From the NCBI RefSeq assembly GCF_001314605.1, contig NZ_LIHP01000012.1:118080-182079 (forward strand): a stretch of DNA of 64,000 nt. Direction: 5' to 3'. Of the stretch, positions 1 through 64,000 are shown piece after piece. This DNA is from Marinobacter sp. HL-58. Lineage in GTDB: Bacteria > Pseudomonadota > Gammaproteobacteria > Pseudomonadales > Oleiphilaceae. The translations under genes and the position numbers were made by a program. The notes under the pieces were generated by a model. It did not search any database. It saw only the letters and a program-made list of their open reading frames with translations, and was not told the DNA's origin. The stretch's first letter is position 1. Every line of letters starts with the position of its first letter.

Positions 1-288
1 CGGGAAACGGCCTGGAATCTGCTCAATGACATCCCAGGGGTCAGTTGCGTCAAGCCGAAGGGGGCTCTGTACCTGTTCCCGAAGCTGGACCCGAAACGCT
101 TCCCCATCGTCAATGACGAAAAACTGGTGCTGGATCTGCTGCTGCAGGAACGCATCCTGCTGGTCCAGGGCTCGGCTTTCAACATTGATGACAAACAGCA
201 CCTGCGCGTGGTGTTCCTGCCACGGGAGGATACCCTGGAGGACGCCATGAAGCGCCTGGCACACTTCCTGTCATCCTACCAGGTGTAG
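1..288 (+). CDS. alaA: Alanine/PLP-dependent aminotransferase, C-terminal part (5' end outside window)
   Basis: Reading frame 1 is open from the first base to a TAG at 286-288 and gives the last 95 residues of a class I/II PLP-dependent aminotransferase. Visible are the small-domain elements KPKGALYLFPKLDP, LVQGSAFN and LRVVFLPRE, the last holding the arginine that normally binds the substrate carboxylate. The wording matches the AlaA (YfbQ) family, which interconverts pyruvate and alanine using glutamate in the cytoplasm. Position upstream of htpX, with one short gene between, matches the order I recall in Pseudomonas relatives. The start, the PLP lysine and most of the large domain lie outside the window, so the exact subfamily is an inference. 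Confidence 0.8.
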   Translation, partial: RETAWNLLNDIPGVSCVKPKGALYLFPKLDPKRFPIVNDEKLVLDLLLQERILLVQGSAFNIDDKQHLRVVFLPREDTLEDAMKRLAHFLSSYQV

Positions 289-289
289 C

Positions 290-751
290 ATGGCGGATAT
301 CCATATTGAAGAATTCTACAAGGATGCCGCAATCGCCCTGGTGCAGCTCTACAATGCATTTCCCCGCAGGGTGAACCTGTTCGTGGAAGACATAGCGGGC
401 CCCGATGAGCCGGATGAGTTCGGCCTGCACAGCAAACGGCACATGGCATGCTTCGGCACATTGCTGTGGCTGGCGGAAGAGGGCCTGCTACGATACGTGG
501 ACACAATCCGGCAGGAAGCGCTCGACCAGGCAGTGCTGACCCAGCAGGCCTTTGTGCGCATGAGCTCGCCGGCCAGCCAGGTTCTGCAGGAGCAGCAAGC
601 CGCCGACAACGCTGAAAACCTGCCACCGGCTATCCGCGAAGATTTTTCCACCCACATCCATCTGCTCCGTACCGCACTTCGAAGTGGCAGTTCCGCAAGG
701 ATCAGCCACGTGATGCAGGCGGCCTTCTTCCGCGACGGGTCCGATTATTAA
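290..751 (+). CDS. Conserved hypothetical protein between alaA and htpX
   Basis: A 153-residue protein whose ATG begins one base after the alaA stop, so the two are probably cotranscribed and translationally coupled. It is soluble and mostly alpha-helical by composition, with no signal peptide, membrane segment or cysteine motif. An N-terminal part with many aromatic and acidic residues (PRRVNLFVEDIAGPDEPDEFG) is followed by a helical middle and a short C-terminal helix. I recognise no catalytic motif and assign no function. A similar small gene sits between the aminotransferase and htpX in related pseudomonad-type genomes, which supports its being a real gene. Confidence 0.75.
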   Translation: MADIHIEEFYKDAAIALVQLYNAFPRRVNLFVEDIAGPDEPDEFGLHSKRHMACFGTLLWLAEEGLLRYVDTIRQEALDQAVLTQQAFVRMSSPASQVLQEQQAADNAENLPPAIREDFSTHIHLLRTALRSGSSARISHVMQAAFFRDGSDY

Positions 752-848
752 ATCGCCGTAAGCCTGTTGAACATGACGACACTGGCCACATAATAATTCG
801 CAGATGCAAACCGCTGCCTGCGGATGATGAATCAACAAGGAATTCAAG

Positions 849-1730
849 ATGCGTATTCTGCTGTTTCTTGCGACCAACCTGGCTGTCATTCTGGTTGCCA
901 GCTTTACGTTGAAGCTGCTGGGTGTCGACAGCTACCTCGCCCAGAACGGTATCCAGTATGGCTCGCTACTGGCCTTTGCGGCCGTATTCGGCTTTGCCGG
1001 CGCGATCGTCTCGCTGCTGATTTCCAAGCCCATGGCCAAATGGAGCACCAAGGCCAAAGTGATCGAGTCGCCTCGCACCCCGGCTGAACGGTGGCTCGTG
1101 GACACTGTGCGGGAGCTGGCCAAGAATGCCGGTATCGGCATGCCGGAAGTGGCAATCTTTCCGGCATCCCAGTCCAATGCCTTTGCCACTGGCTGGAACA
1201 AGAATGATTCCCTGGTGGCGGTGAGTGAGGGGCTCTTACATCGGTTCAATAAGGATGAAATCCGGGCGGTTCTGGGCCATGAAATCGGCCACGTGGCCAA
1301 CGGGGACATGGTGACCCTGGCCCTGATCCAGGGGGTGGTGAACACCTTCGTGATTTTCGCATCCCGTGTGATCGGCTCGTTCGTCGACCGCGTTGTGTTC
1401 AAGAACGAGAGCGGCCACGGTATCGGCTTTTTCGTCGTCAGTATTGCGGCGGAAATTGTGCTGGGCATCCTTGCCAGTACGATCGTCTTCTGGTTCTCCC
1501 GTCGTCGGGAGTATCGGGCCGATATTGCCGGTGCTCAGCTCGCGGGTCGTGCTGCCATGATCAGCGCCCTGGCTCGGCTGAAGCAGGAAAGTGAAGTGCC
1601 GGATCAGATGCCGGAAAGCCTTCAGGCATTCGGCATCAACCGGGGAGCCAGGGCCGGGCTCAGCGCCCTGTTCATGACCCATCCTCCCCTGGAAAGCCGG
1701 ATCGAGGCGCTGCAGAAAGCGCAGCTGTAA
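849..1730 (+). CDS. htpX: Membrane zinc metalloprotease HtpX
   Basis: A 293-residue M48-family protease of the inner membrane, involved in quality control of misfolded membrane proteins together with FtsH. Two N-terminal transmembrane segments (about residues 4-24 and 38-59) precede the cytoplasmic catalytic domain. The zinc site is HEIGH at 144-148, with a third ligand glutamate at about 221 in RREYRAD. Two further hydrophobic stretches follow at about 157-177 and 193-216. Length and architecture match E. coli HtpX. The ATG is preceded by AAGGAATTCAAG. No CpxR-type site was recognised in the 97-base upstream gap. Confidence 0.96.
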
Positions 1731-1737
1731 GCAGAAG

Positions 1738-2892
1738 CTAGAGCTTCAGCTTGAAGCCAAGGGTCCGGAAAGTATCCTGCATGGACTTGCTGGTGCCCTT
1801 GAGCTGGATCTTGACGCTGGAAAACTCCCGCCGTACCGGATAGTCCCGGCGCAACCGGTCAAATGCCGGCCCGCGTTCCTCGGCCGGTAACGCCATTGCC
1901 AGACGCATACGGGCATCATCCCGGCGGGGGTCGTAACAGGAACGCATGGCAATATTCGCCGAGTCCATTTCCTCTGCCGCGCTGGTGAAGGACAACTTGT
2001 TCAGCGCCGGTTCCGGCAGAAACTGGCCCGCCTTCTTGCGGATGGGAAGCCCCATGAAGCGGCTCAATGCCTGGTACACCATTTCGCTGCCCTGCACCTT
2101 GCCTTCCAGGCTATAGCCCGCAATATGTGGTGTGGCAAGCCATACCCTGTCCAGCAGGTCGGCGTGGATGCGCGGCTCATGCTCCCAGACATCCAGGACG
2201 ACGGTTGGCGCGTTGGGCTCGTCCAGACGCGACACCAGCGCAGCGGCATCGATCACCTCACCGCGACTGGTATTGATCAGTAACTGGTGCTCCCGCAGCG
2301 TCTGCAAGCGTTCCTGCCCCAACATATGCAGCGTGGCATGATCCCCTTCCCGGATCAGGGGGGTATGGAGCGTTACCACATCGCAGGCCATGACCTGATC
2401 CAGGGAGACAAATTCCGGGCCGTCGTCGCCTTCACGCTCGGCCCGTGGCGGGTCGCAGCACAACACATCGAAACCAAGACGCTCCAGCTTGTGTGCCAGT
2501 TCTCCACCGACATTGCCGGCACCGACAATACCCACGCTGAATTTTGACCAGTCTGCGACACCACGCCTCTCGGCATGCAGGGAAATCACCGAGAGCACGT
2601 ATTCGACCACGCTGTTGGCATTACAGCCGGGTGCTGCCGAGAACGAAATGCCATTGGACGCGAGCCATTGCTGGTCCACATGATCCGTGCCAATGGTGCA
2701 GGTTCCCACGAAGCGCACGCGGCTGCCTTCCAGCAATGCCTGGTTGACCCTGGTAACGGAGCGAACCAGCAGAATATCGGCATTCTGCACATCGGCGGCT
2801 GACATTGCACGGCCGGACACACGGCGAATCTCGCCGATGTCTGCAAAGAAGGAATCCAGTAAAGGTATGTTTTCGTCCGCTACAATCCGCAT
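1738..2892 (-). CDS. pdxB: Erythronate-4-phosphate dehydrogenase
   Basis: A 384-residue NAD-dependent 2-hydroxyacid dehydrogenase that oxidises 4-phosphoerythronate in the DXP-dependent pyridoxal phosphate pathway. The Rossmann motif GIVGAGNVGGELAHKL lies at 121-136, the substrate/NAD arginine is in LLINTSRGEVID and the catalytic histidine in TPHIAGYSLEGK. The C-terminal extension typical of PdxB, absent from other family members, is present. The frame stays open upstream for another 40 codons, but that stretch is the antisense of the neighbouring helicase tail and low in complexity. The start at MRIVADENIPLL matches the family N-terminus. It is transcribed convergently with htpX. Confidence 0.95.
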   Translation of the reverse strand: MRIVADENIPLLDSFFADIGEIRRVSGRAMSAADVQNADILLVRSVTRVNQALLEGSRVRFVGTCTIGTDHVDQQWLASNGISFSAAPGCNANSVVEYVLSVISLHAERRGVADWSKFSVGIVGAGNVGGELAHKLERLGFDVLCCDPPRAEREGDDGPEFVSLDQVMACDVVTLHTPLIREGDHATLHMLGQERLQTLREHQLLINTSRGEVIDAAALVSRLDEPNAPTVVLDVWEHEPRIHADLLDRVWLATPHIAGYSLEGKVQGSEMVYQALSRFMGLPIRKKAGQFLPEPALNKLSFTSAAEEMDSANIAMRSCYDPRRDDARMRLAMALPAEERGPAFDRLRRDYPVRREFSSVKIQLKGTSKSMQDTFRTLGFKLKL

Positions 2893-2911
2893 GATGCTGA
2901 TTCCTGCCCCT

Positions 2912-4198
2912 TCAGTTCCTGCGCTGGCGCTGGTTGCCGCCACGACTGCCCTGACTACGGTTGCCCTGGGGACGCCGGGCACCCCGTTTACGGGTAATCG
3001 GCGGTTTGGCAAGCGGGGTCATCAGCTCTTCGTCAGGCACGGCGGTGGCGAGTTTCTGGCTGATGTAGGATTCTATGGCCGGCAATGAAAAGGCGTCATC
3101 CTCACTGGCGAAGCTTACGGAAACGCCATGCTTGCCTGCGCGCCCGGTACGCCCGATCCGGTGCACGTAATCCTCGGCATTATCCGGAAGATTATAGTTG
3201 AAAACGTGAGTTACCCCGTCAACGTGAATACCACGCCCTGCCACGTCGGTGGCCACCAGTACCTGGATACTGCCATTCTTGAATTGTTCCAGGGTTTTCA
3301 ACCGTTTGTTCTGGGCAATTTCGCCGGACATAAGGGCCACCTTGACGCCCTGGTTGCGAAGGTCTTCTTCAAGATCACGGCACTGGTCACGGCGATTGGC
3401 AAACACCAGGGCCTTTTCCACTTCCGGGCGCTGCAGGTAATTCACCAGCACTGGCAGCTTCTCGTCTTCGCCCACCAGGTAGACCGTTTGCTTCACCCGC
3501 TCGGCGGTTTTCTGTTCCGGCTCGATCTCGACAAACTCGGCGTTACGCGTCCACATGGAGGCGAGGTTGAGCACATCCTGGTTGAAGGTGGCACTGAACA
3601 GCAGGGTCTGGCGTTCTTCCTTCGGGGTGCATTTGCGGATGATGCGTTTGACATCGGGAATGAAGCCCATGTCCAGCATCCGGTCAGCCTCATCCAGAAT
3701 AAGAATGTCCAGCTGGTCCAGGAAGACGTCCTGGGAACCCAGGAAATCAATCAACCGCCCCGGCGTTGCCACCAGGATATCGACAATTTCGTTCTGCAAC
3801 TGGTCGCGCTGCTTGTCGTAGTTCATGCCGCCAACCACGATCACCACATTGTGCCCGGTATAGCCACAAAGCTTCTCTGCATCCTTGGCGATCTGCATGG
3901 CCAGCTCCCGGGTAGGTGCCAGGGCCAGCACCCGGGGTTCCGAGGCAAACCGGTCAGCTTCCGGAATCGGGGTTTCCAGCATGCTCTGTATGGCGGTAAT
4001 CAGGAAGGCAGCGGTTTTACCGGTCCCTGTCTGTGCCTGGCCGATCAGGTCCTGGCAGGCCAGTGTGAACGGCAGGGTTTCCGCCTGGATTGGCGTGCAA
4101 TGTTCAAAACCGATATCGGTGATGGCATCAAGCACTCGCTGATCCAGGTTCAGATCCTTGAATAGTGTTTTGCTGGCTTCGGGCGTGTCAGATGTCAT
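2912..4198 (-). CDS. rhlB: DEAD-box ATP-dependent RNA helicase, RhlB type
   Basis: A 428-residue DEAD-box helicase. The Q-motif region is at about 30-40, Walker A AQTGTGKT at 55-62, DEAD at about 169-172, the SAT motif in LLFSATF and motif VI as HRIGRTGRAG. The tail is short and basic, rich in R, G, N and Q, as in RNA-binding extensions of gammaproteobacterial RhlB. The N-terminus (DITDIGFEHCTPIQAETLPF) resembles RhlB more than RhlE or SrmB, so a role in RNA unwinding with the degradosome is likely. This rests on recognition, not alignment. It ends 20 bases before the pdxB start and begins 6 bases after epmC ends, so the three form a likely minus-strand unit. Confidence 0.88.
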   Translation of the reverse strand: MTSDTPEASKTLFKDLNLDQRVLDAITDIGFEHCTPIQAETLPFTLACQDLIGQAQTGTGKTAAFLITAIQSMLETPIPEADRFASEPRVLALAPTRELAMQIAKDAEKLCGYTGHNVVIVVGGMNYDKQRDQLQNEIVDILVATPGRLIDFLGSQDVFLDQLDILILDEADRMLDMGFIPDVKRIIRKCTPKEERQTLLFSATFNQDVLNLASMWTRNAEFVEIEPEQKTAERVKQTVYLVGEDEKLPVLVNYLQRPEVEKALVFANRRDQCRDLEEDLRNQGVKVALMSGEIAQNKRLKTLEQFKNGSIQVLVATDVAGRGIHVDGVTHVFNYNLPDNAEDYVHRIGRTGRAGKHGVSVSFASEDDAFSLPAIESYISQKLATAVPDEELMTPLAKPPITRKRGARRPQGNRSQGSRGGNQRQRRN

Positions 4199-4204
4199 AT
4201 TGAT

Positions 4205-4783
4205 TCAATCTACCTCGATTTCTGTGGCGGAACGTTCGGGCATCAGGCGCCTGGTCTCTTTTTCCCAGGCTTGATTGAAGTCAGCCGCGGTTCCATAAAA
4301 TGTCCTGAGGGTGTCAAAAAAACGGCCTGCGCGCGCGGGCAAGCCATATTCCAGGTAATCATCGGCCTGCACCGTCACATTCCTGCGAAAGGCAGGCTCA
4401 TCCCATGCTCCACTACCGGCGAGATTGTCGACGCTGATGTGAAACCGGGCGCCCGCTGCAACCGAAAACAGCCATTCCAGAGCCTGGGGTTTGATTTCCG
4501 CCTGTTCAAAGGCTCGCTGCTGTTCCACGCTGCGACCATCGGGGCAGTACCAGTAACCAAAATCCCGGAGTCTGCGCCGGTGCTCACCAGCAATGCACCA
4601 GTGGCTGATTTCATGCAGTGCACTGGCATAATAGCCGTGGGCAAAGATAACCTGTGCGAAGCCTTCAGGCTCCGTTGCCGGCAGATACTCGGGTTCATCG
4701 CCGCCCCTGACCAGAACAGTCCGGTATTCTTCCCGGAACAGGCCATTGAACAGCATGATAAGATCGTCTGGATCATGTCTCAT
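4205..4783 (-). CDS. epmC: Elongation factor P hydroxylase EpmC
   Basis: A 192-residue protein of the YfcM/EpmC family, which hydroxylates the beta-lysyl-lysine on elongation factor P after EpmA and EpmB have acted. The core HEISHWCIAGEHRR followed by DFGYWYCPDGR is nearly identical to E. coli EpmC. The histidines and glutamate of HEISH are the likely metal-binding residues. The frame is open a further 88 codons upstream, but family length (about 182 residues) and alignment of the E. coli N-terminus to DPDDLIMLFNGLFREEYRT support ATG 4783. The upstream extension overlaps the dsbD start on the other strand, so the true gene is probably the short form, divergent from dsbD. Confidence 0.9.
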   Translation of the reverse strand: MRHDPDDLIMLFNGLFREEYRTVLVRGGDEPEYLPATEPEGFAQVIFAHGYYASALHEISHWCIAGEHRRRLRDFGYWYCPDGRSVEQQRAFEQAEIKPQALEWLFSVAAGARFHISVDNLAGSGAWDEPAFRRNVTVQADDYLEYGLPARAGRFFDTLRTFYGTAADFNQAWEKETRRLMPERSATEIEVD

Positions 4784-4934
4784 GGGACGGGTATTGTGCG
4801 ACTTTAGACCGTTCAATACCAGAGGGAACTTTTGCCTGGCAACTGTGTCCATTGCAACCTGAAGCGCCGCCGTCTCAACCTTTCCCGATTCGGCGTCCGA
4901 CAACCCGTATCCAACCCACGGTACCGTATCGACT

Positions 4935-6851
4935 ATGACCTGCAGCACAACAACCTCAAGCAGTATTGCCCCGAGCAGGGTTTTGAGCCGCATCTTCCTT
5001 TTTCTTGCATTGTCCGTATTCTCGGCCGTTACCACCGGCGCAGGCAACTCCCTGTTTGGCGGAAACGATGATTTCCTGCCCGTTGATGAAGCCCTGCCCT
5101 TCAGCTATACCAACGATACTGACGCGGTTGTGCTGTCCTGGGACATCGCGCCCGACCACTACCTGTACCAGGGGCGTGTCAACGTCACCAGCGATACAGA
5201 GGGCGTGGAACTGGGCGAGCCGGAATTCTCCTACACCGGCACCGATACCGAGGATGAGTTCTTTGGCAAGGTCACGGTATTTTATGAACCGGTCGAGGCC
5301 AGGGTTCCGGTAAAGCTTCCCGAGGGTGTTAACGAAGCCGAGTTGCAGGTGACTTACCAGGGCTGTGCCAATGCCGGTCTTTGTTATCCACCCCAGACAC
5401 AGGATGTGCTTTATTACGCCAGTGCCGACGATGGCCAGGAATCAGCCGAAACCGGCAGCGGGGGGGCGACAGGCGCATCCGGCTCTTCCGGCGCCAGCCA
5501 GAAGCCACCTGAAGATACCACCACTGCAACCGGTCTGGCGGGATTCCTTGCCAATCAGTCCACGCTGTTTATCGCCGGGCTCTTCCTGCTGCTTGGCCTG
5601 GGGCTGACATTCACACCCTGTGTGCTGCCCATGGTACCGATCATTTCGTCGCTGGTTTCATCCCGCAATACCAGTACAACCGGGCATGCACTGCTGCTCT
5701 CGGGCAGTTATGTACTGGGGATGGCCCTCACCTATGCCGCGGCCGGTGTCATAACCGGCCTGCTCGGAGCCAGTTTCAACCTGCAGGCCCACTTGCAATC
5801 ACCCTGGGTACTGGGTGTTTTCGCAACGTTATTCGTGCTGTTTGCCCTGTCCATGTTCAATCTGTTTGAAATCCAGTTGCCGAGATTTATCCGCGAGCCG
5901 CTTGACAATGCCAGCCACCGCCTCACCGGGACCCGTGTCGCCAGTATTTTCGGGATTGGTGCTCTCTCGGCACTGATTGTTTCCCCGTGCGTGTCGGCAC
6001 CGCTTGCCGGCAGCCTGCTCTATATCAGCACGACCCAGGACGCGGTGGTCGGTGGTATTGCCCTGTTTGCGCTCGGGCTGGGCATGGGTATTCCGCTGAT
6101 GCTGGTAGCCGTTGGTGGTCGCAAATTGCTGCCATCGACTGGCCCCTGGATGAATGTTGTAAAAGCCTTCTATGGGGTCATGCTGCTGGCCGTCGCCATC
6201 TGGCTGGTGGAAAGAATGGTACCGGGATGGCTGGCACTGACCCTGTGGGGGCTGCTGGTGGCGATCACAGGTGTTCAGCTGGGAGCCTTTGATGCGGCAA
6301 AGGCCGGCTGGGAACGCACCCGCAAGGGCATGGGACTGGTCATGTTTGCCTATGGTCTCGCATTGCTTGCCGGCGCGGTGTCCGGAGCCAACGATCCGCT
6401 CAAGCCCCTCGCCGCGTTCACGGCTTCCAGCCAGCCCGTATCGCAAGGTGAATCAGCCGGGGCAGAAACTGATCATGCGGATTTTCTCAGGCTGGACTCT
6501 CCCGCGGACATTCGCGATGAACTGAGACAGGCAAGCCGGGATGGCACGCCGGTCATGCTCGATTTTTACGCTGACTGGTGCATCTCCTGCAAGGTCATGG
6601 AACGCAATGTTTTCAGTGACAGCACGGTCATTCAGGCGCTGGAACCCTATAAACTCCTGCAACTGGACATGACCGACAACACACCGGAGCAACAGGCCCT
6701 GCTGGACGAACTCGGCCTGTTCGGGCCACCCGCCATCCTGTTCTACAACGGCAAGGGTACCGAAATTGAAACTGCCCGGGTCCTCGGCGAAATGGACCGC
6801 GACCAGTTCATGGGCCATCTTGATGCCGTTGGCAGCTCCGGCGGGTCCTGA
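4935..6851 (+). CDS. dsbD: Thiol:disulfide interchange protein DsbD
   Basis: A 638-residue inner-membrane reductase that passes electrons from cytoplasmic thioredoxin to periplasmic DsbC, DsbG and cytochrome c maturation partners. All three modules are present. After a signal peptide (about 1-38) comes the periplasmic alpha domain with Cys144 and Cys150 (GCANAGLCYPP). The eight-helix beta domain carries Cys229 (FTPCVLPM) and Cys352 (SPCVSAPL). The gamma thioredoxin-like domain has WCISC at about 548-552. The linker around residues 172-198 is rich in Ser, Gly and Thr. Supply of reductant for cytochrome c assembly fits the cbb3 oxidase locus downstream. Confidence 0.96.
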   Translation: MTCSTTTSSSIAPSRVLSRIFLFLALSVFSAVTTGAGNSLFGGNDDFLPVDEALPFSYTNDTDAVVLSWDIAPDHYLYQGRVNVTSDTEGVELGEPEFSYTGTDTEDEFFGKVTVFYEPVEARVPVKLPEGVNEAELQVTYQGCANAGLCYPPQTQDVLYYASADDGQESAETGSGGATGASGSSGASQKPPEDTTTATGLAGFLANQSTLFIAGLFLLLGLGLTFTPCVLPMVPIISSLVSSRNTSTTGHALLLSGSYVLGMALTYAAAGVITGLLGASFNLQAHLQSPWVLGVFATLFVLFALSMFNLFEIQLPRFIREPLDNASHRLTGTRVASIFGIGALSALIVSPCVSAPLAGSLLYISTTQDAVVGGIALFALGLGMGIPLMLVAVGGRKLLPSTGPWMNVVKAFYGVMLLAVAIWLVERMVPGWLALTLWGLLVAITGVQLGAFDAAKAGWERTRKGMGLVMFAYGLALLAGAVSGANDPLKPLAAFTASSQPVSQGESAGAETDHADFLRLDSPADIRDELRQASRDGTPVMLDFYADWCISCKVMERNVFSDSTVIQALEPYKLLQLDMTDNTPEQQALLDELGLFGPPAILFYNGKGTEIETARVLGEMDRDQFMGHLDAVGSSGGS

Positions 6852-6859
6852 GCCCCTGC

Positions 6860-7099
6860 TCAGCGGCCCCGGCGGATAAAGAAGACGAATTCCTTGCCAT
6901 CTTCGCCGCTGTGCACCAGCTCATGATCGAGGAATTGACAGAACCTCGGAATATCCCGGGTTGTGGAGGGGTCTGTTGCCACCACTTTCAGCACGGCTCC
7001 CGGGCTGATTTCAACGATCCGGTTGTGCAACATCATCACCGGCTCCGGGCAAAACAGCCCCCGGGCATCAAGCTCTGCATCGTAGTCCGGCTGTGCCAA
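6860..7099 (-). CDS. tusA: Sulfur carrier protein TusA
   Basis: A small TusA-family protein carrying persulfide sulfur for tRNA 2-thiouridine synthesis and other sulfur transfers. The catalytic cysteine is in the CPEP motif (Cys17 from the chosen start), followed by MMLHNRI and the TTRDIPRFC segment typical of TusA. I chose a TTG start at 7099 (79 residues). It sits six bases after AGGAGGAC and gives the usual family length of about 81. The alternative GTG at 7123 lies upstream of that Shine-Dalgarno sequence and adds eight residues with no family support. It is convergent with dsbD. Nearby rlmM on the same strand and ttcA fit an RNA-modification theme. Confidence 0.92.
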
Positions 7100-7187
7100 T
7101 GGTCTGTCCTCCTGAAATTCCACCTGAAATTTGAAAAATACCTGCTAAATTACTGTTTATAGATGCCAAAACAATACGAGGTAGACA

Positions 7188-7484
7188 ATGATCCGGGTGC
7201 TGATAGAACGCCATATTGCCGAATCACTCGAACCCGCTTATGAGGAAAGATCCCGCAAGGTTCTTCAGAATGCCGTGAGCGCTCCGGGATTCGTCTCCGG
7301 CGAAACGCTGGTCGATGCCCATGACCCGAACCACCGGTTCACTCTTGCCAACTGGCGCTCCGAGGCAGACTGGCAACGCTGGTACCTGTCCGAAGAACGC
7401 CGAGAGCTGATGGCCGAACTGATTCCCATGATGGATCGGGATGAAGTCATCACCGTGCTTCAGCACAGTAACTGGCCGTCGTAG
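7188..7484 (+). CDS. Antibiotic biosynthesis monooxygenase (ABM) domain protein
   Basis: A 98-residue protein of the dimeric ferredoxin-like ABM fold. Visible are the N-terminal beta-strand MIRVLIERHI, the long helix with ARG/KVLQNAV-type residues, the conserved turn APGFVSGETL and the late aromatic patch NWRSEADWQRWYLSEERRE. Stand-alone ABM proteins range from quinol monooxygenases to heme-degrading enzymes. The heme-binding asparagine signature of IsdG-type enzymes is not obvious here, so the substrate is unknown. The ATG is preceded by CGAGGTAG. It sits alone between tusA and rlmM, both on the opposite strand. Confidence 0.8.
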   Translation: MIRVLIERHIAESLEPAYEERSRKVLQNAVSAPGFVSGETLVDAHDPNHRFTLANWRSEADWQRWYLSEERRELMAELIPMMDRDEVITVLQHSNWPS

Positions 7485-7492
7485 CCGGGCAT

Positions 7493-8569
7493 TCAGTCCA
7501 GACGTTCGACAAAGCAGGTGATCTCCTCACGGTCATGATAAAGGTGGCGAGCCCTGATACGGAAGTTCATTTCGGTACGGGCCAGCCCCTGCTGCAGAAT
7601 ATCCCGGCAAATCAACCACTCGTCATACCGCTTTTTCATCGGAAGTTTGAGGTTGAAGACCGTATAGCGGCACAGCTTCTGATTCAGCCAGTCCACGGCC
7701 AGGGCCGCAGTTCTGCGGGGGTGATCCACAATATCGCAGACCATCCAGTCCACTCCTCGCCTGGGCCGCCACTGATATCCGTCGGCTTCTATGTGTTCAA
7801 CGTGCCCTGAAGCCATCAGCTCTTCGTTCATGGGGCCGTTATCAACCGCTGTGACCATCATGCCCCGCCTGACCAGTTGCCAGGTCCAGCCACCCGGGGC
7901 TGCACCAAGATCCACTGCCTGCTTGCCTCCCCCCAGATAGTCCAGCTCCCTGTCTGCAGGCAAAAACACTTTCCAGGCTTCTTCCAGTTTGAGTGCCGAG
8001 CGGCTTGGCGCCGAGGCTGGCAGGCGCAGGCGGGGAATGCCACTGACAAAGCGGGCTCGATTACCAGCCACGCTGACGCCGACAATCACCCTTTCGAACC
8101 CAAGCAGCAGCAACTCAAGCCGGGCCGGGGATTCAGCCCCGGGATCAGGCTGTAACAGACCTGCTCCCCGCAGGCCCCTGGAGAGCGGGGATACCCATTT
8201 GCGGGCAAAATTGCCAAGATCCGGATCGCTGTTATTCTCAGGCAAGCGGATTTCCACGCGTGCATAGGCCGGGAATTCGGCATCCACCAACTTCAGGCCT
8301 TCAATGACGGCGCCCACGCGGTCTGCAGCCGGCAATGCCAGTTCGGCCAGAACCACAAACCAGTCCCTTACAAAAACCAGCGCGTGAATGGACAGCGTTT
8401 CCAGCAACGCGTTGGCTGTTGTCGGGCCGGGGAGATTGAATACCACCAACCCCCTGGAATTTACCGGCTCGAAGTAGCCATAGGTACCACTTGCTGCTGC
8501 CGTATCCGTCAGCTCCCGGCCGGCTTCCGTTTCGAAGCCCGGCCGACAAAAGGCAATCAGTTGTTCCAT
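7493..8569 (-). CDS. rlmM: 23S rRNA 2'-O-ribose C2498 methyltransferase RlmM
   Basis: A 358-residue RlmM (YgdE) protein that methylates the 2'-hydroxyl of C2498 in 23S rRNA using S-adenosylmethionine. An N-terminal THUMP-like half (about 1-190) is followed by a Rossmann methyltransferase half with AVDLGAAPGGWTWQL, VDNGPM and DWMVCDIVDHP, matching the family order. The length equals E. coli RlmM within a few residues. The ATG follows AGGTGACCG. It ends 8 bases past the convergent ABM gene. Confidence 0.95.
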   Translation of the reverse strand: MEQLIAFCRPGFETEAGRELTDTAAASGTYGYFEPVNSRGLVVFNLPGPTTANALLETLSIHALVFVRDWFVVLAELALPAADRVGAVIEGLKLVDAEFPAYARVEIRLPENNSDPDLGNFARKWVSPLSRGLRGAGLLQPDPGAESPARLELLLLGFERVIVGVSVAGNRARFVSGIPRLRLPASAPSRSALKLEEAWKVFLPADRELDYLGGGKQAVDLGAAPGGWTWQLVRRGMMVTAVDNGPMNEELMASGHVEHIEADGYQWRPRRGVDWMVCDIVDHPRRTAALAVDWLNQKLCRYTVFNLKLPMKKRYDEWLICRDILQQGLARTEMNFRIRARHLYHDREEITCFVERLD

Positions 8570-8682
8570 CGGTCACCTGAACCGGGCCCGTTTCGGGAAC
8601 CCTCAAATTTGAATCTGTTTAACATCTACACAGCCCGCAATTGACTACACTACCTGGCTTTGTGCTGGCAGGAAATTACCCG

Positions 8683-10521
8683 ATGTTGCCGTACCTGCGT
8701 TGTCTTGTATCGTTCGTTGCGCTATTGCTTGCCACTGGTGTGGCCGTGGCCGACCGTCCGGCGCCTGATCGCTGCCCGACGCTGGACGCCAGCAGCCCGC
8801 AACAGCGGGCGTCACTGATGGAGCATGTCTGCTATCTCAGCGCGCCACCCGGTGAGCCTGCTCATGAAGCCAGGACACCGGATGAGCTGCCGGCAGACGC
8901 GGGCTGGCAGTCCGCCAACGGCCATGATTTGGTATTCAGTCACACCGACGCGGTTTATTGGGTGCGACTCAACGTGCGTAATTCCGGCGACACACGACAG
9001 CTCTGGTATCTGAAGCTCAATTATCCACTGCTGGATGAGGTTACTTTCTGGCATTCCGGCAATGACGGAGCTGCGGCCATTACCACCGGCGACCAGTCCC
9101 CGTTCATGTCGCGGGGCATAGATTACCGGTATTTCCTGCTGCCCGTCACGCTTGGGGGCAATGAAAGCCAGACCATTACCCTGCGGATACACAGCAGCGG
9201 CGCCCTCAATGTTCCCCTGTCACTGGAAACACCGGAAGCAGCCATTGCCCAGAGCAATCATCTGACGCTGCTCCATGGTCTTTTCTATGGTGCTCTGCTT
9301 GTGTTTGCCGCGTTCAATCTGTTGCTGTTCTTCAGTTCCGGCACCGCATACTACTTCTACAACGCCTTTTACATGGCCTCGCTGGGTCTTTTTCTCTTCG
9401 CCATGGGCGGTTTCGCCAACCAGTATTTCTGGCCGGACAGCACGGGATTTGCCAACACCTCCATTCCCCTGTTGATGGCCGTCAGCTCCCTGGCGATGAC
9501 GCTGTTCGGCCGGTCGTTCCTGGAAATCCCACCCGACTCCCGAGCGGACGCGGTTCTCAGGGGGCTGACCGTAACCAGCCTTGGCCTGCTGGCACTGGCT
9601 TTCCTGCTGCCCTACAACAAATCCATCGTGCTGATCACCTCCGTTGCGCTGGTTATCATTGGCAGCCTGTTCGTGATCGGGCTGATTCGCTGGCGCCAGG
9701 GATACATGCCTGCCAAGTGGTACGTGATGGCCTGGTCCGGCATGCTGGTCGGGGCCTTCGTATACGCCCTGGCGGCCTTCGGTTACCTCGCCGACTTCCT
9801 GGCCCGCGAGATTTTCATGCAGGTTGCCGTGGGCGCCCAGGTGATTCTGCTCAACTACGCCATGGTACAGCGCTGGCGCCTGTTGAATCAGAAACTGCTG
9901 GACGTGGAGCAGAACGCCCGCACCAACCTTGAACTGAAGGTTCATGAACGGACGGCCCAACTGCGCAACACCATGAGAGAACTGGAAAGGGCCAACCGAC
10001 AGCTGGCCACACTCAGCCTCAACGATGCGCTGACCGGCCTGCACAACAGGCGCCATCTGGATAACCTGTTACCGGAGTTATGCGCTGAATCCCGGCGCAG
10101 TGGCCAGCCGCTGACCATCGCGCTGCTCGATGCCGATCATTTCAAGGCCGTTAATGATGACTGGGGGCACGATTTCGGAGACCAGTGCCTGCAGCACATT
10201 GCCGATATCCTCAGGCGTCACGTAAAGCGCCCACGAGACGTGGCAATCCGCTTCGGAGGCGAGGAGTTTGCCATCTTGTTGCCGGGCACCGGTGCCGCAG
10301 GCGCCCGCAGGCTCTGTGAGCAGATTCTGGAAGATCTGGCCAGTACACGCCTGACCACCATCAACGGAGAAACGGTATCCCTGACCATGAGCGCGGGCAC
10401 CGCAACACTGGCCCCGGGAGAGGACGAAAAGGAACTTTTCCGTAGAGCGGATGAAGCCCTTTACACGGCAAAAGCCGCCGGCCGAAATCGCGTGGACCAG
10501 TCGGAGCCGGAGCTCTCCTGA
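8683..10521 (+). CDS. Membrane diguanylate cyclase with 7TMR-DISM sensor
   Basis: A 612-residue protein making cyclic di-GMP. A signal peptide (about 1-27) precedes a periplasmic 7TMR-DISM extracellular domain, roughly residues 40-195. Seven transmembrane helices follow (about 205-400), then a coiled coil (VEQNARTNLELKVHERTAQL) and a C-terminal GGDEF domain. The active site is GGEEF within IRFGGEEFAIL, so catalysis is expected. No RxxD inhibitory site was obvious five residues before it. The start at ATG 8683 follows AGGAAAT. A TTG at 8641 would add 14 residues without a better ribosome site. The ligand of the DISM domain cannot be told from the sequence. Confidence 0.9.
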   Translation: MLPYLRCLVSFVALLLATGVAVADRPAPDRCPTLDASSPQQRASLMEHVCYLSAPPGEPAHEARTPDELPADAGWQSANGHDLVFSHTDAVYWVRLNVRNSGDTRQLWYLKLNYPLLDEVTFWHSGNDGAAAITTGDQSPFMSRGIDYRYFLLPVTLGGNESQTITLRIHSSGALNVPLSLETPEAAIAQSNHLTLLHGLFYGALLVFAAFNLLLFFSSGTAYYFYNAFYMASLGLFLFAMGGFANQYFWPDSTGFANTSIPLLMAVSSLAMTLFGRSFLEIPPDSRADAVLRGLTVTSLGLLALAFLLPYNKSIVLITSVALVIIGSLFVIGLIRWRQGYMPAKWYVMAWSGMLVGAFVYALAAFGYLADFLAREIFMQVAVGAQVILLNYAMVQRWRLLNQKLLDVEQNARTNLELKVHERTAQLRNTMRELERANRQLATLSLNDALTGLHNRRHLDNLLPELCAESRRSGQPLTIALLDADHFKAVNDDWGHDFGDQCLQHIADILRRHVKRPRDVAIRFGGEEFAILLPGTGAAGARRLCEQILEDLASTRLTTINGETVSLTMSAGTATLAPGEDEKELFRRADEALYTAKAAGRNRVDQSEPELS

Positions 10522-10522
10522 T

Positions 10523-11185
10523 TCAGGAACAACGGCGCATGAAGTCCGCAGCCAGGCGCGCGGCCTGGCGAATCATCTGTTCGTGATTCTCCGGTTGCCG
10601 TGCCAGGGGGCGGTAGTCGTGATCGCCCCCCTCAAGCCATGACAGGCTGACAGACTTTATTGAATCCACACCTTTCTCCTCTACCTCGGGCCTTTTGCCA
10701 AACGGGTCCCGTGTGCCCTGGATAATCTGCACTGGGCGCTGCAGATCCCGGAAGTGATCTGTGCGCCAGCGATCACCCTTGCCCGGAGGATGAAACGGGT
10801 ACCCGAAGCAGACAGCACCGCAAATTGCCGGATGAAGATCTTCCTGGGCAATCATCAGGCTGGCCATGCGGCCGCCCATTGACTTGCCACCAACAAAAAC
10901 GGAGTTGCTCCCCGGCTCGGCCATAACCGCGTTGACAGCCTCGCGGAAGGACTCCAGCAATACAGGTTGACGGTCGGGTGGCCGTTTGCGGCCGTCCTGC
11001 CGGCGTTTCTGCATATAGGGAAACTCGAACCGCAGCGTTGTGACTCCCTCTTCCGCAAGGGCAGACGCCAGCCTTTCCATGAACATTGAATCCGCCGGCG
11101 CTCCGGCTCCGTGCGCCAGCAAAAGCGTTGGTGCAAGGTTTCCTTTCAGCGATTCAGACTTGTAAAACATTACAGGATTCACCAT
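10523..11185 (-). CDS. Alpha/beta-hydrolase family protein (KANL3/Tex30-like)
   Basis: A 220-residue cytoplasmic alpha/beta hydrolase. LLLAHGAGAPADS near the N-terminus is the oxyanion-hole strand. GKSMGGRMASL holds the nucleophilic serine elbow, and GGDHDYRPL near the C-terminus supplies the likely catalytic histidine. The short form with a Lys before the Ser is typical of the KANL3/Tex30-like family of unknown substrate. The gene stands alone, convergent with the diguanylate cyclase and divergent from the cco locus. Confidence 0.8.
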   Translation of the reverse strand: MVNPVMFYKSESLKGNLAPTLLLAHGAGAPADSMFMERLASALAEEGVTTLRFEFPYMQKRRQDGRKRPPDRQPVLLESFREAVNAVMAEPGSNSVFVGGKSMGGRMASLMIAQEDLHPAICGAVCFGYPFHPPGKGDRWRTDHFRDLQRPVQIIQGTRDPFGKRPEVEEKGVDSIKSVSLSWLEGGDHDYRPLARQPENHEQMIRQAARLAADFMRRCS

Positions 11186-11320
11186 ATCTGCGGATCGTGA
11201 CTATGATTAAATGTCAGGGCATCCACGGATCCATGTTTCCCGGCCGCCCTGTAGCTTTCAGAAATACTCTAATATATTCGCCATGTTACTGATTTAGACG
11301 CATTTGACAGGGCTGCCGAG

Positions 11321-11334
11321 TTGATCTGTGTCAT
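11321..11334. promoter_or_regulatory. FNR/ANR-like box before ccoN
   Basis: TTGATCTGTGTCAT resembles the FNR/ANR dyad TTGAT-N4-RTCAA with one mismatch in the second half-site. It lies about 70 bases before the ccoN ATG. Oxygen-responsive control by ANR is established for ccoNOQP in pseudomonads. Here it is inferred from the site alone, since no fnr/anr gene is in the window. Confidence 0.55.
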
Positions 11335-11403
11335 TGCAAATAGCTAATGCTTTCTCCATACTTGCGCCCGCATATTTCCCACTCTAAACCCATTGGTAAG
11401 GCT

Positions 11404-12834
11404 ATGAGCACAGTAAATGCAAACCTGACATACAACTACAAGGTGGTAAGGCAGTTTGCCATTATGACAGTGGTATGGGGGATTGTAGGTATGGCCCTGG
11501 GCGTGCTGATTGCAGCACAACTGGTCTGGCCCGCCCTCAATCTCGACCTGCCCTGGACACATTTCGGCCGTTTGCGGCCGTTGCATACCAACGCCGTCAT
11601 CTTCGGCTTTGGTGGAAGTGCACTGTTCGCAACAGCCTACTATGTAGTGCAACGCACCTGTCAGGCCCGCCTGTTCTCGGATGGCCTGGCGGCGTTCACC
11701 TTCTGGGGCTGGCAGGCGATCATCGTGGCCGCGGCCATTACCCTGCCAATGGGGCTGACAACTACCAAGGAATACGCTGAGCTCGAATGGCCGATCGATA
11801 TTGCGATCACAATCGTGTGGGTATGTTACGCACTGGTGTTCTTCGGCACGGTCATGAAGCGCAGTACTCCGCACATCTATGTCGCAAACTGGTTCTACGG
11901 CGCATTCATCATCACTGTTGCGGTACTGCACATCGGTAACAGCATGGCGCTGCCGGCAACGGCATTCAAATCCTATTCGGCCTACGCCGGTGTGACCGAC
12001 GCCATGATCCAGTGGTGGTACGGCCACAACGCGGTTGGTTTCTTCCTGACCGCAGGCTTCCTGGGCATGATGTACTATTTCGTGCCCAAGCAGGCCAATC
12101 GCCCGGTCTACTCGTATCGCCTGTCAATCGTGCACTTCTGGGCGCTGATCGCCACCTATGTATGGGCCGGCGGGCACCACCTGCACTATTCAGCACTGCC
12201 TGACTGGGCCCAGACTGCGGGCATGGTGATGTCACTGATTCTGCTTGCACCCTCCTGGGGCGGCATGATCAACGGCATGATGACCCTGTCAGGTGCCTGG
12301 CACAAGCTGCGTACCGACCCGATCCTGCGATTCCTCGTGGTATCCCTGTCGTTCTACGGCATGTCGACCTTCGAGGGGCCGATGATGTCCATCAAGACAG
12401 TGAATGCCCTGTCCCACAACACTGACTGGACCATTGGTCACGTTCACTCCGGTGCCCTGGGCTGGGTTGCCATGATCAGTATCGGTGCGGTATATCACCT
12501 GGTTCCGAAGCTGTGGGGCCTTCAGGCCATGTACAGCACGGCCATGATCAACGTGCACTTCTGGCTGGCCACGGTCGGCACCGTGCTTTACATCGTTGCC
12601 ATGTGGGTTAACGGCATCATGCAGGGCCTCATGTGGCGTGCCGTAAACGAAGACGGCACCCTGACCTACAGCTTTGTAGAGGCACTCGAGGCGTCCTACC
12701 CGGGTTACTTTGTGCGCTTCCTCGGTGGCGTGATCTTCCTGGCCGGTATGCTGGTAATGGCATACAACGTTTACATGACCGTGCGTCAGAAACAGGCCGT
12801 TGCTCAGGACAATACAGCAGCGCAAGCGGCGTAA
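11404..12834 (+). CDS. ccoN: cbb3-type cytochrome c oxidase subunit I
   Basis: The 476-residue catalytic subunit of the high-affinity cbb3 oxidase, an inner-membrane heme-copper oxidase of the C family reducing oxygen to water. Twelve transmembrane segments are predicted by eye. The low-spin heme histidine is in [12 protein letters not shown], the CuB region in [17 protein letters not shown], and the heme b3/b histidine pair in [16 protein letters not shown]. The start at ATG 11404 follows GGTAAGG and matches the family N-terminus. The 19 upstream codons open in frame look untranslated. It is first in ccoNOQP, under the FNR-like box. Confidence 0.97.
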
Positions 12835-12849
12835 CGGGAGACAATATTG

Positions 12850-13458
12850 ATGAAACACGAAATAGTTGAAAAGAACCTGGGGATCATGGTCGTACTGATC
12901 ATCCTGACCATCAGTGGTGGTTTCCTGGCCGAAGTCGTCCCGTTGTTCTTCATTGAAGAGACCAATGAACCGGTTGAAGGTCTGGAACCCCTGTCGGCCC
13001 TGGAACTGGAAGGCAGGGACATCTATGTCCGTGAAGGCTGCCATGTCTGCCACACCCAGCAGATCCGTCCGTTCCGTGCCGAAACCGAGCGCTATGGCCA
13101 CTACTCCGTTGCGGGCGAGTTCGTTTACGACCGTCCGTTCCTGTGGGGCTCCAAGCGTACCGGTCCTGATCTTGCCCGTGTCGGTGGCCGTTATTCCGAC
13201 GCCTGGCAACGACAGCACCTGTACGATCCGCGCAGCGTGGTACCGGAATCCAACATGCCGGCTTTCCCCTGGCTGTTCGAGGACCGTATAGACCACACCA
13301 ATACCGAAGCCAAGATGAAGACACTGCAAACCCTGGGTGTTCCCTACAGCGATGAGCAGATTGCAGAGGCGACGGATGAAGTGCGGGACAAATTTGAAAT
13401 CGAAGCACTGGTCGCGTACCTGCAGCAGCTGGGTACCGTGATTTCAGAGAAACGGTGA
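12850..13458 (+). CDS. ccoO: cbb3-type cytochrome c oxidase subunit II (monoheme)
   Basis: A 202-residue membrane-anchored c-type cytochrome that passes electrons from CcoP to CcoN. One N-terminal transmembrane helix (about 11-31) precedes a periplasmic domain with a single heme motif CHVCH in [15 protein letters not shown]. The axial methionine is probably in [12 protein letters not shown]. The ATG at 12850 is preceded by GGGAGACAATATTG. A TTG one codon earlier is a less likely start. The gene starts 15 bases after ccoN. Confidence 0.96.
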
Positions 13459-13463
13459 TTCCC

Positions 13464-13649
13464 ATGGATCTTAACGAGTTACGCGGCATTCAAACACTGA
13501 TCATTATGTTCATGTTCTTCGGCATTATCTGGTGGGCCTACAGCTCTCACCGGAAGAAAGCCAATGAAGAGGCAGCACACCTGCCCTTCGACGATGATGA
13601 AGTGGAAAAGCGTACTCTTGAACAGGAAAAAACGGAGAAAAAACGATGA
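13464..13649 (+). CDS. ccoQ: cbb3-type oxidase small subunit
   Basis: A 61-residue single-span membrane protein: a short N-terminus, one hydrophobic helix (TLIIMFMFFGIIWWAYSS) and a charged cytoplasmic tail rich in E and K. CcoQ stabilises the assembled cbb3 complex. It starts 5 bases after the ccoO stop and overlaps ccoP by four bases (ATGA), consistent with translational coupling. Confidence 0.93.
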   Translation: MDLNELRGIQTLIIMFMFFGIIWWAYSSHRKKANEEAAHLPFDDDEVEKRTLEQEKTEKKR

Positions 13650-14536
13650 GTACCTTCTGGAGCATCTGGATCAGCGTGATCGTGCTGGGTACTGTGTTTG
13701 GATGCTGGTGGCTGCTTTATGCAACCCGCAAGAGCCAGACGTCTGATACTGAAACCGACAGAACTATGGGCCATTCCTTTGATGGCATTGAGGAGTACGA
13801 CAATCCACTGCCCAAGTGGTGGTTCTATCTGTTCCTTGCCACCTGTATCTTTGCACTTGGCTATCTGGCGCTCTACCCGGGCCTGGGTAACTTCAAAGGC
13901 CTGCTGGGATGGACCTCCACCAACCAGTGGGAAGCCGAAGTTCAGAAGGCTGAAGCCGAATATGGCGAGCTCTACGCCGAGTTTGGTGATATGCCGGTGG
14001 AAGACCTGGCAGAAAATGATGATGCCATGAAAATGGGCCAGCGCCTGTTTGCCAACAACTGCGCTGTTTGCCACGGTTCCGCAGGCCGGGGTTCTCTCGG
14101 CTTTCCGAACCTGACCGACGACGACTGGCTGTATGGTGGTGACCCTGATTCGATCCTGACCACTCTTCATGACGGTCGGAATGGCAACATGCCCGCCAAG
14201 GGCACCATGCCGAACATGACCAACGAACAGGTCGACCAGGTTGTCAATTTCGTGCTGAGCTACAGCGACCGCGAAGAAGACGCCGAAGCTGCCGAAAAGG
14301 GTGAAGAGGTCTACGCCCAGGCCTGCTCTTCCTGTCACGGTGATGACGGCAAGGGCAACCAGTCCCTCGGTGCACCGAACCTGACCGACAACACCTGGCT
14401 TTACGGCTCCACGTACGACTGGATCCGGGAAACGGTGGTGAATGGCCGTAAGAACCAGATGCCCGCCCAGAGCGACCGTCTGTCTGACGACCAGATCCAG
14501 ATTCTGGCGGCCTACGTGTACAGCCTGTCCAACTGA
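13646..14536 (+). CDS. ccoP: cbb3-type cytochrome c oxidase subunit III (diheme)
   Basis: A 296-residue membrane-anchored diheme cytochrome c, the electron entry point of the complex. Two N-terminal hydrophobic segments (about 5-25 and 57-79) are joined by a polar stretch. Two cytochrome c domains follow, with heme motifs CAVCH and CSSCH and downstream methionine ligands in NMPAKGTMPN and NQMPAQSDRLS. Length and the two-helix anchor match the Pseudomonas-type CcoP. It ends the ccoNOQP unit. Confidence 0.96.
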   Translation: MSTFWSIWISVIVLGTVFGCWWLLYATRKSQTSDTETDRTMGHSFDGIEEYDNPLPKWWFYLFLATCIFALGYLALYPGLGNFKGLLGWTSTNQWEAEVQKAEAEYGELYAEFGDMPVEDLAENDDAMKMGQRLFANNCAVCHGSAGRGSLGFPNLTDDDWLYGGDPDSILTTLHDGRNGNMPAKGTMPNMTNEQVDQVVNFVLSYSDREEDAEAAEKGEEVYAQACSSCHGDDGKGNQSLGAPNLTDNTWLYGSTYDWIRETVVNGRKNQMPAQSDRLSDDQIQILAAYVYSLSN

Positions 14537-14542
14537 GTATCC

Positions 14543-14564
14543 GGCCGGGGCAAAAGCCCCGGCC
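14543..14564 (+). terminator. Strong hairpin after ccoP
   Basis: GGCCGGGGC-AAAA-GCCCCGGCC is a perfect 9-bp stem with a four-base loop just after the ccoP stop. No T-run follows, so it may be a factor-assisted terminator, an attenuator or an mRNA-stabilising element separating ccoNOQP from ccoGHIS. Confidence 0.6.
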
Positions 14565-14668
14565 TGGTCTGCTCAACCCTGTGTCTGCTCACGCGGGCAC
14601 AGGCTTGAGAAGATCCTTCGCCCCACAGCCCCCTGTGATTCGGGCGCCACATCATCGGGAGGTTAACG

Positions 14669-16102
14669 ATGAGCAGTGAGATTCCGGTCAAACAGGTTGA
14701 CCCGTCCTCTGACGCCTCCGATAACAAAAACAAGAACACCGGAACTGTCGAGCTATACGCCAGCCGCAAGAAAATCTACGTGAAAGAAGTCAAAGGCTTC
14801 TTCCAGCGCATCCGCAATGTCAGTCTGACGGCCCTGATGGGCATGTATTTTCTGTTTGTCTGGATAACCGTGGATGGCCAGCCGCTGATTCACTTTGACC
14901 TGCCCGCCCGTGAATTTCACCTGTACGGAGCCACCTTCTATCCCCAGGACTTCATTCTGTTGTCCGGGATGCTGATCATCTGCGCCTTTGGCCTGTTCTT
15001 CATCACGACCCTGTTTGGCAGGGTCTGGTGCGGTTATACCTGCCCCCAGACGGTCTGGACCTTTATCTTCATGTGGGTGGAGGAGCGCATTGAGGGCAGC
15101 CGCAACAAGCGCATGAAACTGGACAAGGCGCCCCGCTCGGCGGAGAAAATTGCCAAGAAGTCGGCAAAGCACACGGCCTGGCTGCTGATTGCCCTTGCCA
15201 CCGGCCTGACCTTTGTAGGCTATTTCTATCCCATCCGTGAGCTTATTACCGACCTGTTTACCCTGCAGGCCAATGGCTGGGCCTATTTCTGGGTAGTGTT
15301 CTTTACCGTTGCCACTTATCTGAATGCCGGCTGGATGCGTGAGCAGGTGTGCCTGTACATGTGCCCGTATGCCCGGTTCCAGTCCGTCATGTTCGACCCG
15401 AATACCCGGGTGGTTTCCTATGATCCTAACCGGGGTGAGCCCCGGGGCAGCCGCAAGAAGGGTGTTGATCCAGCGGAGCTCGGTTTGGGCGACTGTATCG
15501 ATTGCGGCCAGTGTGTGCAGGTCTGCCCCACCGGTATCGATATTCGCGATGGCCTCCAGTACGAGTGTATCGGCTGCGCCCTGTGCATCGACGCCTGTGA
15601 TGAGGTCATGGACAAGATGAACTATCCTCGCGGGCTTATCCGCTATACCACTGAAAACGAGCTTGAAGGCAAACCCTCGAAATTACTGCGTCCACGCACC
15701 TTCGGTTACGGGCTGGTACTGCTGGCCATGATGGCGGCCATTACCGTAACCATCATGACACGGGTACCCGCCGAGCTGGATGTGCTGAAAGACCGCGGAG
15801 CCCCCTTCGGCTACAACGGGGATGGCCGCATTGAAAACAGCTACACCCTGAAAATCGCCAATATGACGGAAGTGCCTCACACCTTTACCATTTCGGCTTC
15901 CGGCCTGGAAGGCATCAGAGTGCTGACCGAAGACACTGTGACCGTTGAAAGCGGAGAGAACCGGTCTGTGCCGACCGTGGTGGATGTTGATCCGGAGACC
16001 ATCACGGAAAGCAACAATGCCATTGTGTTCCGAATTGAATCAGAATCGGACGAAGACCTGATTCTTGAAACTGAAAGCCGTTTTGTCGGTCCTAACCGCT
16101 GA
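14669..16102 (+). CDS. ccoG: Cytochrome c oxidase accessory protein CcoG (polyferredoxin)
   Basis: A 477-residue inner-membrane iron-sulfur protein of the RdxA/FixG family that reduces copper for insertion into the cbb3 oxidase. About five transmembrane segments are visible. Early cysteines lie in GRVWCGYTCPQTVW. Two [4Fe-4S] ferredoxin motifs follow, in CIDCGQCVQVCP and CIGCALCIDACD. A C-terminal Ig-like periplasmic domain of about 130 residues ends the protein. It starts 132 bases after ccoP with GGGAGG before the ATG, so a separate promoter is possible. Confidence 0.95.
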   Translation: MSSEIPVKQVDPSSDASDNKNKNTGTVELYASRKKIYVKEVKGFFQRIRNVSLTALMGMYFLFVWITVDGQPLIHFDLPAREFHLYGATFYPQDFILLSGMLIICAFGLFFITTLFGRVWCGYTCPQTVWTFIFMWVEERIEGSRNKRMKLDKAPRSAEKIAKKSAKHTAWLLIALATGLTFVGYFYPIRELITDLFTLQANGWAYFWVVFFTVATYLNAGWMREQVCLYMCPYARFQSVMFDPNTRVVSYDPNRGEPRGSRKKGVDPAELGLGDCIDCGQCVQVCPTGIDIRDGLQYECIGCALCIDACDEVMDKMNYPRGLIRYTTENELEGKPSKLLRPRTFGYGLVLLAMMAAITVTIMTRVPAELDVLKDRGAPFGYNGDGRIENSYTLKIANMTEVPHTFTISASGLEGIRVLTEDTVTVESGENRSVPTVVDVDPETITESNNAIVFRIESESDEDLILETESRFVGPNR

Positions 16103-16140
16103 CTCCCGGGTAACGGGATCCAGCACTGAGAGATACAACC

Positions 16141-16656
16141 ATGACTGAGAACACATCCACAGGCCCCTGGTACCGTCAGCCCTGGCTACTGTTCCTGATG
16201 ATTTTCCCGGGCGCCGCTATCATCTGGTGCACGATTGCCATTACCGTGGCACTCAACACAGACAACGCCATGGTCACCGATGATTATTCAAAGGAAGGCC
16301 GCGGCATCAATATGGAAATCGCCCGGGACGAAGCAGCAAAAGACCTCGGGCTCAGGGCCAGCATGGCTTTTGAGGACCGGGAAATAAGCCTTTCCGTCGA
16401 TACCAGTGACGGCAGCGCTGATTTCCCTTACCTGATTCTCAACCTGTTTCACCCGACCATCGCCGAGCGCGATCGCACCATACAGTTCCGGGCGGTGGGT
16501 GAGGGCCAGTACGTGGCAGACCTGAATCAGCCCATCGAGGGTCGCTGGTACTTTGATCTGCGCGGGCCGGATAACGACTGGAGACTCAAGGGTGAGTCCA
16601 ATCTGCCATCAGAACGTCGTCTGACTCTTGGCGCGGGCGCTGAAGACCGCGGGTGA
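16141..16656 (+). CDS. ccoH: cbb3 oxidase assembly protein CcoH (FixH)
   Basis: A 171-residue FixH-family protein with one N-terminal membrane helix (about residues 13-38, PWLLFLMIFPGAAIIWCTI) and a periplasmic beta-sandwich domain. CcoH is required for stable assembly of the cbb3 oxidase. The stop codon overlaps the GTG start of ccoI by four bases, so the two are coupled. Confidence 0.92.
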   Translation: MTENTSTGPWYRQPWLLFLMIFPGAAIIWCTIAITVALNTDNAMVTDDYSKEGRGINMEIARDEAAKDLGLRASMAFEDREISLSVDTSDGSADFPYLILNLFHPTIAERDRTIQFRAVGEGQYVADLNQPIEGRWYFDLRGPDNDWRLKGESNLPSERRLTLGAGAEDRG

Positions 16657-19100
16657 GCCCCTTGGACTGCTTTCACTGTGGCGAGCCGGCACCCGGCCGG
16701 CCTGCTATCACGCTTGAGCTTGAAGGCGAGTTACGCCACTTCTGCTGCCAGGGCTGCAAGGCCGTTTGCGAAACCATACGCGCAGAGGGTCTTGACGGTT
16801 TCTATCAGTTTCGCACTGAACCGGCTGTTACACCGAGGGAGCTGACCGGTTCCGAGCTTAACCGCATAAGGGAGCTGGACCACCCGCTGGTGCAGAAATC
16901 CTTTGTGTCGCCGGTTAAAGCAGGCCAGGAAGCGACCCTGCTGATCAGCGACATCACCTGCGCTGCCTGCATCTGGTTGCTGGAAAACCACATGGCCAGA
17001 CAGCCAGGGGTAATTTCCTTCTCTGTCAATCACAGCACCCAGCGGGCCCGCCTGCTGTGGAACCCGGATCAGGCCAGACTCAGCGACCTGCTGATCGCGA
17101 TCCATGAGCTCGGGTACCGGGCCCGCCCCTACCAGGCGGATGAAGCGGAACAGGCGCTGAAAGCCGAGCACCGGTCGGCCTTGATTCGCCTCGCCGTTGC
17201 CGGTATCGGCTCTTTCCAGACCATGATGCTGGCATTCCCGCTGTATTTTGAACTGGTCAGCGAACTTACCCCGGAATTCATCAGCTTCTTTCGCTGGTTC
17301 AGTCTTCTGGTGGCAACTCCCGTTGTGCTCTACAGTGCCCGACCCTTCTTCACCAATGCCCTGCGTGATATTCGCAGCAGACACCTGACCATGGACGTGC
17401 CGGTGGCAACGGCCATTGGCCTGGCCTATGTCGCCAGCGCCTGGGTCACCATGTTTGGTGGTGAAGAGGTGTATTTTGAATCGGTCTGCATGTTCACGTT
17501 CTTCCTCCAGTTGGGTCGATACATCGAGATGCAGGCACGATACCGGGCCGGCCTGACCGGCAATGCCCTCGCAGGCTTCCAGCCCATGGTCGCCAGCCGC
17601 CTGAAGGGTAACGAAACGGAAATTGTTCCGAGCCATGATCTTGCCGCCGGTGATCTGATCAGGATCAGACCAGGGGAAACACTGCCTGCCGACGGGGTGA
17701 TCGTCAGCGGGCACTCAACCCTGAACGAAGCGGCCCTGACCGGGGAGTATCTGCCGGAAACCCGGAATCCAGGTGACGAGGTGCATGCCGGCAGCGTCAA
17801 CGGTGAGAACCCGATCGAGGTGGAAGTACTTCGTGCGGGAGCACAGACCCGCCTGTCCGGTATTCTTCGCATACTTGACCGGGTTCAGTCGGAGAAACCG
17901 CCCGTTGCGTTGATGGCGGATCGCATCGCCGGGGTCTTCGTCAGTCGCGTGCTGATCCTGGCACCCTTGATCTGGATCGGCTGGTGGCTGGCCGGGGCAG
18001 ACAACGCTTTCGACATCACCCTGTCGGTACTTGTGGTGACCTGCCCCTGCGCCCTTTCCCTGGCCACTCCTACCGCTATTACATCGGCCACCATGCGGCT
18101 GCGCAAGCTCGGTCTTCTGCCCACACGGGGGCATACCCTGGAGTCGCTTAACAACATCGACACAGTGATTTTCGACAAGACCGGAACCCTTACCCGTGGT
18201 GAGCTGAGCCTGGTGGACACCCATGTGTTCGGAAACCGCGACAAGCAACAATGCCTGGAAATGGCGGCTAGCCTGGAAAAACACTCGGAACATCCTGTTG
18301 CCAGAGTATTCCACCACCTGCGAAGTGACTCTGCCAGGGACGTTCAGAACCACCTGGGTGGCGGTTTGTCCGGCGAACTCGACGGGCAACGTTTTTTTAT
18401 CGGCCACAGGGAATTTGTTCAGGACAATGTCGGCCAGCCGCCCCCAGTCAGCGACGATCACCGGGGCATGGAAATCTGGCTGGCAACCGACAATCAGTGG
18501 CTGGCCCGTTTCATACTGGATGACGAGCCCAGGCCAGAAGCAAAGGAAGCGGTACAAACACTGCAAAAGGCCGGTCTGCGCACCATCCTGCTCAGCGGGG
18601 ACCGCTCGGGCCATGTGGACGAGATTGCCCGGATCCTGGGTATTGATGAAGCCATCGGCCAGGCATCACCCGAGGACAAGCTCCGGGTACTGGAAAGGTT
18701 AAGAGAGGAAGGCCGGCATATCATGATGGTGGGCGACGGCCTCAACGATCTGCCCTCCATGGCCGGCGCCGGGGTATCCGTCGCCATGGGCAGTGCCGCG
18801 GATCTGACACAACTCAGGGCAGACGCCGTGCTGCTTAACGGACAACTGACACAGCTGGCCGAAGCCCTTGATACGGCAGGACGTACCCGCCGAATCATTC
18901 GCCAGAACATGGCCTGGGCGCTCGGTTACAACCTGTGTGCCCTGCCCCTGGCCGCCGCCGGGCTGGTACCACCCTGGCTGGCAGCCATCGGCATGTCCCT
19001 GAGCTCGCTGGTGGTGGTGCTCAATGCCCTGAGACTGGGACGAACCCCTGCGACCGCAGAGCGCCCTGTACCGGCGGTTGGCGCCGAGGCAACGTCCTGA
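16653..19100 (+). CDS. ccoI: Copper-translocating P1B-type ATPase CcoI (FixI)
   Basis: An 815-residue inner-membrane copper-exporting ATPase that feeds copper to cbb3 assembly. The N-terminus has a FixI-type cysteine-rich segment (CFHCGEP and CCQGCKAVC), then a heavy-metal-associated domain with CAAC in DITCAACIWLL. The membrane CPC motif is at 464-466, the phosphorylation motif DKTGT starts at 508, and GDGLNDLPS marks the hinge. The GTG start overlaps ccoH. Gene order G-H-I-S is that of the classical cluster. Confidence 0.95.
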   Translation: MSPLDCFHCGEPAPGRPAITLELEGELRHFCCQGCKAVCETIRAEGLDGFYQFRTEPAVTPRELTGSELNRIRELDHPLVQKSFVSPVKAGQEATLLISDITCAACIWLLENHMARQPGVISFSVNHSTQRARLLWNPDQARLSDLLIAIHELGYRARPYQADEAEQALKAEHRSALIRLAVAGIGSFQTMMLAFPLYFELVSELTPEFISFFRWFSLLVATPVVLYSARPFFTNALRDIRSRHLTMDVPVATAIGLAYVASAWVTMFGGEEVYFESVCMFTFFLQLGRYIEMQARYRAGLTGNALAGFQPMVASRLKGNETEIVPSHDLAAGDLIRIRPGETLPADGVIVSGHSTLNEAALTGEYLPETRNPGDEVHAGSVNGENPIEVEVLRAGAQTRLSGILRILDRVQSEKPPVALMADRIAGVFVSRVLILAPLIWIGWWLAGADNAFDITLSVLVVTCPCALSLATPTAITSATMRLRKLGLLPTRGHTLESLNNIDTVIFDKTGTLTRGELSLVDTHVFGNRDKQQCLEMAASLEKHSEHPVARVFHHLRSDSARDVQNHLGGGLSGELDGQRFFIGHREFVQDNVGQPPPVSDDHRGMEIWLATDNQWLARFILDDEPRPEAKEAVQTLQKAGLRTILLSGDRSGHVDEIARILGIDEAIGQASPEDKLRVLERLREEGRHIMMVGDGLNDLPSMAGAGVSVAMGSAADLTQLRADAVLLNGQLTQLAEALDTAGRTRRIIRQNMAWALGYNLCALPLAAAGLVPPWLAAIGMSLSSLVVVLNALRLGRTPATAERPVPAVGAEATS

Positions 19101-19142
19101 TACCGTGGGAAAGGAATCACCTTTAATGCTTGAGGTAACATC

Positions 19143-19397
19143 ATGAAAATCGTAATGATCCTCGTACCGGTCATGCTGATACTTGTCGCCTTGGGCATTG
19201 TCCTGTTCTCCTGGGCGGTGAAAAACGGCCAGTACGACGATCTGGACGGCCCCGCCCATCGCATTCTCTATGATGATGACAAGGACAAAATACCGGACGA
19301 TGCAAAGCAACCGGGGCAGGAGGCAGCCTCACGCAGTCACCGGGCTTCCGGCAGCAAGAACGACGACAACAGCGCCGGAGACGACCAGACGTCCTGA
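19143..19397 (+). CDS. ccoS: cbb3 oxidase maturation protein CcoS
   Basis: An 84-residue single-span membrane protein of the CcoS family, needed for active cbb3 oxidase. One N-terminal helix (IVMILVPVMLILVALGIVLFS) is followed by the characteristic FSWAVKNGQYDDLDGPAHRILYDDD segment and a disordered hydrophilic tail. It overlaps the next gene by one base. Confidence 0.94.
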   Translation: MKIVMILVPVMLILVALGIVLFSWAVKNGQYDDLDGPAHRILYDDDKDKIPDDAKQPGQEAASRSHRASGSKNDDNSAGDDQTS

Positions 19398-20095
19398 TGA
19401 GTGAAGAACTGTACCTGAGTTATTCCAGCGCCTTCCTGATCGGATTACTGGGCAGCACACACTGCCTGAGCATGTGCGGTGGTATCAGTGCTTCCCTGTC
19501 CATGGCACTTCCCGTCGGCAAAGGCTTCCGCCTTCGCCAGACAACCATGCTGCTGGCCTTCAATGGTGGCCGCATCGGCAGCTATGCCCTCATTGCAGCG
19601 CTGGTCGCCCTGCTCAGTACCAGTGCCACCGGTTACTGGACACAACTTGGCCCGGTTCTGCGAACCCTTGCCGGTATTTTGCTGATTCTGATGGGGCTTT
19701 CCATGGGCCAGTGGTGGCAGGGAATCCGATATGTGGAACGCATCGGTGGCCCGGTCTGGAAGCGCCTGTCGCCGCTGACCAAACGCGTGCTGCCGGTGCA
19801 CCATGTCGGGCAGGCACTGGCACTTGGAGCGCTCTGGGGATGGCTGCCCTGCGGCCTGGTCTACAGCACGCTGGGGTGGGCCGCGTTGCAACCCAGTGTT
19901 GGCAGTGCCGCCGCAACCATGCTGTTCTTTGGCCTGGGGACCCTGCCCTCCATGCTGGCAACCGGATATGCGGCTACCTGGATCCGCAAGTTGCGGGAGC
20001 ATAAACATTTCCGGCAGGTTGCCGGGCTGCTGCTGATCGGTTTCGGGATCTGGACCCTGCCCCTTATGGCGATGATGCATTCAGGGCACGGATAG
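19397..20095 (+). CDS. TauE/SafE-like membrane protein downstream of ccoS
   Basis: A 232-residue integral membrane protein of the sulfite exporter TauE/SafE-like (COG2836) group. The N-terminal motif GLLGSTHCLSMCGGISASLS, a histidine and two cysteines in a membrane helix, is typical of the subgroup found beside cbb3 and heavy-metal genes. A second motif LPCGLVYSTLGWAA follows. About six transmembrane segments are visible. Its constant place after ccoS in related genomes suggests a role in copper or heme handling for the oxidase, but substrate and direction are unknown. It ends the operon, convergent with ttcA. Confidence 0.82.
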   Translation: MSEELYLSYSSAFLIGLLGSTHCLSMCGGISASLSMALPVGKGFRLRQTTMLLAFNGGRIGSYALIAALVALLSTSATGYWTQLGPVLRTLAGILLILMGLSMGQWWQGIRYVERIGGPVWKRLSPLTKRVLPVHHVGQALALGALWGWLPCGLVYSTLGWAALQPSVGSAAATMLFFGLGTLPSMLATGYAATWIRKLREHKHFRQVAGLLLIGFGIWTLPLMAMMHSGHG

Positions 20096-20097
20096 AC

Positions 20098-20117
20098 ACA
20101 CCCGGGGCCCGGGGTGT
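20098..20117. terminator. GC-rich inverted repeat between convergent genes
   Basis: ACACCCGGGGCCCGGGGTGT lies between the TauE-like gene and the ttcA stop. The outer arms ACACCC/GGGTGT are complementary around a GC-rich centre. It could act as a bidirectional hairpin, but there is no T-run. Confidence 0.4.
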
Positions 20118-21028
20118 CAGAGATTGAGTACGTCCAGCCTCCCGAAATCCGATTCCGGCTCAGCGGTTCCGACAGCCGCCGGCCCGCTGGCTGATTGCCG
20201 AACGCCTTCGCGGAAATCATACAGTGATGTATCGGCAAGATGGGACGGCTCCACGTTGCACATGGCGCGAAACATGGTTTCCAGCCGTCCGGGGTGCTGT
20301 TTATCCCAGGTCTGGAACATGTCCTTGATCACCTGGCGCTGCAGATTCTCCTGGGAGCCACAGAGGTTGCATGGAATGATCGGGAACTCCCTCATTCGGG
20401 CATACCGGGCAATGTCTTTCTCACGGCTATAGGCCAGGGGCCGGATGACGGTATTGCGGCCATCATCACTGTGCAGTACCGGCGGCATGGACTTGAGCTT
20501 GCCACCATAGAACATGTTCAGGAACAGGGTTTCCAGCAGGTCATCCCGGTGGTGGCCCAGGGCAATCTTGGTGACACCGTGTTCCTCCGCAAAATTATAG
20601 AGAATTCCGCGGCGCAGGCGGGAGCAAAGTCCGCAGGTGGTCTTCCCTTCCGGCACTTTTTCCTTAACAATACTGTATGTGTCCTTCTCGATGATGTGAT
20701 ACTCGATACCGAGTGCAGACAGATACTCCGGCAAGACCTCTTCCGGGAACCCGGGTTGTTTCTGGTCCAGGTTCACGGCAATCAGTTCAAAGTGCACCGG
20801 CGCACTTTTCTGAAGGTTCAGCAGAATATCGAGCATGGCGTAAGAGTCCTTGCCGCCGGAAAGGCAGCACATGACTTTATCGCCGGCTTCAATCATCGAG
20901 AAATCAGCAATTGCCTGCCCCATTTCCCGGCGCAGGCGTTTCTGCAGCTTGTTGAATTCCAGTTTCTGCCTGCGCTCTGCGTCAGAGGCCGGGACAGAAT
21001 CAGAGTTGGCAGTGATTGCTTCGGGCAT
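20117..21028 (-). CDS. ttcA: tRNA 2-thiocytidine(32) synthetase TtcA
   Basis: A 303-residue PP-loop ATPase that adds sulfur to cytidine 32 of certain tRNAs using an iron-sulfur cluster. The PP-loop [10 protein letters not shown] is at about 57-66. The two CxxC pairs that hold the cluster are [10 protein letters not shown] and [12 protein letters not shown]. Length and motif order match the family. In anaerobe-capable pseudomonads ttcA lies near anr, but no anr is seen here. Confidence 0.95.
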
Positions 21029-21102
21029 AGAAATACGTCGTTCATAGGGTCAGTGAGCGTTGGATTATACGCGTGCAAATGTTCCAGGGACAGGATACAG
21101 AC

Positions 21103-21747
21103 ATGGATATGTCAGCGACAAAAAAGGAAACGCCCGGCAAGCGGGAATTCAATCGTATTCGTAACCGCAGGGCGATACTCGATGCGGCCCGGGAGTGTTT
21201 CCGGGCCCGTGGTTACGACAACTCCACCATCCGCGATATTGTTCGCCGCACCGGCCTCGCCGCAGGCACCTTCTATAATTATTTTTCCAGCAAGCAGGAC
21301 ATCTTCGCTGCCCTGTTGACGGATTTCCTGGGCCAGCTCAACCACAACCTTACGGAAACCAGAAAAGCAGCCCGGTCAGCGGACGAATTCATTTACTCCG
21401 CCTACCTGGCATTGTTCCAAGCCACGGCCAGTGATCCACTGGTGTATGAACTGGCTCACCGTAATGACCACGCCATTCGGGAGCAGTTCGGCGCCGACAT
21501 TCTCGGCCTTACCATGCTGTCACTCGAAGAGGACGTCAGAAGCGCCGTTGAACATGGGCTGCTGCCGGACATCGATCAGGAATACCTCTGCGCCGCTTTC
21601 TTCGGCGTCGGCTACGAGCTCAGCCTGCGCCTTGCCCAACGCGCTCACAAGCACCCCGATAAGGCTGAAGCAGAAGCCAGGAAAGCCACCCGCTTTGCAA
21701 CCAACCTGTTTCTCAACGGGCTGAGACTGGAAGCCCCTCTTCCGTAA
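21103..21747 (+). CDS. TetR/AcrR family transcriptional regulator
   Basis: A 214-residue TetR-type repressor. The N-terminal helix-turn-helix includes RRAILDAARECFRARGY, STIRDIVRRTGLAAGTFYNYF and SKQDIF. The remainder is an all-helical ligand/dimer domain without a recognisable ligand signature. I chose ATG 21103 after AGGGACAGGATACAGAC. A GTG at 21073 would add ten residues. It is divergent from ttcA and about 27 bases before the DnaJ-related gene, with which it may be cotranscribed. The regulated pathway is unknown. Confidence 0.85.
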   Translation: MDMSATKKETPGKREFNRIRNRRAILDAARECFRARGYDNSTIRDIVRRTGLAAGTFYNYFSSKQDIFAALLTDFLGQLNHNLTETRKAARSADEFIYSAYLALFQATASDPLVYELAHRNDHAIREQFGADILGLTMLSLEEDVRSAVEHGLLPDIDQEYLCAAFFGVGYELSLRLAQRAHKHPDKAEAEARKATRFATNLFLNGLRLEAPLP

Positions 21748-21774
21748 CAGCGCCCGGTCACCTACCATAACGGA

Positions 21775-22437
21775 ATGACTCAACCTGACCTGGCCACAGA
21801 TGCAAATCAAGCTCCCGACTCCGGCGACCAGGACGAAAAACTGGATTTCCAGATTCAGCACCTGCTGGTCGCCACCGAGCACATCCTCCGGCAGAACCCG
21901 GCCGGTATCAACGAGCTTGGGCTGATCAAGACCCTGCAAAAGAAGCCCTGGGAATTGATCGGCACGGTCAATTTCGCAGAACCGGATAAGCTCTATCCGG
22001 TTCATTTCCTCCTGTTCCATGTGCTTTACCGTCTCCGTGACCAACTGGCAGGCGGCGGCGAAACCCTCACCATCTCGCCGCTGGTCATCCGCCTCCGGCA
22101 GACCACTGTGGTTGGCGGCACCGGTGTTCCGGACCATGCGGACGAACTGAGAAACTTTTACCTGGATCTGTCCAGGTACAGGATGCCGGAAGAGTCCATA
22201 AACCGGATGATGGATGATTTCTGGGCGGGACGCTCCGGTTACCAACCCGGGCTTTCAGAAGCCCGGGATGCAGCAACCACTCTGGGCTTTGACACTATTC
22301 CGGAAGGATTTGAAGAGGTAAAGTACCGGTTTCGCAGAGCGGTGATGCGTGCCCACCCGGACCGGGGCGGAGAAACCGAAGCCATTCAGCATCTTAACCG
22401 CGCCTTTGCGGTGCTGAAGGCACACTTCAGGACCTGA
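21775..22437 (+). CDS. DnaJ-related protein with C-terminal J domain
   Basis: A 220-residue protein with an N-terminal DNAJ-related helical domain (about 20-150) and a truncated J domain at the end. The HPD motif is in VMRAHPDRGGETEAIQHLNRA. An N-terminal domain with a terminal J domain is the arrangement of the DNAJ_related family. A cochaperone role with DnaK is expected but the client is unknown. The ATG is preceded by a weak ribosome site. It follows the TetR gene closely. Confidence 0.85.
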   Translation: MTQPDLATDANQAPDSGDQDEKLDFQIQHLLVATEHILRQNPAGINELGLIKTLQKKPWELIGTVNFAEPDKLYPVHFLLFHVLYRLRDQLAGGGETLTISPLVIRLRQTTVVGGTGVPDHADELRNFYLDLSRYRMPEESINRMMDDFWAGRSGYQPGLSEARDAATTLGFDTIPEGFEEVKYRFRRAVMRAHPDRGGETEAIQHLNRAFAVLKAHFRT

Positions 22438-22475
22438 CCCTTACGACGACGATGCGGATCACAGAGGACCATACT

Positions 22476-23507
22476 ATGGCAAAACGAATGACGACCCGAT
22501 TATTTCTGGTGCTATGGCTCGCGGGCCTTGCCATAAGCGCGAAAGCCGATCTGGTGGTGCTTCAGTACCATCATGTCAGCGATTCAACGCCCGCTTCCAC
22601 AAGCACGTCTGTCTCGCTGTTTGCGGAACAGCTGGAGATGATCGAGGAACTGGAAATCGACGTTGTGCCCCTGGAATCCGGAACCCGTGATGCGCTGGAT
22701 GGCAAACTGAATGATCGCAAGCAGATTGCCATCACTTTCGACGACGCCTACGAATCGGTTTACGACACTGCGGTGCCGGAACTGGAAAAACGGGGCTACC
22801 CCTATACGATTTTCGTCAATACCGATGCGATTGGCAGTCAGGGATACATGACCTGGGAACAGCTTGAAGAAGTGCGTGACAACGACGGCGTGACCATCGC
22901 CAACCACAGTGAAGACCACGGCCATCTGGCCAGGCGTCCTGACGAAAATGAAAGTGACTGGACTCAGCGTGTGGAACGGAGCCTGGACAAGGCCCAGGAC
23001 ACCCTCGAAGACAGGCTGGGCACTGACGTTCCGATGTTTGCCTATCCCTATGGCGAGTTTGACGAAGCCCTGGAGCGCAAAATCGAGGAGCGAGGATGGC
23101 TGGGCTTTGGCCAGCAGTCCGGTGCCATCGGCGAAACCTCTGGTGCCACCCGCCTGCCCCGCTTTCCCATGGCCAACGCTTACGGGCAACTCAACGGCCT
23201 GAAAGACAAACTGCGGAGCAAGGCTTTGCCCGTGGATGCCAATCAGCTTCCTGACGGTGTCATTGATGAAAATCCACCTACACTGACTTTCACCGTACCC
23301 GATTCCATCAGCGTCGACAGGCTCACCTGCTTTGCGTCCGGACAGGGGCGGGTTGATTTCGATGTATCCGGGGATGAACTGACCCTGAAAGCGCCGGACA
23401 GATTCAACAGCCGCCGTTTTCGTTATAACTGCACCCATCCCGTGTCGGATGGCAGTTTTTACTGGCTGTCCCAGCAATGGCTCGACCTGAGCAGGCCGGA
23501 GGACTAG
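22476..23507 (+). CDS. Secreted polysaccharide deacetylase family protein
   Basis: A 343-residue secreted protein with an N-terminal signal peptide (about 1-26, ending near AISAKA) and a NodB-like deacetylase domain. The first catalytic motif is ITFDDAYESVYDTA, giving a likely Asp-Asp pair. The zinc site appears as NHSEDHGHLARR and the late motif as FAYPYGEFDEAL. These support a metal-dependent N- or O-deacetylase acting on an extracytoplasmic glycan. The C-terminal 80 residues form an extra beta-rich domain. ATG 22476 follows AGAGGACC; a start at 22452 lacks this. The gene overlaps the convergent lipoprotein gene by four bases. Confidence 0.86.
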   Translation: MAKRMTTRLFLVLWLAGLAISAKADLVVLQYHHVSDSTPASTSTSVSLFAEQLEMIEELEIDVVPLESGTRDALDGKLNDRKQIAITFDDAYESVYDTAVPELEKRGYPYTIFVNTDAIGSQGYMTWEQLEEVRDNDGVTIANHSEDHGHLARRPDENESDWTQRVERSLDKAQDTLEDRLGTDVPMFAYPYGEFDEALERKIEERGWLGFGQQSGAIGETSGATRLPRFPMANAYGQLNGLKDKLRSKALPVDANQLPDGVIDENPPTLTFTVPDSISVDRLTCFASGQGRVDFDVSGDELTLKAPDRFNSRRFRYNCTHPVSDGSFYWLSQQWLDLSRPED

Positions 23508-24511
23508 TGCCCCTCTTCCCGTGACAGGCCCAGCTCACCGGTACGGGTGTGAGGAATTGCCTCAGGCCCGTATTTGCCTTCGATAACCGTTTGGCCGGCC
23601 AGATCCTCGTCACGGGTGAAAATCACCATCCAGCGCTCTCCCCGCCCGGGAAATACCGGAATATAAGCGTTCAGGTAGCCATGACTGTGCCAGGACTCCG
23701 GGACATATTCCGCTACCAGGTCGGTCACTATTCGCAAGGGCTCAAATGACTCATCCAGAAAAGCGACAGAGGGCACAAAGACGCCATCTTTGGCAAACGA
23801 TCGGAGCTGAAGAATAAAATCCCTGTGCAGATCCGCCGAAGGTAATCTGACCAGCCGGTAGGGACTGTCGCCCGTGCTGAAGGAATAAACGCTGGATTTC
23901 CGGTTCAGGTTAATGCCGAACTCGCGGCCCTGCTGCCACACCTCCGGCTCGGACCTGTCCATATCCCGGCAACACTGGCGCGACCATTGCGTGAAAAAGG
24001 ACTCTGCGCCCGGCTCCATTCCCAGAACCGCCCGGGCTTGTGGGTCGGCCCCTTCGGGCAGATCGGTTTCAGCCGTTGCCTCTCCGGCCTGGTAAATACT
24101 GGCCTCGGTCAGCTGGACCGGCGGTTTGACCCGGCCTTTTTCGACTGCGGATCTGGTATCCGGCTGATAATAGCTGGCACGGACATTACCCTCGGCATCC
24201 CGCCAGGTGAAATAGGGCTGTGGTTCGCCGGGCCGGACATATCCGTCTTTCTCCAGCTGGTTGCCGTCCGGGTAGTTCTCCAGATTGAACTCGTCGTCAG
24301 CAGTCTCTGATGCGTCGTCCTCCGCTGTATCAGAGGACGACTCATCGTCATCACCGGACGTTTTCGGTATCGGGGTATGCCGCACCTGCCCCTGGTCATC
24401 CACCCAGGTGAAATAACCGTCGCGGGCGCCGGATGAGTCAGGGCCGGAGGACTGGCAACCTGCGATCGTGGCGACCAGGCATATGACAACCAGAAAATGG
24501 CATCTATACAT
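23504..24511 (-). CDS. MalM-like lipoprotein with DUF4124-type repeats
   Basis: A 335-residue lipoprotein. The signal peptide ends in the lipobox IAGC (about 17-20). Two short repeats of DUF4124 type follow, GYFTWVDDQGQVRHTPIP and PYFTWRDAEGNVRASYYQP, joined by an acidic linker. The C-terminal part (about 190-315) resembles the E. coli periplasmic maltose-operon protein MalM: VPSVAFLDESFEPLR and then RWMVIFTRDEDLAGQT. The homology is judged by eye. It is the last gene of a four-gene minus-strand operon, 35 bases after the FadL gene. The proximity of malT makes the MalM likeness notable. The function of MalM itself is unsettled. Confidence 0.7.
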   Translation of the reverse strand: MYRCHFLVVICLVATIAGCQSSGPDSSGARDGYFTWVDDQGQVRHTPIPKTSGDDDESSSDTAEDDASETADDEFNLENYPDGNQLEKDGYVRPGEPQPYFTWRDAEGNVRASYYQPDTRSAVEKGRVKPPVQLTEASIYQAGEATAETDLPEGADPQARAVLGMEPGAESFFTQWSRQCCRDMDRSEPEVWQQGREFGINLNRKSSVYSFSTGDSPYRLVRLPSADLHRDFILQLRSFAKDGVFVPSVAFLDESFEPLRIVTDLVAEYVPESWHSHGYLNAYIPVFPGRGERWMVIFTRDEDLAGQTVIEGKYGPEAIPHTRTGELGLSREEGH

Positions 24512-24546
24512 CGGGGCTGATTACCCTGTTTGCAGGCGCTTTCGCG

Positions 24547-26172
24547 TCAGAATTTGGTGCGGAAACTGAGCCCCGCCATCGCAACCCGCAGGGAAGTTTT
24601 AACATCCAGCCCCGCATACGGGTTATAGATGATATTGGTTATGTTGTCACAGTTCAGGTTACAGCTTCCATTGGCAGGAATCGTTTCAATGGACTGAAGG
24701 TAGCTCAGGTTCATATCGATTTCTGTGTCCTTGTCCCACTGATAACCTATCCCCACGCTGTACAGGTTGGCACCACCAAACGGCGCCATGATGCTGCGCT
24801 GATCATCCGGTATGACCGAGTCCCGTATTTCCACCCCTGCCCGGAGATCCAGCCGTGAGGAAGCATGGAATTCCAGGCCAAAACCCCAGTTCCACTGGTC
24901 GGTAAACCCAAGAGGCAATCTCAGGGTCTCGGAAGTGGCGTTGTCCGGCGAGAGAATCTTCGCGGCGTTGAGGAATTCCAACCTGCGATCAAACCGGAAT
25001 ACGAACGCGTCCCACTGTTTGTAGTCGGTCCATCCCACGTCCACATTGACTGTCAGCTTCGGATGAACATCCACGCTGATGCCGGTCTGGAAATGCTGGG
25101 GATAGGTCAGATCCATGGATACGTTACCTGCCTCCCTTGGTGCGCCGGATGGAAGGCTGAGTATGGCCGAGGTAATGGCACCCAGAACCGACCCGTTCAC
25201 GCTCTGCCAGAAGCCGGACCAGTCGTCGGTATACTCGATTTCAAAAGTACCCTTTAGATTCATGTCGGCTTCGGAGGTATAGCTGGCACCCCAGCTGAAC
25301 CAGTCCGTCGGTTCCCACATGACACCCAGCGCATAGGTGGGCGACAGGGTTTCCTGAACATTGATACTGAGCGCGCCAATATCGTCCCAGGGGCCGACAT
25401 TACCGCCGCAAAGTGCAAGCCACGGCTGCAGAGGCTCGTCGCCGCTTTCACAGTTGAAGGCATCCTGAAGTACTTCTGCAACACCCAGCAGCATGTTGGG
25501 AGCGCGCATGTACTGGTCCGCGGCTATACCCATGTGGGACAGATGAATACCGGCACCCACCGCCCATTCGTCATTGATCTGGTAACCGACGGTTGGTGAC
25601 AGATAGGTTGTACGCTGGAGCGCCGTTGCCTGTGGCATATAGCGGCCGGGATCTTCCTTGTCACGGTAGAAACCGGCTGCAAGCGGCAGATAGAAGGCAT
25701 TACCAAAGGTCAGCTTGGACCCCGGAGGGTTGATGCTGATGCCGGCTGACGGAGCAACCGCCGGCCCCGGCGGGGCCCTGAGAATGCCAACCCCTGGCAC
25801 ATAGAGCGCAACGTTATTGGTATGACTGTGCTTGTTGGCAACGGGATCCCGCTGTTTACCCGTCAGTGGATCCGTCTCCAGGCCATCAATGCCGAAGATC
25901 TCATAGCCCTCCGGGGCATGGAAATCCGCATCAATGTCCAGGTAGACACTCATCAGATTCACTTCAAGCTGGCGACCGTCAAGCTTGGTCAGGCCTGCCG
26001 GATTGTAGTGGATAGCCATGAGGCCCGGAGGATCTGCCGTCACCGCGTTCCCCAAGGCCAGCGCTTTGGGGTGGATTGTCAGGTTCTGTGCCAGCTGCGC
26101 CTCGACACCACAGGTCACCGAGGCCGCCATGATGGCACCGGCAATCCGTTTTTTGTGGCTGCTTATACCCAT
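24547..26172 (-). CDS. Outer-membrane transport protein, FadL/OmpP1 family
   Basis: A 541-residue outer-membrane beta-barrel. A signal peptide (about 1-25) is followed by the FadL N-terminal hatch motif (ALGNAVTADPPGLMAIHYNPAGL). Many alternating-hydrophobic strands follow, and the protein ends in GLSFRTKF with the terminal phenylalanine used by the Bam machinery. FadL-family barrels take up hydrophobic substrates by lateral diffusion. Here the substrate is unknown. At 541 residues it is longer than E. coli FadL, with large loops (around residues 50-110 and 215-265) and several cysteines. It lies 37 bases downstream of the small-barrel gene, in the same operon. Confidence 0.88.
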   Translation of the reverse strand: MGISSHKKRIAGAIMAASVTCGVEAQLAQNLTIHPKALALGNAVTADPPGLMAIHYNPAGLTKLDGRQLEVNLMSVYLDIDADFHAPEGYEIFGIDGLETDPLTGKQRDPVANKHSHTNNVALYVPGVGILRAPPGPAVAPSAGISINPPGSKLTFGNAFYLPLAAGFYRDKEDPGRYMPQATALQRTTYLSPTVGYQINDEWAVGAGIHLSHMGIAADQYMRAPNMLLGVAEVLQDAFNCESGDEPLQPWLALCGGNVGPWDDIGALSINVQETLSPTYALGVMWEPTDWFSWGASYTSEADMNLKGTFEIEYTDDWSGFWQSVNGSVLGAITSAILSLPSGAPREAGNVSMDLTYPQHFQTGISVDVHPKLTVNVDVGWTDYKQWDAFVFRFDRRLEFLNAAKILSPDNATSETLRLPLGFTDQWNWGFGLEFHASSRLDLRAGVEIRDSVIPDDQRSIMAPFGGANLYSVGIGYQWDKDTEIDMNLSYLQSIETIPANGSCNLNCDNITNIIYNPYAGLDVKTSLRVAMAGLSFRTKF

Positions 26173-26209
26173 GAAATCTTCCCTTCCCGTAGAACGTCAG
26201 AGGCTGAAC

Positions 26210-27220
26210 TCACTCTTTGAGACCTGAGAATCGGATGGGCAGGGACACACCCAACGAAAAGTCCGGGGCGTCTTCGGTCAGGCCGATACCAATACTGGTA
26301 TTGACGATAGTGGTATCGCTTACACGGGTACCCAGTGACATGCTGAGGAAGCCACTCATCTGATCCTGGGCAACCGCCTCGGACCCATCACTGAAGACGA
26401 GCATGGTTTCGTCGCTGTAACTCAACTGCGCCGAAATGCTCAGAGAGATGTCGTAGGAAAGTGAATAGGCGAAACCGCCCGAGGCGGATAACCCGAAGCC
26501 CGGCTCGACCTCCTCCAGGACACGACCGCCCCGAACCTGTTGCAGACCGGTTTCAGGCAGGTTGTAAGTGGCGCTGGTGGAACCGAATACCACTACCGGG
26601 TCAAGAACCTTGGAGAAGCTCAGGCCACCGGCCAGGGAGTAATAACCGTTGCCCGTCGAAAGCTGTTCGTCGATGTCTATCTCATAGGGGCTCACACCGG
26701 TTTTCGACGTGAACGTACCGAATAACGTGGTCGACATCTTCCCCGGAACGTAGGCAAACGGCTGCCAGCGTGCGGTAGCTGAAATATCGCCGAAATCGTA
26801 GACACTGAGCTCGTCCTGGGTGTCGTGCTTCACGACCAGTGGAATACGGGTGCCTATCGTCAGGTTATCCAGCAAACCGTAATCGTAGGAGAATGCGTTG
26901 GTGAAGTTGTGGGTCGCAGAAGGAACCACGTCCAGATTCCGTACCGAGCCATCAGTGATCGCCAGGTCCAGTCGCTGGTCACCCGTGTAGGAGTAATCGA
27001 AGGAATAATTCAGGGAATGGGTTCCCTTCTTCTGGAGCGAATAACTGGTCTCGGCGGACTGGAACACCTCTTCCAGTTGCTTTGACGAGTCTTCATCGCC
27101 CTCCTGCTTTGAGAGTGCTTCCCTGGCCTGGTCTACGTTTCCTTCCTGTGACATTGCCATGGTTGAGTAAAGGCCAGTCACGGAAAAAAGGATAAAACCT
27201 CGCACTAACCAACGATTCAT
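26210..27220 (-). CDS. Predicted outer-membrane beta-barrel with N-terminal helical segment (FapF-like)
   Basis: A 336-residue exported protein: signal peptide (about 1-24), a charged helical stretch of about 40 residues (AREALSKQEGDEDSSKQLEE) with coiled-coil character, then a long run of amphipathic strands ending in SLPIRFSGLKE. This plan resembles FapF, the amyloid-export pore of the Fap system, and the MetA-degradation transporter group, but it is shorter and I could not align it. The terminal residues are not the canonical aromatic Bam signal. Preceded by a C39 peptidase gene (FapD-like) and followed by a FadL gene. No fapA, fapB or fapC gene is nearby, so the exported or assembled substrate is unknown. 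Confidence 0.65.
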   Translation of the reverse strand: MNRWLVRGFILFSVTGLYSTMAMSQEGNVDQAREALSKQEGDEDSSKQLEEVFQSAETSYSLQKKGTHSLNYSFDYSYTGDQRLDLAITDGSVRNLDVVPSATHNFTNAFSYDYGLLDNLTIGTRIPLVVKHDTQDELSVYDFGDISATARWQPFAYVPGKMSTTLFGTFTSKTGVSPYEIDIDEQLSTGNGYYSLAGGLSFSKVLDPVVVFGSTSATYNLPETGLQQVRGGRVLEEVEPGFGLSASGGFAYSLSYDISLSISAQLSYSDETMLVFSDGSEAVAQDQMSGFLSMSLGTRVSDTTIVNTSIGIGLTEDAPDFSLGVSLPIRFSGLKE

Positions 27221-27279
27221 CCTGACTCCCTTATTTTACTTGTAGTGGTTGCTGCGCCCCGGCTTTGCGCCAACGCACG

Positions 27280-28080
27280 TTAATTGCGACGATAGAACAG
27301 CTGCTTTCGGGTATTCTCGACACTGCCGTCCGGATTGTTTTTCTGACGTTCCAGCATGTTCCGGATCCGTCGTTCCGTAGATTCGTGAAATTCGGGAATC
27401 TTCTGCAGGGCCAGTAATGTCATCGTCTGGTCATCCACGAACCGCAGGTCCTCTTCTTTCAGCTCGAGGTAATCCAGTGGTTTGTCACTGCCCGGGAAGA
27501 CGATAAAGAGAACATTGTCGTCCCACTTTTCCTCGAACTGGTCGAGCGTGAAGGAGATGTTGCCAACCGCCGGGTCTGCCAGGTACACGCGCCCGTCGCG
27601 GATGGTTCTGAGTACCACGAAGTGCTTGAACCCGGCGTGCTGAATGGGAACGATGGCCGGGTGATCAAGGTCGATCAGATCATCGATGGTGGCGCGGAAG
27701 CCACCGGACGGGTAACCCAGGGCGGTTACCAGGCGCTTCATGTCCAGCATCGAGAACGCCCGGCGCTGAACAATGCGCTCACTTTCGCCATAATGAAGCA
27801 GGCCTTCCATCACTTGCCTCTCACCCAGGTTCCGGCCCAGGTAGTAATTGAGCACGGTGGTCAGCGCCGCACTGCCACAGCTGTAGTCATAGGCCTGCCG
27901 CACAATATTGCGAAACTGCTGTTCTACCAGTGGCTCCACACGCGTGTCGGTTCTCAGCTCGACCGGGCTGGTGTCGAAATCCTGCTCAATCACGACGGTC
28001 CCCTGCTGATAAGGCTCAACCTCGACTGCCTCCTGGGCCATGGTGAAAGTGAGAATGGATCCGGCGAGTACCAGCAGCAT
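27280..28080 (-). CDS. Periplasmic C39-family cysteine peptidase (FapD-like)
   Basis: A 266-residue protein with an N-terminal signal peptide (about 1-16) and a papain-like C39 domain. The catalytic cysteine is in YDYSCGSAALTTVLNYYLG, the histidine in HAGFKHFVVLR, and the Asp in YLADPAVGN, so the triad is intact. C39 domains usually cleave double-glycine leaders. Free-standing exported C39 proteins include FapD of the functional-amyloid system, which this resembles in size and context. It is the first gene of a minus-strand operon with two outer-membrane barrels and a lipoprotein, divergent from malT across 252 bases. No short gene with a Gly-Gly leader was found beside it. Confidence 0.82.
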   Translation of the reverse strand: MLLVLAGSILTFTMAQEAVEVEPYQQGTVVIEQDFDTSPVELRTDTRVEPLVEQQFRNIVRQAYDYSCGSAALTTVLNYYLGRNLGERQVMEGLLHYGESERIVQRRAFSMLDMKRLVTALGYPSGGFRATIDDLIDLDHPAIVPIQHAGFKHFVVLRTIRDGRVYLADPAVGNISFTLDQFEEKWDDNVLFIVFPGSDKPLDYLELKEEDLRFVDDQTMTLLALQKIPEFHESTERRIRNMLERQKNNPDGSVENTRKQLFYRRN

Positions 28081-28284
28081 GGTCAGACGAAGTCCCTGTT
28101 ATTATTAGACATGACGTTTCCCGAGTTACATCTTGTTACGGTAAGATACCGAAATCGCTACCTCCTTAAAGATAACTGTGCCTCAAATCTGCCGGTGCAG
28201 AAGGGGTCCTCCCTACCCGTTTTGAGAACTGGTTCATGCCCGCCAGGACACAGCGCGGAGAAGTTGACGCCGAAGATGAAAGCC

Positions 28285-28315
28285 GGTATCACATCCCTTG
28301 CCACTGTCTGATACC
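28285..28315. promoter_or_regulatory. Interrupted inverted repeat in the malT / C39 divergent region
   Basis: GGTATCA and TGATACC are perfect 7-base arms separated by 17 bases, ending 17 bases before the malT ATG. The region between the divergent genes (252 bases) contains no recognisable MalT box. Whether the repeat is an operator is unknown. Confidence 0.3.
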
Positions 28316-28332
28316 AATTACTGAAGATCCTG

Positions 28333-31089
28333 ATGACAACAACACTGAATCCGGGACAACTGACGTTCATTGCCGCCAAAAACCAGAGCCCGCAGCCACC
28401 ACCCGCCTTGCTGCACCGGGAGAAGTTCAACGACCTTCTCCATGATCTGGAGCCGGTAAGCCTGCTGCTGGTTCACGCCCCGGCGGGTTACGGCAAGACC
28501 ACCACCGTGGCAGACCGCCTCGACGTTCCGGAGGCAACCACAGCCTGGTACCGGCTGGAAGCAGGCGACAATGACCCGGCCCGATTCGCGGGCTACCTGG
28601 CCAAAGCACTGGAAGTAGCCGTGCCCGGCAGCTGTGCTGCTACTCTTCGCAAACTGCAGGAACAGGGTTACGACAATTCCGAGAGCTTCCTCACCGATCT
28701 GCTGGCAGAACTGCCACTGGACGAGGGCCCGGTGTACCTGGTTCTGGACGACTACCACCTGATCAGCAACCCGGAGATCCATGACGCCCTGCGTTTTCTG
28801 CTGAGGCATCAGCCGGCCAGCCTGACACTGGTACTGATTACCCGGACCGTGCCGCCCATCGGCGTTGCCCAGTTGCGCATGCAGGGGCGGATGTCTGAAA
28901 TCACATCCCGGGATCTGGCTTTCGGTGCTGATGAGGCGCAGCAGTATTTTGACAGCCGCCTACCGTTCGAGATTTCCCGTGAAAGTATTGAGAGGGCCGT
29001 CAGGCGGGTTGAAGGCTGGGTGTCTGCGCTTCAGCTTCTGTCCGCTTCGGCAGTGACCAGCATTGAATTCAATGATTTTGTGGATCAGCTCGAATTCGGC
29101 AATCAGCATATTTTCGACTATTTCGACGAACTGGTTGGCCACGGCCTGACGGACCAGCAGCGGAAATTCCTGCTGCGCACCAGCATTCTGGACCGCTTCA
29201 ATGCCAGGATGGTCATGCGGGTAATGGATGACAGCAACGGCCAGGCGCTACTCAGTGGCTTGCTTGCCATGGGGCTGTTTATCAACCCCGTAGACAACTC
29301 CGCCCTGTGGTTTCGCTACCATCCGTTATTTTCGGTTTACCTGCGGCATTTGCTGAATTGCACAACAGAGGAGAACCGGCAGCAGTTGCATCAGCGTGCC
29401 TGCGACGCCTGGCTGGAGCTGGACCACGCGGAAGAAGCGGCCAGGCACGCCATCGAAGCCGACGACCCGGAGCGAATTACCCGGGTACTGACAGTCCACG
29501 GCCAGAAATTCTTCACCGAAGGCCAGTTCATGCTTCTGCAGCGCTGCCTTGATGCCCTGCCCCAGGATGTTATTGCCCGGGACCCGACACTGACCCTGCT
29601 CCGGGCCTGGGTGGCCCAGGGACAATACCAGTTCGATGAGGTGGAGAACTGGCTGTCGGCTGCCGAAGCAAGACTGGCAGCATCCATGACTGAAGACACA
29701 CAGCGGGCTGTATATGCCGAATTCAGTGCCATCCGCGCCCAGGTTGCGATGAATTATGGTGACGGTGAACGGGCACTGGTACTGGCGAGGGAAGCCATAG
29801 ACCAGGAGGCCCGCTACCTTCCCACATCCCGCGTAGCCGCTGCCTCCGTCATCGGGGAGGCACTGTTCGTGCAGGGCGAGCTCGAAGAAGCCCTGGTCCG
29901 CATGCAGGAAACCGAACATCTGGCCCGTGCTCACCAGGCGCACCAGAACGTGATCTGGGCATTGTGCCAGCAGTCCGAAATCAGTGTTGCCATGGGGTTA
30001 CTGCAGAAGGCGTACAACATCCAGGAACGTGGCTTCCAGTACGCCGAAGAAAACAATCTCAACCACCTTCCGATTCTGGAATTCCTGTTCCGGATCCGCA
30101 GCCAGATCATGTGGGAATGGCACCATCTGGAAAACGCCGAGCGCTGTGCCCTGCAGGGTATCGAGATTCTGGAGGCCCAGGGCGAGCGCTGGTACGTGCA
30201 GAGCTACACCTCCCTGGCCAAGGTTGCCCATGCCCGTGGGAGCCAGAGCCTCTGTGCCGACTACATTGCCAAGATCCAGAAAATGCTGGCTTCGGGCGAT
30301 TATCATCTGGACTGGGTTGCCAATGCCCACGCCACCATGCTCGCCTACTGGGATGCCGTCAGGGACCATGACGCCATCCAGCGCTGGCTCACCATTGCAC
30401 CACCGGTGGACCCCGATTCCGCCACCAATCATTTCAACCAGTGTAATGGCCGCAACCGGGCCCGGGCCTACATGAGCCTGGGGCTTTACAGCAAGGCACA
30501 GCCGCTGTTGTCAGGTTTGCAGACGGTGGCGGAACAGGTTGGCCTGAAAACCGACCTGAATCGCAACCACATTGCCCTGGCATTGCTGTACTGGAACACC
30601 GACGACAGGGAGAATGCACTCCGGCACATGGTGACCGCGCTCCAGCTGGCCAGTACCACCGGTGCCGTGGGTAGCTTCCTGCGCATGGGCAAGGTATTGA
30701 TTGTGATACTGAAGGCGCTGATCAATGACGAAGCCATCGACGGCATGGAACTGCAACGGGCGGAAAGACTCATCCAGCTGGCGCAGCAGCAACGGGATTT
30801 CAGCCGCGCTATTCGCATATCACTGGATGAAGCCATCATTCAGGATATCATTGACCGCCCCGATGTACCCGAGCTGATCCGGACTTCACCACTCACACGC
30901 CGGGAGTGGCAGATACTGAGCCTGATTCACGCCGGGCTCTCCAATGACCAGATTGCCGAGCACCTGAAAGTGGCCTCGACAACCGTCAAGACCCACATTC
31001 GCAGCCTGTACCAGAAGCAGAATATCAGCCACCGGTCCGAGGCCATTGAACTGGCCAAGGACCTGCTCAGCAAGATCCAGGGCGAGTGA
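28333..31089 (+). CDS. malT: Maltose regulon activator MalT (LuxR family, ATP-dependent)
   Basis: A 918-residue STAND-class activator. The N-terminal ATPase has Walker A in HAPAGYGKTTT (about residue 50) and the segment VYLVLDDYHLISNPEIHDALRF. A long helical-repeat sensor region follows, then a C-terminal LuxR helix-turn-helix: SPLTRREWQILSLIHAGLSN through VKTHIRSLYQKQN. Wording throughout matches E. coli MalT (901 residues) far better than AlkS-like regulators. In E. coli MalT binds ATP and maltotriose, then binds GGGGA(T/G)GAGG-type boxes. Similar boxes lie before the alpha-glucosidase and malE genes in this window. Inhibition by MalK is known in E. coli, but only inferred here. Confidence 0.93.
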   Translation: MTTTLNPGQLTFIAAKNQSPQPPPALLHREKFNDLLHDLEPVSLLLVHAPAGYGKTTTVADRLDVPEATTAWYRLEAGDNDPARFAGYLAKALEVAVPGSCAATLRKLQEQGYDNSESFLTDLLAELPLDEGPVYLVLDDYHLISNPEIHDALRFLLRHQPASLTLVLITRTVPPIGVAQLRMQGRMSEITSRDLAFGADEAQQYFDSRLPFEISRESIERAVRRVEGWVSALQLLSASAVTSIEFNDFVDQLEFGNQHIFDYFDELVGHGLTDQQRKFLLRTSILDRFNARMVMRVMDDSNGQALLSGLLAMGLFINPVDNSALWFRYHPLFSVYLRHLLNCTTEENRQQLHQRACDAWLELDHAEEAARHAIEADDPERITRVLTVHGQKFFTEGQFMLLQRCLDALPQDVIARDPTLTLLRAWVAQGQYQFDEVENWLSAAEARLAASMTEDTQRAVYAEFSAIRAQVAMNYGDGERALVLAREAIDQEARYLPTSRVAAASVIGEALFVQGELEEALVRMQETEHLARAHQAHQNVIWALCQQSEISVAMGLLQKAYNIQERGFQYAEENNLNHLPILEFLFRIRSQIMWEWHHLENAERCALQGIEILEAQGERWYVQSYTSLAKVAHARGSQSLCADYIAKIQKMLASGDYHLDWVANAHATMLAYWDAVRDHDAIQRWLTIAPPVDPDSATNHFNQCNGRNRARAYMSLGLYSKAQPLLSGLQTVAEQVGLKTDLNRNHIALALLYWNTDDRENALRHMVTALQLASTTGAVGSFLRMGKVLIVILKALINDEAIDGMELQRAERLIQLAQQQRDFSRAIRISLDEAIIQDIIDRPDVPELIRTSPLTRREWQILSLIHAGLSNDQIAEHLKVASTTVKTHIRSLYQKQNISHRSEAIELAKDLLSKIQGE

Positions 31090-31092
31090 CGC

Positions 31093-31115
31093 CGGGGCCT
31101 TGGCAGCGGGCCCCG
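31093..31115. terminator. Hairpin between convergent malT and DASS transporter genes
   Basis: CGGGGCC-TTGGCAGC... paired with GGCCCCG forms a 7-bp GC stem in the 26-base gap between convergent stop codons. No T-run is present. It may serve as a two-way transcription barrier. Confidence 0.45.
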
Positions 31116-32579
31116 TCACATGGTGAATACCAATCCCAGCAGCAGGTAGGTAAGTGCCGTCACCACGACGATGCCGAGTATGTTCAGGGCAAAGCCTGCC
31201 CTGATCATATCCTGGATTCTCATGTGGCCACTGGAGAACACAATAGCGTTGGGTGGCGTTGCCACCGGCATCATGAAGGCGCAACTGGCGGCAATGGCCG
31301 CCGGCACCGTCAGTAACAGCACGGCCATGTCCTGGGACATGGCCAGCGCCCCCAGCAGCGGGAGAAAGGCAGCCGCTGTAGCTGTGTTGCTGGTTACCTC
31401 GGTCAGGAAAATGATAACCCCGACAACCAGGGCGATCATCGCCAGAGCAGGCAGATGACCCGCCACCGACAGGCTTTCCGCAATCCATTCCGCCAGCCCG
31501 GAGCTGCTGATCACCCCGGCCATCGCCAGACCACCACCGAACAGCAACAGGACGCCCCAGGGAATGCCCTGGGCGGTCTCCCAGTCAAGAACGAACTCGC
31601 GCTCTTTCAGGTCGACGGGAATCAGAAACATGGCGATGGCGGCGGCAATGGCGATCCCGGTATCACTGAGCCAGGGCATCAGGCTGTCGGCCAGCAATGG
31701 CCTGAAAATCCAGGCGGCGGCGGTTACCACAAACACCAGCGCCACCAGTTTCTCCGCCTTCTGCAGAGGGCCCAGGGCTTTCAGTTCGTCCCTTATCATC
31801 TCACCACTGCCGGCCTGGCTACCCAGCTCGAAATCCTTGCGGGTAAGCCACCACCAGGCCAACAACAGCATCGTCAGCGAAACCGGTACCCCCAGCAGCA
31901 TCCATTGGCCAAAACCCACCGATATGCCCTGATTCTCACTCAGGTAGGCGGCCAACAGCGCGTTGGGAGGGGTGCCAATAAGCGTGGCGATTCCACCTAT
32001 GCTGGCAGAGTAGGCGATGGCCAGCAGCAAGGCGGTGGCATAACGCCGGATACCGTCCTGGTTGGATGAGTCCATCATGGCGATCACGGACAGGCCAATG
32101 GGAAGCATCATGATGGAAGTCGCGGTGTTGCTGACCCACATGCTCAGAAAGGCTGTTGCAATCATGAACCCGGCAATCTGGCGGCGTGGTTTGTCACCCA
32201 TACCCCGCAGCGTCAGTAAAGCGATACGCCGGTGCAGATTCCACCGCTGCATGGCCAGCCCCAGTGTAAAGCCACCCAGAAACAGGAAAATGATGGGATT
32301 GGCATAAGGGGTTGTCGCGTCCTTGATGCTGCCTAGCCCGAGTGCCGGTATCAGCACGATCGGAACCAGCGCTGTCGCCGGTATCGGGATCGCTTCCGTG
32401 GACCACCAGGTGGCCATAAGCAGCATAAGCCCCAGTGCGGCCCAGGCTTCTGCCCCCATCCCTTCGGGAGCAGGGATAACCAGGGTCATAAGCAGGAACA
32501 GGGACCCCAGAATCAAGCCAATGGCCCTGCTCCGTGGCAGTCCCTCGGGTTTATTGTCAGAACTGGCAGCTGCCGACAT
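31116..32579 (-). CDS. DASS-family (SLC13) sodium-coupled anion transporter
   Basis: A 487-residue integral membrane protein of the divalent anion:sodium symporter family. It has about a dozen hydrophobic segments and the two SNT signatures of the family, SMWVSNTATSIMMLPI and TSNTATAAAFLPLL, arranged in inverted halves. Family substrates are sulfate and C4-C6 dicarboxylates; the sequence does not decide between them, though the WWSTEAIPIPATAL region resembles dicarboxylate members. ATG 32579 sits four bases after AGGAGG, and a TTG one codon earlier is a less likely start. It is convergent with malT. Confidence 0.86.
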   Translation of the reverse strand: MSAAASSDNKPEGLPRSRAIGLILGSLFLLMTLVIPAPEGMGAEAWAALGLMLLMATWWSTEAIPIPATALVPIVLIPALGLGSIKDATTPYANPIIFLFLGGFTLGLAMQRWNLHRRIALLTLRGMGDKPRRQIAGFMIATAFLSMWVSNTATSIMMLPIGLSVIAMMDSSNQDGIRRYATALLLAIAYSASIGGIATLIGTPPNALLAAYLSENQGISVGFGQWMLLGVPVSLTMLLLAWWWLTRKDFELGSQAGSGEMIRDELKALGPLQKAEKLVALVFVVTAAAWIFRPLLADSLMPWLSDTGIAIAAAIAMFLIPVDLKEREFVLDWETAQGIPWGVLLLFGGGLAMAGVISSSGLAEWIAESLSVAGHLPALAMIALVVGVIIFLTEVTSNTATAAAFLPLLGALAMSQDMAVLLLTVPAAIAASCAFMMPVATPPNAIVFSSGHMRIQDMIRAGFALNILGIVVVTALTYLLLGLVFTM

Positions 32580-32599
32580 CAAGCCTCCTCTTTACTGAA

Positions 32600-32920
32600 T
32601 CAGTCTTCCGCACACTTTACGCATACGGTGGTGTAGGGTAATACCTGCAGCCGCCGCGGGTCGATGTCTTCGCCACAGCGCTCGCATTCATCCCCCAGGC
32701 CATTGGCCAGGCGTTCCAGGGCATGCTCTATCTGGACCAGTTCATTGCGGGTTTCAGTTTCCAGTGAATCCACAACCTCATCATTCTGAGTCTGGACCGC
32801 CTGTTCTTCGAAATCTTTCTCCAGGGCACCATCCTGACGATGCTGATGGGCCTCGTACTTTGCCAGCCTTGCCTTCAGGTCGGCACGCAGGGTTTCGAGT
32901 TCTGACTTGCGATTACTCAT
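32600..32920 (-). CDS. DksA/TraR-family C4 zinc-finger protein
   Basis: A 106-residue member of the DksA/TraR family. An N-terminal coiled-coil stretch (NRKSELETLRADLKARLAKYEAH) is followed by a four-cysteine zinc finger, CERCGEDIDPRRLQVLPYTTVCVKC. It is shorter than DksA itself (about 150 residues) and has no obvious DxxDxA tip motif, so it is a DksA-like paralogue rather than DksA. Family members bind RNA polymerase in the secondary channel. The frame is open upstream, but ATG 32920 after GGAGGTCCTT is clear. It lies just upstream of the DASS transporter gene on the same strand. Confidence 0.85.
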   Translation of the reverse strand: MSNRKSELETLRADLKARLAKYEAHQHRQDGALEKDFEEQAVQTQNDEVVDSLETETRNELVQIEHALERLANGLGDECERCGEDIDPRRLQVLPYTTVCVKCAED

Positions 32921-33072
32921 AAGGACCTCCAGTGCCGGGGGTATCCCCGGATAATTACCGCATAGAGTAAAGCATAAGCCTGACAGGCATTTGATGCTTG
33001 TCAAAATTGACCGACCTGATCCGGGCCACAATACCGCCAATCAAGTGCCAACTTCCAAGTCAAGGAGACCCA

Positions 33073-34794
33073 ATGGGGCAGCAGTTTCCCATTTCCCGCA
33101 TCATGCACAGCGGCATGCTGCTCCAGTGCTCGCCCGACACCACCATCGCGCAGGCTGCAGCGCGCATGGCGGACCAGTCGGTCAGCTCCATCCTGATCAC
33201 CGATGGTGGACAGGTTGCGGGTATCTGGACCGAGCATGATGCACTGGCTGTGGACTTTTCAGACGCCGCCGTCCTGCAACAACCCGTGGCATCCGTGATG
33301 AGTGCGCCCGTTGCCACCCTGCCCCATTCCATGGAGATCGGCGCGGCGGCCATCGAGTTTCGCGAACAGGGCCGGCGACACTTTCTGGTGGTAGACGACC
33401 AGGATGCCCCCATCGGCATTCTCTCCCAGACTGATATGGCACTGAATCAGGGGCTGGAACCATACCTGAGGCTGAGGGAAGTCAAGACTGTTATCCCCTG
33501 TCCGGCGGTTGTGGTTGATGGTACGCAATCTGTTTCAGAGGTTGCCCGCCAGATGCACGACCAGCACACCGATGCCGTTGTTGTGACCTGCGACAGCGGC
33601 CCGGGAATACTCACTGAACGCGATATTGTGCGCTTTATCGCACGCCACGGGGGCAGGATTCCCGCGTCACAGCTTGCCACGCGCCCCCTGCTTTCAGTGC
33701 ATGAAAACCAGCCACTGATTCATGCCAGGGATCTCCTCCTGGAGAAACACATCAGGCATCTGGCTGTCACCAATAATCATAACGAGGTCATTGGCCTGAT
33801 CGGCTACCACGACATGCTTTCCGGGGCGGAACAGCTGTATCTGGAGGATTTACGCACAGCGCTGGAACAGCGGGACGAGGCGCTTGCGAAATCACGCAGG
33901 ACACTGCAACTGGCGGAGCGGGTTATTGAGTCATCATTCGAGGGCATCATGGTGACCGACGCTAACGTCACCATAGAGTTCGTCAACCCGGCTTTTACCC
34001 ATCTCACCGGTTATAGCCCCGAGGAGGTGATCGGGAAAACACCGGAGATACTGTCATCCGGCCGCCACGACGCGGACTTCTATCAGAGGATGTGGCATTC
34101 ACTCACCACTCACGGGTACTGGCGCGGCGAGATCTGGAACCGTCGTAAAACCGGCGAACTGTACCTGGAACTGCTGACCATCACGGCCATCACCAACGAT
34201 GCCGGCGAGACAACCCATTATGCCGGACTGTTTACCGACATCACCCAGAACCGCAGGAACGAGGAACAGATCCGCCAGCTGGCCTACTACGATGCCCTTA
34301 CGGGCGTTCCAAACCGGCGCCTGCTGGAAGACCGGCTGGAACATGCCATTCGCCATGCTCACCGCAAGGAAATGCTGCTGGCCGTCATGTTCATGGATCT
34401 GGATCACTTCAAACAGATCAATGACACGCTCGGCCATGCCATGGGGGATGAGCTGCTGCTGCAGTTTACCCATCGGGTACAGGACTGCCTGCGGGAAGAC
34501 GATACCCTTGCAAGGCTGGGGGGCGACGAGTTCATTATATTGCTACCGGAGATGGACAATATCGACGATGTGCATTGTGTTGCCCGCCGTCTCCTGAGCA
34601 TCGCGAGCGAACCATACCTTGTGGGTGGCGAGCGGGTAAATATCGGCGCCAGCATCGGGGTAAGCCTCTATCCGGAGGACGGCACCAGCGCCAGTGACCT
34701 GCTGCAAGCTGCCGACATTGCCATGTATCGCGCCAAGCATGATGGCCGCAATCAGTATCGCCTGTTCCAGCCTGAGCCCTCTGCCACCGCCTGA
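33073..34794 (+). CDS. Four-CBS, PAS and GGDEF diguanylate cyclase
   Basis: A 573-residue cytoplasmic protein without a membrane segment. Four CBS motifs occupy about residues 1-255. A short coiled coil (LRTALEQRDEALAKSRRTLQL) follows, then a PAS domain at about 285-400 (IMVTDANVTIEFVNPAFTHL) and a GGDEF domain at about 410-570 with intact active site LGGDEFIILLPE. CBS pairs usually bind adenine nucleotides or S-adenosyl compounds, so cyclic di-GMP production may be tied to energy status. This is an inference from domains. ATG 33073 follows AAGGAGACCCA; the longer frame from 32998 has no ribosome site. Confidence 0.9.
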   Translation: MGQQFPISRIMHSGMLLQCSPDTTIAQAAARMADQSVSSILITDGGQVAGIWTEHDALAVDFSDAAVLQQPVASVMSAPVATLPHSMEIGAAAIEFREQGRRHFLVVDDQDAPIGILSQTDMALNQGLEPYLRLREVKTVIPCPAVVVDGTQSVSEVARQMHDQHTDAVVVTCDSGPGILTERDIVRFIARHGGRIPASQLATRPLLSVHENQPLIHARDLLLEKHIRHLAVTNNHNEVIGLIGYHDMLSGAEQLYLEDLRTALEQRDEALAKSRRTLQLAERVIESSFEGIMVTDANVTIEFVNPAFTHLTGYSPEEVIGKTPEILSSGRHDADFYQRMWHSLTTHGYWRGEIWNRRKTGELYLELLTITAITNDAGETTHYAGLFTDITQNRRNEEQIRQLAYYDALTGVPNRRLLEDRLEHAIRHAHRKEMLLAVMFMDLDHFKQINDTLGHAMGDELLLQFTHRVQDCLREDDTLARLGGDEFIILLPEMDNIDDVHCVARRLLSIASEPYLVGGERVNIGASIGVSLYPEDGTSASDLLQAADIAMYRAKHDGRNQYRLFQPEPSATA

Positions 34795-34829
34795 CCGGAT
34801 TTGCCCGTTGCAGATGAGCGCATATCGCG

Positions 34830-34865
34830 GTGAAGCCCGGAATGTGTCAATATTCCGGGCTTCAC
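34830..34865. terminator. Perfect 14-bp hairpin after the CBS-PAS-GGDEF gene
   Basis: GTGAAGCCCGGAAT and its exact complement ATTCCGGGCTTCAC flank the 8-base loop GTGTCAAT. It lies 35 bases after the GGDEF gene and 21 before the symporter start. There is no T-run; it may be a Rho-aided terminator, an mRNA end-protecting stem or a leader hairpin for the symporter. Confidence 0.5.
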
Positions 34866-34886
34866 GACCGGCGGAGATCCCCCACC

Positions 34887-36248
34887 ATGCTTTACACAAC
34901 AGTCACTGCCCTGGCGGCTGCCCTGATCCTTTTTACCTGGCTGGGACTGCGGGCGCGGCTGGCGGATGGAGGTCTGGACGATTATGTGACTGCCCGCAAC
35001 AGCCAGGGCGCGCGGGCCCTGGGATTATCATTCCTGGCTTCTGGAATGGGCGGCTGGATACTGTTTGCGCCTCCGGAAGTGGGCGCTCTGGTGGGACCGG
35101 TCGCCCTTGCGGGATACGCGCTGGGAGCCGCCCTGCCCTTTATCGTGTTTGCTTTCTGCGGCCCGGCTATCCGCCGTTACCTGCCCCAGGGCCGCAGTAT
35201 CGGCGAGTTTGCCCAGTCCTGTTACGGCAATGCGGTTCGCCGCTACGTCTCCCTGATTTCAGTGCTTTACATGCTGTGTTTCCTGACCGCGGAACTGACC
35301 GCCATCGGCGCTATCACTTCCCTGCTGTCCGGGGTAAACGGCAATGTGGCGGTGCTGGGAGTGGCCATCGCCACATTGATCTACACGGCCTGGGGCGGAT
35401 TGCGCGCCAGTATCGTCACTGACCAGTGGCAGGCGTTTCTGCTGATCGGCTTGCTGGCGATCGTTGGCTTTGTCGCGCTGGAGCGGCTGCCAGAACTGGA
35501 CACCGCCAGCGCTCCGGCGGCGCCTGTCGGCAGTGCCCTGGGTGTGGCCCTGACGCTGGTGATCGCGGTGACGGCCGCCAACCTGTTTCATCAGGGTTAC
35601 TGGCAACGCCTCTGGTCTGCCCGCGATACGTCCGCGTTGCGCCAGGGTGCCCTGTTTGGCGGCGTTATTACCATCGCCGTCGTTGCGGTTGTGGGTGCCC
35701 TCGGCATTGCTGCTGCCATGAGTGGAACGGACCTGGGCTCACCCCCGATCCCGTTCTTTGCCCTGCTTTCCGGTGCCCCGGCCTGGCTCACCATTCCCGC
35801 TCTGGTACTCGCGTTGACGCTGGTGGCCTCGTCTGTGGACACCCTGCAGAATGCCCTGGCTTCCCTGGCAGTTACCGAGAAACAGGGATTGTCCATAACC
35901 TCGGCGCGATGGATCACAGTGATCCTGATGATCCCTGTGGTGATTATCTCGCTGCAGGGTGTTTCGGTACTGAGGCTGTTCCTGATTGCCGACCTGCTGT
36001 GTGCCACCGCCGTTATTCCAGTATTGATGGGCCTCTGGAAACGAATGACTACCACGGCTGCAGTCTTCGGCGGCCTGGCCGGCCTGGCAGGGGCGATTGT
36101 TCCTGGCTGGGTCACCGGTGGCAGCCTGATGGCCGGCGTTGAACTGGCCAGTTTTCCCGGTGGCATCCCGACCCTGCTGCCGTTTGCCGGCGCGCTTGTC
36201 GGGTCCACCCTGGTCAGCTTGCTGGTGGTGGCTGCAGGGAGGCGATAG
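34887..36248 (+). CDS. Sodium:solute symporter (SSS) family transporter
   Basis: A 453-residue integral membrane protein with about 13 hydrophobic segments. Typical SSS elements are present: RNSQGARALGLSFLASGMGGWILF near the N-terminus, then GRSIGEFAQSCYGNAVRRY and the FHQGYWQRLWSARDTSALR stretch of helix 5 region. The substrate of this subgroup is unknown. The neighbourhood of maltodextrin genes makes a sugar possible, but the gene is separated from them by the MalT-box array, which points to the next gene. The start at ATG 34887 is weakly supported by GGAG upstream. Confidence 0.82.
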   Translation: MLYTTVTALAAALILFTWLGLRARLADGGLDDYVTARNSQGARALGLSFLASGMGGWILFAPPEVGALVGPVALAGYALGAALPFIVFAFCGPAIRRYLPQGRSIGEFAQSCYGNAVRRYVSLISVLYMLCFLTAELTAIGAITSLLSGVNGNVAVLGVAIATLIYTAWGGLRASIVTDQWQAFLLIGLLAIVGFVALERLPELDTASAPAAPVGSALGVALTLVIAVTAANLFHQGYWQRLWSARDTSALRQGALFGGVITIAVVAVVGALGIAAAMSGTDLGSPPIPFFALLSGAPAWLTIPALVLALTLVASSVDTLQNALASLAVTEKQGLSITSARWITVILMIPVVIISLQGVSVLRLFLIADLLCATAVIPVLMGLWKRMTTTAAVFGGLAGLAGAIVPGWVTGGSLMAGVELASFPGGIPTLLPFAGALVGSTLVSLLVVAAGRR

Positions 36249-36329
36249 CCGCCCCCTGCCCGGTCGCCTCAGCCGAGCTGGCAATGCCATCGCCTGAAAA
36301 AGAAGTACTGCCTCTTACCTGATTCCTGT

Positions 36330-36369
36330 CTCCGCCCCTCTACGCCCCCCTCATCCCCCGGACTACGCC
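36330..36369 (-). promoter_or_regulatory. MalT-box-like array before the alpha-glucosidase gene
   Basis: On the minus strand, four copies of GG(A/C)(T/G)(T/G)AG are read: GGCGTAG (36363-36369), GGATGAG (36350-36356), GGCGTAG (36340-36346) and GGCGGAG (36330-36336). Their starts are 13, 10 and 10 bases apart. The second lies in GGGGATGAGG, an exact match to the E. coli MalT box. The array ends 126 bases before the alpha-glucosidase ATG. The same arrangement occurs before malE. Confidence 0.7.
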
Positions 36370-36494
36370 AACAAAAACTCCGGCAGGAGGATGAACGGGC
36401 CGTGGCTTGATCGCACTATGCATGAAAGCGATTACCACGGAAATCTTCCGTTCCCGACAATAACAACCTTTCACCACCAGGGTGTAAGCGAGGC

Positions 36495-38111
36495 ATGATG
36501 ATCAAAAACCCGGACTGGTGGCGTGGCGCCGTCATTTACCAAGTTTATCCACGCAGCTTCAACGATTCCAATGGCGATGGTATCGGTGATTTGCCCGGGG
36601 TTACCGCCAAACTGGATTACATCGCCAGCCTGAATGTTGATGCGATCTGGCTGTCGCCCTTCTTTACATCGCCCATGAAGGATTTCGGCTACGACGTTGC
36701 CGACTATCGGGATGTGGACCCGATCTTCGGCACCCTTGAAGATTTCGATGAACTGATCGCAGAGGCCCACAAACGCGACCTGAAGATCATGATCGATCAG
36801 GTTCTGAGCCACTCTTCGGACCAGCACCGGTGGTTTGTCGAAAGCCGCTCCAGCCGCGACAACCCGAAATCGGACTGGTACGTTTGGGCAGACCCCAAAA
36901 AAGACGGTTCGCCCCCCAACAACTGGCTGTCAGTCTTCGGCGGCTCAGCCTGGGCCTGGGACAGCCGGCGCAAGCAATACTACCTGCACAACTTCCTGAC
37001 CAGTCAGCCGGATCTGAATTTCCATAACCCCGAGGTAGTGGAACAGGTACTGTCCGACGTGAAATTCTGGCTGGATCGGGGTGTGGACGGTTTCCGGCTG
37101 GATGCCATCAACTTCTGTTTCCATGACCCGAAGCTTCGGGACAACCCTCCCAGTGACGCGGTTGCCGAAGGCTCCATCGGTGTGCGCAAGGAAAACCCCT
37201 ACGCCTACCAGTTCCACAGGTACGACAAGACCCGTCCGGAGAACCTGGCATTCCTGAAACGCCTTCGTGCCCTGCTGGACCAGTACCCGGGGACCACAAC
37301 CGTGGGGGAAATCGGCGACGACAATTCCCTGCAGACCATGGCAGAGTACACGGGTGGCGGCGACAAACTGCATATGGCCTATTCTTTCGATCTGCTCACG
37401 GAGCAGCATGGTGCCGACTTTTTCAGAAAGACAGTGGATTCCATCGAGAAGAAACTGACCGACGGCTGGCCCTGCTGGGCCATCGGCAACCACGACGTGG
37501 CTCGCGTAGCAAGCCGCTGGCAAGCCGGTTCAGCCCAACAGCTGAAGGCGTATATGGCAATGTTGCTGACCCTGCGCGGAAGCGTCTGTATCTACCAGGG
37601 CGAGGAACTTGGCCTGACCGAGGCCGAGCTGGAATATCATGATCTGGTCGACCCCTATGGCATCAACTTCTGGCCGGAGTACAAGGGGCGGGACGGTTGC
37701 CGTACACCGATGGTCTGGCACCACCGGGAAACCCACGGCGGTTTCTCCGATGCGCGCCCCTGGCTGCCGGTTTATGATGATCACTACAATGCGGCGGTTG
37801 CGGTTCAGCATGAAGTGGAAAATTCCATCCTGCAGGCGTACCGGGCCTTTCTGGGATGGCGAGCCCGGCAACCGGAACTGCTCAGGGGTGATATCGAATT
37901 CCTTGAGAGCCCGGAGGGCACACTGGTTTACACCCGCAGCTACAGGGATCGAACCCTGCTGGTGGCACTGAATCTGACGGACAAGCCGGCTCGCATTACC
38001 GCACCCGCTTCAGGGCGACCAGTGCCAGGCACTCCTGATTTTGTCGGCGGCCGCTGGGACGGCAGCAAACTGGCGTTGCAACCATGGGGCGTTGAAATTG
38101 CGACACTCTGA
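36495..38111 (+). CDS. GH13 alpha-glucosidase (cytoplasmic)
   Basis: A 538-residue GH13 enzyme without a signal peptide, so it likely hydrolyses imported maltodextrins in the cytoplasm. The four conserved regions are DQVLSHSS, GFRLDAINF (nucleophile Asp near 202), TVGEIGDDN (acid/base Glu near 272) and AIGNHDVAR (near 331). The N-terminus WWRGAVIYQVYPRSFNDSNGDG is typical of alpha-1,4/1,6-glucosidases of the AglA/oligo-1,6-glucosidase group. Linkage preference cannot be told from these motifs. Upstream is a MalT-box array; malK lies 80 bases downstream. GCGAGGC precedes the ATG and a second ATG follows immediately. Confidence 0.9.
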   Translation: MMIKNPDWWRGAVIYQVYPRSFNDSNGDGIGDLPGVTAKLDYIASLNVDAIWLSPFFTSPMKDFGYDVADYRDVDPIFGTLEDFDELIAEAHKRDLKIMIDQVLSHSSDQHRWFVESRSSRDNPKSDWYVWADPKKDGSPPNNWLSVFGGSAWAWDSRRKQYYLHNFLTSQPDLNFHNPEVVEQVLSDVKFWLDRGVDGFRLDAINFCFHDPKLRDNPPSDAVAEGSIGVRKENPYAYQFHRYDKTRPENLAFLKRLRALLDQYPGTTTVGEIGDDNSLQTMAEYTGGGDKLHMAYSFDLLTEQHGADFFRKTVDSIEKKLTDGWPCWAIGNHDVARVASRWQAGSAQQLKAYMAMLLTLRGSVCIYQGEELGLTEAELEYHDLVDPYGINFWPEYKGRDGCRTPMVWHHRETHGGFSDARPWLPVYDDHYNAAVAVQHEVENSILQAYRAFLGWRARQPELLRGDIEFLESPEGTLVYTRSYRDRTLLVALNLTDKPARITAPASGRPVPGTPDFVGGRWDGSKLALQPWGVEIATL

Positions 38112-38191
38112 TACCCGGCGATGAAAAACGGGGCCGGTAGCACGTCACGGGGCTTATGAGCTTTCACTGATCAAACAAGAAGACACACGTT

Positions 38192-39307
38192 ATGGCCAGC
38201 GTCACATTACGAAACATCTGCAAGAGTTATGACGAAACCCAGGTAACCCGCAATGTAAACCTGGATATCGAGGACGGTGAATTTGTGGTTTTTGTCGGCC
38301 CTTCCGGCTGCGGCAAATCCACCCTGCTGCGAATGATCGCGGGGCTTGAGGACATCACCTCCGGCGACCTCTTCATTGGCAACGACAAGGTGAACAACCT
38401 GCCGCCCAAGGAACGGGAAGTGGGCATGGTGTTCCAGTCCTATGCCCTGTACCCCCACATGAACGTGGCGGAAAACATGGCCTTCGGCCTCAAGCTGGCC
38501 AAAACCCACAAATCCGAGATCGACCGCCGCGTCAGCGATGCCGCCAGGCTGCTCCAGCTCGACAACCTGCTGGAACGCAAACCCAAGGACCTGTCCGGCG
38601 GGCAGCGTCAGCGGGTCGCCATCGGCCGCACCATCGTCCGCGAGCCCACGGTATTCCTGTTCGATGAGCCGCTGTCCAACCTCGACGCTTCGCTGCGGGT
38701 GCAGATGCGCATCGAAATCTCGCGCCTGCACAAACGCCTGGACGCCACCATGGTGTACGTTACCCATGACCAGGTGGAAGCCATGACCATGGCCGACAAG
38801 ATCGTCGCCCTGGACAATGGCACCATCGCCCAGGTGGGCAAACCCATGGAGCTTTACCATTACCCGGCCACCCGCTTTGTGGCAGGGTTTATCGGCTCAC
38901 CGAAGATGAACTTCATTGACTGTATTGTGGACCAAGCCAGCAGCCAGTCCGTTACCGTGACCCTGCCCGGCAAACACTCTCTGGAACTTCCCATCAACGG
39001 CCACGGGCTGTCCGCCGGTGACACGGTCAGCCTGGGTGTCCGCCCCGAGCACCTGACCACCGGTGACGAGGCGGATATGTACATGGATGGTGAAGTTACT
39101 GTGGTTGAACGGCTGGGTTACCAGACCCTGGTACACATGGACGTCAATGGCGTGGATGGCGTGATCACCATGCGCACTGACGGCAGTGATCCTGTCCAGG
39201 AAGGCACCCGGGTGACCCTGGGTTTCAACGCCATCAAATGCCACCTGTTCCGTCAGGATGGCAATGCCTGCCCTCGCCTGTACCGTGAACCCTGTATTGA
39301 TTTCTGA
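38192..39307 (+). CDS. malK: Maltodextrin ABC transporter ATPase MalK (MsmX/UgpC type)
   Basis: A 371-residue ATP-binding subunit. Walker A is GPSGCGKST (about 36-44), the Q-loop [11 protein letters not shown], the signature [10 protein letters not shown], Walker [13 protein letters not shown] and the H-loop [11 protein letters not shown]-terminal regulatory domain of about 130 residues with TOBE-like folds follows, as in MalK. It is the only such ATPase near malEFG and so the natural partner, though such subunits can serve several importers. It lies downstream of the alpha-glucosidase, while malEFG are 3-6 kb away on the other strand. Confidence 0.9.
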
Positions 39308-39341
39308 TCGGGCCTGAAAGCTACCAGTTCAGAAATGAAGT

Positions 39342-39686
39342 TCAGAACACCAGCACTTTGTCAGCGTCAAGGGTCACGTCCGCCAGCTCATCCATGGTGC
39401 TGCGCCGGGCGCCCTTGACCACTTCCTCCTCGGCAATACCCCGGGCATCCATGCAGGTACCGCACAGCAGGACGTCGCCCTTCAGGGTCACTCGCTTGAC
39501 CATACGTTCGGCGTTATAGAAACCGTCCGGAGTTTTCTGGCCGGCCTTGGCGCCTGACACCGCATCCCCCATCAGAAACACAGTAACCTCGCAGTCCTTC
39601 TTGATCAGGGCATGGGCCATGCGCAAGCCGTTGTAAAGGCGTTCGGTTCCATAGGGTGGGTCGTTAATCAGGATCAGGGCTTTCAT
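39342..39686 (-). CDS. DsrE-family sulfur-relay-like protein
   Basis: A 114-residue single-domain DsrE/F-like protein, with KALILINDPPYGTERLYNGLRMAHAL at the start and LLCGTCMDARGI containing two cysteines where the persulfide-carrying cysteine of this fold usually lies. YchN/DsrE-type proteins transfer or sense sulfane sulfur. The frame extends 61 codons upstream but that part runs through the promoter region; ATG 39686 after AAGGAGTCACACC is the start. It is divergent from an ArsR-rhodanese gene, suggesting control by that regulator. Confidence 0.87.
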   Translation of the reverse strand: MKALILINDPPYGTERLYNGLRMAHALIKKDCEVTVFLMGDAVSGAKAGQKTPDGFYNAERMVKRVTLKGDVLLCGTCMDARGIAEEEVVKGARRSTMDELADVTLDADKVLVF

Positions 39687-39803
39687 GGTGTGACTCCTTA
39701 ATTGAACGAATTCACTTGCAAACATTCTATTGTTTATTAGAATAATGGAAAGAGTTGGGCTGTCAAGCGTGAGCCCATCACCTGATTGATATGAGGTAGC
39801 AAT

Positions 39804-40460
39804 ATGGCATCCCGGCAAGATCTTCTGGACACCCTGGCCCAGGTTGGCAAGGCCCTGGGTAGCGGGCACCGGCTGGCGCTGCTGGAGCGGCTGGCCCAGT
39901 CGGAGGCGTCGGTGGAAACCCTGGCGAACAACACGGAACTAACGGTGGGTAATGCCTCGGCACACCTGCAACACCTGCGCAGGGCCGGGCTGGTTACCGC
40001 AACCCGCTCCGGCAAGCAGGTGATCTACCGGCTCACGGACGAACGCATCGTGACGCTCATGACCCTGCTGCGGGAGGTGGCCGAAACCAATCTGGCGGAG
40101 ATGGAACGCCTGATCAGCCAGCTCTTTGGCTCTGATGATCCGGGCGGCAGCCTGGAAGCGGTCTCCCGGGATGATCTCCTTGCGGGCTTGCGGGAAGGCT
40201 CGGTCGCCTTGCTGGATGTACGGCCCCAGGAAGAGTATCAGGCAGGCCATCTGCCGGATGCCATCAACATTCCCCTGGACGAGCTGGAAACCATGCTGGA
40301 TGCGTTGCCACGGGACCGGGAAATCGTCGCCTATTGCCGCGGCCCCTACTGCGTAATGTCCCATGAAGCGGTAGAGCGGCTGCGCAAGCTTGGCTTCCGG
40401 GTGCGCCGGTTTGACGAGGGATTTCCGGAATGGAAGGCCGCAGGCCTGCCGGTCCATTGA
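39804..40460 (+). CDS. ArsR-family regulator fused to a rhodanese domain
   Basis: A 218-residue fusion. The N-terminal 95 residues form an ArsR winged helix (LGSGHRLALLERLAQSEASVETLANNTELTVGNASAHLQHLRRAG). The C-terminal half is a rhodanese domain with the active-site loop YCRGPYCVMSHEA, whose first cysteine would carry the persulfide. No classical metal-binding cysteine pair of ArsR repressors is seen, so sulfur signalling is a more likely input. It starts 117 bases from the divergent dsrE-like gene and is followed by a hydroxylase and a methyltransferase on the same strand. Confidence 0.9.
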   Translation: MASRQDLLDTLAQVGKALGSGHRLALLERLAQSEASVETLANNTELTVGNASAHLQHLRRAGLVTATRSGKQVIYRLTDERIVTLMTLLREVAETNLAEMERLISQLFGSDDPGGSLEAVSRDDLLAGLREGSVALLDVRPQEEYQAGHLPDAINIPLDELETMLDALPRDREIVAYCRGPYCVMSHEAVERLRKLGFRVRRFDEGFPEWKAAGLPVH

Positions 40461-40472
40461 GGAGGGCGATTC

Positions 40473-41324
40473 ATGTCCGAATTCATACTGGCCAATGAAC
40501 CGGCTATACGGATCCTGGGGTTTGTCTCGGTGCTGTGCGTGATGGCGGTCTGGGAAATCCTTGCCACAAGGCGCCCTCAAACCATCAAGCGCTCGGTACG
40601 CTGGCCCGGCAATCTTGCCATCGTAGTTCTGGACACCCTGGCTGTTCGTCTGCTCTTCCCTCTGGCTGCCGTTGGCGCGGCGCTCTTTGCGTCCGAACAC
40701 GGGTGGGGGCTGCTGAACCTGGTCTCAATGCCCGGCTGGGTAACGGTGGTTCTAGCCATTCTACTGCTGGACCTGGCCATCTATTTCCAGCACCGGATCT
40801 TCCACGCCGTCCCCTGGCTGTGGCGACTGCACCGCATGCATCACGCGGATCTGGAATTCGACGTAACCACCGGGCTGCGCTTCCATCCGTTTGAGATTCT
40901 GCTGTCCATGGCCATCAAAATGGCGGTTGTAGTAATCATTGGTGCCCCTGCACTGGCGGTGGTTGTGTTTGAGGTGCTCCTGAATGCAACGTCGCTGTTC
41001 AATCACGGGAATGTCCGTCTTCCGCAAAGGGTCGATCGCTGGTTACGATTGCTTCTGGTCACACCGGACATGCACCGGGTCCATCACTCAGCCATTCAGC
41101 GTGAAACGGACAGCAACTTCGGCTTCAGCGTGCCCTGGTGGGACCGGCTTTTCCGAACCTACCGCGCCCAGCCTGAAAAGGGGCATCTGGGGATGACGAT
41201 CGGAATTGAAGATTTCCGCACGGAACACGACCTGCGGCTGGATCAGATGCTGATACAGCCTTTCCGTCACACCGAAAGGCCCCCGAAACCAATAGGCCCT
41301 CATCATGACACCGGAGCAGTATGA
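40473..41324 (+). CDS. Fatty acid hydroxylase / sterol desaturase family protein
   Basis: A 283-residue membrane protein of the di-iron FA-hydroxylase superfamily. After three hydrophobic N-terminal helices come the histidine boxes: FQHRIFHAV, LHRMHHAD and MHRVHHS, with a further H in LFNHGNVRL. These are the iron ligands of the family. The substrate could be a fatty acid, sterol, carotenoid or quinone-like lipid; the sequence does not decide. It starts 12 bases after the ArsR-rhodanese gene with GGAGGGC before the ATG and overlaps the methyltransferase by 20 bases, so these are likely one operon. Confidence 0.85.
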   Translation: MSEFILANEPAIRILGFVSVLCVMAVWEILATRRPQTIKRSVRWPGNLAIVVLDTLAVRLLFPLAAVGAALFASEHGWGLLNLVSMPGWVTVVLAILLLDLAIYFQHRIFHAVPWLWRLHRMHHADLEFDVTTGLRFHPFEILLSMAIKMAVVVIIGAPALAVVVFEVLLNATSLFNHGNVRLPQRVDRWLRLLLVTPDMHRVHHSAIQRETDSNFGFSVPWWDRLFRTYRAQPEKGHLGMTIGIEDFRTEHDLRLDQMLIQPFRHTERPPKPIGPHHDTGAV

Positions 41325-41949
41325 TCATTGGTATGCCAGTGGCCGCGGCCGGTGGATAGGCGAGACAGAATTCAGACTGTTAGCGTCTGAACTGGACTGC
41401 CAGCAAGGGGACAAGGTACTGGATGTTGGCTGCGGCACGGGCTGGTTTACCCGTCGGATAGCGGGCTTGCCTCAATCTCCCTCGGTGACCGGTGTGGATG
41501 TAGATAATGAAGCCCTGGCATATGCCCGGAGCCAGGATTCAAGAACCTGTTACCTGCCTGCCAATGCCCTTCAGTTACCGTTTGCGGACGGCAGCTTTGA
41601 CCGGGTGATGTCTGTAACCGCGCTTTGTTTCGTACCGGAATGGTCGCAAGCGTTGAGTGAGATTGTTCGGGTTACCCGGGGCAGGTTCGTGTTGGGCCTG
41701 CTGAACCGTCACAGTCTGCTCTGGCGCCAAAAGGGCCGGGGCAGCCACCAGGGCGCCTATAAGGGAGCGCACTGGCACACACGCGGGGAACTTCTTGACG
41801 CACTGGATTCGCTTGCGGTCCGGAACATCCGTTTCCGAACCGCGATCTGGCTTCCGGGTGGCGGCCTTGTCAGTCGAACCCTTGAAGCATGCCTGCCACA
41901 CCGATGTCCCCTTGGTGGATTCTTGCTGGTCGCCGGGGACAAAGCGTGA
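41305..41949 (+). CDS. Class I SAM-dependent methyltransferase
   Basis: A 214-residue methyltransferase with Rossmann motif I VLDVGCGTGWFTRRIA (about 38-53), motif II VTGVDVDNEAL and a motif III-like FDRVMSVTALCFVPEW. It is similar in general form to UbiE/BioC-type type 11 enzymes, but the substrate is unknown. It overlaps the end of the hydroxylase gene by 20 bases in another frame, indicating coupling. It is convergent with malG. Confidence 0.86.
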   Translation: MTPEQYDHWYASGRGRWIGETEFRLLASELDCQQGDKVLDVGCGTGWFTRRIAGLPQSPSVTGVDVDNEALAYARSQDSRTCYLPANALQLPFADGSFDRVMSVTALCFVPEWSQALSEIVRVTRGRFVLGLLNRHSLLWRQKGRGSHQGAYKGAHWHTRGELLDALDSLAVRNIRFRTAIWLPGGGLVSRTLEACLPHRCPLGGFLLVAGDKA

Positions 41950-41973
41950 CAACTGGACGAGATAGCCAACGCC

Positions 41974-42864
41974 TTACCCCTTGACGCCACCGGCAGTAAG
42001 CCCGCCAACAATCCATTTCTGGCAGTACAGGAATATGAGCGTGATAGGCAGCCCGGAGAGTACGGCCGCAGCGGCAAAATCGCCCCACAGGTAATTCTGC
42101 TCGTACAGGTACTGCTGGGCGCCAACGGCCAGGGTCAGTTTGTCCGTGTCCACCAGCAGCACCGAGGCCATCGGGTATTCCATAATGGTCATAATGAACG
42201 CAAGGATGAACACCACCACCAGGATGGGCACCGACAGAGGCAGCAGGATGTAACGGAACGCCTGCCAGGTGGTGGCTCCGTCCACGATGGCCGCCTCTTC
42301 CAGGGAGCGGTCGATGGAATCGAAGTAACCCTTGATGGTCCAGATGTGCAGGGCCATGCCACCGAGGGATGCAACGATCACCGCGCCATGGGTGTTCAGC
42401 CCCAGCCAGCTGACGTGATTGCCGATCTTGTCGAACAGGGCATACAGCGCCACCAGGGACAGCACCGGTGGGAACATCTGGAAGATCAGCATGGATTTGA
42501 GCACAAAGCCCTTGCCGGCAAAGCGCATGCGGGCAAAGGCATAGGCACTGGTGGTGGACAGGGCCAGGATCAGCACGGCGGAGACCACGGCAATCTTGAC
42601 GGAGTTCCACAGCCACAGCAGCACCGGGAATGGTGGATGGGTAACGGAGCCATCTTCCCCGGTATAGGGAATGCCAAGCGCCAGGTACCAGTGTTCCAGC
42701 GAGGGATTCTCCGGCAGCAGGCTGCCGGAGGCGAAGTTGCCGCTGCGAAAGGAGATGGAAATCACCATCAGCAGCGGGAAAAGAATGATCGCGATGAACC
42801 CCAGCATTCCCAGATGGGATGCCAGAACGCGATACCTGGTGGAGCGGGGTTGAACCATTGCCAT
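41974..42864 (-). CDS. malG: Maltose/maltodextrin ABC permease MalG
   Basis: A 296-residue inner-membrane permease with six hydrophobic segments. The EAA loop that contacts MalK is [21 protein letters not shown]. The length equals E. coli MalG, and the first periplasmic loop has the insertion typical of MalG. AAGGAGCTACCC precedes the ATG. It starts 10 bases after malF, so the two are coupled. Confidence 0.94.
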
Positions 42865-42874
42865 GGGTAGCTCC

Positions 42875-44416
42875 TTATACTTTTACTTTGGACAGTTTCA
42901 GGTTGATCAGCGACAGGGCGCCAACCACCAGGAAGATGGCTGTGGCGATAGCGGCCGCCAGGCCAAAGTTCTGTCCGGAATCCTGGAACGCAATGCGGTA
43001 GGTGTAGCTCACCAGCAGGTCAGTAGTGCCCGCGGGTGTGCTGGCGCCGATGATATCGGGCGCACCACCGGTCAATAGCGCAATCAGGACGAAGTTGTTG
43101 AAGTTGAACGCAAAGCTGGCAATCAGCAGCGGCATCAATGGTTTGATGATCAACGGGAGGGTGACATTGAACAGGTTGTTCACCGGCCCTGCCCCGTCCA
43201 TTGCGGATGCCTCATAAAGATCCCTGGGGATGGCCTGCAACAGCCCCATGCAAAGCAGCATCATGTAGGGATAGCCCAGCCAGGTATTCACGATCAGTAT
43301 CATGGTCCGGGCCAGGGCCGGGTCACTGAACCAGTCCGGACGCATCCCGAAAAGCCCCTCCAGTACCAGGTTGATTTCACCAAAGTTCTGGTTGAACAGG
43401 CCTTTGAAGACCAGAATGGAAATGAACGCAGGCACCGCATAGGGCAGGATCAACATGGTGCGGTAGAAGCCCTTGCCACGGATCTGGTCCCACTGCAGCA
43501 GGTTCGCCAGCAGCAGGCCAAGCGCCAGGGTGAACACAACAGTGGCTACCGCGAAAGACAACGTCCATACAAAGATCTCGAAAAAGGGCCCGCGAATGCT
43601 GGGGTCAGACACCACCTTCAGGTAATTATCCCAGCCGATATTCACCGTCCAGCCCGGCGACAACCTGTCACCGTCTGCACTGCGGTAGAAACCGGTTTCG
43701 TGATCCGGGAAATAGGTAACGTCTGCCTGGTTGTCAGTAATACTGCCGTTCTCATGCATGGTGAACTGGTCACGAATGGCGGCGAAGGACCGCAGGCTGG
43801 CCAGGCTCAACTCGCGGCCGTCTTCTGTAGTCAGGTCCAGCTCCCGCAATTCTGAACGAAGCTGAATCACGTCCCTCATGGCCAGCGGCTCTCCCGCCGG
43901 TTTTTCGGATACGGATGAGGCCTCAACGCGGGTTTGCGAGCCGTCCAGCTTCAGGGGAGCGGTCGCCAGATCCTGCTGCTCACCTTCCAGGTAAATCACA
44001 TATCCCGCGTCCGTTTCGTAGATGCGATAGTCGTAGCGAATGGAATCGGATTGATAAGTCCGCTCCAGAAGGTTGTCCTGAACCTGCTCGTAGCTGAGCA
44101 GGTTACTGGCACTGTAATTGGTGAAGCCAATACCGACGGTGTACATGAGCGGAAAAATAACAAACAGCCCCATACCGGCTACGGCAGGAAAAATATAGCG
44201 GTGGGCATAGAGCTTTTTGTGAACAAACACGAATACCGCCGACGCCGTCAGCACCAGAAACAGCATTGCGAACACAAATTCCTGCTGGGCATAAAGCGCC
44301 AGTATCAGGTAGAGCGCCATCGCGACCAGTGCGGCCAGAGCGCCCCACTTAAGAATCATTCGGATCATTGGAGGTCTGCTTTCGGGTCCGTAGGAGGACA
44401 GGGTTTCCGTTATCAT
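42875..44416 (-). CDS. malF: Maltose/maltodextrin ABC permease MalF
   Basis: A permease of about 513 residues, close to E. coli MalF (514). The segment [17 protein letters not shown]-like ([20 protein letters not shown]) and [16 protein letters not shown] align well with E. coli. A large periplasmic P2 loop (about 110-260) is present as in MalF. The EAA loop is [18 protein letters not shown]. The start is uncertain. ATG 44416 gives the family length, while TTG 44455 and ATG 44368 are also in frame. No candidate has a strong ribosome site, which may reflect lower translation than malE. Confidence 0.92.
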
Positions 44417-44486
44417 TGTAGTCAGCCCGCTTGAAGCCGTCGCCGCTGCTGGCAACGGCAGAATTACAACAACAGGTCAGCGCAGC

Positions 44487-44520
44487 GGAAAACACTGCCA
44501 TTCAACGGGCAGTGTTTTCC
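44487..44520 (-). repeat. malE–malF intergenic hairpin
   Basis: GGAAAACACTGCC and GGCAGTGTTTTCC are perfect 13-base arms around the 8-base loop ATTCAACG, located 11 bases after the malE stop on the minus strand. In E. coli the malE–malF gap contains stem-forming REP elements that protect malE mRNA. A similar role is plausible here by position. A partial terminator is the alternative, with TTTTCC as a weak run. Confidence 0.6.
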
Positions 44521-44530
44521 GGCACCGGCA

Positions 44531-45730
<1,200 letters not shown>

Positions 45731-45883
45731 CAGATAATTCCTCTGCTTGTGCTTGCCTTATTCTTGTTGTCCGCCCTGGCACGAGGTTGGCCGGGCGGGC
45801 TGAACGCAAATCTTTCTATTGCGAGTAACCCAACTGTGTTGCAATTTTCCGTTGCTGGCATCAGCCCTGTTTTCATTCCCTGA

Positions 45884-45913
45884 GGCGTAGAACGGGGGAG
45901 TAGTCAGGCGTAG
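45884..45913 (+). promoter_or_regulatory. MalT-box-like array in the malE–amylase divergent region
   Basis: GGCGTAG (45884-45890), GGAGTAG (45897-45903) and GGCGTAG (45907-45913) have starts 13 and 10 bases apart. The middle one is in GGGGAGTAGT, eight of ten matches to the MalT box. The array is oriented toward malE exactly as the 36.3 kb array is toward the alpha-glucosidase. It could also serve the divergent amylase gene, whose ATG is 80 bases away. Confidence 0.65.
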
Positions 45914-45992
45914 TGAATTCCGTCTACCACCCGCTCTCCCGGTCTGGTTTGATTGCGGCAGGACAACAATAAATGGAACCGGAGCTCATTGC

Positions 45993-47819
45993 ATGAACCA
46001 ATTTCCAAAAAACCCCGGATTAGTGGCCAGCCTGGTGACCTGCCTCTCCCTCGCCGGCTGTGCCAGCGGCCAGTTTGAAACAGCCGCCCCGCCCTCAGAC
46101 AACGCGGCCTCCTCGACAAACGATGGCCAGTGTACCGCCACCCGGTCGGAGATGACCGTTTCCGTGGGTGACACCTTTGCCGAAGGCGAATGGGTGCGGG
46201 ATTTCTACAGCGGAGAAAAAGCCCGGGTGGAAAACGGCAAAGTACGCCTGACTCCGGCCCCGGAAGCCGAGGGCCTGTTGTTGCTTGAAGCAGCCGAGAC
46301 ACCGGAACAGAGCTTCAACTGGGCCGGAGCCACCATCTATTTCACGGTGACCGACCGCTTCGCGAATGGACGCACTGACAACGACCGGAACTACGGCCGC
46401 CAGCCCGACGGGGAGGACGAAATCGGAACCTTCCACGGCGGCGATTTCGCCGGCCTCACTGAAAAGCTGGATTACCTGGAAGAGCTGGGGGTCAACGCCG
46501 TCTGGATCACCCCACCCTTCGAACAGATACACGGCTGGGTTGGCGGTGGTGACCGGGGCGATTTCCAGCACTACGCCTATCACGGCTACTACGCCCTGGA
46601 CTTCACCCGGCCCGACGCCAACTTCGGCACCCGCGAAGAATTCCGCACCCTGGTGGAGGAAGCCCACGACCGCGGTATCCGGGTGGTGATGGACGTGGTC
46701 ATGAACCACCCCGGCTATGCCACGCTCCAGGACATGCAAACCTTCAGCTTCGGAGGCCTCCGGGAAGGCTTTGCCAAACACCTGCCGGACCAGTGGGGGG
46801 ACTGGCAACCCGAGTCCTGGGAAAACTTCCACGCCTACCACGCCCTGATCGACTACGATCACCCGGACTGGGCCAACTGGTGGGGCAAGGACTGGGTTCG
46901 GGCCGGCATCGGCGACTATGACTCGGCACCCCAGGCATCTGTCGATCCGGTGAAGGGCTCGCTGGCCTTCCTGCCGGACTTCAAGACCGAATCTGACAAC
47001 GCGGTAGACCTGCCGGCATTCCTCCGCAAGAAGAAAAACACCCGCGCCCGACAGCTTGATAACGCCACCGTGCGGGATTACCTGATCACCTGGCTGACAG
47101 ACTGGGTACGGGAATTCGGCATCGATGGCTTCCGCGTGGATACCGCCAAGCACGTGGAGCCGGAAGCCTGGCAGGAACTGAAATCAAAAGCCCAGCAGGC
47201 CCTGGATACCTACCGGGCAACTAACCCCGGGCAGGCGCTGCCAGCCAGGGATTTCTGGATGGTGGCGGAGGTTTTCCCGCACTCGGTTACCCGTAGCAGT
47301 TACTTTGATTCCGGATTCGATGCGGTGATCAACTTTGACCTGCAGGAAGAAGCCCGGGCAGGTGCCGACTGTCTGGATGACATGGAGCCCGTCTACAATG
47401 AGTATGCAAAAAAAATGAACAGCGACCAGCCGTTCAATGTCATGAGTTATATTTCCTCCCACGATACCAGTCTGTTCAGCCACACTGCCGATAACAATCC
47501 GGTTCTTCAGAAACGCGTGGCGGCCGCATTACTGTTTACACCGGGCACCAGTCAGCTATTCTACGGGGATGAATCCGGGCGCCGGTTCGGACCCACCGGT
47601 TCGGATGGTCACCAGGGCACCCGCTCCGACATGAACTGGGCAGATATTGAGGATGGCACCGCAACACCGGTACTGTCTCACTGGAAGAAACTGGGGCAAT
47701 TCCGGGAGCGCCACCCGGCCATTGGTGCGGGTCAGCACAAGCGCATCAGTACAGAACCCTACGCGTTCTCAAGAACCCATGGTGATGACCGCGTGATAAT
47801 CGCCTTTGGCAAGGAGTAA
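45993..47819 (+). CDS. Extracytoplasmic alpha-amylase lipoprotein (MalS-like, GH13)
   Basis: A 608-residue GH13 enzyme with a lipoprotein signal ending in LAGC (about residue 26). A beta-rich segment of about 90 residues precedes the catalytic barrel. Conserved regions are DVVMNHPG, GFRVDTAKHVEP (nucleophile Asp), MVAEVFPHS (acid/base Glu) and ISSHDTSLF (transition-state Asp). The order and spacing recall periplasmic MalS of E. coli. It would cut longer dextrins outside the inner membrane, feeding MalEFGK. It is divergent from malE and 2 bases upstream of the aldo/keto reductase gene. Confidence 0.9.
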   Translation: MNQFPKNPGLVASLVTCLSLAGCASGQFETAAPPSDNAASSTNDGQCTATRSEMTVSVGDTFAEGEWVRDFYSGEKARVENGKVRLTPAPEAEGLLLLEAAETPEQSFNWAGATIYFTVTDRFANGRTDNDRNYGRQPDGEDEIGTFHGGDFAGLTEKLDYLEELGVNAVWITPPFEQIHGWVGGGDRGDFQHYAYHGYYALDFTRPDANFGTREEFRTLVEEAHDRGIRVVMDVVMNHPGYATLQDMQTFSFGGLREGFAKHLPDQWGDWQPESWENFHAYHALIDYDHPDWANWWGKDWVRAGIGDYDSAPQASVDPVKGSLAFLPDFKTESDNAVDLPAFLRKKKNTRARQLDNATVRDYLITWLTDWVREFGIDGFRVDTAKHVEPEAWQELKSKAQQALDTYRATNPGQALPARDFWMVAEVFPHSVTRSSYFDSGFDAVINFDLQEEARAGADCLDDMEPVYNEYAKKMNSDQPFNVMSYISSHDTSLFSHTADNNPVLQKRVAAALLFTPGTSQLFYGDESGRRFGPTGSDGHQGTRSDMNWADIEDGTATPVLSHWKKLGQFRERHPAIGAGQHKRISTEPYAFSRTHGDDRVIIAFGKE

Positions 47820-47821
47820 CC

Positions 47822-48709
47822 GTGCAAACCACACGACCAGCCGGTTTCACCCCGGATACTCCCCTGATTCTCGGGATGATGCGCCTTCATGATCATCCGG
47901 AGCTCAACAAACCGGCAAAACTGGCAGACTGGATAGCTGCCCGGCTGGATGAGGGCCTCAATGTCTTCGACCATGCCGATATCTATGGTAACGGCGACGG
48001 TGAACGGCTGTTCGGGGAGGCGCTCAGGTTACATCCGCCTCTGGCAAGGGGTGTTCGCGTGATCACCAAGGCAGGCATAGTGCCTGCCGGCCTGGACAAA
48101 TCGCCATGGCAGGTGAAGCATTATCGCGCCGAGGCCAGTTACCTGAAAGGGGCTATCGACAGGGCGCTGACCTCGCTGGCCGTGGAACAGATCGATACCT
48201 TTCTGATCCACCGTCCTGACCCGCTGCTGCAGGCGGAAGACATTGCCACCGTTCTGGAAAATGCAGTTTCAGCCGGCAAGGTGCGCCAGATAGGGGTATC
48301 CAACTTCCTGCCGGAACAGTGGCGGTGGCTGGCCCGGAACACCGGGCTGCCATTGGTCTGCAACCAGAGCCAGCTGTCCCTGGCTCATAATGCACCGCTG
48401 TTCGATGGCACCCTCGAGGCACACCTTGCTGACGGATTGCGCTGGCTGGCCTGGTCCCCCCTCGGCGGCGGAGGCCTGTCACAGCGAATCCCCGAGGCCA
48501 TTCTTGACAAAGCCAGTGATGAGTCAGGGCTGGATGAAACCGGCCTGGCCATTGCGTGGCTGAACCAGATTCCGGGAACACCGGTACCGGTGCTTGGATC
48601 CATGAACCCTGACAGGATTCATTCCGCACTCCAGGGAACCCGGAGCAGGCTATCCCGGCCACTGTGGTATCGCCTTCTGGAATGTGTTCGTAACCGACCT
48701 GTCGCCTGA
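47822..48709 (+). CDS. Aldo/keto reductase (YdhF-like)
   Basis: A 295-residue TIM-barrel oxidoreductase. The catalytic Tyr is in DHADIYGNGDGE, the Asp in the preceding LNVFDHAD, the Lys in RVITKAGIV and the His in FLIHRPDP. NADPH-binding residues are expected near SNFLPEQW and the C-terminal LGSMNPDRI. It resembles E. coli YdhF of AKR11/12 type, whose natural substrate is unknown. GTG 47822 lies 2 bases after the amylase stop with AAGGAG overlapping it, so it is cotranscribed and may act on sugars. Confidence 0.88.
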   Translation: MQTTRPAGFTPDTPLILGMMRLHDHPELNKPAKLADWIAARLDEGLNVFDHADIYGNGDGERLFGEALRLHPPLARGVRVITKAGIVPAGLDKSPWQVKHYRAEASYLKGAIDRALTSLAVEQIDTFLIHRPDPLLQAEDIATVLENAVSAGKVRQIGVSNFLPEQWRWLARNTGLPLVCNQSQLSLAHNAPLFDGTLEAHLADGLRWLAWSPLGGGGLSQRIPEAILDKASDESGLDETGLAIAWLNQIPGTPVPVLGSMNPDRIHSALQGTRSRLSRPLWYRLLECVRNRPVA

Positions 48710-48725
48710 TGCATCTGCATTTTTT
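48709..48725 (+). terminator. Short stem with T-run after the aldo/keto reductase gene
   Basis: ATGCA-TC-TGCAT is followed by TTTTT right after the stop codon. The 5-bp stem is weak for an intrinsic terminator, so this is tentative. Confidence 0.35.
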
Positions 48726-48873
48726 GATCGACATCAAAGCCTGACAAATCGTTACACAACCTTCCACTTTAGTACGATTGTTGCCTCCGAAGTCTCCCAC
48801 GACACTGTTGCTGCTTTATAAAAACAAGACCAGGGGCCCTGGTGCCCCGGCGTGACCACGGAGGCTTTCGCCA

Positions 48874-50124
48874 ATGCAGTGCAAGAAGCTCTTTGCTTTC
48901 CTCTTGATGACTTTGCTGGTAACCACAACAGTGGCAGCGGAAACCCTGAAGATAGGGCTCAACTACCCACAGACCGGACGCTACAAGGACCAGGGCCTGC
49001 AACAACGGCTCGGGGCGTTTCTGGCCGTTGATGAAATCAACAAGGCCGGAGGCATCATGGGCCGTGATGTGGAACTGGTGATACGTAACACCTCCGGTGA
49101 ACCGGACAAAGGCGCCAGAAACACGGCTGATCTTATAGATAATGAAGGCGCAGAGATGGTGTTCGGTGGTGTCTCAAGTGCCGTGGCCATTGAATCCGGC
49201 AAGGCCGCCCGGGATCGCGACAGAATCTATTTTGGCACCCTGACCTACTCCAACGCCACCACCGGCGCCGCTGGCCACAAACATATGTTCAGGGAACCCT
49301 ACAATGCCTGGATGACCGCCAAGGTCCTGAGCAAATATCTCAATACCGAACACGCCAATGACGACTACTTCTACATCACCGCGGATTACACCTGGGGCTG
49401 GTCCGTGGAGGAATCCGTCAGGAAGTTCACCAATACCGATGACACCGATACCCACAAGGGAGTGAAAACGCCCTTCCCCCGCGCCCTGATTACCGATTTC
49501 CGCAAGGCACTGGAGGAAGCGGAAAAGAGTGACGCCAAGGTATTGATGATGGTGCTGTTCGGCGACGACATGGTACGGGCGCTGAACGTGGCCTACGAAA
49601 TGGGCCTGACGAAAAAGATGCAGGTAGTGGTTCCCAACCTGACCCTGGGCATGGCGCGACAGGTAGGCCCCACCATTATGGAAGGCGTGGTTGGCGGATC
49701 GCCCTGGGTATGGAGTGCGCCCTACCAGTATGACTTTGCCCGTGGCAAGGAATTCGTGGAAGCCTTTTCCAGCCGCTACGAGATGCGCCCTTCAACCGCC
49801 GCTGCCTCCGCCTACAGCATTGTTTACCAGTACAAGGATGCGGTGGAGAGGGCCGGCACCACCAGGACTTCCAGCGTTATTCGTGCCCTGGAAGGGCATA
49901 GATACACTTTCCTGAAGGATGAGCAACACTGGCGCGCGTTTGATCACCAGAACGTACAGACAGTTTACGTGGTGCGGATCAAGCCACGGAACGAGATCAT
50001 GGCAGACGAATACTCCAGCGATTATTTCGAGATTATCGACTCCATGCCCGGTGATGAGGCAGCCCAGACCCGGGAAGAATGGGAGGCCCGCCGCCGGGAG
50101 GCAGGCCAGCCTCTCACCCTTTAA
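48874..50124 (+). CDS. Orphan periplasmic substrate-binding protein, branched-chain amino acid family type
   Basis: A 416-residue exported protein: signal peptide (about 1-22, ending VAA), then a type I periplasmic binding fold. LKIGLNYPQTGRYKDQG begins the fold, GRDVELVIRNTSGEPDKG follows, and MVFGGVSSAVAIESGKAARD is the ligand-serine segment. No permease or ATPase gene lies beside it, so it may deliver ligand to a distant importer or to a sensor, as some such proteins near sugar- or alcohol-oxidation genes do. The ligand is unknown. ACGGAGG precedes the ATG. It is convergent with gapN. Confidence 0.86.
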   Translation: MQCKKLFAFLLMTLLVTTTVAAETLKIGLNYPQTGRYKDQGLQQRLGAFLAVDEINKAGGIMGRDVELVIRNTSGEPDKGARNTADLIDNEGAEMVFGGVSSAVAIESGKAARDRDRIYFGTLTYSNATTGAAGHKHMFREPYNAWMTAKVLSKYLNTEHANDDYFYITADYTWGWSVEESVRKFTNTDDTDTHKGVKTPFPRALITDFRKALEEAEKSDAKVLMMVLFGDDMVRALNVAYEMGLTKKMQVVVPNLTLGMARQVGPTIMEGVVGGSPWVWSAPYQYDFARGKEFVEAFSSRYEMRPSTAAASAYSIVYQYKDAVERAGTTRTSSVIRALEGHRYTFLKDEQHWRAFDHQNVQTVYVVRIKPRNEIMADEYSSDYFEIIDSMPGDEAAQTREEWEARRREAGQPLTL

Positions 50125-50130
50125 CCTGTG

Positions 50131-51753
50131 TCAGAGGATGTAGTCGGTGGTCAGGAATCCTGAGTGCCGGCTTTTTACAATTTCGTTGATCAGGCCCTTG
50201 TTGCGATCATTTTCCCGGGTCGCAACGGTGGTGCGTATGGAAAACACCCTGAGGGCATCGGAGACCGACAGGGTGCCTTCGGCGGAATCCTTGCGACCGT
50301 TGAACGGAAGCGTGTCCGGCCCACGCTGACACTGGGTATTGAGATTGATCCGGCCTACCTGGTTGGCCAGCACATCCACCAGCTGAGCCACCTGCTCCGG
50401 GTCGGTCCCGAAGATGCTCAATTGCTGCCCGAAGTCGGACTGCTGCACATGATCAATCACTTCGTTGATGCTGGAGTAGCGCACTACGGGCACCACCGGC
50501 CCGAACTGCTCCTCCCGGAAAACCCGCATGGTGGCGTTTACCGGATACAACACCGCCGGATGGAAATAGGTGCCACAGACCTCACCGCCGTTCCGGTTGC
50601 AGATTCTGGCCCCACCGGCAACCGCATCCTCCACCAGGGCACCAAGGTATTCGGTTTTGCCGGGTTCCGGCAGTGGCGTCAGTTTCACATCTGGATCCCA
50701 GGGCATGCCGGACACCAGTTCGTCCACGGCAACCGCGAGCTTCTCGACAAAGGCATCGGACACACTGGCGTGGACAAACAGCAGTTTCAGCGCGGTGCAG
50801 CGCTGGCCATTGAAAGACAGCGCGCCGGTAACGCACTCGCTGACCGCCTCGTCCAGGTCGGCATCGGGCATGACAATGCCCGGATTATTGGCGTCCAGCC
50901 CCAGGACCGCCTTCAGGCGATGCGGCTTGGGATGCATCTGCTTGAGGGCGGCCGCCCCGCGGTGGGTACCAATGAACGCAAACATGTCGACCTTGCCACT
51001 TTCCATGAGCGGGCCCACGGTGTCCCTGCCACGACCGAAGATGATATTGATGACACCCGGCGGGAAGCACTCCTGGAACGCCTTCAGCAGCGGGCCCATC
51101 AATAGCACACCGTACTTGGCGGGTTTGAACACCACGGTGTTGCCCATGATCAGTGCGGGAATCAGCGTTGTGAAAGTCTCGTTCAGGGGATAATTGAACG
51201 GCCCCATACACAGGGCCACACCCACGGGCAGGCGGCGAATCTGCGCCACGACTCCGCCCACCAGTTCGAACCTGTTGGAACGACGGTCCAGGGCCTTCAG
51301 TTCTGCAATGGTATCGGCGATATAGTCACAGGTTCGGTCGAACTCCTTGCAGGAATCGCTATAGCTCTTGCCGATTTCCCACATGAGAAGTTCAACCACT
51401 TCCCGGCGCTGCTCACGCATGGCAGCCAGGAATGCGTCCACATGCCCGATTCTTTCCTCGACGGACAGCCTGGGCCAGTAGCCATTACCCTGGCCGTAAG
51501 CCTCCACCGCCGCATCCAGGGCGGATAGTGCGTGTTTCCTGTCCATCAGTGGCGTGCGACCAATCACCAGGGTTTCCGGCTCGCGGCTCTCCCCCCGCAG
51601 GCACACCGGACTGACAACATCGGCAAACTCACCCTGCCAGGGTTTCAGGTGGCCGGACACCAGATAGCGGTCGAGGGTGAGCCCCTTCCCTGGCCGGAAT
51701 TTTTCCGGAACATCCCCGATGACCGGGAAAAAATCACGCATACGCGTTGCCAT
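50131..51753 (-). CDS. gapN: NADP-dependent glyceraldehyde-3-phosphate dehydrogenase-like aldehyde dehydrogenase
   Basis: A 540-residue aldehyde dehydrogenase superfamily protein of the group annotated as non-phosphorylating NADP glyceraldehyde-3-phosphate dehydrogenase, which would form 3-phosphoglycerate directly with NADPH. The catalytic cysteine is in FNGQRCTALKLL and the cofactor-binding E in FREEQFGPVVP. The usual ELGG general-base segment reads LGLDANNPG, so the glutamate is replaced by Gly. The product assignment rests on overall likeness and the eno–tpiA context. ATG 51753 is 13 bases from GGAGGA; TTG 51759, seven bases from it, may be the start. The gene begins 22 bases after tpiA. 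Confidence 0.75.
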   Translation of the reverse strand: MATRMRDFFPVIGDVPEKFRPGKGLTLDRYLVSGHLKPWQGEFADVVSPVCLRGESREPETLVIGRTPLMDRKHALSALDAAVEAYGQGNGYWPRLSVEERIGHVDAFLAAMREQRREVVELLMWEIGKSYSDSCKEFDRTCDYIADTIAELKALDRRSNRFELVGGVVAQIRRLPVGVALCMGPFNYPLNETFTTLIPALIMGNTVVFKPAKYGVLLMGPLLKAFQECFPPGVINIIFGRGRDTVGPLMESGKVDMFAFIGTHRGAAALKQMHPKPHRLKAVLGLDANNPGIVMPDADLDEAVSECVTGALSFNGQRCTALKLLFVHASVSDAFVEKLAVAVDELVSGMPWDPDVKLTPLPEPGKTEYLGALVEDAVAGGARICNRNGGEVCGTYFHPAVLYPVNATMRVFREEQFGPVVPVVRYSSINEVIDHVQQSDFGQQLSIFGTDPEQVAQLVDVLANQVGRINLNTQCQRGPDTLPFNGRKDSAEGTLSVSDALRVFSIRTTVATRENDRNKGLINEIVKSRHSGFLTTDYIL

Positions 51754-51774
51754 ATCCAAGAGCAATTCCTCCAG

Positions 51775-52572
51775 TTAATCCAGTGTGTCGCATTCGCAGT
51801 CCGCCTCGGCAAGAGTGCTTGCCAGGGCCGCACCAATGTCCGAGAACTCGTCTGCCTGAAGTGACGCGCCACCGATCAGCCCACCATCAACCTCCGGTGA
51901 CTGGAACAGCGCAGCCGCGTTGCTTGCCTTGACACTGCCGCCATATACAATGCGCAAAGCCTCCCCGGCACCGGCCTGGCATCCATCAAGGAACTGCCGG
52001 ATCGTGCGGTGGGTTTCCGATACCTGTTCCGGTGTAGCTGTTCTGCCGGTACCAATGGCCCAGACTGGCTCATAGGCAATTACGCTCGCAGCCAGGTCCG
52101 CCATACCGGTCTCATCAATCACCGCCTGCAACTGGCGCTCGATGGTGGCCATGGTTTGGCCCTGCTCACGTTCCCCGAGGGTTTCACCCACACAGAGAAC
52201 CGGTGTCATCCCGGCGGACAGCACCTGCCGGAAACGCGCAGCAACATCGCGATCGGATTCGTGGTACAGCGCCCGACGCTCCGAATGTCCGACCAGAACG
52301 TAACGGCAGCCCATTTCCCGCAGCATGGTGGCGCTCACCTCGCCGGTATGCGCCCCGGATGCGGCAACGCTGGCATTCTGGGCGCCGAGTGACAGCCCGG
52401 TGTAGCCCAGCAAATCCCGCACCTGGAACAGATAGGGAAACGGCGGGCAGATGGCCATATCGATGGTTTTCCGCAGTGGCCTGAGCTTCGCGAGAATTCG
52501 CACAAGCAGGGCCTGGTTTGAATGCAGGCTGCCGTTCATCTTCCAGTTTGCAATCAGGATCGGTTTTCTCAT
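51775..52572 (-). CDS. tpiA: Triosephosphate isomerase
   Basis: A 265-residue TIM barrel interconverting dihydroxyacetone phosphate and glyceraldehyde 3-phosphate. Lys in IANWKMNGS (residue 11) binds substrate. The catalytic His is in VLVGHSERRALY and the catalytic Glu in VIAYEPVWAIGTG. The phosphate-binding loop is IVYGGSVKASNAAAL. It is a few residues longer than the E. coli enzyme (255). It lies 33 bases after eno in an operon without the usual secG neighbour, so it may be a second copy. That cannot be decided here. Confidence 0.94.
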   Translation of the reverse strand: MRKPILIANWKMNGSLHSNQALLVRILAKLRPLRKTIDMAICPPFPYLFQVRDLLGYTGLSLGAQNASVAASGAHTGEVSATMLREMGCRYVLVGHSERRALYHESDRDVAARFRQVLSAGMTPVLCVGETLGEREQGQTMATIERQLQAVIDETGMADLAASVIAYEPVWAIGTGRTATPEQVSETHRTIRQFLDGCQAGAGEALRIVYGGSVKASNAAALFQSPEVDGGLIGGASLQADEFSDIGAALASTLAEADCECDTLD

Positions 52573-52605
52573 GATCTGTCTCCCGTAATTCCGTGGGGCG
52601 CCGTG

Positions 52606-53940
<1,335 letters not shown>

Positions 53941-53979
53941 TTACGCACCCCAAGGATGCATTCACTGACAATTGGGGAG

Positions 53980-54009
53980 ATTATAGTATTCGTATACGAA
54001 CATTAACAA
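53980..54009 (-). promoter_or_regulatory. Proximal eno promoter with palindromic operator in the spacer
   Basis: On the minus strand, -35 TTGTTA (54004-54009) and -10 TATAAT (53980-53985) are 18 bases apart. The spacer contains the perfect dyad GTTCGTATACGAAT (53988-54001). A protein bound there would block polymerase, suggesting repression. The leader to the eno ATG is about 65 bases. The family of the regulator cannot be told. Confidence 0.65.
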
Positions 54010-54223
54010 GCGAAAAAGAAAATTGATCAATTCGATTTTGTTATATCGAACATTGCGTTATGCAGTGAAGAAAAAGGGCCGGCAGGGTTGCCCCACAAAG
54101 CACGGGGAACACCTGAAATGCTATTAAGGGGGATTATGAAAGCAACCGGCCAAGACCCACCAACCTGACGGTGTTGGGCACGCCGCCACCCTGGAGACTC
54201 TCGGCAGCGGCCATTGACTTGCA

Positions 54224-54265
54224 ACTATAATATTCGCAAACGAACTTTGTCAATCGTTTTCGAAC
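54224..54265 (-). promoter_or_regulatory. Distal eno promoter with two operators
   Basis: On the minus strand, -35 TTGACA (54248-54253, perfect) and -10 TATAGT (54224-54229) are 18 bases apart. The spacer holds GTTCGTTTGCGAAT (54232-54245). A third copy, GTTCGAAAACGATT (54252-54265), overlaps the -35. The layout repeats that of the proximal promoter. Transcripts would have a leader of about 310 bases. Confidence 0.6.
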
Positions 54266-54290
54266 ATGCACCGAACCAGCGGAGTTCGCC

Positions 54291-56105
54291 TCAATCGACC
54301 ACCTTGAAGCGCGACACCAACTCATTAAGACTCTTGCTCAGGTCGTCCACATCGCGACAGTAACGAGCACTCTCACGCGCTTCCGCAAGGGTTTTCTGAC
54401 TGACAGACTCCACCGTGCGGGTGCGCTCAATCACTTGCTCTGCCAGGTCACCCTGGCGCTGAGCTGCTTCGACAATGGTCCGGTTGGCAGACTCCACCCT
54501 GGCGATCGCCTCCACCATCAGGGTCAGTTGCTCCCGTGCCGCCCTGGCACCATCAAGTGCAGCCTCACTCTTTTCCTGGCTCGCCTTCATGAATCCGGTA
54601 GCCTTCGCTGAACCACCGTGGACACGTTCAATCAACTGCTGTACATCGGCGGTGCTTTGCTGGGTTCGGGAGGCCAGCGACCGCACTTCATCGGCAACGA
54701 CGGAAAAGCCGCGCCCATGCTCGCCCGCCCTGGCAGCCTCAATGGCGGCATTCAGTGCCAGCAGATTGGTCTGCTCAGCAATGGAGTTGATGACTTCAAG
54801 CACGGAGTCCACCTGCGATATATCATCCGCCAGGGCATGGATCAGCCCGGCGCCTGTACCCACATCACTGACCAGTGCCTCAAAAGACGCAATGGCCGCG
54901 GTAACCTGTTCATGGGTGTTGCGGCCTGTCTGTATGGTCTGTACCGCGCTTTCAACCGATTCACTGGCGAGCCGCCCCACTTCCTCGACCGATTGATCCA
55001 GTACGGCCATGTCTCCGGTCAGCGCTTCAATGTCTGCTTTCTGACGTTCGTTGTAATCAAACGTGGTTTCCGCACGTGCGCTCAGCAGACGGCTATGCTC
55101 ACCGAGTTTCCGGCTTACCTCAAGAATCCGCAGAATCATTTCCTGAATGCGCCCGATAAAACCGTTAAAGTAACGCGCCAGCAATCCAAGTTCGTCCTGG
55201 CGGCCACTTTCGATGCGCCGGGTCAGGTCCCCCTCGCCTTCCGCAATGTCGAGCACCCGCTGGCTGAGCCCGCGCACCGGCCGGATGACCAGTACGCGCA
55301 GCATCCATAACAGCCCGACAAATCCCAGCACAACCACGACGGCCCCGATGTTCATGGTCGCAGCAACCCGGTCGGCAATCTCCCGGGACTGTGCACTGGA
55401 CTGTTCCATCCAGACATCTGACTGGGGCCCAACCGATTCAGGCCATCATGACCCGGACATCCGGAGCTGCCCGAGGCGATCCTCATCCTGCTCCGACATG
55501 TAGTTAATCATCGACAACTCGATGGTCAGGACTACGCGCTCTACTGTCTGGGCCTCGATGACGATGGGATAGTCACTGGCAAAAATACTGATCATCTGGA
55601 TCAGCTCGGAGAATCCCTCCACCAGTTTCGCAGCCTCGGCCCGAAAAGTGGCCATTGCCTCCTGGTTTGAGGTCCTGAGATCCAATGACCGGGCTTGCAG
55701 GCGGGCAATCTCGCCAATGGCCTCATCCAGACGCTGGCGTTCAGACCTGAGCGCTTCGATCTCCTGACCGGAGCCTGGAACAGACTCGACAAGATCACGG
55801 GTAATGGATTCAAACTGGGGTTTAAGTGCATTGATCCGCTCATGATTGTCCCTCACCTGCTCGCTGCTGGTGGCAGAGGCAAGCGTCCCGGCACCGTTGG
55901 AGGTGAGCAGAAAATTTGTGGTTAGTTGCTTTAATCGGTCACCGCTCTGATTTATTTCGGTGACAAGGTGATTGTAGCGATCATTGATCTGCTGAAGGCC
56001 CAACTGGGAAAAGATGAATACACCCACAATGATGCAGGCCACCACCAGGGTAACCAGTGACACCCGTGTGCCGATGGTGTTCAGCCAGAGGTTTTTTTGC
56101 GGCAT
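54291..56105 (-). pseudogene. Methyl-accepting chemotaxis protein gene interrupted by an in-frame TGA
   Basis: Two open segments in the same frame form one chemoreceptor of about 604 residues. The first (56105 to 55446) has a transmembrane helix (IGTRVSLVTLVVACIIVGVFI) and a helical periplasmic domain, and stops at TGA 55446-55448 after LGQLRMSGS. Reading on gives [17 protein letters not shown], then TM2 ([15 protein letters not shown]), a HAMP domain and the signalling domain with the hairpin tip [19 protein letters not shown]. No frameshift is needed. It is either a nonsense mutation, a sequencing error or a readthrough. An internal ATG at 55409 could yield a receptor without the periplasmic domain. 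No C-terminal NWETF-type tether is seen. Confidence 0.85.
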
Positions 56106-56168
56106 GATCTGCCCTGTATTGTTGTTATCTAGAGGAAAGTTATCCGGTTGACGGCATCAAGGGTAGGG

Positions 56169-56199
56169 TCCCTGCCAGCCCGGGGCGGGCCGGCAGGGA
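56169..56199 (-). terminator. Hairpin after glpV
   Basis: TCCCTGCC-A-GCCC-GGG-C-GGGC-C-GGCAGGGA forms a two-part stem (8 and 4 bp) 28 bases past the glpV stop on the minus strand. There is no T-run. It probably ends or protects the glycerol-transporter transcript before the chemoreceptor gene. Confidence 0.6.
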
Positions 56200-56226
56200 G
56201 TCAGTTAGTGACAGACCGGGTTGGCC

Positions 56227-57954
56227 TTATTCGGCCATCCACTCTTCCATCATCTGCTCGTACGGCTTGGTCTTACCCTGGGGCTTTTCGTTGTCCAGGG
56301 CCGGCTTCGGTGCGCCGGGCTGGTCCAGCCAGTACTGCTCATCACGAGGCTCGTTGAGGATAGGCGCATACTGCTCGAACACATCCGCCCGTGCCAGACG
56401 CGACATGGTGCGGTCGATGGCGGTAGCCAGATTGTCCAGCGCCTCCTTCGGCTCAACTTCACCATTTACGGCTGGAGCCAGGTTCTGCCACCACAGCGGC
56501 GCGAGACGCGGGTAATCCGGCACGTTAGTGCCTGTCGGAGTCCACATGCTCTCGTTTTCACTGCGGTAGAACTCCACCAGCCCGCCAAGCTTCGGTGCCA
56601 GCTCAGTCATCTCATCCGAGAAGATGTCTGAACGACGAATCGGTGTCAGACCGGCAATCGTCTTTTCCAAGGACACTGTCTTGGACACGGTAAACTGGGC
56701 GAACAGCCATGCGGCGGTGCGACGATCCTCAGGCGTGGATTCGAAGAAGGTCCAGGAACCCACGTCCTGATAGCCCACCTTCATGCCCTCTTCCCAGTAG
56801 GGACCGGTTGGAGACGGCGCCATCCGCCACTTGGGATTGCCTTCATCATCGGTGACCGGCAGGTCTGGATCGGTCATATCGGCAGTGAATGCGGTATACC
56901 AGAAGATCTGCTGGGCGATATGGCCCTGCGCAGGCACTGGACCAGCTTCACCAAAGGTCATGCCGCGGGCACTTTCCGGTGCGTAATCACGCAGCCAGTC
57001 AACCATCTTGGTAAGGGCATACACGGATGCCGGAGAGTTGGTTGCACCACCACGGCTTACGCTGGCACCCACCGGGTTGCCGTCTTCGTTGACACGAATA
57101 CCCCAGTCATCCACCGGGTTGCCAAATGGTACGCCTTTGTCACCCATGCCTGCCATGGAGAGCCAGGAGTCGTGGAAGCGCCAGCCCAGGGAGGGGTCGC
57201 GACGACCATAGTCCATGTGACCGTATACCCGCTCACCATCAATCTCTTTGACATGAACACTGAAGAATTCAGCAATGTCTTCGTAGGCAGACCAGTTCAG
57301 GGGCACGCCCAGATCATATCCGTAACGTTCCTTGAACTGTTCCTGCAGATCCTCACGGTCAAACCAGTCGGCACGGAACCAGTACAGGTTGGCAAACTGC
57401 TGTGTCGGCAGCTGGTAAACCTTGCCGTCAGGTCCGGTGGTGTACTGGAGACCGATGAAGTCATCCAGATCCAGATCCGGGTTGGTAAAATCCTTCCACT
57501 CGTTTTCCATCGCATCGGAGATGGCAATGGTCTTGCCGTAGCGCACATGGGTGCCGATGGCGTCGGAGTCGTTTACATACCCGTCATAAATATTCCGGTC
57601 GGACTGCATCTGGGTCTGCATGGTGTCCACCACATCACCTTCACCGATGATGTTGTGCTCTATCTCGATACCCGTGATGTCCTCGAACACTTCGGCGAGG
57701 ACTTCAGCCTCATAGGTATGAGTCGTCAGACCCTCCGCTACGGTCTTGATTTCCATGCCACGGAAAGGCTCTGCTGCCTTGATAAACCACTCCAGCTCGG
57801 CAAGCTGCTCTTCCCTCGACAGGGTTGACCGCGGAAAGTGCTCATCCAGCGCCTTTTCGGCCGCCTCCCGGTATTCATTCGCCTGTACGTATGATGATGC
57901 CAGTAGCGCCCCTGAGATCATCAGTGAAAGGTAGTTCAACTTTTTGTTTTTCAT
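56227..57954 (-). CDS. glpV: Glycerol-type ABC transporter substrate-binding protein
   Basis: A 575-residue exported binding protein of the large extracellular family 1 group found with DUF2160 genes, as in GlpV of the Rhizobium glycerol importer. A signal peptide (about 1-26) is followed by LSREEQLAELEWFIKAAEPFRGM and IKTVAEGLTTHTYEAEVLAEVFEDITGIE-type text (shortened), then the ligand region YQLPTQQFANLYWFRADWF. It lies last in the operon, 60 bases after the DUF2160 gene, with GAGGTATGT before the ATG. Glycerol as ligand is inferred from gene order and family, not from binding residues. The longer frame from 57981 is rejected. Confidence 0.85.
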   Translation of the reverse strand: MKNKKLNYLSLMISGALLASSYVQANEYREAAEKALDEHFPRSTLSREEQLAELEWFIKAAEPFRGMEIKTVAEGLTTHTYEAEVLAEVFEDITGIEIEHNIIGEGDVVDTMQTQMQSDRNIYDGYVNDSDAIGTHVRYGKTIAISDAMENEWKDFTNPDLDLDDFIGLQYTTGPDGKVYQLPTQQFANLYWFRADWFDREDLQEQFKERYGYDLGVPLNWSAYEDIAEFFSVHVKEIDGERVYGHMDYGRRDPSLGWRFHDSWLSMAGMGDKGVPFGNPVDDWGIRVNEDGNPVGASVSRGGATNSPASVYALTKMVDWLRDYAPESARGMTFGEAGPVPAQGHIAQQIFWYTAFTADMTDPDLPVTDDEGNPKWRMAPSPTGPYWEEGMKVGYQDVGSWTFFESTPEDRRTAAWLFAQFTVSKTVSLEKTIAGLTPIRRSDIFSDEMTELAPKLGGLVEFYRSENESMWTPTGTNVPDYPRLAPLWWQNLAPAVNGEVEPKEALDNLATAIDRTMSRLARADVFEQYAPILNEPRDEQYWLDQPGAPKPALDNEKPQGKTKPYEQMMEEWMAE

Positions 57955-58014
57955 ACATACCTCATCTAGCTTTGTTTGCATCCATGCAAGAAGGTAAGTC
58001 CCTTTTAAATTGGA

Positions 58015-58287
58015 TTAACCCCAGCGCATCAGAATAATCATCCAGACAACAGACACTGCGGTTGCTACCAAAACATGAAGCTCAGTCACCCCGATAAATG
58101 CGAGGTGAATGAACGCACTGGTCAGAAGACCAATGAACAGCCGATCACCACGGGTGGTACTGATCGGCAGGAAGCCTTTCCGCTCAATGGAGGGCGAAAA
58201 GTACTGCCATACACTCATGCCCGCCAGAATCAGGGCAATCGAGATGAAGAATCCTGCCGTCGGGCCGGTCCAATGCATCCAGCTCAT
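58015..58287 (-). CDS. glpU: DUF2160 small membrane protein of the glycerol ABC system
   Basis: A 90-residue membrane protein with two or three hydrophobic helices (FFISIALILAGMSVWQYF, LLTSAFIHLAFIGV and ATAVSVVWMIILM). It matches the DUF2160 family, a constant companion of GlpSTPQV-type importers. The role is unknown; it may be an accessory of the permease pair. It starts 11 bases after glpQ stops and precedes glpV. Confidence 0.85.
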   Translation of the reverse strand: MSWMHWTGPTAGFFISIALILAGMSVWQYFSPSIERKGFLPISTTRGDRLFIGLLTSAFIHLAFIGVTELHVLVATAVSVVWMIILMRWG

Positions 58288-58298
58288 AACAAGCCTCC

Positions 58299-59093
<795 letters not shown>

Positions 59094-59109
59094 GTCTGTC
59101 CCCTTGCTT

Positions 59110-59988
59110 TTATTGTTGGGCTGATTTGTCTTTCTGCGCGTTCATGATGAAGGTATAGAACAACCAACTGACGGCCAGAATGATCAGGAAGTAAATGATG
59201 GAGAAGGCGCCTCCCGGACCCAGGTCTCGTTGTGACACTGCAATGGTGGTCAGCGTCTGACTCAGGAAGGTGGTTGAGCTGCCCGGGCCACCACCGGTGA
59301 GCACAAATGGCTCGGCGTAGATCATGAAGGAATCCATGAACCGCAGCAGCACACCGATCACCAGCACATTGGTGAGTTTTGGCAACTGGATGTAACGGAA
59401 CACCGCCCAGCGGGAAGCCCGATCAATGCGCGCAGCCTGGTAATAGGCTTCTGGAATGGCGCGCAGACCACTGTAGCTGAGCAACGCAATCAACGGCGTC
59501 CAGTGCCAGACATCCATCAAGATGATGGTAGCCCAGGCATCCACCGCATCGCCGTTGATGCTGTAATCCACGCCCAGCCCGCTCAAGGTCCAGCCCAGCA
59601 GGCCGATGTCTGTACGGGCCATGATCTGCCAGATGGTTCCCACCACGTTCAGGGGAATCAGCAGCGGCATCGCCACCAGCACCAGCGCTGCAGAAGCGGC
59701 CCAGCCTTTTCTTGGCATCAGCAGCGCGATCCCGATACCCAGAGGTACTTCGATCGCCAGAACCGTGAAAGAGAAGGCAAACTGGCGCAGCAGTGCCGCC
59801 TGCAATCCTGGATCACGAAGCGTCTCCTTGTACCATTCGGTGCCGGTCCAGAATGCAGAGTCGGATCCAAAGATATCCTGCACCGAGTAGTTGACCACCG
59901 TCATCAACGGAATCACCGCCGAAAAGGCCACAACCACAAAGACCGGAATGACAAAAAACCATGCTTTGTTGTTTTCAATCTTATTCAT
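59110..59988 (-). CDS. glpP: Glycerol-type ABC transporter permease
   Basis: A 292-residue permease of the MalF-like type with six hydrophobic segments. The EAA loop is PEAYYQAARIDRASRWAVFRYI, and the region WHWTPLIALLSYSGLRAI precedes it. It overlaps glpT by eight bases, so translation is coupled. Confidence 0.87.
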   Translation of the reverse strand: MNKIENNKAWFFVIPVFVVVAFSAVIPLMTVVNYSVQDIFGSDSAFWTGTEWYKETLRDPGLQAALLRQFAFSFTVLAIEVPLGIGIALLMPRKGWAASAALVLVAMPLLIPLNVVGTIWQIMARTDIGLLGWTLSGLGVDYSINGDAVDAWATIILMDVWHWTPLIALLSYSGLRAIPEAYYQAARIDRASRWAVFRYIQLPKLTNVLVIGVLLRFMDSFMIYAEPFVLTGGGPGSSTTFLSQTLTTIAVSQRDLGPGGAFSIIYFLIILAVSWLFYTFIMNAQKDKSAQQ

Positions 59989-61084
59989 GATCGGCCTCCA
60001 CCAGCCGCTCGTCGACGTAGACTTTCAGCCAGGGTTCCGGAAAGCCGATACTGGCGGCCTCCGCGGGAACCGGCTTATCTTCCGGGATTCGTACCTTGAC
60101 GGTCACCGAGCCAAACTCAACGTCCACCATCCGATAGGTGCCCAGGTCTTCAACGCCGGTAACCAGCACCTCATAGAGCTGCTCACCGGTGTCCGTGCCC
60201 AGGGTGACAAACTCAGGACGAATACCCAGCTTGATATTGTCAGAACCACTGCTGCGAACCTTCTCCAGCACCTGTTTACTGACCGGGATCACCTTACCGT
60301 TGAACATCAGCCCTTCATCGGTGAGCCTGGGCTCGAAAAAGTTCATGCCGGGACTGCCGATGAAATAGCCCACGAAGGTATGGGCGGGACGCTCAAACAG
60401 CTCCTGGGGGGTGCCAAACTGAACGATTTGCCCTTCGTACATCAGGGCGATCTTGTCGGCGAAGGTTGAAGCTTCCAACTGATCATGGGTGACGTACACC
60501 ATGGTGATATCAAACCGCTGATGGATCTGCTTGAGCTTGCGCCGGAGCCGCCATTTCAGTTGCGGATCAATGACCGTCAGCGGCTCATCGAACAGGATCG
60601 CCGTGACATCTTCACGAACCAGACCGCGTCCCATGGACACTTTCTGCTTCTGGTCCGCACTGAGGTTCTTGGCCTTGCGCTGCAGTTCGCCGGAGAGCTC
60701 CAGTACGTCAGCCACTTCCTGAACCTTCTCGCGAATCTTCTCCTCCGAGAAACCACCCTGATTGCGCAGGGGGAAAGCCAGATTGTCATACACCGTCATG
60801 GTGTCGTAGATCACCGGGAACTGGAAAACCTGGGCAATGTTGCGCTTTTCCGGTGGCAGCTCGTTCATCCGCTTGCCGTCAAACAGCACATCGCCCTCCG
60901 AGGGTGTTACCAGGCCGGAAATAATGTTCAGCAAGGTTGACTTGCCGCAGCCAGACGGCCCCAGCAGTGCATAGGCGCCACCCTGGTGCCAGACGTGCTC
61001 CATTTTCCGGATGGCGTAATCCTCTGGCCCGGACGGCTTCTTGCTGTAGGAATGAGCCAGGGTTTTAAGCGTGATTTCTGCCAT
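59981..61084 (-). CDS. glpT: Glycerol-type ABC transporter ATPase with unusual signature motif
   Basis: A 367-residue ATP-binding subunit. Walker A is [11 protein letters not shown] and the Q-loop reads VFQFPVIYDTM. The signature is LSADQKQKVSMGR, in place of LSGGQ. Walker B is AILFDEPLTVIDP and the H-loop VTHDQLEAS is intact. A C-terminal regulatory domain follows. Starting at 61084 (MAEITLKTL), one base after the glpS stop, it makes a natural heterodimer with GlpS. The longer frame upstream is a shadow of glpS. Confidence 0.88.
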   Translation of the reverse strand: MAEITLKTLAHSYSKKPSGPEDYAIRKMEHVWHQGGAYALLGPSGCGKSTLLNIISGLVTPSEGDVLFDGKRMNELPPEKRNIAQVFQFPVIYDTMTVYDNLAFPLRNQGGFSEEKIREKVQEVADVLELSGELQRKAKNLSADQKQKVSMGRGLVREDVTAILFDEPLTVIDPQLKWRLRRKLKQIHQRFDITMVYVTHDQLEASTFADKIALMYEGQIVQFGTPQELFERPAHTFVGYFIGSPGMNFFEPRLTDEGLMFNGKVIPVSKQVLEKVRSSGSDNIKLGIRPEFVTLGTDTGEQLYEVLVTGVEDLGTYRMVDVEFGSVTVKVRIPEDKPVPAEAASIGFPEPWLKVYVDERLVEADHE

Positions 61085-61085
61085 A

Positions 61086-62174
61086 TCAGAAGCCCTCCTC
61101 CCGGCCAGGCACAAGAAGTGTGCTGCCGTCAGATGCAAATGCGTAAAGTTTGTGGGTGGGGAAGTACACCTTGATCTGCTCGTCAGGGCGGTACTGATAA
61201 ATGCCTTGCAGGTGCAGCACCAGCTCGAAGGATTCACTATGCACATGCAGGAATGTCTCGGAACCGCTGATCTCGGCAAGATCCACGGTAACCGCCACTT
61301 CCAGATCGTCATCCGCGTGGGGCACCAGGCCAATGTGTGACGGGCGTACCCCGAACTGGTAACTGCCCGATTCCAGGCTGGCCAGATCGGCGTTCAACTG
61401 AAAATGTACCTGCTCATCAAAGGTCACCTGATTGTCGCTGATCCGGCCGGGGACGATATTGATGGGCGGCTCGGAAAAGATTTCAGCGGTCTCGATATCG
61501 TCAGGCCGGTGATAGACATGGGGGGTAGGCCCCTTCTGCAGTAACCGGCCCTCGTGCAGTACCGCGGTTTCGCCACCCAGGGCCAGGGCTTCCTGGGCTT
61601 CGGTAGTGGCATAGACCGCGATGCAGTTGCGCGCCTGGAAGAGGTCTTTCAGTTCACTGCGCAGAGCCTCACGGAGTTTGTAGTCCAGGTTGACCAGCGG
61701 CTCGTCAAACAGCACCACATCGGCATCCTTGACCAGAGCCCGTGCCATGGAAACCCGTTGCTGCTGGCCGCCGGAGAGCTCAAGCGGCAGTCTGTCCAGA
61801 AGGTTTTCGATCTTCAGAAGTTCTGCTGTCTCACGGACCCGGCGATCGATTTCTGTCTTGTCGTGCCTGGCGAGCCTGAGCGGCGACGCAATATTCTCGA
61901 AAACGCTCATGGTCGGATAGTTGATGAACTGCTGGTACACCATTGAAATGTTGCGTTTCTGTACCGCAACACCGGTCACATCCACATCGTTCATCAGGAT
62001 TTTGCCGCTTGACGGCCGGTCCAGGCCCGCCATGATGCGCATAAGACTTGTTTTGCCGGCAAGTGTCCGACCGAGGAGGACGTTGAAGGAACCGGGTTCC
62101 AGCGTCATGGTGACGTCAGATATCCAGGTTTCCCCGTCCACAACGCGCGACACATTCTGCAGCGTTAAAGACAT
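61086..62174 (-). CDS. glpS: Glycerol-type ABC transporter ATPase with unusual H-loop
   Basis: A 362-residue ATP-binding subunit, first gene of glpSTPQUV. Walker A is GRTLAGKTSLM and the signature LSGGQQQRVSM is canonical. Walker B is VVLFDEPLVNLD. The H-loop reads VYATTEAQEAL, where THDQ is expected, so the switch histidine is Thr. A C-terminal regulatory domain follows. AAAGGGAAAAAGC precedes the ATG at 62174, and the frame upstream has no family support. A sigma54-type promoter lies 41-56 bases upstream. Confidence 0.88.
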   Translation of the reverse strand: MSLTLQNVSRVVDGETWISDVTMTLEPGSFNVLLGRTLAGKTSLMRIMAGLDRPSSGKILMNDVDVTGVAVQKRNISMVYQQFINYPTMSVFENIASPLRLARHDKTEIDRRVRETAELLKIENLLDRLPLELSGGQQQRVSMARALVKDADVVLFDEPLVNLDYKLREALRSELKDLFQARNCIAVYATTEAQEALALGGETAVLHEGRLLQKGPTPHVYHRPDDIETAEIFSEPPINIVPGRISDNQVTFDEQVHFQLNADLASLESGSYQFGVRPSHIGLVPHADDDLEVAVTVDLAEISGSETFLHVHSESFELVLHLQGIYQYRPDEQIKVYFPTHKLYAFASDGSTLLVPGREEGF

Positions 62175-62214
62175 GCTTTTTCCCTTTCGGTTGTTGTTTT
62201 GTTTGAACTGAGTG

Positions 62215-62230
62215 TACAAGAGCTGTGCCA
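62215..62230 (-). promoter_or_regulatory. Sigma54 (-24/-12) promoter for glpSTPQUV
   Basis: On the minus strand TGGCACAGCTCTTGTA matches the consensus TGGCACG-N4-TTGCW: GG at -24, ten bases, then GT where GC is usual at -12. The predicted start is about 62204, giving a 30-base leader with a ribosome site. An AT-rich stretch lies just upstream. A sigma54 activator is coded divergently. Confidence 0.7.
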
Positions 62231-62328
62231 AAACGAAAAGATACGAAAATATTTTTTTCAGATCCCTGTAATAAAGGGCTGCAGCTGGCATCTTCAGTTT
62301 CAGGCACTTGCAACTTGAGTGTTCAAAA

Positions 62329-62365
62329 TGTTCATTCTGCTCAAATATCATGAGCCGAATGAACA
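62329..62365. promoter_or_regulatory. Enhancer-like palindrome (UAS)
   Basis: Arms TGTTCATTCTGCTCA and TGAGCCGAATGAACA are complementary at 14 of 15 positions around the 7-base AATATCA. They lie about 110-150 bases upstream of the -12 element, the usual range for activator sites. A likely binding site for the divergent AcoR-like activator. Confidence 0.7.
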
Positions 62366-62490
62366 CCTGCACAGAATTCAGATATAATATTTATTTTCAG
62401 TAGGTTATATGATTTAACCTGTCCTCACCTCCCTGGATTCCGTGAACAGATAGAAACAGTTATTGACCACAGCAGGATTGATCAACAATA

Positions 62491-62560
62491 CTTCTGGTGT
62501 TCGTAAACAAATTTTTAGCACGAAAAAATACCGAGTTTTCTCTAAAACGAACACCAGAAG
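62491..62560. repeat. 14-bp perfect inverted repeat before the sigma54 activator gene
   Basis: CTTCTGGTGTTCGT (62491-62504) and its exact complement ACGAACACCAGAAG (62547-62560) flank 42 bases. The right arm contains AGAAGG-type ribosome-site bases, ten bases from the ATG. It may be a paired operator or a leader hairpin masking the ribosome site. The GTTCGT half-sites resemble the eno operators. Confidence 0.6.
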
Positions 62561-62570
62561 GTGGTTTGTC

Positions 62571-64000
62571 ATGGACTATTCTTCCAGAATCAGCGCCCTG
62601 CCCGGTGAAAACCCGCAAGACCCGATCGAAGAATCATGGGAGCGCTGTCGCAACCTGGGCCTGGACAACAACCAGACCCCCGGGCACGGAAGCTGCGATC
62701 CCCGGGAACTGGTTGCCTTGCAGAGACAGCACGCCAGCCTGTTAAAAGCGACCGAAGACGAGGCAACCCCCTACTTCGACAACATGCTGCACAATACCCA
62801 GTGTATGGTCGTGTTCGCCGATCCCGGCGGCACCATACTGAAAACCCTGCACCCTGAGTCGCAGTTGCCTGCCATGTTCGAAGGCATCCGCCCTGGCAGT
62901 ATCTGGGACGAAGCCTCTGCAGGAACCAATGCCATCGGAACCAGCCTGGCAACGGCACAAGCGGTGCATGTCAGGGGTGACCAGCACTACCTCAAGACCC
63001 ATCGCCATCTCACCGGCTCCGCAACTCCGTTATTCGATGCCAACGGCGATCTGGCCGGAAGTCTCTGCCTGTGCGCAACCACCCGAATGCCCGGTGATTA
63101 CTCCCTCGGCATGGTGAAACTGCTGTCCCATGGCATTGAGAATCGTCTGATTTTTCAGACTTATCAAGCCGACTTCCACATATTGAAGTTCAACACCAGT
63201 GCATCCAGCCTGGACAGCAGTTGGGCCGGCCTTCTGGTGGTGGATTCCGACGGCACCATCAGGGCAGCCAACCGGCGCGCACGCACGCTGCTGGGGGAAA
63301 GCCTGGCAACAGGCAATCTGCGTCACCTGTTCGATCTTGATCTTGCCGATCTCACGGCAGCCGCGACGGCAACTCCCATGCGGCTGAAGGCCAGGGGCAA
63401 CTATCAGATTCTCGCCCAGGTGATACCACCGAAGGCGATACGGCCGGCTCATGGAGCCAGACAGGACACCACCAATATTCCGGAGGATGTAATCAACCCC
63501 GGGCGACTTGAACACGGCGACAACCGGGTCAGGCGGCTGGTAAACCAGGCCCGGAAAATGATGGAAAAGGACATCCCCCTTCTGGTATTTGGCGAGACCG
63601 GCTCCGGCAAGGAGATCCTTGTTCGCAGCCTGCATTACCACAGCAGCAGGGCGGCAGGGCCGCTGATTGCAGTCAACTGCGCTGCAATTCCCTCCGAGCT
63701 GGCGGAATCGCAGCTGTTTGGCTACGAGAAAGGCGCGTTTACCGGTGCCCACAACAAAGGATATGTGGGTCTGATCCGACAGGCGGACGGGGGCACTCTT
63801 TTCCTGGACGAAATCGGTGAAATGCCGTTGATGCTTCAATCCAGGTTATTGAGGGTATTGCAGCAGCGGGAGGTTACCCCCCTGGGATCGACCGAGAGTT
63901 ACCCGGTGGATATCAAACTCATCTCGGCAACCAACCGGAGCCTGCGGGACGATATTTCAAAAGGCCACTTCCGGCAGGACCTGTACTACCGTATCGCCGG
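62571..64000 (+). CDS. Sigma54-dependent transcriptional activator, AcoR type (3' end outside window)
   Basis: The first 476 residues of an enhancer-binding protein. A GAF-like sensor region (about 50-200: MVVFADPGGTILKTL, WDEASAGTNAIGTSLA) is followed by a PAS-like part and the AAA+ domain. Walker A is FGETGSGKEIL (near residue 345), the sigma54-contact loop is GAFTGA, and Walker B is GGTLFLDEIGEM. The Fis-type DNA-binding end lies beyond the window. AcoR relatives often govern oxidation of alcohols and acetoin. Here the divergent glycerol-type importer with a -24/-12 promoter is the obvious target. ATG 62571 follows AGAAGGTGG. Confidence 0.9.
   Translation, partial: MDYSSRISALPGENPQDPIEESWERCRNLGLDNNQTPGHGSCDPRELVALQRQHASLLKATEDEATPYFDNMLHNTQCMVVFADPGGTILKTLHPESQLPAMFEGIRPGSIWDEASAGTNAIGTSLATAQAVHVRGDQHYLKTHRHLTGSATPLFDANGDLAGSLCLCATTRMPGDYSLGMVKLLSHGIENRLIFQTYQADFHILKFNTSASSLDSSWAGLLVVDSDGTIRAANRRARTLLGESLATGNLRHLFDLDLADLTAAATATPMRLKARGNYQILAQVIPPKAIRPAHGARQDTTNIPEDVINPGRLEHGDNRVRRLVNQARKMMEKDIPLLVFGETGSGKEILVRSLHYHSSRAAGPLIAVNCAAIPSELAESQLFGYEKGAFTGAHNKGYVGLIRQADGGTLFLDEIGEMPLMLQSRLLRVLQQREVTPLGSTESYPVDIKLISATNRSLRDDISKGHFRQDLYYRIA

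Follow-up and report, generated by a model that had tools for sequence, protein, structure and literature searches.

A filBCDE-type operon in Marinobacter sp. HL-58, probable part of a FapF-like export machine with dispersed cargo genes

The four-gene operon described here lies in a 64-kb window (the whole stretch of DNA analysed) and consists, as judged by sequence comparison, of homologues of filB, filC and filD and a probable homologue of filE of the "Fil" putative pilus system of Acinetobacter. That system (filABCDEF) has been described and is little studied. We consider it probable that these four genes supply the FilB-C-D-E part of a Fil (FapF-like) machine for outer-membrane export and fibre assembly, which would cleave and export its cargo, the cargo genes being dispersed.

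Results

The operon and its gene products

A sequence-only reading of the window had described four tightly spaced minus-strand genes, divergent from malT, for an exported C39 peptidase with intact Cys-His-Asp residues, a small barrel with an N-terminal helical segment, a FadL-family barrel and a lipoprotein. The four open reading frames are found at the positions it gave, with gaps of 59, 37 and 35 bases (Table 1), and the individual assignments were borne out. The first product matches the C39 peptidase family PF03412 (E 5.8e-19) and the FilB model NF050078 (E 6e-87; 291.5 bits, the curated cut-off of 475 not being reached), and Gln, Cys, His and Asp stand at the expected C39 places, invariant in 6/6 aligned sequences. 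The second matches the FilC model NF050079 (E 5.7e-103) and the third both the FadL family PF03349 (E 1.6e-66) and the FilD model NF050080 (E 2.4e-168), with both Fil models below the NCBI curated cut-offs. The likeness of the first two genes to fapD and fapF was also correctly seen (NF058616, E 2.8e-36; NF058560, E 3e-19), the Fil models fitting far better. The proposal of a Fap-like exporter whose substrate is encoded elsewhere is well supported by the FapF-like fold of FilC and by the FilA/DUF6160 proteins presented below, which are likely substrates, unlinked and found in the same genomes as FilC; what it missed is that the machine belongs to the Fil system already described.

Table 1. Features of the filBCDE-type operon and its surroundings
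Feature	Position	Strand	Evidence
filB homologue of 266 aa, C39 cysteine peptidase, exported and presumably periplasmic	27280..28080	-	PF03412, NF050078, catalytic residues
filC homologue, predicted FapF-type outer-membrane barrel, helical N-terminus, 336 aa	26210..27220	-	NF050079, AlphaFold, Foldseek
filD homologue of 541 aa, outer-membrane barrel of the FadL/TodX family	24547..26172	-	PF03349, NF050080
filE-like lipoprotein, 335 aa, DUF4124-like stretch and C-terminal MalM/FilE_C-type domain	23504..24511	-	MalM, DUF4124, profile comparison
filB-malT divergent intergenic stretch, presumed (putative) operon promoter	28081..28332		sequence read
malT, neighbour, judged outside the system	28333..31089	+	NF003420; not adjoining filB in 5/5 other same-genus genomes

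The fourth product carries the lipoprotein signal IAGC, by inspection, and matches MalM (E 9.8e-13) and, slightly under the Pfam cut-off, DUF4124 (E 4e-4). A profile search gave no match to the FilE_C domain in this protein. Profile comparison with the FilE of Moraxellaceae yielded a probability of 98.3 (E 1.9e-14), and an Alcanivorax protein at the FilE position has weak MalM and FilE_C matches over the same residues, both below cut-off; of the ten proteins in that comparison, two match neither domain. By these profiles the MalM-like domain appears to be distantly related to the C-terminal domain of FilE.

The AlphaFold model (mean pLDDT 82.7) of the 336-residue FilC homologue, which the sequence-only reading had suggested comparing with FapF, is a barrel whose N-terminal part contains helical stretches. 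In Foldseek FapF fills the first 18 rows (best E 2.1e-20), and the alignment with 5o65 has a Z of 29.2 and an rmsd of 2.1 over 266 aligned residues at 24% identity. As modelled, FilC folds like FapF, whose crystal structures are its best matches.

A second resemblance of the model is to the COG4313 channel 4rl8 (Z 24.1), FapF being the closer structure. Together with the FadL type of FilD, the MalM-like domain and the position of malT divergent from filB (its identity confirmed by NF003420, 1101 bits vs a cut-off of 537), this resemblance would fit another suggestion made from the letters, namely a MalT-tied outer-membrane route for maltodextrins or other nutrients with FilC and FilD as uptake channels. 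However, malT adjoins filB in 0/5 other genomes of the genus and is in none of the 80 stretches fetched for the best 80 of 517 relatives. The contig also carries a LamB gene, some 20 kb beyond the window, and across the nine genomes compared LamB and fil are uncoupled, with fil but not LamB in G001 and G010 and LamB but not fil in G014. Given that the genomes compared show neither a conserved malT linkage nor a substitution for LamB, and that the MalM-like domain appears to be a FilE_C relative, maltodextrin uptake was rejected, and we regard a nutrient-uptake role of this kind as highly improbable.

Gene order and co-occurrence

Absence of conserved synteny, or a structure other than a barrel for the 336-residue protein, had been named beforehand as observations that would count against the system; the proposal withstood both checks. 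In the fetched stretches of the best 80 of 517 relatives, the filB-C-D order occurs in 76/80 loci, and the other four start at a contig edge that cuts the operon. Within the same best 80 of 517, BLAST places a FilA-type gene upstream of filB in 64 of the 73 loci having at least 2.5 kb of upstream sequence; six further loci have an open reading frame with the tag described below, the exceptions being L106, L107 and L142. The gene pabB is upstream of filB in 65 of the 69 loci with at least 5 kb upstream, the usual arrangement in related loci being filA upstream of filB, beside pabB. The genome studied here has a DUF6160 (FilA-type) gene at cysH-thrH-pabB and filBCDE instead in the window, with no filA preceding filB in the operon and no tagged open reading frame within the 64 kb. 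Since the FilA-type gene is still at pabB, where most examined relatives keep the whole operon, we infer that machine and cargo genes have come apart in this genus. About eight FilA/DUF6160-type candidates were found at five places outside the window with a tag profile to which this genome itself contributed, each having a signal peptide followed by a tag like LxxMDDxxLxxVTGQxG.

Strong FilC and DUF6160 matches go together across genomes: among 38 relatives both are present in the same 24 and neither in the same 14, and in the class both are present in the same 6/369 genomes, a count that spans five families and ignores phylogeny. The sole DUF6160 match of G047 lies below the Pfam cut-off (25.5 bits). 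FilB is a less clean marker because its model also picks up Fap-type paralogues; with these included it matches 27/38 relatives, strong FilB (E 1e-70 or better) being present in 23, and in G026 (75% complete, 310 contigs) FilC and DUF6160 are accompanied by only a weak FilB match. The three same-genus genomes without FilC and DUF6160 do not form one clade (p-AU 0.0031, from a one-gene tree of 18 of 25 same-genus genomes and four others, with weak inner branches). Three genomes retain FilB, FilC and tagged proteins without a FilD match, which suggests that FilD and FilE are accessory.

The tag behind the signal peptide

Double-glycine leaders have hydrophobic residues at -12 and -7, Gly at -2 and Gly, Ala or Ser at -1. 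The FilA tag has the same register, but with Gln at -1, and also shows a conserved Asp at -10. In 91 FilA-type tags M or L occupies -12 in 88, L or M -7 in 89 and G -2 in 84, while -1 is Gln in 87 and Arg in 4, positions -2, -1, +1 and +2 having belonged to the selection pattern. The Gly and Gln columns of alignment A5 are likewise conserved partly by construction, because its rows were chosen by a pattern fixing the second Gly and limiting the first Gly and the Gln. The register pattern occurs in 74/86 FilA-type secreted open reading frames, 0/176 FilB-F frames and 17/522 other secreted frames. A strict pattern matches 84/92 FilA-type frames, one of these (L165) at the wrong place; a close variant is present in seven of the remaining eight, and the last (L123) is not judgeable.

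Proteins of G000 (the genome studied here), G044, G175, G247 and G288 were the input of the tag profile (A8) and necessarily match it. Three genomes that have fil and gave no profile row contain 5, 7 and 8 matches (G047, G010 and G030, respectively). Six genomes without fil gave no match covering the tag, two of them having one weak match each over the signal peptide only. None of the NCBIfam bacteriocin-leader models matched ten tag peptides. Twelve tagged proteins, drawn from two genomes, form 66 pairs of mature parts, only one of which is similar at E 1e-3; the mature-part comparison took 30 tagged proteins selected by a script filter from those known, and remote similarity could be missed because many of the 30 are short. 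No report of DUF6160 as cargo, or of the tag itself, was found in the part of the open-access literature searched; the one paper found there that names DUF6160 is PMC11687729, and a microcin review (PMC10233263) also came up.

Classical C39 substrates have Gly, sometimes Ala, at -1, according to the available text of PMC5557850. The Gln at this position in the FilA tags means that the cut may lie elsewhere or that FilB may only bind. In the latter case FilB would act as a C39-like holder, the tag staying on as a docking signal while cargo is passed uncut to FilC. The predominance of Gln over Gly at -1 (87/91 tags) is consistent with such a role, and catalytically inactive C39-like domains do exist (PMC5557850 and PMC6173800, available parts). 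Against it, the Cys, His, Asp and Gln of FilB are invariant in all six aligned sequences, and FapC secretion was lost when the Cys of the related FapD was changed to Ala (PMC5557850). We therefore consider uncut transfer unlikely and retain FilB as a probable peptidase.

FilA and its possible fold

Among solved structures, a sequence search with FilA gave nothing better than E 0.015, to a designed ankyrin protein and chance-like. A model of an Alcanivorax FilA has long beta strands; its best Foldseek row is 9xfv, a cave "pilus-like" filament (E 0.018, not firm), with a VIA Z of 5.9 and an rmsd of 2.8 over 90 residues at 26% identity. We take 9xfv as a lead only to the fold of FilA, and nothing relevant on this filament was found in the part of the open-access literature covered. 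The highest Z rows of the model are outer-membrane barrels, with poor rmsd.

These barrel rows, the diversity of the mature parts and the envelope complex that FilD and FilE suggest would also fit a machine that matures or assembles tagged outer-membrane or periplasmic proteins rather than secreted fibres. In contrast, the accessible parts of PMC3498257 and PMC11784438 present FilA of Acinetobacter sp. Tol 5 as a cell-surface fibre protein, surface fibres having been deduced for Tol 5 only (PMC3498257, which also mentions an Edman N-terminus of Tol 5 FilA), and PMC5557850 describes FapF, the structure nearest to FilC, as a pore for secretion. An envelope-assembly role is thus quite unlikely in our judgement, and export remains the preferred reading.

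Comparison with known systems

C39 peptidase-containing ABC exporters share the peptidase family with the operon, and their leader consensus shares with the tag the hydrophobic residues at -12 and -7 and Gly at -2. They differ in having a cytosolic peptidase, the Fil peptidase being exported; in addition, the Fil tag stands behind a Sec signal, FilA has Gln at -1 and the Fil channel is a predicted FapF-type barrel. With Acinetobacter Fil the operon shares the FilB, FilC, FilD order and strong homology (below the NCBI curated cut-offs), and FilE is likened by position and profile comparison; FilA-type DUF6160 proteins are also encoded in the window's genome. The differences are an operon without filA, several FilA-type paralogues elsewhere and FilF, which was not found in this genome (best E 0.28) and was rejected as a missing partner. 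A FilF seed matches only 36/80 related loci (those of the best 80 of 517 relatives), some of which are truncated.

Pseudomonas Fap (FapA-F) likewise combines an exported C39 peptidase with a FapF-fold channel (NCBI cut-offs not reached). The window operon differs in having an extra FadL-type barrel and a lipoprotein and in lacking fapA, B, C and E, the absence of FapB and FapC being established by inspection of the four genes; the FapE model gave no match in this genome at E 0.1 or better. The tags of FapE homologues and of FilA proteins share one register, but the FapE-type tag ends in RG[GRK][FY] and the Fil cargo tag in GQxG. Of 15 FapE-type tags, taken from seven FapE homologues (five genera; 7/10 genomes searched) and 8/11 FapE-like proteins, eight have Gly at -1, five Arg and two Lys. 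PMC5557850 states that canonical C39 sequences are missing from Fap proteins and draws attention to GG and GA motifs in FapE. A second cluster, L009, has a distant FapE-like protein (E 0.11).

Discussion

In the mechanism we favour, FilA/DUF6160-type proteins would cross the inner membrane via Sec, as their signal peptides indicate, and signal peptidase would cut the signal off. The freed N-terminus would then be a short double-glycine-like propeptide with the conserved pattern of hydrophobic residues at -12 and -7, Asp at -10 and Gly at -2, which the periplasmic C39 peptidase FilB would recognise and probably remove. The cargo would pass through the FapF-like channel FilC to the surface, as fold homology suggests, and there at least FilA would form fibres, as reported for Acinetobacter sp. 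Tol 5, with FilE and FilD as accessory parts. Synteny further suggests that in this genus the FilA-type gene was left at the pabB locus and machine and cargo became separated.

The substrate of FapD, a periplasmic C39 peptidase, is called unknown in the available portions of two Fap papers (PMC5557850, PMC6173800). We tentatively propose, as a possibility to which we give somewhat less than even chances, that a single secretion class, characterised by an address tag, has Fil and Fap as its two branches. Its cargo would carry a Sec signal followed by a double-glycine-like propeptide, which a periplasmic C39 peptidase would read, and would then leave through a FapF-type channel. In some genomes at least 15 unrelated, scattered cargo proteins would belong to this class, and FapE would be a direct FapD target, cut behind RG[R/K/G]. 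The common tag names candidates with a predicted cut region, FilA/DUF6160 for FilB and FapE for FapD. If this is true, a Pfam family of unknown function (DUF6160) would gain a function, and a machine of this type would be seen to serve proteins whose genes lie far from its own, an arrangement that surveys of gene neighbourhoods miss.

Identity of the operon

The four minus-strand genes described in the sequence-only reading, encoding a C39 peptidase, a small barrel, a FadL-type barrel and a lipoprotein, were confirmed, with spacings of 59, 37 and 35 bases. The first three are homologues of filB, filC and filD and the fourth is probably filE-like, and the operon is a dispersed variant of Fil, a putative pilus system of Acinetobacter. 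The top NCBIfam models for the first three genes are FilB (E = 6e-87; second FapD of the Pseudomonas functional-amyloid export system, E = 2.8e-36), FilC (E = 5.7e-103; second FapF, E = 3e-19) and FilD (E = 2.4e-168). All these matches are under the NCBI cut-off, and the operon is therefore a divergent relative of the Acinetobacter system. The gene 4 protein matches MalM. In an Alcanivorax protein from the equivalent position, MalM (E = 0.0031) and Pfam FilE_C (E = 0.011) match one and the same stretch of residues, each below its curated cut-off; neither was found in 2 of 10 proteins taken from this position. Profile-profile alignment of the gene 4 type and FilE groups gave a probability of 98.3 (E = 1.9e-14), and we read gene 4 as encoding a putative FilE-like lipoprotein.

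The AlphaFold model of FilC, built from 40 sequences, has a mean pLDDT of 82.7. FapF chains fill the top 18 Foldseek rows (best E = 2.1e-20), and a second structure aligner gave Z = 29.2 against FapF (rmsd 2.1 over 266 residues) and Z = 24.1 against a COG4313 channel. By its predicted structure, FilC is a FapF-type channel. Published work describes FapF as the pore through which amyloid subunits pass; FapD, in the same account, is a C39 protease of the periplasm, and secretion depends on its active-site cysteine (PMC5557850).

The sequence-only reading proposed either export or an uptake route tied to maltodextrins. The export half stands in spirit, with a FapF-type channel and candidate cargo elsewhere in the genome. 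The MalT link is unlikely, because a LamB gene is present past the window end, and in five other same-genus genomes the upstream neighbour of filB is not malT. A polysaccharide deacetylase gene, convergent with filE, flanks fil in these five genomes as well, and the flank with this gene and a ttcA-like gene is conserved among them.

Coordinates of the features in the Marinobacter sp. HL-58 genome (G000) and in comparison genomes
Feature	Location	Remarks
fil operon, four genes	window 23504-28080	minus strand
Polysaccharide deacetylase gene	window 22452-23507	
LamB gene	G000:C3:201967-203196	window ends at 182079
Four tagged proteins in a row	L026:4191-9442 (G000 contig 15)	182 to 856 aa as listed; listed start of the longest probably too far upstream
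Second, separate C39/FapF-like cluster	L009:7871-13291 (G000 contig 8)	
1541-aa ORF between filD and filE	L010:2603-7228 (G030)	
FapE homologues, seven class genomes	L235-L241	tags like [LVI][STP][DES]xx[LM]xxxRG[RK][FY] behind signal peptide
Small protein adjoining C39 gene	L233:4445-4843 (G014, no fil)	double-glycine-like LSEQEMMETEGAF motif

Candidate cargo

The FilA model matched the HL-58 genome at four places (best E = 1.6e-9), with single ORFs at three of them and four consecutive ORFs on contig 15; five of the seven pass the Pfam cut-off for DUF6160 and two miss it. FilF was not found in a search of the same genome. A profile of the tag, a short double-glycine-like stretch behind the Sec signal of these proteins, added one candidate on contig 7 and one weak match on contig 21, giving, with the weak match excluded, eight candidates at five places. 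Inspection shows a signal peptide at the start of all eight and, behind it, a tag such as LQAMDDSTMGDVTGQAG. Two of the four contig 15 proteins were compared, and their mature parts have no similarity.

An Alcanivorax FilA is modelled as a mostly beta protein (pLDDT 83.1), with no firm match among solved structures in two structure comparisons. FilA was detected in triacylglycerol-grown cells of Acinetobacter sp. Tol 5; the long curved fibres on these cells were deduced to be Fil fimbriae (PMC3498257), and the protein has been named the Fil pilus subunit (PMC11784438). We infer a fibre role for the FilA-type proteins of HL-58. In comparison genome G030, the long ORF inside the fil operon shows weak similarity to DUF6160 over a stretch (E = 3.2e-5, below the cut-off).

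Co-occurrence of machine and candidate cargo

Among 38 relatives, strong FilC matches (E of 3e-48 or better) and DUF6160 are both present in the same 24 genomes and both absent from the same 14. In 369 genomes of the class (cut-offs of E 2e-58 for FilC and 1e-4 for DUF6160, or better), both were found in an identical set of 6, including G047, whose sole DUF6160 match is below the Pfam cut-off; nine others lack DUF6160, their FilC matches being only weak and FapF-like. The chance values, which ignore phylogeny, are 1e-10 and 3e-13, respectively. This exact co-occurrence, within the genomes examined, is new. FilB is a less clean marker, its model matching 27 of the 38 relatives because of Fap-type paralogues; 23 have a strong match, and the incomplete genome G026 has only a weak one. 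FilD had no match at E 1e-30 in G047, G175 and G288, where FilB, FilC and tagged proteins are present.

Three same-genus genomes (G004, G006 and G014) match neither FilC nor DUF6160, and the remaining 22 have 2 to 9 DUF6160 matches each. A single clade of the three was rejected (p-AU 0.0031) in a one-gene tree of 18 of the 25 same-genus genomes and 4 others, in which inner branches are weak; FilC and DUF6160 were therefore probably lost jointly more than once.

Synteny and probable origin

A FilD scan of named genomes yielded 517 relatives, of which the best 80 were used; they come from Acinetobacter, Alcanivorax, Alkanindiges, Agitococcus, Fluviicoccus and assorted metagenome bins. Among these 80, the order filB-C-D occurs in 76, and the remaining four stretches start where their contig starts. 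Where at least 2.5 kb lies upstream of filB, BLAST found a FilA-type gene there in 64 of 73 loci, with a tagged ORF in 6 more; where at least 5 kb is available, pabB is present in 65 of 69. In HL-58, cysH-thrH-pabB is followed by one small gene and then a DUF6160 gene, and the 15-kb stretch around it contains no fil machine gene. The simplest reading of this gene order is that filBCDE and filA once formed one operon at pabB that was later split.

The tag and its counterpart in FapE

Across 45 aligned FilA proteins, invariance is limited to one signal-peptide column, the Thr and the two Gly columns of the tag and a single column close to the end; for the Gly columns it is partly due to how the alignment rows were picked. 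With Gly numbered -2, 91 FilA-type tags have M or L at -12 in 88, D at -10 in 81, L or M at -7 in 89, and Q at -1 in 87, where -2, -1, +1 and +2 belonged to the selection pattern. Under a crude signal-peptide rule for secreted ORFs, the register pattern occurs in 74 of 86 FilA-type ORFs compared with 0 of 176 FilB-F ORFs and 17 of 522 other secreted ORFs. Except at -1, we take this register to be that of double-glycine leaders; Gln at -1 is unusual, and cleavage by FilB is putative.

Two class genomes encode FilB and FilC and gave no match to FilD; among 12 tagged proteins from them, the mature parts are similar at E 1e-3 in only 1 of 66 pairs. Between 5 and 21 matches to the tag profile were found in each of eight genomes with the fil machine, five of which had supplied rows to it; the other three, G047, G010 and G030, had 5, 7 and 8. 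Six genomes lacking the machine gave 0, 0, 0, 0, 1 and 1, both single matches covering the signal peptide only. On these results the tag looks like a movable address.

The second cluster in HL-58 encodes an Asn/Asp/Ser-rich repeat protein, a small N/Q-rich protein, a C39 peptidase, a FapE-like protein whose Sec signal is followed by a canonical double-glycine tag, a FapF-like barrel and a probable sigma-54-type activator. In this genus, a FapE-like protein with LSDPELSEYRGGF or close variants occurs in 10 of 13 such loci and is missing from three. A tandem duplication occurs in G013 (L225).

FapE homologues, all below the NCBI cut-off, were found in 7 of 10 genomes searched (the seven from five genera), with sequences such as LSDPELAQMRGRF behind the signal. 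Aligned at Gly -2, FapE and FilA tags have in common a hydrophobic residue at -12, Asp at -10 and Leu or Met at -7. One report describes the FapD target as unclear, FapE as the only protein whose N-terminus is completely processed, and canonical C39 sequences as absent from Fap proteins (PMC5557850); another states that the FapD substrate is yet to be determined (PMC6173800). The movable tag is new, as is its match in FapE, and the FapE tag is a candidate cut site for FapD.
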